Origin: a virus
Length of the DNA: 21,703 nucleotides
Strand: one strand, 5' to 3'
Virus record (IMG/VR): IMGVR_UViG_3300047551_000310
Location: 1 to 21,703 of that record
How positions within the stretch are numbered: position 1 is the stretch's first letter; each line of letters starts with the position of its first letter. The notes under the pieces were generated by a model. It saw only the letters and a program-made list of their open reading frames with translations. It ran no database searches and was not told where the DNA came from. The translations under genes were made by a program, and so were the position numbers. Shown piece by piece: positions 1 to 21,703 of this stretch.

Positions 1-226
1 GTGGCAAAGTGCCTTGGCCGTTGTACTCAAAGCCGTCTGCCTCGATGGGAAACCGCTGGTAAGTATTGCCTGCCCAGACCACGTCGCCGTTATTAACCAG
101 GTTGGTGCCGGCATGAAAGCGGTAGGTGGCGGCAGCGCCGTGCTGCAGAGCGTTCAGCTCCAGCACAAACAGCTCAATGATGCTGCTCGGTGAAATCCCC
201 TGCAGTTCAGAAGTTGGTATGGCCAT
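1..226 (-). CDS. Minor tail protein, lambda gpL-like (partial, cut by left edge)
   Basis: The ORF starts at the ATG read leftward from 226 and runs off the window, so only about 75 N-terminal residues are visible. They contain the hallmark of the lambda gpL family: a segment reading FHAGTNL, then VVWAGNTYQRFPIEADGFE, then YNGQGTLP, matching the gpL pattern of a GTN loop, VVW.G..Y..(F/Y)PIE..GFE and NGQG. In lambda, gpL acts at the tail tip with gpK and gpI, and its C-terminal half binds an iron-sulfur cluster. The cysteine part would lie outside this window. The start overlaps the stop of the gpM-like gene by one base (TGATG), and the M-then-L order is the lambda order. Identification is strong despite truncation. 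Confidence 0.85.
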   Translation of the reverse strand, partial: MAIPTSELQGISPSSIIELFVLELNALQHGAAATYRFHAGTNLVNNGDVVWAGNTYQRFPIEADGFEYNGQGTLP

Positions 227-570
227 CAGGGTTCAAATACCTGGCGGAATGTTGCGGTGATCACTGCCCTGCCTGTGTATGGAATGGTTTTTTGCCATGT
301 TTCGCAGACCCATTTTGAGCTCGATGGTTCGCCTGGTGGTGTCCAGTCAAACGAATCACCGTCATCAGCGCGTGCATCAAGAAATGCCTCGATCGTATCT
401 GCATTGGCCTCCGTGATGTTGTTCCACGACAGGTCCCAAGTCTTGGGGTTTTGATTTAGGCCAAACTTGATGCGCTGCTCATAGCCATCGCCAAATTGCG
501 TTTTGCGTACCTTGGGTGCGCTGTTCTTGGTGGCGCCATAGGCCGGCGCAATTGCGGGAAACGTAGCCAT
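226..570 (-). CDS. Minor tail protein, lambda gpM-like
   Basis: 114 residues, close to the length of lambda gpM (109). Family signatures are visible: KVRKTQFGDGYEQRIKFGLN near residues 20-39 (lambda has VRKVRFGDGYSQR..AGLN), a central KTWDLSWNNIT, then FDWTPPGE (lambda FLWTPP), and a C-terminal ATFRQVFEP (lambda AEFEQVV). gpM is a tail-tip component that joins the distal end of the tail tube to the fibre-bearing tip. The gene starts one base inside the stop codon of the tape measure gene (TAATG) and ends one base inside the start of the gpL-like gene, so the three are translationally coupled. Confidence 0.92.
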   Translation of the reverse strand: MATFPAIAPAYGATKNSAPKVRKTQFGDGYEQRIKFGLNQNPKTWDLSWNNITEANADTIEAFLDARADDGDSFDWTPPGEPSSSKWVCETWQKTIPYTGRAVITATFRQVFEP

Positions 571-3464
571 TAGGCCAGCAGTCCTCCAGGTCGCTTCTGC
601 TTGATCAATTCTTGCTGAACAGCTGCCGCCATGGCGCGTCCCAGGGCTTGGCCTTGGGCTTCATTGCCCTGAACGCTGCTGCCGCTTGCATCTACGTTGA
701 CCACTACGTTGGTGCCACCACCAAAGCTGCCTGCAGGTGCAATGCCGCCGCTGCGACCTGGCATGAACAGCTCAGGACCCTTCTCGCCGACGAGATAAGG
801 CTGGCCGGCGGTGACGCTACCGCCTATGGCGCGCTTTTTGAACAGTCCGCCAAGCAGTCCACCGCCTGTGCCGGTGCCTTCCATGACGCCAAACAGCGCC
901 ATGTTGACGGCAATATCAAGCATCTTGTTGGCGATGGAGCTAAGCAGGTTGCTGGCGACCTCCTGCAAGCTCTTGGTGCCATCAATAGCGCCTTGAATGG
1001 CGCCAACCACGCTGTCCTTGATCGACATGCCAATGTCGGCATAGATGGACTTCATCTGTTCAGCAACCGTAAGCTGCTTTTTCAGGGCTTCGTTGCCATC
1101 AATAAGAGCCTTGGCCTGCGCTATTTGCTCAGGCGTCATGTCTTTAGTGATGTCGCGCAGCTGCTGCTTCAACATGACCTCCGCCTCATTGCCGGTGAGC
1201 CGAGCGCGGAGTAGGTCTTGCTCATCTTGCAGTTGCTGTACTTTTGCGTCACCTGCTTCCAGCTCCTTCGCTTGCGATTGCTGGATGGCAATCAGTTCTC
1301 CTTGGTGCGCAGCAGTCAGCCTATTTAGCCCTTCTTGCCTTACGTTTATTTGAGCACGTAGCTTATCTTCCTCCATTAAGACATTTCTCAAAGCTATTTG
1401 ACGCTCGGCAGCGGTTGCATTTTTGCGAAGTTGACTCTCTACCAGTGTATTCCTATACTCTTCTCGTTTTGCTATGGTTTGCTGGATTGCCTTAATCTCA
1501 AGCTGTTGATCATAGTATTCATACAAATAATTTATCCTTGCTTTTTCAACTTCTCCTAGCTTTTCTTGTGTGGCAAAATTAAGCTGTAGTTGTTTTTGTG
1601 TCGCGGCTTGCGCTTGGCGCATTTGCAAGCCTGCCAATATTTCGCCACCAATCACGTCTTGCATGTCCAGTCGCGTTCTCGGTGGTGCTTCGCCTTTTGG
1701 CGGCACCTGCTGCCTTGCGGGAGGCTGCGGCCGGCGTTGTGTGGCGCTTGGCAGCCGACTTGCATCGGCATTGATGACTTGAAATGCTTCTGCAAGCCTG
1801 GCTTGCAGCACCTGCAGCTGTCTTCCTGCAAGGCTGAATTGCCCCGCAACGGCAACAATTGCCTTTTGCTCTGCGATTTGCTTTTCTAAAATAGGAATCT
1901 GCGCCCGTTGTTGCTGTTGCCTTCTGAGCAGTCCCTCGCGCGTCTCACCAGGGAAGACTCCGCTAGCGGGGATACCGCCAGGCGTTTTGCCGCGCAATCT
2001 ATCCAGCTCAGCCTGTAATTTCCTTAGTTCTTCAAATCCATAAATTGCAACATTGACAGCAATTGCAATTGCCCCGATAGCGGCAAGATTCCTTAATACA
2101 CCACCCAATGCTGCCAGTCTTGGCGTAGCTGCAGTGGCAGCAGTTGTTAATGCTTGAGTATTGCTTGTATACAAAGCAAATGCACTAGGCGCCGCCACTG
2201 CTGCCGTGTTAGCTGCCGCCATTGAGCCGGCCATGCCGACATTTGCGGCGACAAATGCTGCCCGTAATGCAATGATGCCATTAAGGGCTTTCTGTAGAAG
2301 CGTGAGCTGGATGATGAACTTAATCGTTTCGCCAGTAGCATTTAAGACTGGCTGCGGAACCGAATTGATTGCTCCAGCAAACTTGTCTACGGTTTTGGTT
2401 AAATCGCGTAAGGTAATAACAATTGTCGGTCCAAACGCCTTAAACAATGCCGCGCTTAAGTCTTGAAATGATGTATCAAGTGCCTTGACTGTGTTCTCAA
2501 GGCTTCCACGCATTGTCTGAAAATCTGCATCTGTTTTCCCACTGGCTTTTTGTAATTCTTCAAGAACCATCCTGAAATCTCTACCGCTCTTGGCATTAGC
2601 AGCAAAGGCGCCGCGCATTGCTTCTTGGGAGCCAAGCAATCTGGCCGATGTCTCCTTGTCCCTTTCCATGGCCTTGGCCAGGTCGGCCATCAACCCGGTA
2701 AAGCCGCGAGCCTGAAGTCCGCCGTAATTCCAAGCAATACCAAGTTTTGCGGCTGCCGTCTGGCTTTCTTTGGTTGGCTGCAGAAGCGTGTTAAGCACTG
2801 CACTCAACCCAGTAAATGCAACCTCAGCCGTTGCACCATTCTTGGTTGCCGCTGCAATAAACGCATTCAGCTCATCAATGCTGACGCCAGCCAGCGCTGC
2901 AGATGAAACAACTCTTCCTAACTGTGATGTGTAATCGCTCCATTCTTGATTGCCAAGCTCTACTGCCTTTGAGATGCTGTCTGTCACCTCAAAAGCTCTA
3001 GATCCTGACATGCCATAAGCATTCAAAGTTTTAACCAAGACTTCAGTAACAGCCTCGGAACTTGCCAGTCCACCAATTGCCGCCTTTGTAGCGGCATTAA
3101 GAATTTGAATGTTGCCGGCAGTATCACTAAAACCAGCAGACGCAGCTTGATATGACGCAGCCGCAAGCTCTGCAACATTGGCAACACCGCCAAGATCTTT
3201 GCTTAGCTTTTCAAGAGCTGGGCTGATCTTGGCGACATCCATTCCGACGGTGCCAAGACGCCTTATGTTGCGGTCTAATACAGAAACGTCTCGAATGATG
3301 CGATCAATCGCAAGCCCGCCAATTAATGCCGCGCCAATGCCGGCAGCCTGCCGCGCCAAGCCATCTAGGGCTCTTTGGCTGCTTTGGGACGCCTGATCAA
3401 GCCGCCGCAGATTATTGATTGCGCTGGAACTATCAACGCGTACATCAACAACCGCAACAGCCAT
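570..3464 (-). CDS. Tail tape measure protein
   Basis: 964 residues, the longest gene here. It sets tail length and is ejected during DNA entry. Residues about 60-330 carry the TP901-type tape-measure core (a stretch of Ala/Gly-rich helices with AASYQAASAGFSDTAGN and LNAYGMSGS). Residues about 380-480 are hydrophobic and Ala-rich and could form membrane-seeking segments. A Pro-rich linker lies near 577-597, then a long Gln-rich coiled coil to about 800. The C-terminus is lambda gpH-like: LQEVASNLLSSIANKMLDIA, the AIGGSV..GQPYLVGEKGPE motif, and an RPGGLL ending. An AGGAGG site sits 8 bases before the ATG, one of the best ribosome sites in the window. By lambda scaling (about 1.5 angstrom per residue), 964 residues would give a tail of very roughly 140-150 nm. 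Parts of the coding sequence look less GC-rich than its neighbours. Confidence 0.95.
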   Translation of the reverse strand: MAVAVVDVRVDSSSAINNLRRLDQASQSSQRALDGLARQAAGIGAALIGGLAIDRIIRDVSVLDRNIRRLGTVGMDVAKISPALEKLSKDLGGVANVAELAAASYQAASAGFSDTAGNIQILNAATKAAIGGLASSEAVTEVLVKTLNAYGMSGSRAFEVTDSISKAVELGNQEWSDYTSQLGRVVSSAALAGVSIDELNAFIAAATKNGATAEVAFTGLSAVLNTLLQPTKESQTAAAKLGIAWNYGGLQARGFTGLMADLAKAMERDKETSARLLGSQEAMRGAFAANAKSGRDFRMVLEELQKASGKTDADFQTMRGSLENTVKALDTSFQDLSAALFKAFGPTIVITLRDLTKTVDKFAGAINSVPQPVLNATGETIKFIIQLTLLQKALNGIIALRAAFVAANVGMAGSMAAANTAAVAAPSAFALYTSNTQALTTAATAATPRLAALGGVLRNLAAIGAIAIAVNVAIYGFEELRKLQAELDRLRGKTPGGIPASGVFPGETREGLLRRQQQQRAQIPILEKQIAEQKAIVAVAGQFSLAGRQLQVLQARLAEAFQVINADASRLPSATQRRPQPPARQQVPPKGEAPPRTRLDMQDVIGGEILAGLQMRQAQAATQKQLQLNFATQEKLGEVEKARINYLYEYYDQQLEIKAIQQTIAKREEYRNTLVESQLRKNATAAERQIALRNVLMEEDKLRAQINVRQEGLNRLTAAHQGELIAIQQSQAKELEAGDAKVQQLQDEQDLLRARLTGNEAEVMLKQQLRDITKDMTPEQIAQAKALIDGNEALKKQLTVAEQMKSIYADIGMSIKDSVVGAIQGAIDGTKSLQEVASNLLSSIANKMLDIAVNMALFGVMEGTGTGGGLLGGLFKKRAIGGSVTAGQPYLVGEKGPELFMPGRSGGIAPAGSFGGGTNVVVNVDASGSSVQGNEAQGQALGRAMAAAVQQELIKQKRPGGLLA

Positions 3465-3488
3465 GGCACTGCCTCCTGTCCTTACAGT

Positions 3489-4018
3489 CTACCGCCGGCG
3501 TGCCTTGTCTAGTTCTTTTTTCTCGCGTTCGCCTTTCACTTCATAGTAAGCAGCAAAATAAACAAACTCGGCATCAGTCAGTTCGGTGCGAAGCCGACTC
3601 ACTGTCATGCCGAGTTCAGTCGCAAGGAAGAACTCGAAGAATAGCCACGAGTCTCCCTCTAGTCTTTTTTTGCTTCTTCCAGGCTGGCATCACCACCAAG
3701 GCCGAACAGGAATAGCTCCAGTTCGTTCAGCACGCGCTCCGGCAGTTCCCGTTGCAGCTTGGCTGCATCGGCAGCTGCAAATGCCTTGGTGCCATCCTCA
3801 AGTTCAGCAATCTGGCACAGCATTTGCGTGCTGATCTCTAGGGCTTCATCTGAACCAGCCAAGGTCGTGGCTTTTTTGCGATCAGATCTAGTGATCGGCT
3901 TGAAATACAAGTCCATCACCGGATCGCCAGCATCGTTCCTAATGGTGAACTTACGGCGTTGGTTGAGATCAAAAGCGCCCGTGAGCAAGTCAACAGGGCG
4001 CGTGGATGCAGCAGGCAT
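3489..4018 (-). CDS. Tail assembly chaperone G-T fusion made by -1 frameshift
   Basis: If the ribosome slips -1 on the A7 run opposite 3665-3671, the 119-residue G protein is extended. The fusion shares residues 1-118, then continues RLEGDSWLFFEFFLATELGM and on through a Lys/Arg-rich tail to TAG at 3489-3491, giving 176 residues. The extension is open for 58 codons, is helical and charged like known T domains, and has no well-placed start of its own. In lambda, gpG and gpGT are made at a fixed ratio by a -1 slip and chaperone the tape measure during tail assembly. Here the fusion ends 24 bases before the tape measure ATG, exactly where GT belongs. The frameshift is inferred from sequence and synteny. 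Confidence 0.88.
3659..4018 (-). CDS. Tail assembly chaperone, gpG-like
   Basis: 119-residue unshifted product. It sits between the tail-tube genes and the tape measure gene, the position of lambda G. Visible sequence: a variable N-terminus, a beta-rich region KFTIRNDAGDPVMDLYFKPI (residues about 23-42), then an acidic helical C-terminal half (LAGSDEALEISTQMLCQIAE, RELPERVLNELELFLFGLGG) that ends EEAKKD. The A7 slip site lies at its last codons, with the stop only one codon downstream (GCA AAA AAA GAC TAG). The ATG overlaps the stop of the second tail-tube gene by one base (TAATG). The protein binds the tape measure and recruits tail-tube subunits, by analogy with lambda G. Confidence 0.88.
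   Translation of the reverse strand: MPAASTRPVDLLTGAFDLNQRRKFTIRNDAGDPVMDLYFKPITRSDRKKATTLAGSDEALEISTQMLCQIAELEDGTKAFAAADAAKLQRELPERVLNELELFLFGLGGDASLEEAKKD
3665..3671 (-). promoter_or_regulatory. Programmed -1 ribosomal frameshift slippery site (A AAA AAA G)
   Basis: Read leftward, the sequence is GCA AAA AAA GAC TAG, a run of seven A in the zero frame of the G-like gene, with the zero-frame stop at 3659-3661. A -1 slip on A AAA AAA opens a 58-codon frame ending at 3489. The heptamer fits the X XXY YYZ class of slip sites, and synteny (tube genes, G, slip site, T, tape measure) is that of many tailed phages. Confidence 0.87.
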
Positions 4019-4437
4019 TAAATGCTCAGGGTAAGGGTTCCGCTAGATACGAAATTGATGGTTACAATTTCGATCTCTCCAACGGTAGCACTGTATTCAG
4101 TGCTGGTAACCACAATGGTTCCTGTGATTTTTTTGCCGCCGGTTTCATCTAGGTAAAGCTCAACCGATGCGTCGGCTTCGTCGGTGACCTGGTTGACGTC
4201 CTTGATCAGGTCCAGCTTGTCGCCGGCGCCTGGGGCGTCGTACATGACCTCAATGGTGCCTGATCCGCTGATCAATCCACCGATGTTGGCGCGATAGGTG
4301 GCGCCATGCACGGTGGCGTCATAGGACTCCTTCTCGACGGTCATCGACCAGGAGCGCACAGCAGCGATTTCGGATAGGCCGCCGCTGCCAGCCTTATCAA
4401 AGAAGACTGTGCCTTGTTGCCCGCGATAAAAAGCCAT
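4018..4437 (-). CDS. Tail tube protein paralog B
   Basis: 139 residues. It is a paralog of the gene just upstream (4440-4856): both open MAFYRGQQG and share RSWSMTVEKES, GATYRAN, GGLISGSGT, ELYLD, KKIT and EYSATVGEIE. My hand alignment gives about 60 percent identity with a single one-residue gap. The beta-rich pattern and the position between tail terminator and chaperone genes mark it as a tail-tube (lambda gpV-type) subunit. The two copies differ mainly at residues about 12-27 and 65-90, which could be surface loops. It starts 2 bases after the stop of copy A, and its own stop overlaps the chaperone start. Whether both copies enter the tube or one forms a specialised ring cannot be told from sequence. 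Confidence 0.85.
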   Translation of the reverse strand: MAFYRGQQGTVFFDKAGSGGLSEIAAVRSWSMTVEKESYDATVHGATYRANIGGLISGSGTIEVMYDAPGAGDKLDLIKDVNQVTDEADASVELYLDETGGKKITGTIVVTSTEYSATVGEIEIVTINFVSSGTLTLSI

Positions 4438-4439
4438 GA

Positions 4440-4856
4440 TCAGATGTCGAGAGAGATTGCGCCGTTAGCCACGAAGTTGATGGTGATCACTTCGATTTCA
4501 CCCACAGTAGCTGAATACTCAGCAGAGGTGATGACACCATCAAAGGTGATTTTTTTGGTGCCGCTGGTGTCAAGATACAGCTCAAACAGGGCTGCACCTT
4601 CATCATTGGCGGTATTGATCATCTCGATGAACGCATTGGTTTCATCGCTGGTGGTGGCGGTGTACATCAGCTCACAAGTGCCGCTGCCGCTGATCAAGCC
4701 GCCAACATTGGCTCGGTAGGTAGCGCCTAGTGCCGTAGTGTCCAGCGATTCCTTCTCAACGGTCATCGACCAGGAACGTGTACTGGCGATAGCAGCTGCA
4801 GTGGTGCCGGCGTCGTCAAATTTGACGCTGCCTTGCTGCCCTCGATAGAAAGCCAT
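4440..4856 (-). CDS. Tail tube protein paralog A
   Basis: 138 residues, first of the tandem tail-tube pair. It has the same MAFYRGQQG opening, central GATYRANVGGLISGSGT and C-terminal EYSATVGEIEVITINF as copy B, so the two arose by duplication. The fold prediction (beta sandwich with conserved Gly turns) and gene order support a major tail protein. It starts 2 bases after the stop of the tail terminator gene. As the first copy it may be the main tube subunit, but there is no direct evidence of relative expression. Confidence 0.86.
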   Translation of the reverse strand: MAFYRGQQGSVKFDDAGTTAAAIASTRSWSMTVEKESLDTTALGATYRANVGGLISGSGTCELMYTATTSDETNAFIEMINTANDEGAALFELYLDTSGTKKITFDGVITSAEYSATVGEIEVITINFVANGAISLDI

Positions 4857-4858
4857 GG

Positions 4859-5284
4859 CTAGAGGTCCTCGTAGGTTTCAAAGGTCATTCTGACCTGTGA
4901 CTGGAAATAACCCTCTGGAGCTGGCGCAGCCACCACCTCTGGGCCGGTTGGCGGGTCAAAATGAACACCGCTAACAATGACTCTATTGTAAAGGTCGCGG
5001 ATGCGTTTGCCGATGGCGTAGTTAGCGCCTGGTCCTACACCCTTGGCCGTAAAGATATTGATCACGACAACACCGATCACGCTGTTGCTGCTGCCGGTGG
5101 TGCCGCCCATCGTGAGGTAGTTGTTGCTGCCAAAGCTCACCAGGCATTGCACCCAGCTGCTGCTAGGTGTTGGAGTGTAGGGCTGGTTGTGAAACACCAC
5201 CGGAATAGCCGGTGCCGCTGCAAGCTCCGTCGCGAGCCTGCCTTCAACAGTGGCGCGGATGGTGTTGAGATTGACTGCCGCCAT
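4859..5284 (-). CDS. Tail terminator protein (DUF4128 / gpU-like)
   Basis: 141 residues. The pattern is that of small tail-terminator proteins: an N-terminal helix (LNTIRATVEGRLATEL), then VVFHNQPYTPTPSSSWVQCL, a Gly/Ser loop, a strand VIGVVVINIFTAKGVG, a helix GKRIRDLYNRV, and a C-terminal FQSQVRMTFETYEDL. The phrase FxNQPYTP..S.WV is typical of DUF4128 members. Such proteins cap the finished tail tube and make the tail side of the head-tail joint. It lies directly before the tube genes, as U lies before V in lambda. Its ATG overlaps the preceding stop by one base (TAATG). Confidence 0.82.
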   Translation of the reverse strand: MAAVNLNTIRATVEGRLATELAAAPAIPVVFHNQPYTPTPSSSWVQCLVSFGSNNYLTMGGTTGSSNSVIGVVVINIFTAKGVGPGANYAIGKRIRDLYNRVIVSGVHFDPPTGPEVVAAPAPEGYFQSQVRMTFETYEDL

Positions 5285-5685
5285 TAGTCACGCCTCCCGA
5301 TTGCATCAGCGGTCTGACGCGCCCATGCGGTCATCTCGCGGGCAATGCGATCCGTCCAGCCGGCTGGGGCCTGTCGGCTGTGGCCATTGGCCAGCGGTTC
5401 GGCGTAGGGCAGATTGTTGTGAATGTGATAGACGCCTCCAGCGCGCTCAACTTGGTAGTCCAGTCGTCGAGGCGGCGTGATGGCGGTAGATCCATCCTGT
5501 GGCCCCGCGTCATAGCCAGGCGTGCCCTGTTCGCTAATTGCCCAGCTCATGCGAAATCGGCCGGTATCGACGGGGCTTTCTTGCTTGAGTCTCGAATCAG
5601 TCTCAAACACCACCACCCGCAGCAGCTGCTCATACTTCTCCTGAGAGAAGCTGCCGATCTGCGATAGGTCGATGCGGCGCGTCAT
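5284..5685 (-). CDS. Neck / tail completion protein (HK97 gp10-like)
   Basis: 133 residues from the ATG at 5685, preceded by GAGG about 8 bases upstream. An in-frame TTG two codons earlier is a less likely start. The sequence has an N-terminal amphipathic helix, the typical QESPVDTGRFRMSWAIS block (SPVDTG.(L/F)R.SW is the signature of HK97-gp10-like proteins), then VYHIHNNLPYAEPLANGHSR (Y...L..G.S) and a C-terminal basic helix. These proteins complete the neck between head and tail. Position between head closure and tail terminator agrees. Confidence 0.85.
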   Translation of the reverse strand: MTRRIDLSQIGSFSQEKYEQLLRVVVFETDSRLKQESPVDTGRFRMSWAISEQGTPGYDAGPQDGSTAITPPRRLDYQVERAGGVYHIHNNLPYAEPLANGHSRQAPAGWTDRIAREMTAWARQTADAIGRRD

Positions 5686-5687
5686 GA

Positions 5688-6044
5688 TCAAGCCCTCAGG
5701 ATTAGCTCATAGGTGATCGGCATGTTGTCCTGCTCAATCGTGGCAACACTGATCACCTGATGGCTGATGCCGCCAATCAGCACGCGATCGGCAGTGCTTG
5801 GTGTTGCCGCAACGTCAACTGCAGCGACCATAAGCCGCTTGTCGCCGGCTTGCACTAACTCATTGACCTCTCGTGCCTTGACATCTTCCAGTACACCACG
5901 GACGACGACATCAGTCGTTGTTTCGCTGACTGCGCCGGTGGTTGGGTTGTAGACGCCTAGCGTTACGGTTCGGATGGTGGCCTCACCGCCGAACCGAGCC
6001 ATCAGCTTGCTGGCGACCTTTTGTAGCGGAGGTGCAAGTGCCAT
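5688..6044 (-). CDS. Probable head closure (stopper) protein
   Basis: 118 residues, mostly beta strand by inspection. It begins with an N-terminal helix (LQKVASKLMARFGGEATIRT), followed by GVYNPTTGAVSETTTDV, REVNELVQAGDKRLMVAAVD and a C-terminal VISVATIEQDNMPITYELIL. A small beta-barrel protein encoded between the connector and the gp10-like neck protein fits the head-closure role of HK97 gp7 or SPP1 gp16. The AGDKRL.VAA..V block recurs in such phage proteins. The assignment rests mostly on size, predicted fold and position. The start overlaps the previous stop (TAATG). Confidence 0.65.
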   Translation of the reverse strand: MALAPPLQKVASKLMARFGGEATIRTVTLGVYNPTTGAVSETTTDVVVRGVLEDVKAREVNELVQAGDKRLMVAAVDVAATPSTADRVLIGGISHQVISVATIEQDNMPITYELILRA

Positions 6045-6295
6045 TAGAGCCTATAGGCGACACAGTGACCGTTCTGCAGCTCAATGCTGGTGAACACACC
6101 ATAAAGGGTCGTATGGGCATTGAAGGTCTGCCCTGCCAGGGTGTTGCCGTCGTAGTTCACTGCCGTGATGTCTTGCACCTGCGTGTTGCTGGTGAAATGA
6201 ATTGCGCACCAGCGGCCGGTATGCGGATCAGTGTCAGAGATGAATGTTCCACCCTTGGCGTAATCAACGCCCCAAATGGCTGAGTAGCTGCTCAT
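6044..6295 (-). CDS. Small beta-rich phage protein, paralog 2
   Basis: 83 residues of unknown function. It is paralogous to the gene just upstream: over an ungapped 68-residue alignment 23 positions are identical (about 34 percent), including ISDT, H.GR, GN, NA, GVFTS and VAY. No transmembrane segment or signal peptide is seen, and it has two Cys (W-C-A, H-C-V). Location between connector and head closure suggests a virion component such as a decoration or neck accessory protein, but this is inference. The ATG overlaps the stop of the paralog (ATGA). Confidence 0.7.
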   Translation of the reverse strand: MSSYSAIWGVDYAKGGTFISDTDPHTGRWCAIHFTSNTQVQDITAVNYDGNTLAGQTFNAHTTLYGVFTSIELQNGHCVAYRL

Positions 6296-6522
6296 ATTTT
6301 GTAGGCGACAACTTTGCCGCTGGCGAGAGTGACACTGGTGAAAACGCCCATGATGCTGTCGCCAGCATTGAGCGGCACTGACGTGAATGCGTTACCGGTT
6401 TGGTTTGCAACTGTTGCTGATGCGATCACTGCATCTGCTACGGCATAAAGCTGCCAGAAGCGGCCTGCATGGGCATTGGTGTCGCTGATGTACTCAAAGC
6501 CAAGACTGTAGGCGCGATCCAT
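6292..6522 (-). CDS. Small beta-rich phage protein, paralog 1
   Basis: 76 residues of unknown function, related to the next gene downstream. It contains FEYISDTNAHAGRFWQLYAV, then TGNAFTSVPLNAGDSIMGVF, then SGKVVAYKI. The pattern of a conserved GR near the start, an AG turn in the middle and a terminal G.V.AY is reminiscent of small proteins near the connector genes of other phages (recalled, not checked). It begins 2 bases after the connector stop and ends in an ATGA overlap, so it belongs to the head-tail operon. It could be a trimeric decoration or neck-plug protein. Confidence 0.7.
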   Translation of the reverse strand: MDRAYSLGFEYISDTNAHAGRFWQLYAVADAVIASATVANQTGNAFTSVPLNAGDSIMGVFTSVTLASGKVVAYKI

Positions 6523-6524
6523 GG

Positions 6525-7088
6525 TCAGCTCCTGCGAATAGCAAAGTTACCGGGTCCACTTATCCTAAGCCCAGTCAGATACCTTTCCATGATCGGCGGG
6601 ACTTTATCGGCGCCGACGGCACCAAAGCCAAGATTTGGCGTTACGTCAATGCTGCCGATTTTGACGTTCTTGTAATCCTCTAGTCCGCTTAAACCAAGGC
6701 TGTCAGGATTGTTATGCAGGTACACTGCCAACACAACCTGCGCATATTTGATTTGGGTTGGGATCTCATCATCGTCAAAGTAATCCGTCGTGATCCTGAA
6801 CGGAAACCCCACGGCGTAGGTATTGATGTAGGTATCAGGCTTACGCACGCCAGTGCGCGGCCACTGCAGCGCCTGCGTATCAGTTGACCTAGCACCTAGA
6901 AAGCGTTCACGATCAAGGCGTTGCGTTGCGGTGTACAGCGCACGATTCTTTTGATCGGTCGTTGCTGACGCCCATGCAGTTATGTCAGCATCTTCCACGA
7001 AACCATCAACGATGGCCTGGGCATCAGCCAGCGTCAGGTAGGAATTGGCGCTTGCTGACCCTACGGTTGCGTTGATGACTACGGCCAT
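6525..7088 (-). CDS. Head-tail connector (DnaT-like annotated family)
   Basis: 187 residues. Its opening MAVVINATVGSASANSYLTL.DA is the signature of a phage family often labelled putative DnaT-like ssDNA-binding protein, although its gene position in many phages points to a head-tail adaptor. Further blocks are KNRALYTATQRLDRERFLGA, ALQWPRTGV, DDEIPTQIKYAQVVLAVYLH (helical, adaptor-like) and IMERYLTGL. The adaptor would dock under the portal. An AGAGGA site lies about 9 bases before the ATG. The first 65 bases overlap a small upstream ORF in another frame. The adaptor role is an inference from family and context. Confidence 0.8.
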   Translation of the reverse strand: MAVVINATVGSASANSYLTLADAQAIVDGFVEDADITAWASATTDQKNRALYTATQRLDRERFLGARSTDTQALQWPRTGVRKPDTYINTYAVGFPFRITTDYFDDDEIPTQIKYAQVVLAVYLHNNPDSLGLSGLEDYKNVKIGSIDVTPNLGFGAVGADKVPPIMERYLTGLRISGPGNFAIRRS

Positions 7089-7197
7089 CGGTCTGATCCT
7101 CTGGTATCAGTGTAAGTGGCTCCTGTGCAGGAACAGAGGCCACCTCGGTAGAGGCAGCCTCACGTTCACGCAGTCGCCGAAAGGCGAACATGCCCAT
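7024..7197 (-). CDS. Small hypothetical protein hidden between decoration and connector genes
   Basis: 57 residues. The ATG at 7197 overlaps the TGA of the upstream gene by one base (TGATG). The protein begins MGMFAFRRLREREAASTEVA, continues with a Pro/acidic middle and ends in a basic QRNRRVSKRQ stretch. Its last 65 bases overlap the connector gene in another frame. Tight coupling, the absence of any other use for this 108-base gap, and a vague resemblance to short phage proteins with an M.MF.FRR..E.EAAS opening support a real gene. Function unknown. It falls below common ORF length cut-offs. Confidence 0.6.
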   Translation of the reverse strand: MGMFAFRRLREREAASTEVASVPAQEPLTLIPEDQTDGRSHQRNRRVSKRQFLPDAG

Positions 7198-7604
7198 CAG
7201 ATGCGCTTAAGCAGCACAGTCACCTGTGCACCAGCAACGGCCGTGGTCGTGCCAGTGATGTCAAGCGCCAGGCGGTCGCCAGCAGCCAGCCGCAGATCAG
7301 CAGTGGTGCTCGTCAATTCAGGGCTCTGAAGGGTATTGTTTTCACCCTTGAGGTTGATCTTGGTTGCACCAAGCAAGTCGTCTCCAGCAGTGGCGGCTTC
7401 TGTGCCCTGGCAGCGACGAATCGTTGCGAGCACATCACCAGCATCCGTGCCCTTGGTGGCATGGATCTCGTGAACCTCGACCACCTCAAGCGGCTCAGCG
7501 GCGATAAAGAACACCTGATCTACAACAGCGGTATTGAGTACCATGTTGCAGGTGGCTGTCAAATACGCCTGAGTGCTTACTTCAAACTGAGAGGGTTGTG
7601 CCAT
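7197..7604 (-). CDS. Probable head decoration protein
   Basis: 135 residues, mainly beta strand by inspection, with an Ala/Thr-rich composition and no signal peptide or membrane segment. It is the first gene after the major capsid gene, with a GAGGTGA ribosome site close before the ATG. Sequence landmarks are VVEVHEIHATKGTDAGDVLA, a loop ENNTLQSPELTST, RLAAGDRLALDITG, and a C-terminal AGAQVTVLLKRI resembling an edge strand of a jelly roll. A small soluble beta protein next to the capsid gene is usually a decoration or stabilising protein. I do not recognise a specific family, so the role is inferred from position and fold guess. Confidence 0.6.
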   Translation of the reverse strand: MAQPSQFEVSTQAYLTATCNMVLNTAVVDQVFFIAAEPLEVVEVHEIHATKGTDAGDVLATIRRCQGTEAATAGDDLLGATKINLKGENNTLQSPELTSTTADLRLAAGDRLALDITGTTTAVAGAQVTVLLKRI

Positions 7605-7615
7605 GACTAATCACC

Positions 7616-8635
7616 TCAGAAGTTGGAAGTAACGGTAGTGCGCACGATACCAATGTTCTTGGTTTCGTACACCTTGGTCCAGTTGCCAACCGTAGCCAGC
7701 TGGGCTTGTGTCGGGTTGACCGTGCCCACTGTCCACTTAGCGCCGATCGGGTGGTAGCAATAGTGCAGGTCGATCGACATGGCATCACTCTTGGCGAGGA
7801 TGTCGCGGTCGGTTTCGGTCTGCATTGCCATCTGCTCACCAGAGGCGATAGCGCCTTGGGTGAAGAAGTACACCGGATAGTTGGTGCTGGTCGGCGTCAG
7901 GTCATCCGACACGATCACGCGCAGACCCATGTAGGTCGGCACGGTCACTTCGCCATAGGCGTTCTGGATGCTGCCAGCAAACACCGGAGCGATGCCGGTT
8001 GTAGCAACAGTGCCGCCGCCACGGGCTTCAGTGTTGGTCACGTAGTCAATGGCCTTGCGCTCCACCAGGTCGTAATAGACGGCAGAGTGCATGGCAACAG
8101 CGGTCAGCTTGTCGCCTTGATCGCCCAGCAGGCTGCGAGCCTTGGCTACCTGGCGGGGGCCGAGAGCGGTCATGCCGCTGGTGTCGAAGCGAAGCGCCGA
8201 GAATGCCGGGCTGTCGGAGCCGGTGAGGCTGCCGAACACGCCCTCAAGGCACTTGATCAGATCCTTCTGTCGCTGGTTGGCTACATAGTCGGCCACCTTG
8301 GCGCCGATGGCAGCCATGGGATCAGAGCCTGCGGCAATTGCTGCAAGGTCCCGAGCCTCAAAGGCGCGGCCACGATGCAGGATCACGCCGACCTGCTTGT
8401 CAGCAGTGATCTTGCCGGGCGTCAGCGAGGTGCTGTCAGACAGCACTTCAAAGTCGCCAGTCAGGTTGGCTTTCCAGAAAGGAACGTTGACGTAGTCACC
8501 ACCTTCAGTGGCATTCAGCTCAGCCATCGGCTGCACCACGCCGCTTGCCAGGAAGGCATCGCGGAGAGTGGTCTGCTCGATGACGTAAGGAGTGAAAACC
8601 TCTGGGATGATGACATCAGAGCGAAGAGTCGCCAT
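7616..8635 (-). CDS. Major capsid protein (HK97-fold, Gp13-like family)
   Basis: 339 residues. The opening IIPEVFTPYVIEQTTLRDAF followed by GGDYVNVPFWKANLTGDFEV is typical of the phage major capsid family that includes Listeria phage A118 Gp13. It continues with an E-loop-like segment, a spine-helix region (DPMAAIGAKVADYVANQRQK), and a P/A-domain stretch GLRVIVSDDLTPTST followed by YPVYFFTQGAIASGEQM. No protease domain is fused, and a separate scaffold is encoded just upstream. The position after scaffold and before decoration and connector genes is canonical. No clear Shine-Dalgarno site precedes the ATG, which is notable for a highly expressed gene. Confidence 0.92.
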   Translation of the reverse strand: MATLRSDVIIPEVFTPYVIEQTTLRDAFLASGVVQPMAELNATEGGDYVNVPFWKANLTGDFEVLSDSTSLTPGKITADKQVGVILHRGRAFEARDLAAIAAGSDPMAAIGAKVADYVANQRQKDLIKCLEGVFGSLTGSDSPAFSALRFDTSGMTALGPRQVAKARSLLGDQGDKLTAVAMHSAVYYDLVERKAIDYVTNTEARGGGTVATTGIAPVFAGSIQNAYGEVTVPTYMGLRVIVSDDLTPTSTNYPVYFFTQGAIASGEQMAMQTETDRDILAKSDAMSIDLHYCYHPIGAKWTVGTVNPTQAQLATVGNWTKVYETKNIGIVRTTVTSNF

Positions 8636-8702
8636 GATGGTTCACGGAAATGGTGTACAGGATTGGGCGCAGCCCTTACCAGCGCAGCTAGTTACCGAAA
8701 TA

Positions 8703-9377
8703 CTACCGCATAGCAGCAGCTTTGAGGCGATCGTATAGATCACGATCGGTTCGGAATAGCCTTGCTTGCTCAGTCAGGTTAAACGTATCTTGCGCAAACG
8801 GATTCTTGATGCCAGCGATGTCGCCAGTGCTGCGACCTGCTGGTGCACCACTGCCTTGCGGCTTGGGCGCCTTCTGCATCCAGGCCGGCAATGACTTGGC
8901 CCATTCGATCACAGGCGTGCGTTGATACCCATTGACGACCACAACGGTGCCATCAGGATCCCGTTCAATTGCCTCTGGCTTGAGCTTGGTCTTCAAGACC
9001 ATGTCAGGGTCATGGACGATCTCAGCTAATGCCGTGATAGCAGGCGTCACCAGCTCCAGCTCCCGCACGCGAGCCTCTAGCTCTGCAATGCGTTGATCCT
9101 TCTGGGCTGTGGCCTCACGATATTGCTGCTCTAGGGCTTGCCTGGCCTCTTGGTATTTGCCTTGCGATTCAAGCTGCTGCTGCTCATAGGTGCGCTTGAA
9201 CTCCAGCAATTCATTGACATCAACGCCGTCAGGGACCTTTGGCCCTTTCTTGGCAGCACGCAATTCAGCAATCAGCTCTCGGTTCTTGGCTTCTAGTGCT
9301 TCGACACTGCGCTGCAGTGCATCGGCATTGATCGACCCAGTTGCCGCAGGCTCCTGGGTTTGATTTTCTTCGGACAT
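8703..9377 (-). CDS. Capsid scaffolding protein
   Basis: 224 residues from the ATG at 9377. An in-frame TTG two codons upstream is less likely. Residues about 15-110 form a long coiled coil rich in Glu, Gln, Ala and Arg (for example LQRSVEALEAKNRELIAELR and QRIAELEARVRELEL), and the C-terminal region is basic and mixed (NLTEQARLFRTDRDLYDRLK), suited to binding the inner capsid surface. This architecture, its acidic N-terminus and the place immediately before the major capsid gene are those of phage scaffolds. No protease motif is visible. Scaffold guides procapsid assembly and then leaves. Confidence 0.88.
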   Translation of the reverse strand: MSEENQTQEPAATGSINADALQRSVEALEAKNRELIAELRAAKKGPKVPDGVDVNELLEFKRTYEQQQLESQGKYQEARQALEQQYREATAQKDQRIAELEARVRELELVTPAITALAEIVHDPDMVLKTKLKPEAIERDPDGTVVVVNGYQRTPVIEWAKSLPAWMQKAPKPQGSGAPAGRSTGDIAGIKNPFAQDTFNLTEQARLFRTDRDLYDRLKAAAMR

Positions 9378-9409
9378 TGACAACCCGCAGGGTTAGTTGC
9401 AAGCAAAGG

Positions 9410-9685
9410 TTACCACTTTTCGCGATCTGCCCAATACGCGGCTGACATTTTGCCCTTAGCAATATTCTTGGCGTGTCGCGCTTTGAATGATGCCCTTCTG
9501 GCCTTGTCTGCTGCTGATTCTCCTTTTTGCGCTGGTGAGCCTGATACGCCCTGCTGACCGAACCTAATCAGCTTGACCTGATCACCTTCCTTGGCAAGTA
9601 CCGCATGGGACTTCTTCGGATGGTTTGGGGTGCGCTTTGGCTTGTTGTAGCCATCAAACTGTTCGCCACGATATGTAATGGTCAT
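9410..9685 (-). CDS. Small basic phage protein with FG..G and ARH motifs
   Basis: 91 residues, strongly basic. Its core reads HAVLAKEGDQVKLIRFGQQG, then a Lys/Ser loop, then RRASFKARHAKNIAKGKMSA and AYWADREKW. The order (v.ke..k.v.l.rFG..G, then R..Y/F.ARH, then a Trp-containing end) resembles small uncharacterised viral and phage proteins grouped near DUF5754, from memory and not verified. It lies between head morphogenesis and scaffold genes and starts in an ATGA overlap. Basic composition suggests contact with DNA or the capsid interior, but function is unknown. Confidence 0.75.
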   Translation of the reverse strand: MTITYRGEQFDGYNKPKRTPNHPKKSHAVLAKEGDQVKLIRFGQQGVSGSPAQKGESAADKARRASFKARHAKNIAKGKMSAAYWADREKW

Positions 9686-9840
9686 TTGCGTTTTGGCTTC
9701 TTTGCAGTCTTAGCAGCTGCTTTGAATGCAGCAGCCGTAGGTCGGCCTGCTTCGCCTTTGCGCGCCATGCGTTCATTACTGCCTGCTGCAATGCGCTTGC
9801 GCTTTGCGTGGATGTTGGCATAAAGCCCTGGCTTGGCCAT
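9682..9840 (-). CDS. Small Lys/Ala-rich phage protein
   Basis: 52 residues. It opens MAKPGLYANIHAKRKRIAAG and ends with an Ala/Lys-rich helix (AAAKTAKKPKRK). The phrase (K/T)PGLYANI.AKR.RI.AGS is, from memory, common in short proteins of phages whose late operons resemble this one. The ATG overlaps the preceding TAA (TAATG) and the stop overlaps the next start (ATGA), so it is embedded in a coupled series. The very basic composition would suit DNA binding inside the head. Function unknown. Confidence 0.75.
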   Translation of the reverse strand: MAKPGLYANIHAKRKRIAAGSNERMARKGEAGRPTAAAFKAAAKTAKKPKRK

Positions 9841-10013
9841 TACTTTTTCCCCTTGCGTGATTTGCCGGCTTCATTCAACGCGATCGCTATCGCCTGCTTC
9901 CGGCTTTTGACTTTTGGACCTTTTCCTGGCCCCGGCTTGCCGGTATGGAGGGTTCCCTGCTTGTATTCCCTCATTACCTTCGCCACCTTGTCCGTCTTCT
10001 TTTTGGGCATCAT
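9840..10013 (-). CDS. DUF6496-like small basic protein
   Basis: 57 residues from the ATG at 10013. The next codon is also ATG (10010), giving the family-like start MPKKK, and an in-frame TTG at 10028 is possible. The core KVMREYKQGTLHTGK, then KGPKVKSRKQAIAIALNEAG, matches my recollection of DUF6496 (VM.E(F/Y)K.GTL.SG....VK.RKQAIAIALSEAG). Function unknown. Most of the gene overlaps, in another frame, the C-terminal half of the ORF at 9871-10161. Its stop overlaps the next start (TAATG). A HIP1 octamer (GCGATCGC) lies inside at 9880-9887. Confidence 0.72.
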   Translation of the reverse strand: MMPKKKTDKVAKVMREYKQGTLHTGKPGPGKGPKVKSRKQAIAIALNEAGKSRKGKK

Positions 10014-10161
10014 CAACAGGCGTCTCAATCAATGGTACGCCAGACCGATCAAGCCATGCGGTGGATCCATCAGGGTATTGGACAAGCCTGGCTTCAGTGC
10101 CGTTGTGATCTACAAAATCTGAAGCCTTCCGACCATCGACATAGCTATAGCGCAGATCCAT
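9871..10161 (-). CDS. Hypothetical protein overlapping the DUF6496-like gene
   Basis: 96 residues. The ATG lies 17 bases inside the 3' end of the head-morphogenesis gene. The first 50 residues look like a compact small protein (MDLRYSYVDGRKASDFVDHN, then EARLVQYPDGSTAWLDRSGV). The rest is low-complexity (Gly, Glu, Lys, Pro) and coincides with the antiparallel-free, same-strand overlap with the DUF6496-like gene in a different frame. Without this ORF, about 130 bases between head morphogenesis and DUF6496-like genes would be empty, which is unlike the rest of the operon. So the N-terminal part is probably genuine and the tail may be read-through of an overlapping gene. Function unknown. Confidence 0.6.
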   Translation of the reverse strand: MDLRYSYVDGRKASDFVDHNGTEARLVQYPDGSTAWLDRSGVPLIETPVDDAQKEDGQGGEGNEGIQAGNPPYRQAGARKRSKSQKPEAGDSDRVE

Positions 10162-11365
10162 AGCGTTTTTGCAGTTGCTGCAAGGTTAGCTCTGACCCAT
10201 CATCGCGCACAAATTTAGCAATGGCATCCTTAGGCCCGTACTTACGGCTCAGCATTTCAAAGTATGGAGCCCTACCTTTGCCCAGGATCTCCTCCTGCTG
10301 TGCCTTTGATTGCTTTGCCAGCCATTCGCCGTAGGTCATATCAGCAGGCACTTGGCCGTCTGCTGAAGCGCGCCTGCCGCCTGGCGGTGGAGGAAAGCCC
10401 AGTGCCTCGTAGTCAATCACGGGAACCGTCGTAGACCTGCAGTTGAAGTGCTGTGGCGGGGTCGGACCTTTGCCGTACTCAAACTGGCGGCCATCCAGCG
10501 CCCGGCAGATTGCACTGGTGCGGCTGTCCAGCGTTGCGACATAGCGATACTTGTTCGTGATGTCTTGGTTTACTTCATAAACCTGCTGGCTTGCGGCATT
10601 AGATACCTGATTGATGCTGGTGCGAACGATGGCATTGATCTGATTGTTGGCCACTTTCGTTAGTTCACCACCTGACTGCACTAACTGCCGGACGCTCTTG
10701 GCCTCTTCGCCAAATTCAAGATTACCGATCAGGCGGCGCACAATATCAGGCGTTGGCTCGCCTGTTAGCAGGCCATTGCGTACGACCTGGCTGAATCGTT
10801 CTGCTTGATCTACCGCCAAGCCACGAAATGCTTTCGTCACGACTTCTCCATTAGGAAGCGTGATCGTGGCGCCTTGCGCTGCGGTGAGGTTGAACACACC
10901 AGTGCCAGCTTGGCGGACTAATGCTTCAGTGCCGTAAACCGATTTTAACAGGTCGTCCGATAGCGCAACCACATTGATCTGCGTCGGGTCCGTGGTGATT
11001 ACTGACTGCGCAAATTGCGGGCTGATTTCTACCGTGCGGACGATACTGCGCTCACCAGGCGGCAATGCACGCCGTAGTTGATCTATCACGAACTCAGACT
11101 GCAGCTGCGCAATGCCTTGCAGCTCAGATGCTGTAATCTCCGTTGCGTCACCAGTCCAGCCATCAAGGCTTGCCTTCAGCTGCGCCAGTATTGCCCGTAG
11201 GCGTGCTGCCTTGACCGGTGCGGCGAGGTCATCAATTGTGCGCAGTTGATTTGCAGCATCAATAATGATGTCGTTATAGGCATTAATGATGCGCCTGGCG
11301 ACACTGTTGCTGTATCGGTTCAGATCAATCGCATTGCGGAAGAATGCTGCTGGCGTGTCGCTCAT
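10145..11365 (-). CDS. Head morphogenesis / minor capsid protein (SPP1 gp7-like)
   Basis: 406 residues. The C-terminal half carries the phage head morphogenesis motif of the SPP1 gp7 / Mu gpF family (PF04233): KYRYVATLDSRTSAICRALD at about residues 272-291, then FEYGKG.....P, then HFNCRS at about 306-311, with paired Cys287 and Cys309 and His306. The N-terminal half is helical. The protein is thought to bind the portal and enter the head in a few copies, helping early DNA entry. The start overlaps the portal stop by ATGA, and portal followed by gp7-like is the usual order. The C-terminus (about residues 335-406) is a helical extension. Confidence 0.9.
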   Translation of the reverse strand: MSDTPAAFFRNAIDLNRYSNSVARRIINAYNDIIIDAANQLRTIDDLAAPVKAARLRAILAQLKASLDGWTGDATEITASELQGIAQLQSEFVIDQLRRALPPGERSIVRTVEISPQFAQSVITTDPTQINVVALSDDLLKSVYGTEALVRQAGTGVFNLTAAQGATITLPNGEVVTKAFRGLAVDQAERFSQVVRNGLLTGEPTPDIVRRLIGNLEFGEEAKSVRQLVQSGGELTKVANNQINAIVRTSINQVSNAASQQVYEVNQDITNKYRYVATLDSRTSAICRALDGRQFEYGKGPTPPQHFNCRSTTVPVIDYEALGFPPPPGGRRASADGQVPADMTYGEWLAKQSKAQQEEILGKGRAPYFEMLSRKYGPKDAIAKFVRDDGSELTLQQLQKRYGSAL

Positions 11366-12810
11366 GTCGTGACATCCATGTCCTCCATATCAGGTGATTC
11401 GGCTGGGATGGATGTCGTCTCAGCTACATTTTGCGGTCGCTCCATCATGATTAGGCCGCCCTGCTGCGTTGCCTCTAGCTCTTCTTCAACATCAAAGTCA
11501 TCGCCAAGCACTTCGCCCTGCGCCAGGTTCGTCAATAGGGTTTCCTGTGTAATGGTGCCAGCCGTATAAAGCTGCAGCAATGCAGTGATCTCCTGCGGAT
11601 CAAGCCTGCTGCCCAAGAAATCACGGTTGACATAATTACTGCCGACTTGCGTGATATTGAGATATTGCGCATGGAAAGACAGGCAGTTGTCGATCATGTC
11701 CTGCACCTGCTGCGCGATCACCATCATGGTGCTGTCGCCTTGGCTGCGGTCGATGCGTTTGGCTTCAGCGGTTTCAGCACTGAGCTTCTGGCCCAGCACT
11801 GCCGATAGGCCTAGTTCATTGATCTGTGCTGCCAGTTGGTCCAGTCGGCGGAACTGCGCATCAAATGCCCCGGTCTGTGGCGCGATGTACTCAGCACGAC
11901 CTTCAGCAGGGAATGCAATGGCTTCACCGGGTCCAGCCGATACTTCTTCGGCACTGCTTGGGAAACCAAAGAAGGCCAGCATCGGTACGGCGCTGATATG
12001 AAGCTGGTTATCAAGGTCCGACTGCGCTTGATATGCCTTTAGGTTCAGCTCTGCGATGTCCTCTAGCGGTGGCCTGGATTCCAGCAGCGCCACACGATTG
12101 GCGTAGGCCACGGCAAAAGGAATCCGATCAAGACTTGTAGAGCCCTGCTCAAATAGTTCAAAATCACCTTTATCAGTTTTGCGGTGCAGCTCATATGCGC
12201 CAGGCGTTAGGAGCCGGATCTGCTCGACCAGCTTGTCGCCATATTCACCATCAGGGACGGTTACTGTTTCCTGAAGGCGTAACTGAACCAGCTGCTGCTG
12301 GCCTTCGATCAATTCAGTACGCCAGCCAAGGATTTCGCGTGGGGTGTATGCAACCCAGTACGGACGACCTTGCTGGCCAGCGGCTGGTGCATCAACAAGC
12401 ACACCAACATGGCCGTATCTGATGAGCTTGCGGGCTGTTTCGTATGTCCAAACATTGAGGTCATTGCCTTGGAGATCTACGTCAAACAGCTGCTCGCGGA
12501 TGGCATCATTGACATCATTGAGCTTGACCGGCTTGCGGATCAACATCCCGGCCAGCATCCGCTCAAGCCGCTGGTAGAACGGTGGGCAGACGCTACGCGC
12601 TAGGCGGTTGTCGTAGGACTCGTCCTGCTCCCGTGGTTCCTGCGGTAGATAGCGGCGATGTTTGCGCCTCATGCCATAGGTGCCGCTCATCAAATCTTCA
12701 ATCAAGATCCAATGAGGCTCCTGTGCAAACCATGCTGTGCTTGGATCATTGATCCTTGCAACGGTACGGCGTGCAATGGGCCGATCGTATTGGCGGGAAC
12801 CAGAATACAT
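11362..12810 (-). CDS. Portal protein (DUF4055 family)
   Basis: 482 residues, normal portal size. The sequence opens with a region typical of DUF4055 portals, contains YDNRLARSVCPPFYQRLERM and a nearby GMLIRKPV block (residues about 65-95), then ETARKLIRYGHVGVLVDAPA, and a long C-terminal helical stretch (ETAEAKRIDRSQGDSTMMVI) that would form the portal stem and crown. The portal is the 12-mer ring through which DNA enters and leaves the head. It follows terminase with only small ORFs in between, and starts 2 bases after one of them. Confidence 0.88.
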   Translation of the reverse strand: MYSGSRQYDRPIARRTVARINDPSTAWFAQEPHWILIEDLMSGTYGMRRKHRRYLPQEPREQDESYDNRLARSVCPPFYQRLERMLAGMLIRKPVKLNDVNDAIREQLFDVDLQGNDLNVWTYETARKLIRYGHVGVLVDAPAAGQQGRPYWVAYTPREILGWRTELIEGQQQLVQLRLQETVTVPDGEYGDKLVEQIRLLTPGAYELHRKTDKGDFELFEQGSTSLDRIPFAVAYANRVALLESRPPLEDIAELNLKAYQAQSDLDNQLHISAVPMLAFFGFPSSAEEVSAGPGEAIAFPAEGRAEYIAPQTGAFDAQFRRLDQLAAQINELGLSAVLGQKLSAETAEAKRIDRSQGDSTMMVIAQQVQDMIDNCLSFHAQYLNITQVGSNYVNRDFLGSRLDPQEITALLQLYTAGTITQETLLTNLAQGEVLGDDFDVEEELEATQQGGLIMMERPQNVAETTSIPAESPDMEDMDVTT

Positions 12811-12812
12811 GG

Positions 12813-12941
12813 CTAGATGGGGCGACTAACTACGGTTTTGGTGGTGCCATCTGCTTTTACCTTAATAATGCGATGAATGCGAGGCTCATTTCCCTTTGGC
12901 TTGAGTAGCCGCCCAACGGCAGTAATGGCAGGATTGCTCAT
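12813..12941 (-). CDS. Tiny hypothetical protein upstream of portal
   Basis: 42 residues. It begins MSNPAITAVGRLLKPKGNEP and ends with KVKADGTTKTVVSRPI, a short beta-hairpin-like pattern. The start shares ATGA with the stop of the 44-residue ORF upstream, and the stop lies 2 bases before the portal ATG. A GAGG-like site (in GCGAGGATG) lies about 10 bases upstream. The coupled geometry matches all other genes in the operon, so a real gene is likely. Function unknown. Confidence 0.6.
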   Translation of the reverse strand: MSNPAITAVGRLLKPKGNEPRIHRIIKVKADGTTKTVVSRPI

Positions 12942-13072
12942 TCTTCGTCATCCTCGCTTTCAAGAACCTGCAAAACTAAGTCGTGCTTCAGGAGTTCAAG
13001 GTAGCCAATAACTTCAGCGGCATTCATGCCCCCTTCAATCATGGCGTCGATCGCGGTGCTTAATTGTTCCAT
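12938..13072 (-). CDS. Tiny acidic hypothetical protein
   Basis: 44 residues: MEQLSTAIDAMIEGGMNAAE, then a helical VIGYLELLKHDLV and an acidic end ESEDDEE. It is amphipathic and acidic, in contrast to the very basic protein encoded just upstream (13096-13845), so an interaction is conceivable but not shown. The stop overlaps the start of the 42-residue ORF (ATGA). No clear ribosome site is seen. It is below usual ORF length thresholds. Confidence 0.55.
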   Translation of the reverse strand: MEQLSTAIDAMIEGGMNAAEVIGYLELLKHDLVLQVLESEDDEE

Positions 13073-13095
13073 GGATTCATGACAACGGAATCAGT

Positions 13096-13845
13096 CTACT
13101 TTGCCTTGCGCCTTCTTTTGCGCTTTGGTGGTCCTTGTGTATTGCGAGGACCTGGCCTGATATTGCTCTTTGCGGCCTTTGCCTTGCCAGAACCCATGAA
13201 TGCCATTTGATTGGCATAGATCTGTTGAGCCCTAGCTGCTGGCTTGCTGCCACGAGCGGCTGCAGCTGCAGCTCTTTCCATCCGTCGGCGGATTACCCTT
13301 TGCCCCTTCCGTGTGCCGAGGATGCCGATTTCGATGCCTGCCATAAAGCGATCGGCACTGCTCTTGCTTAAGCGATCTTGCATCGCCTTGGCATTCATTC
13401 GGTCAAACCTACTACTGATCTGCTTAATTCTTGAAACAGACTGCTTCATGTCCTTCATTGACTTATCTATATCACTGATCCTGCGATCTGCTTGCCTCTC
13501 TAGTTGGCCAATGCGCAGCCTTGGCGTTTTTGGATTAAATGTTCTAACTGCATTTGCCTTTACGACTAATGGCCCGCGCCTTGCGCGTCTTGTTGATTTG
13601 ATGCTATTCCCTGGCTCTATGCGCTTCAATCCACCAGTTGCCCTGATATTGCTTGCCGGGGCTGTCTTGGCTGTTGTTCGCTTGCGCTTACCAAGCGTGC
13701 CCACTGGTGCAGTGCCGCCAATGCGCTTGGTTTGAGTGGTGTATCGCCTGCCACTTGCTGTAGTCAGCCTTCCGCCGCGGGCCGTAGCGCCAGTGCTGCT
13801 AAAGCGCCCACGTCGATCTCGCGCATAAGTACGGGCCACGATCAA
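13096..13845 (-). CDS. Highly basic hypothetical structural protein with non-ATG start
   Basis: About 249 residues, extremely rich in Arg and Lys. The N-terminal part reads TYARDRRGRFSSTGATARGG, a pattern (RD..GRF) seen at the start of many phage proteins. The middle (about residues 110-165) is a charged helix, RQADRRISDIDKSMKDMKQS, that could form a coiled coil, and the C-terminus ends PPKRKRRRKAK. No in-frame ATG exists after the stop codon upstream. The start must be TTG (13845) or GTG (13839). It lies between terminase and portal. Such a polycation may condense DNA in the head or bind nucleic acid. No enzyme motif is seen, and I do not recognise a family. Confidence 0.75.
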   Translation of the reverse strand: MIVARTYARDRRGRFSSTGATARGGRLTTASGRRYTTQTKRIGGTAPVGTLGKRKRTTAKTAPASNIRATGGLKRIEPGNSIKSTRRARRGPLVVKANAVRTFNPKTPRLRIGQLERQADRRISDIDKSMKDMKQSVSRIKQISSRFDRMNAKAMQDRLSKSSADRFMAGIEIGILGTRKGQRVIRRRMERAAAAAARGSKPAARAQQIYANQMAFMGSGKAKAAKSNIRPGPRNTQGPPKRKRRRKAK

Positions 13846-13868
13846 CCATCTACTGTCATGATGCTAGC

Positions 13869-15218
13869 TCAATAGATTCGGATGCCAGTTCCACGCCCAG
13901 CACTAGCGTGCAATGGGTTGAACTCACGCCATACTAGATAGCCAAGGGCATCGTTCATGTGATCAAATCCCGCATCCTTGTCGGGTTCGCCTTTGTCAGT
14001 GTAGGACTGCAGTTCCAAGCATTCAATCAGTCGCTTGCATGTTGCTGATACTTGCAGCCTGACCTGGCCTTTGCCGTTTTCCAGTAGTGCCTGCACAGCC
14101 GCGACACGATCGCGAACTGGAGGATTGGCGCGTGGTGACTGGTTGGACATGCCGTAGGACTCAAGGATCTGTACGTCGGTCTGGCTTGCGTTTGTGCTGC
14201 GGTTGCTGCCGCTGGCATCCGGATAGACGTACATGCGCCGACGCGGATAACGCCTGACGATCTCCTGGGCCAGGGCATCCGTGTCATGGGCGCCGCTGAT
14301 CTCATTGATCACCAGCAAGCTGGCGCCAAGCCGCACGGCAATCACTGCAGACATGTTGCCGACGTTGAAGTCAACGCCTATGCGCAACGGTTCGTGGTCG
14401 GTGTCTGGCAGCTCATTGACCAGATGCTTGTTGCGGTCGAACCTGTCGTAGACCTGTCCCGTCGTGAGATTGACGAACTCACCGTCCAGGTAGGCGCGCA
14501 GCAGGCTCGGGTCATAGTTTGCCTGAAGCCGTTCGATGAAGTCTGGCGGCAAGTGTGGATTATCAGCGGACCGCATCTTGATCAGATGCCGGTCTGACCT
14601 TGTCTTGGCCTCGTCGCTGCCAAAGGTATTCCACATCCACCGGAAACCTTCCGGCGTACTGGCTGCACCAAACTGCCGCACATTGCCCGCACGCAAGCGG
14701 CCGAGGATCTTCGGAAACGCCTTGTTGGCAATGCTGGGCGTCACCGTGTCGATCTCGTCGGCCAATACCCAGGCAAGGTTGAGGCCAATGATGCGAGACC
14801 AGTTCTCAAAGCTGCGGCAAAGGATCTTGGTGTCACCTCCTGGCAGGTGCAGCATGTACTCCGGCAATGGACTTGCGCGGAAGGTGTAGGGAATCTCGTA
14901 ATACTCCAAGAACTGCTCAAAGTCGTTCTGCCAGATATCACGAATTAATGGACCAGTTGGCTCCATCACGGCACCGATGAAGCCTTGATTGGCCGCGGCC
15001 AACATCACCGCCTTGGCGCATAGAGCCCTGGTCTTGCCAGCACCGTAGCCAGCACTGATGCCAAGGATCTGCGTGGTGGTGTCATCCACAAACGCAAGCT
15101 GCCCTGGATGCAGGCCATTGCGGATACGTTGCAGCAGCTCGTCGGTGTCCTGCTGCGTGGCGACCTCCATAAAGCCAAGCAGGCTGCCAGGCTCACAGAT
15201 GCCAGCGAGCAGGCTCAT
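13869..15218 (-). CDS. terL: Terminase large subunit
   Basis: 449 residues. The ATPase half has Walker A SAGYGAGKT (residues 55-63) and Walker B AWVLADEID (149-157), followed by a coupling-type GAASTPEGF (184-192). The nuclease half has GVDFNVGN (281-288) with its catalytic Asp283, YPDASGSNR (332-340), and DHMNDALGYLVW near the C-terminus, whose Asp residues complete an RNase H-like metal site. This motor cuts concatemers and pumps DNA through the portal. The start overlaps the small subunit stop (ATGA), as expected for a co-translated pair. All key motifs are intact. Confidence 0.95.
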   Translation of the reverse strand: MSLLAGICEPGSLLGFMEVATQQDTDELLQRIRNGLHPGQLAFVDDTTTQILGISAGYGAGKTRALCAKAVMLAAANQGFIGAVMEPTGPLIRDIWQNDFEQFLEYYEIPYTFRASPLPEYMLHLPGGDTKILCRSFENWSRIIGLNLAWVLADEIDTVTPSIANKAFPKILGRLRAGNVRQFGAASTPEGFRWMWNTFGSDEAKTRSDRHLIKMRSADNPHLPPDFIERLQANYDPSLLRAYLDGEFVNLTTGQVYDRFDRNKHLVNELPDTDHEPLRIGVDFNVGNMSAVIAVRLGASLLVINEISGAHDTDALAQEIVRRYPRRRMYVYPDASGSNRSTNASQTDVQILESYGMSNQSPRANPPVRDRVAAVQALLENGKGQVRLQVSATCKRLIECLELQSYTDKGEPDKDAGFDHMNDALGYLVWREFNPLHASAGRGTGIRIY

Positions 15219-15538
15219 GACATCTCAAACCGCAGCAGCTTGGCTTGGTCTTCTAGGGCTTTCAGAGCAACACTGATCTGGTTTTTATCAGATGCTCGTC
15301 GTTCATATTCTTGAAGCCGAGCAATAGCAGCAGCAAGCCATTGAGGGCGCTCTAGTTCAGCATCTAGCGCCATAAGTTGACGAGCACGAGCCATGTAATT
15401 CTCGGCTTGACGCTCGCCAACATTCCATTGCTCCGAACAATGGCGAACAATTTGTGTTCTACTGTATGCACGCAAAAGGAGATCGTAAACGGCATTTACC
15501 CGTTCGTCGATCTCCGTGTTGGTGCCTTTTCTAGCCAC
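15215..15538 (-). CDS. terS: Terminase small subunit
   Basis: 107 residues with a GTG start at 15538 that overlaps the clamp stop by 8 bases (GTGGCTAG). Residues about 8-50 form a helix-turn-helix-like unit (VNAVYDLLLRAYSRTQIVRH, then NVGERQAENYMARARQL) resembling DNA-binding domains of small terminases. The C-terminal half is a helical oligomerisation region (LAAAIARLQEYERRASDKNQ). The protein recognises the packaging site and stimulates the large subunit. It is immediately upstream of terL with an ATGA overlap. Confidence 0.88.
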   Translation of the reverse strand: MARKGTNTEIDERVNAVYDLLLRAYSRTQIVRHCSEQWNVGERQAENYMARARQLMALDAELERPQWLAAAIARLQEYERRASDKNQISVALKALEDQAKLLRFEMS

Positions 15539-16571
15539 GTATCTGAACCGGCATGATCAAGTTGGTCTGTTCCATTGTATCAAGCGGACGAATGACGATG
15601 GGGGTGGTTGCCGTATTGGCTGAAATTACCACCTCGTCACCGTCAAGGCCTTGCAGTGCATCCAGGAGGTAGGAGGCATTGCAGGCCAGTGTAGGCAGGG
15701 TGCCGTTGCCGATGACGGTCTCCTTGCCGCCAGAGCCTTCGGATTCTGCGGCGACGGACTTGGCGGTGAGCTTGATGATGCCGTTACCGCTGACGATGGC
15801 GGCACGCTGAATGGCGACGATCAGGTCATCGCGGTCGAACTGACAGGTGTGCTTGAAGTCCTGTGGTACGAGGCTTTGCACCTGAGGGTAGGTGCCTTGC
15901 AGCAGACGGCAGATGATCTGCGCACCACCTGCTAACTGCAGGTTGGCGTAGGTGCCATCGGCTGCGATGGACAGCGGTCCATGGCATAGGCGCAGCAGCC
16001 GTGCTGGCAATACCAGGTCGATGGTGCCGTCCCAGTCGAGCTGACGAATGGCGAGGCGATGGCCGTCGGTGGCCTCGAGGGTGAGCACACCAGCTGCAGC
16101 GTGGAGATGTACGCCTTGCAGCAGGGCCTTAGCGGCATCGTTGCTGGCGGCTGTGGTGACGGCAGCGATGGCAGGCCCGAGATCGATCAGGTCCGAAGGC
16201 TCGGCCGTGATGACCGGCAGCGTGGGGAAGTCTTCGGCTTCGTGCGACTGAAGGCTGTAGGAGCCGCTTGTGGTGGCCAGCTTGAGCGATTGCCCGTCTA
16301 AGGCCACTGTGAGCGGCCCAGAGCCGTCCAGACGGCCTACGAGGTCCGCCAGCAGCCGATGGGGCGGGCAGGCGGCCCCAGGAGCCTCTACAGCGGCCGG
16401 GATGACGATGCTGATGCCGGTCTCCAGGTCATAGGTGGTGAGGCGCACGGCATCGGCTTCGGCGGTGAGCAGGACACCGCTGAGGACTTGATGCTGCTTG
16501 CCGGAACCAACGGCTTTGGCGACGGCTTTGAGGGCGGCGCTGAGATCAGCGCATGAGGCGACGAACTTCAT
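15531..16571 (-). CDS. dnaN: DNA polymerase III beta sliding clamp homolog
   Basis: 346 residues (E. coli 366) from the ATG at 16571. A longer in-frame reading from 17066 only translates the repeat region and is rejected. Clamp hallmarks: ATDGHRLAI at 167-175 (the peptide-binding pocket loop), CRLLQGTYPQVQSLVP at 221-236 (E. coli RLIEGRFPDYRRVLP), CNASYLLDALQGL at 297-309, and a C-terminal LIMPVQI matching the E. coli MPMRL tail. Three domains of about 115 residues fit a dimeric ring. The clamp would tether a polymerase, probably the host one, since none is visible here. It overlaps both the 66-residue ORF (26 bases) and terS (8 bases), so it lies at the head of the packaging operon. Confidence 0.93.
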   Translation of the reverse strand: MKFVASCADLSAALKAVAKAVGSGKQHQVLSGVLLTAEADAVRLTTYDLETGISIVIPAAVEAPGAACPPHRLLADLVGRLDGSGPLTVALDGQSLKLATTSGSYSLQSHEAEDFPTLPVITAEPSDLIDLGPAIAAVTTAASNDAAKALLQGVHLHAAAGVLTLEATDGHRLAIRQLDWDGTIDLVLPARLLRLCHGPLSIAADGTYANLQLAGGAQIICRLLQGTYPQVQSLVPQDFKHTCQFDRDDLIVAIQRAAIVSGNGIIKLTAKSVAAESEGSGGKETVIGNGTLPTLACNASYLLDALQGLDGDEVVISANTATTPIVIRPLDTMEQTNLIMPVQIRG

Positions 16572-16746
16572 CGGCGGATTGGGTGAGGGCAGAGATCTGG
16601 TCGTCGGTGTAGCCGCGGTATTTGCGGCAATGGCTGAGGAACAGATCGAAGTGGTCCAGGAAGTAGAGCGCGTCCTCTTCGCTGGGCTGCTGGCGTGAGC
16701 CAAGGCAGTCCACGTAGAAGGCGATGGCAGGAGAGGGCTGAGCCAT
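16546..16746 (-). CDS. Small hypothetical protein ahead of the clamp gene
   Basis: 66 residues from the ATG at 16746. The open frame extends further upstream, but that part lies in the repeat region. The sequence begins MAQPSPAIAFYVDCLGSRQQ, then an acidic helical stretch EEDALYFLDHFDLFLSHCRK, YTDDQISALTQSADEVRRLM. It looks like a compact all-helical protein. Its last 26 bases overlap the clamp start, so it is co-translated and may work with the clamp or the origin. I do not recognise it, and no ligand motif or clamp-binding motif is obvious. Confidence 0.65.
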   Translation of the reverse strand: MAQPSPAIAFYVDCLGSRQQPSEEDALYFLDHFDLFLSHCRKYRGYTDDQISALTQSADEVRRLMR

Positions 16747-17087
16747 GGGGTCATGGTGCCTGATCCATGGCGCTGCTGCCATGAAATGTTGCGACTTGTG
16801 ACGCCGGACGCCAAACCCATTGGCATGACTGGGTTCGGACGCAATCGGGCGCAAGTCGGACGCCAAAACCCTTGCAAACACTGGGCGGACGCAAAAACGG
16901 GGTTTCCCCTTACCCCCCCTATACGTAAAAAATGTTCACCCCGTAACATCCCCCCCCTTTCTAAAAATCTGATTTGATTTACCCCTATTTGCGTCCGACA
17001 AGGCAAGAAGGTAGATAGGGGCAAGGTTTTTGCGTCCGAAATTTGCGTCCGACTTGCGTCCGACACGGACGCAACTTGCGTCCGACG
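16747..17087. other. Non-coding origin-like region
   Basis: 341 bases without a gene, the largest gap in the window. It holds ten of the eleven iterons described separately, an AT-richer core (about 16920-16990) and five C-runs. The iterons left of the core (16805-16894) all face one way, and those on the right are mostly in the opposite sense, an arrangement that resembles an iteron-controlled origin. It also must contain any promoter for the leftward clamp-terminase operon, but I could not fix one. An origin role is inferred from the repeats and the adjacent primase-helicase gene. Confidence 0.7.
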
Positions 17088-17161
17088 TCATGCCCATGAA
17101 TCCAGCCTGAGACCCACCAATAGACGATCGCGACTCTTTCCGCCGCCTCTGTCGGACGCAA
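16805..17161. repeat. Iteron family TTGCGTCCGAC / GTCGGACGCAA, 11 copies
   Basis: Copies (complete or one to two mismatches, some truncated): reverse sense at 16805-16811, 16834-16844, 16855-16864, 16885-16894, 17064-17074 and 17151-17161. Forward sense at 16989-16999, 17030-17040, 17043-17053, 17054-17064 and 17076-17086. From 17043 to 17086 four copies lie on an exact 11-base period, one of them inverted, which puts them on one DNA face. The last copy (17151-17161) is inside the primase-helicase C-terminal coding sequence. Such iterons are classic initiator-binding sites. Confidence 0.88.
16906..16985 (-). other. G-run cluster, possible G-quadruplex
   Basis: Five runs of 4 to 8 C on the plus strand (16906-16909, 16913-16919, 16939-16942, 16950-16957, 16982-16985) give G-runs on the minus strand, with loops of 3, 19, 7 and 24 bases. 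The two short loops are favourable, but the two long ones weaken the case for a stable quadruplex. The runs sit between the left and right iteron groups. They would be in the leader of a leftward transcript only if it starts upstream of them. Confidence 0.45.
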
Positions 17162-19451
17162 GTTTCGGGAAGATCCGCCGCAATGCCGGCATCAGTAGCC
17201 GCGGTGCCTTGACCGTCCGATCAGCCGGCGGATCCATCAGCCAGCGCCCACCAGCGTCGATATAACCTTCCTCGCGATACCAGTTCTGTAGAGCGTCCCA
17301 AACGCGTTTGCAAGACACTTGTGCATTTTCATCCCAGGTCAATCCGACGGCATCGCAGAAATCCCAAAGATGGCAAGATCCACGCCTTACATCTTGCATG
17401 GCCTGGTTGCCTGTGGCGTAGTCGATACCATCCGAAACACTGAGTGCCATGCCTTCAAGAAGCCAATTTAAGAACGCTGGGCAGATTTGCTCTTGGATGA
17501 AAGATGGGTCATCCTTTAACCTTGGATCTGCCTGTAGATGCGTCGGTTCTGTTGGTGTTGCCATGAAAGTTTTGCGGAACTTAAACACGTGGAACCGCGT
17601 CTCAATGGCAGCCTGCTCACCAGTCAGTGATGGATCTTTGTTCAAATTAAACACAAACAGCACGGACGGCACAAACTGAGACTCCTGCAAACCCTTCAAC
17701 TCGTAAGACAATTCCTCGCCGCTGATTGCGGCCTTAAGTGATTGCAGGTTGTCAATACTGACGAATTGCGAGTTTTCACTGGACCAATTAACCGATGCAC
17801 CACGAAGCGGCGCGATTGGAAACTTGCGGCCTTGGTCGTACTGCCGAAAATCAGCCAGAGTGCAAGAGGTGAAATTGCGACTACCGAGCGTGTCTCGCAA
17901 CGCCGTGCGGATGGTGTCCTTGCCGTTGCTGCCTTCACCGATCATCAGCACTGCGCGAGGACGGCCTCTGGTGGCGCGATATTTGGCAAGGTCAAGGCCG
18001 CTGCCAAGGATGCGCTGGATAGTGTCACGGTCGCCAGGCTCTACGGCTTCCAGCAATCGCCATAGGTGCTGTGCGTTGGCTTGAGGGTCGTAGTCGTAGT
18101 CGGTGACGTAGGTAAAAGCCACATCCGGGTCATGCGGTGTGAAGGACAGGTCAAGCTTGCGGCCTGACCATGACCAAGACACCACGCCATTGCGGCAGTT
18201 AATGGCATTCGATGGGTTGACATCAACCGGCTTGAGGAGCCGCCGCATCCATGCCAGGGCTTCATCTACATATTTGGGACGGCGCCATGGGTAGACCGGT
18301 TCCGACTGCTTTTCGGTTCTGACATGCAGCAACGAGAGAAAAGCCGCCAGCTCAGGCGCTATCTCCTCGTCGGGCCTTGCTTGGTAATGCGTGCCATTCC
18401 AGCAATGGAGTACGCCGTCAACACAAATCCAGCGGTCACGGGGATGCTTAAAGACATGGGTGACAGCAAGATCAAGCCATTCGGTGCCGGCCTTGTCATA
18501 GAGCTGCAGGTTGACGACCTCACCATCTGATGGCTGCCGACGCGGCCGAGGCATTGGCGTCGCTGGCCTCCAGCCGTGATGCCGCGCCCAGTACCAGAAG
18601 GTGCCAGCGGTGATGCGGTCACCACCTGAGGATGCGATCTGCTCAAGGCCTTGCCATTGCGGGCTGTGCTGCTGCATCAGCTCAATGGCGAGGTCGGCGC
18701 TACCGCAGGCTTGGATCAGCCCCCAGAAGATGTTGCGGTAGATGTGGTAAGTGCCGCTACCTGGTGTGCGTGGCGGGATAACAGCAAGGGCATCACGGAT
18801 GTCGCTGATGCTGCGCTCTACTGGTTCGGTGTGCTGCTGTGCTGGCTTCTGGTGCTGATAGAAGGCCTCGGACGGCAGGACCGCTTCGATGTCGGCAACG
18901 GTGTAGCGATGGCCGGCGCTAGTGACCATCTGGCACGGATCACCGAGACTGCCATCAGCCATGGCGTAGTAGCTGCCGGGCAACCGCATGACGCGCGAGG
19001 CGTTCTTGATGCTGCGGTCGGCATCGCAATAGTCGAGTAGTCGCGCCTGCACCAGCTCCCAGTGAGCCGGTGTAATCGGATCGGTGAGAACCCAGTAGCT
19101 GTGGATGGATTTGCCGCCGGTGTTGATCTGAAACGTGGGCTCAGGCAACTTGAGCGACTGCCATGCGGTGAGCTGCCATTCGCGCGGTCGGTCGTCCCAT
19201 TCAGCAAAGAAGGCACGACAGGCGGTGATGTCGGCATTGGTGTCACCGCCATCGTTGATGACGACGTAGACGCCACGACCTTCGGCTTGCCATTGCTCGA
19301 TGAGCTTCTTGGAGGCACCACCTTTGCGGCCCTTGTCGGTGCCTTTGTCTGGGTGGTCGCGATGGAGGAAGGCGCGAAGACGGATGGCACCGGCCGGCTT
19401 GCCGAGCAGGGCAATGAACCGACGAGCTTCATCAAAGTCGATGGGCTTCAT
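17088..19451 (-). CDS. Primase-helicase (AEP-like primase, PriCT_2-like linker, SF3 helicase)
   Basis: 787 residues. Residues about 1-190 resemble phage/plasmid AEP primases: a metal-binding FFAEWDD (81-87), a GGKSIHSYWVL motif (113-122) and DRSIKNASRVMRLPG (145-159). Residues about 215-295 resemble PriCT_2 (ISDIRDALAVIPPRT and a following WGLIQACGSADLAIELM). The C-terminal half is a P4/D5-type SF3 helicase with Walker A GEGSNGKDT (505-513), a B-type NWSSEN (555-560) and a sensor stretch VLFVFNLNKD (597-606). It probably melts the origin, primes and unwinds DNA. The gene starts in an ATGA overlap with the small RHH gene and ends 2 bases from an iteron. One iteron lies inside its 3' end. Confidence 0.9.
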   Translation of the reverse strand: MKPIDFDEARRFIALLGKPAGAIRLRAFLHRDHPDKGTDKGRKGGASKKLIEQWQAEGRGVYVVINDGGDTNADITACRAFFAEWDDRPREWQLTAWQSLKLPEPTFQINTGGKSIHSYWVLTDPITPAHWELVQARLLDYCDADRSIKNASRVMRLPGSYYAMADGSLGDPCQMVTSAGHRYTVADIEAVLPSEAFYQHQKPAQQHTEPVERSISDIRDALAVIPPRTPGSGTYHIYRNIFWGLIQACGSADLAIELMQQHSPQWQGLEQIASSGGDRITAGTFWYWARHHGWRPATPMPRPRRQPSDGEVVNLQLYDKAGTEWLDLAVTHVFKHPRDRWICVDGVLHCWNGTHYQARPDEEIAPELAAFLSLLHVRTEKQSEPVYPWRRPKYVDEALAWMRRLLKPVDVNPSNAINCRNGVVSWSWSGRKLDLSFTPHDPDVAFTYVTDYDYDPQANAQHLWRLLEAVEPGDRDTIQRILGSGLDLAKYRATRGRPRAVLMIGEGSNGKDTIRTALRDTLGSRNFTSCTLADFRQYDQGRKFPIAPLRGASVNWSSENSQFVSIDNLQSLKAAISGEELSYELKGLQESQFVPSVLFVFNLNKDPSLTGEQAAIETRFHVFKFRKTFMATPTEPTHLQADPRLKDDPSFIQEQICPAFLNWLLEGMALSVSDGIDYATGNQAMQDVRRGSCHLWDFCDAVGLTWDENAQVSCKRVWDALQNWYREEGYIDAGGRWLMDPPADRTVKAPRLLMPALRRIFPKLASDRGGGKSRDRLLVGLRLDSWA

Positions 19452-19627
19452 GCCTGCTCCTGCGACTTGCTGGCCGGCAGGATGCCGTCACGGTGGAATC
19501 GCATGGCCTCCTGGATCACAAGACGCAATGTTGCAGATCGTGACAAGCCAGCTGGCCGCCAGGAATCAAGCCATTGCAACTGCTCTGGGGTCAGCTGCAC
19601 GGATAACGGATGGGCGAGGAGTGGCAT
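19448..19627 (-). CDS. Small ribbon-helix-helix type protein
   Basis: 59 residues from the ATG at 19627. The frame is open to a TTG at 19678, but this would swallow the promoter region, so 19627 is preferred. A strand SVQLTPEQLQ, helix QWLDSWR, then LSRSATLRLVIQEAMRFH gives the strand-helix-turn-helix pattern of Arc/CopG regulators. It is the first gene of the leftward arm and overlaps the primase-helicase start (ATGA). It probably represses its own promoter and perhaps the divergent HNH operon by binding the adjacent palindrome. Assignment is from pattern, since the family is too short to be certain. Confidence 0.7.
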   Translation of the reverse strand: MPLLAHPLSVQLTPEQLQWLDSWRPAGLSRSATLRLVIQEAMRFHRDGILPASKSQEQA

Positions 19628-19644
19628 GGCGCCTGCGGTGACGC

Positions 19645-19672
19645 TTGACAGGCTAGCGGGTTCCGCTAGAGT
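19645..19672 (+). promoter_or_regulatory. Divergent promoter with palindromic operator
   Basis: Rightward -35-like TTGACA at 19645-19650 and -10-like TAGAGT at 19667-19672 with a 16-base spacer. Between and over the -10 lies a perfect inverted repeat CTAGCGG-GTT-CCGCTAG (19653-19669). On the opposite strand TTGGCA and TAGCCT, 17 bases apart, could drive the leftward arm across the same palindrome. A dimeric repressor bound there would block both arms. Promoter boxes are inferred by eye. The palindrome is directly visible. Confidence 0.6.
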
Positions 19673-19696
19673 TGCCAAGCATCACGCCCAGGTTCA

Positions 19697-20125
19697 ATGG
19701 AGATAGCCCCATGCCCTAAGTGCGGGCAAGAATCGCCGTTCAAGCTCAGACCAGACACGCAGCACCATGGCGAGATTCGCTGCCCTACACATGGGCATCT
19801 GTGGATTTCAAAACCGACTGAACTAAAGACTCCACGTCGCAAGATTAATCGCGAGTTATTTGAGCTGGTGCCTGGTGATATGCAGGAGTTTTGCTGGACA
19901 TGCTTAAGGCATCGTGACTTATTGAAAACGATTAGGCCGTCAGTGTCACTGCAGGCACATCATATTTTCGAAGCGCAACATGGCGGTATAGATCATCGCG
20001 ACAACGTTCAAATTCTTTGTGATGAATGCCATGCTGCCGTACATCGAACACGTGGGCAGTTGCATCGTTATGACTCAATCTCTAATTTTCAAGCATTTGT
20101 ACGGCACGAACGACTTACGCAATGA
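19697..20125 (+). CDS. HNH endonuclease-like protein with N-terminal zinc ribbon
   Basis: 142 residues. The N-terminus has CPKCG (Cys6, Cys9) and a second metal pair around Cys29 and His32/His34, forming a probable zinc ribbon. The C-terminal half is an HNH unit: CWTC (66-69), then LQAHHIFEAQHGG with His88-His89, Asn103, CDEC (108-111) and His116. The order C..C, HH, N, C..C, H is the usual zinc-braced HNH fold. It starts the rightward operon and ends in an ATGA overlap with the winged-helix gene. It could nick phage or host DNA, serve as a recombination or packaging nuclease, or be a free-standing homing enzyme. The terminase genes are over 4 kb away on the other strand. Confidence 0.85.
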   Translation: MEIAPCPKCGQESPFKLRPDTQHHGEIRCPTHGHLWISKPTELKTPRRKINRELFELVPGDMQEFCWTCLRHRDLLKTIRPSVSLQAHHIFEAQHGGIDHRDNVQILCDECHAAVHRTRGQLHRYDSISNFQAFVRHERLTQ

Positions 20126-20379
20126 CCACCACCATCAGCATTCGCCGTTTACTTGAGCTGCGCATTAGCCATGGCGATCAATTGGCATTGGATTATCTGA
20201 GCCTTGCAGCATTGCTGCGCTACGCGCCTGGCGTGGCGTGCGTACAGCAGTTGCAGCAAAACTGGAATATCAGCCAATCAAGTGTGAGCCGTCGAATAGC
20301 GCACCTGGCGACGGCAGGATTGATCGAGGTGACCAATGGCAGTGGTGCGTATCACGTCCATGAACTGAAACTCCTATGA
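20122..20379 (+). CDS. Winged-helix DNA-binding protein
   Basis: 85 residues. It has an N-terminal helical region and then a winged-helix-like unit: VQQLQQNWNISQSSVSRRIA (turn and recognition helix), HLATAGLIEV, and a wing-like GSGAYHVHEL, similar to MarR-type regulators. The start shares ATGA with the HNH stop, and its stop overlaps the helicase start in the same way, so the three are translationally coupled. It may regulate the operon or help load the helicase. The exact target is unknown. Confidence 0.75.
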   Translation: MTTTISIRRLLELRISHGDQLALDYLSLAALLRYAPGVACVQQLQQNWNISQSSVSRRIAHLATAGLIEVTNGSGAYHVHELKLL

Positions 20380-21703
20380 ACCTCCGCCTATACCAGCAGC
20401 AGCTGGTGACTGACATTCGACTGCAGTACCAGTTAGGGCACAAGTCAGTGTTGATGGTGCTGCCCACCGGTGGCGGGAAAACTTGCATTTTCAGCCACAT
20501 CGCCCAATCCGCTGCCCGCAAAGGCAACCGCGTCTGCATCCTGGTCCATAGGCAGGAGCTGCTGGATCAGGCCAGCCGCAGCCTGCAGGCCATGGATGTA
20601 CCGCATGGCCGCATTGCTGCAGGCCGTGGCATGGATCTCAGCCATGCGGTGCAGGTAGCCAGTGTGGGCACCATTGCCCGGCGGCTGCATCTGCTGCCGC
20701 GTGACTTCCTGCAGCTGCTGGTGGTTGACGAGGCGCACCACACTACGGCTGGCACATGGTCCAAGGTGGTGCAGCATTTCCATGCCGCCAAGCTGCTTGG
20801 CGTGACTGCAACACCGGTGCGTGGTGACGGCCGCGGCCTTGGTGAGCACTACCAGGCCATGGTGCTGGGGCCCAGCGCCGCATGGCTGACAGACCATGGA
20901 TTCCTGGCTCAGGCCAAAGTGCTGGCACCACCTGGCTTCAATGGCGCTGGACTGCGCAAGCGGATGGGTGACTACGACGCCAAGCAAGCCGAGCAGCGCG
21001 TCACGGAGATCCATGGCGACTGCTACAGCCACTACTGCAGGCACCTGAGTGGCCAGACCGCAATTGCGTTCTGCTGCTCAGTGGCCCATGCCGAGGCTGT
21101 GGCGGACCTGTTCCGGCGGCAGGGCATTGCTGCTGCGAGCATTGACGGCAGCATGGATGGCCCAACACGTCGCGGCCTGCTGGAGGACCTCGGCGCCGGC
21201 CGGCTCAAGGTGCTGACCAGTTGCGCGTTGATCGGTGAAGGCGTTGACGTGCCATCTGTTGGCGGCTGCATCCTGCTGCGGCCCACGCAGTCGGTTGCCC
21301 TGCACCTGCAGATGATCGGCCGATGCCTCAGGCCCAGTGGCGACAAGGTGGCGGTTGTGCTTGACCATGTCGGCAACACGCTGCGGCTAGGCCATCACCT
21401 GGAGGATCGCGACTGGAGCCTTGATGGCGTGAAGAAGCGCGACCGTGAGTCGGCACCAAGCGTCAAGGTCTGCCCTAAGTGTTTCGCCACTGCTGCCAGC
21501 ACCGCCCAGGCCTGCCACGAATGTGGGCATCAGTTCCGCGCTGAGGTGCGTGAGCTGAAGGTGGTGGAGGGTGAGCTGCAGGAGGTCGGATTTCGCAGCC
21601 GCTACCGCGAGCAGGGCAAAGCCCAGAACCTGCAGGACTTGATCCACCTAGGCCAGAGCCGTGGCTACAAGAACCCGGTAGGTTGGGCGAAACACGTCCT
21701 TTA
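20376..21703 (+). CDS. SF2 DEAH-box helicase (partial, runs off right edge)
   Basis: 442 codons are visible. Motif I is LPTGGGKT (residues 29-36), motif II is DEAH (118-121), motif III is GVTATP (142-147), and motif VI is QMIGRCLRP (312-320), where Arg316 and Arg319 are conserved arginines. A C-terminal zinc ribbon has Cys366-x2-Cys369 and Cys380-x2-Cys383. The architecture fits phage RAD25-like or type III restriction-like helicases that unwind or remodel DNA during replication and recombination. The end (KNPVGWAKHVL) looks close to the true C-terminus, as many such proteins end soon after a GWA..(V/L) motif. It is coupled by ATGA to the winged-helix gene. Confidence 0.9.
   Translation, partial: MNLRLYQQQLVTDIRLQYQLGHKSVLMVLPTGGGKTCIFSHIAQSAARKGNRVCILVHRQELLDQASRSLQAMDVPHGRIAAGRGMDLSHAVQVASVGTIARRLHLLPRDFLQLLVVDEAHHTTAGTWSKVVQHFHAAKLLGVTATPVRGDGRGLGEHYQAMVLGPSAAWLTDHGFLAQAKVLAPPGFNGAGLRKRMGDYDAKQAEQRVTEIHGDCYSHYCRHLSGQTAIAFCCSVAHAEAVADLFRRQGIAAASIDGSMDGPTRRGLLEDLGAGRLKVLTSCALIGEGVDVPSVGGCILLRPTQSVALHLQMIGRCLRPSGDKVAVVLDHVGNTLRLGHHLEDRDWSLDGVKKRDRESAPSVKVCPKCFATAASTAQACHECGHQFRAEVRELKVVEGELQEVGFRSRYREQGKAQNLQDLIHLGQSRGYKNPVGWAKHVL

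Follow-up and report, generated by a model that had tools for sequence, protein, structure and literature searches.

A modular family of tagged, strongly basic proteins encoded in the head-gene block of viruses of aquatic cyanobacteria

What does an extremely basic protein do between the terminase and portal genes of a virus, and to which family does it belong? We address this question in the window, by which we mean the whole 21,703-base IMG/VR virus record that was analysed. Its terminase is 80-82% identical to those of Synechococcus phages KBS-S-2A and S-H1 and 76% identical to those of Prochlorococcus phages MED4-117/184, and its portal is 62-78% identical to the portals of the same phages; the window is a virus of aquatic cyanobacteria. 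A sequence-only reading of this DNA had described an arginine- and lysine-rich protein with no ATG start, suggested that it may condense DNA inside the head with a small acidic ORF as its partner, and seen no relatives by eye. Its description of the gene was confirmed: ORF 13096-13845 on the minus strand holds 249 codons from TTG, ends in PPKRKRRRKAK and has no in-frame ATG at or before the N-terminal region that we call the tag, and its neighbours are indeed the terminase large subunit (TerL) and the portal (PHROG/Pfam). Because relatives that start with ATG (MARRYARD...) align to the third codon of the TTG-started ORF, the start is most likely, on alignment, the GTG at 13839-13837, which yields 247 residues and lies 29 nt past the TerL stop; by our script's start rule, GTG begins 5 of the 98 full-length members described below, this one included. 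Read from the GTG, the protein has 43 Arg, 23 Lys, 8 Asp, 4 Glu and no Cys (pI 12.0, net charge +54, 27.3 kDa), values that, with its place between TerL and portal, support the view of it as a polycation encoded in the head and packaging block. A different viral contig with a 98% identical terminase (L001) encodes an identical protein. The features discussed here are as follows.

13096..13839, minus strand: tagged highly basic protein, 247 aa from GTG (earlier ORF 13096-13845 from TTG); ORF reading, alignment, composition, dN/dS
13720..13839, minus strand: N-terminal tag region, residues 1-40 (M/VARTYARDRRGRFSSTGATARGGRLTTASG...); alignments, dN/dS
13801..13821, minus strand: invariant tag core R-D-x-x-G-R-F, residues 7-13; invariant columns, in members picked by the same motif
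13198..13524, minus strand: predicted helical core, residues 106-214; AlphaFold2, partly conserved across divergent relatives
13099..13167, minus strand: Arg/Lys-rich C-terminal tail, residues 225-247 (PGPRNTQGPPKRKRRRKAK type); AlphaFold2 and alignment
12938..13072, minus strand: acidic 44-aa partner ORF; composition, synteny
12813..12941, minus strand: 42-aa third cassette gene (TAVGRLLKPKGNEPRIHRIIKVKADGTTKTV); composition, synteny
13869..15218, minus strand: terminase large subunit (context); PHROG/Pfam
11362..12810, minus strand: portal protein (context); PHROG/Pfam
10145-11365: MuF protein, a separate gene (context); PHROG/Pfam

Elsewhere in the window, TTGCGTCCGA recurs eleven times, on both strands and with no more than 1 mismatch, in a segment of ~330 bp (16835-17161) at the end of gene 17088-19451 and the start of the next minus-strand ORF. 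Window-wide there are 12 copies against 1.6 expected, and the array is iteron-like, a putative origin or regulator array. Two adjacent similar ORFs of 139 and 138 aa at 4018-4856, both beginning MAFYRGQQG..., look like tandem paralogues by sequence, as do two small overlapping ORFs with similar sequences at 6044-6522.

Relatives of the window protein

Direct searches with the window protein returned little: no family in Pfam or PHROGs, no cultured-phage match by tblastn against a phage collection to E 10, a best E of 0.094 in a PDB sequence search, and a single viral contig match, identical in protein, by homology search. Relatives were reached instead through the neighbouring terminase and portal genes, using the best 80 of at least 599 and the best 80 of at least 597 confirmed matches, which yielded at least 145 sequences with both genes (the window and re-fetched copies counted). 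Six of these loci carry full-length relatives of 42-44% identity, all before TerL; other loci match the window protein mainly over its first 45-70 residues, in genes before TerL or between TerL and portal. The gene had been said to have no recognisable relatives, which is wrong: at least 98 full-length phage relatives share its N-terminal tag. In all we collected 108 distinct tagged ORFs, including several edge-truncated copies, and used the 98 full-length ones, among which close variants are not independent.

Other routes were negative. The phage collection gave nothing by tblastn with the tag, with three other tagged proteins, or with the acidic and 42-aa ORFs, so that neither small protein has a cultured-phage match by that search; a tag profile scan of bacterial genomes gave no confirmed relative; HU, H-NS and H1 profiles were absent among the matches of the window protein (E up to 1) and of 74 members (E up to 0.01); and among the open PMC papers listed for the literal tag motif, or for virion proteins that are internal or basic, we recognised nothing relevant to the family. 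The gene is under coding constraint, and a spurious ORF was rejected by dN/dS of 0.08-0.33 among nine related, window-type genes where estimable, comparisons with the window itself lying near synonymous saturation. The tagged proteins are a real modular phage family, previously unnamed and absent from every library searched, with a cassette of small partners. We hold as most likely, at about even odds, the reading that tagged genes encode accessory head-cargo proteins, that is, polycations packaged with the DNA and addressed by the tag, and we weigh it below against three others.

A conserved tag on differing bodies

Members of the family share an N-terminal tag (R-D-x-x-G-R-F, usually MARxYxRDxxGRF) followed by differing, strongly basic bodies. 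Alignments of 30 starts, and of 74 members whose bodies differ, both show R7, D8, G11, R12, F13 and G17 as invariant, an invariance that is partly a product of selection since aligned members were picked by RD..GRF(-like) patterns. The tag comes in two flavours, ATARGGRL and Gly-rich. We scanned 23 records totalling 727 kb, namely the window and 22 contigs or isolate genomes; RD..GRF turned up in 15 six-frame segments (40 aa or longer) where 0.43 would be expected by chance, and a chance origin of the motif was rejected. Every one of the 15 begins a basic ORF inside the block from TerS to scaffold, on the strand of that block, in a sample that includes near-copies (window/G001, G018/G019) and many incomplete contigs. 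Whether homologs are confined to phages with similar head genes had been proposed as a check, and relatives from the same phage group are restricted to the head/packaging block in the records scanned. A six-frame scan found no tag in the isolates S-H1, KBS-S-2A and MED4-184, and its absence from these cultured relatives counts against the head-cargo reading.

The same confinement bears on the first alternative, a late-expressed moron whose target in the infected host would be its nucleoid, its ribosomes or its defence, and whose place in the head block would reflect late transcription only. Late-operon morons are known for an accessory, exchangeable and polycationic habit, and the tagged gene is all three; a moron would, however, explain neither the shared tag nor why, in the records scanned, tagged genes keep to the head part of the late block and stay out of its tail part, and we consider it very unlikely.

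The tag is maintained by selection at the protein level, to judge from codon comparisons. Pairs of tagged genes with unrelated bodies have 75% tag identity while 63% of their 4-fold sites differ (8,026 pairs, non-independent), close to the 70% expected for random codons; the tag is therefore kept as protein, and recent DNA copying of the tag was rejected as a sole explanation. In several pairs synonymous change is higher for the tag (e.g. L018/L060, pS 0.38 versus 0.16 for the body) and in others for the body (L018/L064, pS 0.25 in the tag versus 0.40), which suggests that tag and body have had separate histories in some genes.

The window-type body is one of many. An alignment of 18 members, distant backbones included, shows a conserved core and tail (RAxRAAAAAARGSKPAARAxxIYxNQLAFxGxGK...PGPRNTxGPPKxxRxRK), and a scan with the body core retrieved 59 viral loci and one cyanobacterial MAG contig (L330). 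These provide 47 distinct ORFs with a window-type core, in which the tag is in frame in 29, is not in 13, and would lie off the contig in 5; the 13 without an in-frame tag also tell against the head-cargo reading. Five of the 13 have the tag upstream in another frame (L255, L334, L365, L370, L381), and others of the 13, the MAG contig among them, show it in no frame. Tag and conserved body lie in different frames in those five and in L382, which may reflect a frameshift, an assembly error or a programmed shift. AlphaFold2 models of the window protein (9 sequences) have a mean pLDDT of 58.6, with residues 15-103 below 50, helices at 106-174, 177-195 and 199-214, and then the basic tail; at this low confidence the first ~100 residues are predicted as if disordered.

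Three other bodies look enzymatic or chaperone-like, at the level of motifs or sub-threshold matches. Two (L121:1956-2825 and L291:6001-6966) share HExxH and SPAEFxAET at 36% identity with no Pfam match, a possible metallopeptidase at motif level, and one (L308:128-1204) has a DnaJ-like stretch containing HPD (E 2.9e-5, below the Pfam cut-off). Together with the great variation among bodies and the accessory status of the gene, these three argue against the plain structural condenser.

They also lend something to a second alternative, an effector or toxin that the virus would bring into its next host in the style of MuF toxins or polyvalent proteins, with a small partner as antidote, for which the conserved front end and variable C-terminal part would be fitting. 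We regard this as improbable on several grounds: the small neighbours of tagged genes are conserved across differing bodies, unlike cognate immunity; Pfam, PHROGs and NCBIfam gave only weak single-member matches for 74 members (best 0.0015, 0.0017 and 7.6e-5, the last to TIGR04320); the fold prediction of the HExxH body is not confident (pLDDT 37); and no catalytic motif was recognised in the window's own body.

Both systems allow a closer comparison. Like MuF polymorphic toxins (PMC5576092), the tagged proteins combine a conserved N-terminal part, a variable C-terminal part and a head-gene neighbourhood; unlike them, they have bodies that are mostly polycations without a recognised domain and partners that, being conserved across differing bodies, do not look cognate, and the MuF domain (Phage_Mu_F) had no Pfam match in 74 tagged members. 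They resemble polyvalent proteins (PMC5512222) in being variable, in their late-gene neighbourhood, in the proposed packaging and injection, and in the HExxH zincin-like motif of two members; polyvalent effector domains were not recognised in any of 74 members (Pfam, PHROGs, NCBIfam).

The cassette and its insertion slots

The acidic ORF of the window (12938-13072) is present as described, encoding 44 residues of pI 4.05, and is followed just ahead of the portal by the 42-aa gene. The latter occurs in 78 distinct contexts, 68 of them directly after a tagged gene; 6 more are too near a contig end and 4 lack a preceding tagged gene by the same test, two of these (L145, L155) apparently following truncated members, one (L255) a frame-broken member, and one (L304) none that we could see. 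Counting the window and its twin, there are 69 cassettes of tagged and 42-aa genes. The gap between the two genes is at most 60 nt in 26 of them, leaving no room for an acidic ORF, a further point against the head-cargo reading. In the other 43 it is longer: 41 of these gaps contain a small acidic ORF that stops at the edge of the 42-aa gene or just within it, and the remaining two contain another tagged gene. For the acidic family itself we counted 68 distinct contexts. A same-strand tagged gene lies no more than 300 nt away in 55 of them, 3 are at contig edges, and 10 lie elsewhere, which again speaks against the head-cargo reading; 9 of the 10 are in contigs with a tagged gene (6 with one only on the other strand). 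In one distant backbone (L282) the acidic ORF lies between portal and MuF.

Many of these loci had been fetched by the tag, and we recounted in the 156 loci (47 with the tag) to which terminase or portal had led. There, of 31 contexts of the 42-aa gene, 25 have a tagged gene no more than 300 nt away (5 edges, 1 not), and the acidic family lies near one in 17 of 21 (3 edges, 1 not), L155 being the sole non-edge exception for both; selection of loci by the tag was thereby rejected as the cause of the pattern. The association differs between tag flavours, with a 42-aa gene within 700 nt downstream of 56 of 72 ATARGG-tag genes versus 8 of 44 Gly-rich-tag genes (absent within that distance in 16 and 36, respectively), absences that also count against the head-cargo reading. 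By synteny, the acidic 44-aa and 42-aa ORFs belong to the same movable cassette as the tagged gene, and the suggestion that the acidic ORF is a partner gains support from the 41 of 43 gaps, the 55 of 68 contexts and the 17 of 21 in loci not fetched by tag.

The nearest anchors of tagged ORFs are TerS and TerL in 48 cases, TerL and portal in 12, MuF and basic91 in 11, and portal and scaffold in 8, TerS being a label that we assume from position and familiar appearance rather than from a profile; the remainder comprise single cases of other anchor pairs (one of portal and MuF), one-anchor cases and 8 anchorless ORFs. Across the loci that gave the 108 ORFs, tagged genes and their neighbours share a strand in all 183 of 183 relations. 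The tagged gene adjoins a MuF-type gene in two phages that are more distant (L207, L272). Some distant backbones (L265, L282, L289, L291) have tagged genes on both strands or adjoining an endolysin gene, an arrangement that weighs against the head-cargo reading. The L291 contig has five tagged genes, on both strands, in one stretch.

The tagged gene is accessory, because only 14 of 32 comparable contigs, ascertained by terminase or portal and spanning the region, carry one. This bears on the third alternative, a non-virion helper of head assembly or packaging: an accessory protein that would bind nucleic acid or head proteins through the tag, act in the cell with terminase, portal or scaffold, and be left behind. 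Tagged genes directly adjoin those for TerS, TerL, portal, MuF and scaffold, and their partners are small and closely spaced, as such a helper would have it. A helper of conserved machinery would itself be expected to be conserved, however, whereas many bodies are unrelated and fewer than half of the comparable contigs carry one, and we consider the helper unlikely.

Composition is uniform across placements. The 98 full-length members have a net charge of 14-30 per 100 aa and no Cys in 25,567 residues; with the Gly-rich-tag scan added, 137 tagged ORFs with 34,273 residues contain a single Cys, which belongs to a fragment of 17 aa. Cys content is 0.48-1.36% in TerL, TerS, portal, MCP and MuF and 0.006% in scaffold. 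As evidence for the head-cargo reading this must be tempered, since low Cys is also typical of disordered proteins and is common to small Lys-rich head-block ORFs and the tape measure. The window has three such Lys-rich, Cys-free ORFs between MuF and scaffold (9410-10028; phrog_7595, phrog_16028, PF20106/DUF6496), possibly related in role to the tagged protein; like members of the tagged family they are basic, Cys-free and found beside scaffold, and unlike them they lack the tag and fit existing PHROG/Pfam families.

Addressing proteins into phage heads

On where the protein docks, whether it sits in the virion, binds DNA and is ejected, and what its small partners do, we infer the following. 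The conserved N-terminal tag would be an address through which the protein attaches to scaffold, portal or MuF protein while the head is being built. Its variable and strongly basic body would then stay inside, on the packaged DNA, and may leave the head together with that DNA. Until assembly, the small acidic protein, perhaps with the 42-aa protein, would keep the polycation in solution or away from nucleic acid. Cassettes would be swapped as units between insertion slots of the head block, giving different phages different cargo.

The closest known parallel is phage T4, whose internal proteins are described as basic, divergent and addressed to the head core by N-terminal propeptides of 10-19 residues (PMC9026906, PMC7697877). 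As with IPI-IPIII and Alt with their capsid targeting sequence, the tagged proteins are basic, accessory and divergent behind a short common N-terminal sequence, and as in T4 there can be several per genome, while related phages use a similar address on basic proteins of other kinds (PMC9026906, PMC7697877). Unlike in T4, the tag is longer and Arg/Gly-rich, acidic and 42-aa partners are present, the head is of MuF/portal type, and the place in the virion is a prediction. Homology to T4-type internal proteins was not found beyond one of 74 members, which matched phrog_5750 'internal head protein' at E 0.0044. A PHROG/Pfam scan of ten head-region ORFs, the coat ORF not among them, brought up no separate prohead protease and so gives no sign of processing in the T4 manner; the window's MuF ORF partially matches phrog_595 'head maturation protease' over residues 189-356. 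By analogy, the tagged family most likely works like the T4 internal proteins without being homologous to them.

A more specific form of the head-cargo reading is one that we advance tentatively: cyanobacterial siphoviruses of this group may use an R-D-x-x-G-R-F head-addressing system, unrelated to that of T4, to bring unrelated polycations (a few of them chaperone- or peptidase-like) into MuF-type heads, with an acidic mini-chaperone and with cassettes swapped among three main slots. If true, it would be a second, independent way of addressing proteins into phage heads, drawn from aquatic viruses, and would reveal a hidden class of variable cargo genes recognisable by a short motif. It would also provide a short label with which proteins might be loaded into siphovirus heads, and a way to ask what such phages deliver into cyanobacteria alongside their DNA.

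Follow-up and report, generated by a model that had tools for sequence, protein, structure and literature searches.

An opposed iteron array overlapping a primase-helicase gene as a candidate replication origin of uncultured cyanophages

The locus and its genes

The window analysed here is a whole IMG/VR record, a virus contig of 21,703 bp that probably represents part of the genome of a tailed cyanophage. Its minus strand encodes, at positions 17088-19451, a primase-helicase of 787 amino acids, a candidate origin-binding initiator in which a PrimPol (AEP) domain, an SF3-type helicase of the D5_N/DUF5906 kind and a predicted C-terminal winged helix of the RFX type are combined. The Pfam families D5_N and DUF5906 were both above the cut-off. 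The helicase part matches the Rep protein of SaPI5 (7ola, E 1e-5), and the AEP domain matches the PrimPol of phage S-2L (6zp9, E 4e-31) with 35-38% identity. A protein resembling the ribbon-helix-helix (RHH) type is encoded just before the primase (19448-19678).

At the other end of the gene, beyond the repeat array that is the subject of this work, lie a 66-amino-acid ORF (16546-16746, minus strand) with no Pfam or PHROG match, whose position is taken by a ribbon-helix-helix gene in most relatives, and the gene of a DNA polymerase III beta-type sliding clamp of 346 amino acids (15531-16571, minus strand). Past the clamp, a 107-amino-acid ORF in the position of the small terminase (PHROG: unknown) is followed by the large terminase, which is 76-82% identical to those of the Synechococcus phages S-H1 and KBS-S-2A and of Prochlorococcus phages. 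A preliminary interpretation of the window, made from its letters and referred to here as the sequence-only reading, had the array flanked by the primase-helicase and clamp genes and united all three in one origin cassette. The primase-helicase gene is indeed adjacent and is even overlapped by the array, but the clamp gene is not a direct neighbour, since the 66-amino-acid ORF intervenes. As a member of the cassette, the clamp is frequent, PF00712 being present in 10 of 12 relatives, but not obligatory: L051, L053 and L068 keep the array with no clamp detected at that position, which is thus not where a clamp is needed. The clamp of the window is 38-50% identical to those of most relatives (L009 excepted), far below the 75-90% that primase and terminase mostly reach, and the clamp gene may therefore be swapped often.

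An array of opposed iterons around a low-stability core

The array spans the final codons of the primase-helicase gene (stop codon at 17088) and the gap beyond. A pattern count in the window found, within 16803-17161, five exact copies of TTGCGTCCGAC, nine with at most one mismatch and twelve with at most two; the lone extra match with at most one mismatch lies outside the array, at 10776. The heptamer core CGGACGC/GCGTCCG is present in 11 copies in 400 bp, which accounts for the eleven copies reported by the sequence-only reading. The 9-mer CGGACGCAA occurs nine times in 360 bp, whereas the best-clustered 9-mer in 40 dinucleotide shuffles, with any 9-mer counted, occurs four times, and the iteron array is therefore real.

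The copies form two opposed half-arrays that flank a low-stability core. Half-array 1 (16803-16894), on the far side of the core as seen from the primase-helicase gene, contains five copies with one or two mismatches each, all on the minus strand (16803-16813, 16834-16844, 16844-16854, 16855-16865 and 16884-16894), and its position and orientation are conserved in relatives. Half-array 2 (16989-17086) is mostly on the plus strand (16989-16999, 17030-17040, 17043-17053, 17054-17064 and 17076-17086, with 17064-17074 on the minus strand), and its spacing is conserved in relatives. A further exact iteron (17151-17161, minus strand) is embedded in the primase-helicase ORF, where it encodes residues 764-767 (L-A-S-D) at the base of a predicted wing. 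The reversal of orientation about an AT-richer core that had been described earlier is thus confirmed, a minus half being followed by a mainly plus half. The four copies that were thought to share one 11-base phase at 17043-17086 are really three direct copies, at steps of 11 and 22, the last two of which enclose a single inverted copy. GC skew showed no clear extremum at the array, and an RNA family search of the array region gave no match.

The core between the half-arrays (16895-16988) is a candidate unwinding element. With a GC content of 45%, it is among the least stable ~1% of the contig; the core is similarly unstable in three of the four relatives tested and falls within ~2% in the fourth. 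Its G/C run TATAGGGGGGG (minus strand) is strand-asymmetric and is found again in relatives whose iterons differ.

Apart from the iteron, the array region contains a second, distinct motif that is common to relatives whatever the class of their iteron word. This constant element is present in the window on the plus strand as CCCATTGGCATGACTGGG (16816-16833) and as CCCTTGCAAACACTGGG (16869-16885). In the array regions of relatives it is enriched about 200-fold, with 38 copies of approximately CCCTTGCTATGACTGGG inside these regions against 4 in ~310 kb outside. Phages with different iterons share it, as do phage S-H1 and Javan225, a Streptococcus satellite phage in which 21 bp of it are found exactly inside the iteron array. 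The element also occurs at L287:3001-3021 and L288:2501-2526, and it lies between genes of T4-like and T7-like Synechococcus phages, at places where an array of this kind was not observed. Five viral contigs (L158, L117, L133, L155 and L188) contain three to four variants of it close together after a GCGTTATCAACAGATAAATCG stretch, at a spacing of ~30 bp in L158 and L117. A hairpin was considered and rejected, there being no clear covariation except at the inner CC:GG pairs. The 16-mer of the element was not found in the literature searched, and the element had no relevant Rfam match.

Layout and spacing in relatives

For comparison, 66 viral loci that carry the primase were used. About 50 IMG/VR relatives keep the array layout and the helical spacing. 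Place, layout and spacing agree in loci with 59-100% identity in the primase, and those with 69-100% identity have the array in the same place and in the same orientation pattern; because the loci were fetched by their primase, the co-occurrence of array and primase among them is a result of selection. Neighbouring copies in the same direction are 10-13, 21-22, 30-32, 40-44 or 50-52 bp apart, and the gap between the half-arrays is mostly 101-137 bp. This clustering of the spacings points to binding on one face of the helix, and helical phasing thus takes the place of the strict 11-bp period proposed earlier. A genome-wide count of the 11-mer had been set beforehand as a test of the origin. In near-full-length relatives (~40-43 kb), the exact 10-mer is confined to the array, and it is not spread through these ~42-kb genomes, as the origin proposal had predicted.

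The most distant relative, L061, is a 55.8-kb contig with two integrase-like genes and contains, away from the primase, a second repeat cluster (ATTCTCA, 12 copies in 400 bp, from 7436). In another relative, helicase and N6/N4 DNA-methylase domains are combined in one protein (L084:12026-14284), and a sigma-70 factor with regions 1.2-4 is encoded as well (L084:5123-6100).

The C-terminal domain of the primase-helicase

The C-terminal 98 residues of the primase-helicase (residues 690-787, encoded at 17091-17384 on the minus strand) were modelled from a 32-sequence alignment, with a mean pLDDT of 83.8; when the whole protein was modelled, the helicase region came out poorly, with a pLDDT below 50 at residues 459-692. 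As the Foldseek E-values for the winged-helix model were weak (best 0.095), the fold match rests on the predicted model together with structural re-alignment. The re-alignment gave Z-scores of 9.4 for RFX5 and 9.2 for RFX1 (1dp7), 7.7 for the origin-binding domain of phage P4 (1ka8; rmsd 2.5 over 77 aligned residues) and 6.3-6.9 for the C-terminal domain of the ASFV PrimPol, followed after a gap by unrelated entries with Z of 4.6 or less. The wing strands of the model are formed by residues 765-768 and 776-783. In RFX1, it is the wing rather than the recognition helix that reads the major groove (PMC4333399). From the predicted fold we infer that the C-terminal winged helix of the PrimPol-helicase would be the domain that binds the 11-bp iterons, with residues 690-787 as the putative binding region.

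The embedded iteron, which encodes the base of the wing, was also analysed at the codon level. In 27 genes of classes A and C (defined below), the invariant positions with 4- or 6-fold degenerate codons use a mean of 3.7 codons. Among these 209 positions, A765 and S766 are the only ones with a single codon, and these two codons, and no others, lie wholly within the conserved stretch of the embedded iteron. The absence of synonymous variation at A765 and S766 thus indicates that the DNA itself is selected there.

Switching of the iteron word

The iteron word varies by lineage, and all copies of one phage vary together, the forms being …CCGAC, …CCGCC, TTTGCCTTCG and something close to TTTGGGTCCG. 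As full words, the lineages have TTGCGTCCGA, TTGCGTCCGC or TTTGCCTTCG, and L061 has approximately TTTGGGTCCG. We distinguish class A (CCGA), class C (CCGC) and class T (TTTGCCTTCG). A joint change of 8-11 sites under a fixed layout is the outcome that a co-evolving, sequence-reading protein would be expected to produce, and one would not look for it in an artefact of coding or composition.

Of the 832 columns of the primase alignment, only two, 767 and 769, tell classes A and C apart in every case, and both lie in or beside the predicted wing. Residue 767 is D or E in class A and A in class C, an association with the word class that is partly circular because the variable base of the embedded iteron determines this residue; at 769, where a one-residue insertion stands against a gap, there is no such circularity. 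Two natural mosaics agree with this pattern, in opposite directions. L047 and L049 combine an A-like body with a C-like C-terminus and have class C iterons, and L067 combines a largely C-like body with an A-like wing and has class A iterons, although linkage alone could make these mosaics agree, because the array adjoins the C-terminal codons.

The position of the embedded iteron suggests a way in which site and reader might change together. An exchange of GAC for GCC in it would alter a binding site and at the same time a recognition residue (D767 to A767), and this self-coupled change could then spread through the array and drive the switching of words. We regard this as a speculative and rather unlikely possibility; if true, it would provide a built-in route to new origin specificities. 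The switched words with their matching C-terminal domains are a natural set for the study of joint changes of initiator and origin specificity, which bear on incompatibility and recombination between co-infecting phages.

Origin model and alternative explanations

That the array is a candidate origin is strongly supported by comparison, namely by its location, its clustering, its architecture, the switching of the word, the codon constraint and the P4-like domain. The kinship of the helicase with SaPI5 Rep and of the AEP domain with the S-2L PrimPol also speaks for it, as do parallels with other words that were met independently of the phage set, in pAL20115e, S-H1 and Javan225 (described below). 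On these grounds, we consider it very likely that the array is the replication origin of the phage, of the SaPI/P4 type, and that it is read by the protein of the gene which it overlaps. With the winged helix of the PrimPol-helicase bound to the iterons, the opposed half-arrays, spaced by whole helical turns, would load helicase assemblies on each side of the core. The SF3 helicase would then open the low-stability core, the fused AEP primase domain would prime, and a DNA polymerase would extend. Either the PrimPol itself or the host Pol III, perhaps recruited via the beta clamp of the phage, may serve as this polymerase. No polymerase of families A, B or III-alpha was over the cut-off in 12 relatives and the clamp is present in 10 of them, so that host Pol III with the phage clamp appears likely. 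The PrimPol is a possible candidate because that of S-2L has been proposed to be the sole possible polymerase of its phage (PMC8065100).

It is also conceivable that the array is an origin whose iterons are bound by a different phage protein, an RHH-like one encoded before the primase or after the array, and that this protein recruits the primase-helicase. Genes of the RHH type adjoin the array in most relatives, one of the RHH-type proteins has a weak NikA/RHH match, and a CopG gene is annotated on the plasmid pAL20115e too. However, the downstream RHH gene was undetected in L009, a near-copy of the window, and in L051, L053, L055-L058 and L061, all of which have arrays. Phylogenetic trees bear on the identity of the binder only in part. 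The trees of TerL and of the clamp need three changes of word class each, as few as that of the primase C-terminus, which is weakly resolved against word class; TerL and clamp being equally congruent with it, agreement of a tree with word class does not point to one particular binder. Still, the two RHH trees need more changes (6 and 5), and the primase already has a predicted domain like the one that binds the P4 origin. We thus think it unlikely that an RHH protein is the reader, and favour the primase-helicase.

A regulatory role as an operator array, either for the clamp-terminase operon or for autoregulation of the primase, would fit the location of the array between co-directional genes and upstream of the 66-amino-acid ORF (orf66), the clamp and the terminase. 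No sigma-70-like promoter was found in 16500-17400, a search of limited value for phage promoters. The layout of the array stays constant while the downstream genes vary widely, and iterons after the gene of a self-loading-type helicase are the layout of the SaPI origin (PMC7581432), here with opposed halves and a low-stability core. An operator in place of an origin is thus quite improbable. We would give next to no credence to a packaging (pac) or partition site: the terminase-region genes do start ~1.3 kb away on the same strand, but the array is retained beside a differing terminase region (L051, L053 and L068, with TerL 63% and TerS 31% identical) and in the contigs L055-L058 and L061, some of them short, which have no terminase match. 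In addition, ParA was over the cut-off in none of 12 relatives, and a 4.6-kb plasmid has the same layout.

Replication of the phage from the array by its own primase-helicase, the reading we prefer, is of an ordinary kind, as iteron origins beside self-loading initiators are already known, but natural variation documents this one unusually well. For this phage group, an iteron origin appears to be new as far as the literature searched shows, in which the single paper to mention both cyanophages and iterons deals, by its title and abstract, with a Vibrio phage and its satellite. The locus offers a concrete candidate origin and initiator for uncultured cyanophages related to S-H1 and KBS-S-2A.

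Comparison with known systems

The sequence-only reading had regarded the locus as a plasmid-like strategy that would fit a phage-plasmid or an episomally replicating prophage. The plasmid-like label holds for the kinship and mechanism of the replicon. The closest named relatives of the helicase part are Reps of cyanobacterial plasmids (DUF5906/D5 family, 30-38% identity), and the plasmid pAL20115e of Cyanobacterium aponinum (4.6 kb) has an array of 13 GACTCAC copies whose two halves are opposed, located at the 3' end of its rep gene, a homologue of the helicase, and beyond it; this replicon differs in being a small plasmid and in its word. The rep gene of pAL20115e (~2-2053) and the array (L100:2056-2399) are missing from the listed annotation of the plasmid, and the rep reading frame appears to continue through the array. 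The phage-plasmid or prophage part of the proposal is without support. ParA (PF01656), which was searched for in relatives because the window is a fragment, was over the cut-off in 0 of 12. A tyrosine integrase (PF00589) over the cut-off was absent from 11 of the 12, the exception being the most distant one (G011, 55.8 kb), and a pattern-based search of 84,980 bacterial and archaeal species genomes found no relatives.

The Rep protein of SaPIs reads an iteron origin directly downstream of its own gene through its C-terminal domain (PMC7581432). The cyanophage locus resembles the SaPI/PICI systems, as represented by SaPI5 Rep (7ola), in its D5_N-type helicase and in the short iterons that follow immediately on the initiator gene. 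It differs in belonging to a ~42-kb cyanophage, in its S-2L-type PrimPol N-terminus, in the nearby beta clamp, in the iteron within the coding sequence and in its words. That the iterons are read here in the SaPI manner, C-terminally and type-specifically, is suggested indirectly by the predicted fold, the discriminating columns and the mosaics. The window also encodes a large terminase, which groups with free-living cyanophages, and contains a series of structural-type genes, so that it does not qualify as a helper-dependent satellite; we thus speak of a SaPI-like replicon, not of a SaPI. Javan225, a Streptococcus PICI or satellite, has an opposed AAACTAATA array after a D5_N/DUF5906 Rep.

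In the alpha protein of phage P4, primase and helicase are fused with a C-terminal origin-binding winged helix. The predicted RFX-like winged helix at the C-terminus of the cyanophage protein, with its Z of 7.7 to 1ka8, is the point of likeness, whereas the iteron words and the phage type differ and the primase domain is here of the AEP type (6zp9). An AEP primase, an SF3 helicase and a winged helix are also joined in ORF904 of the archaeal plasmid pRN1, where the origin follows immediately on the gene (PMC4234260), but that origin is a 100-nt stem-loop and not an iteron array.

Shared with S-2L are the AEP domain and a set of genes for an SSAP/RecT-like protein, a PD-(D/E)XK nuclease, an SF2 helicase and a VRR-NUC protein. 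The helicase of S-2L is of the VapE type, however, and the GGCAC repeats after its PrimPol gene, whose product has been proposed as the sole possible polymerase (PMC8065100), are weak: GGCAC reaches its highest frequency where it would be expected, yet in a genome-wide comparison no 7- or 8-mer is conspicuous at that site. Phage S-H1, whose terminase is 82% identical to that of the window, has an opposed CCGTT[C/A]GGA array (L097:5467-5743, at about 17.65-17.93 kb of MK105819) beside an unrelated primase gene of the TOPRIM type and ahead of RHH-like and clamp genes; a different initiator is thus combined with the same origin layout. One layout joins replication in phages, PICIs and cyanobacterial plasmids.
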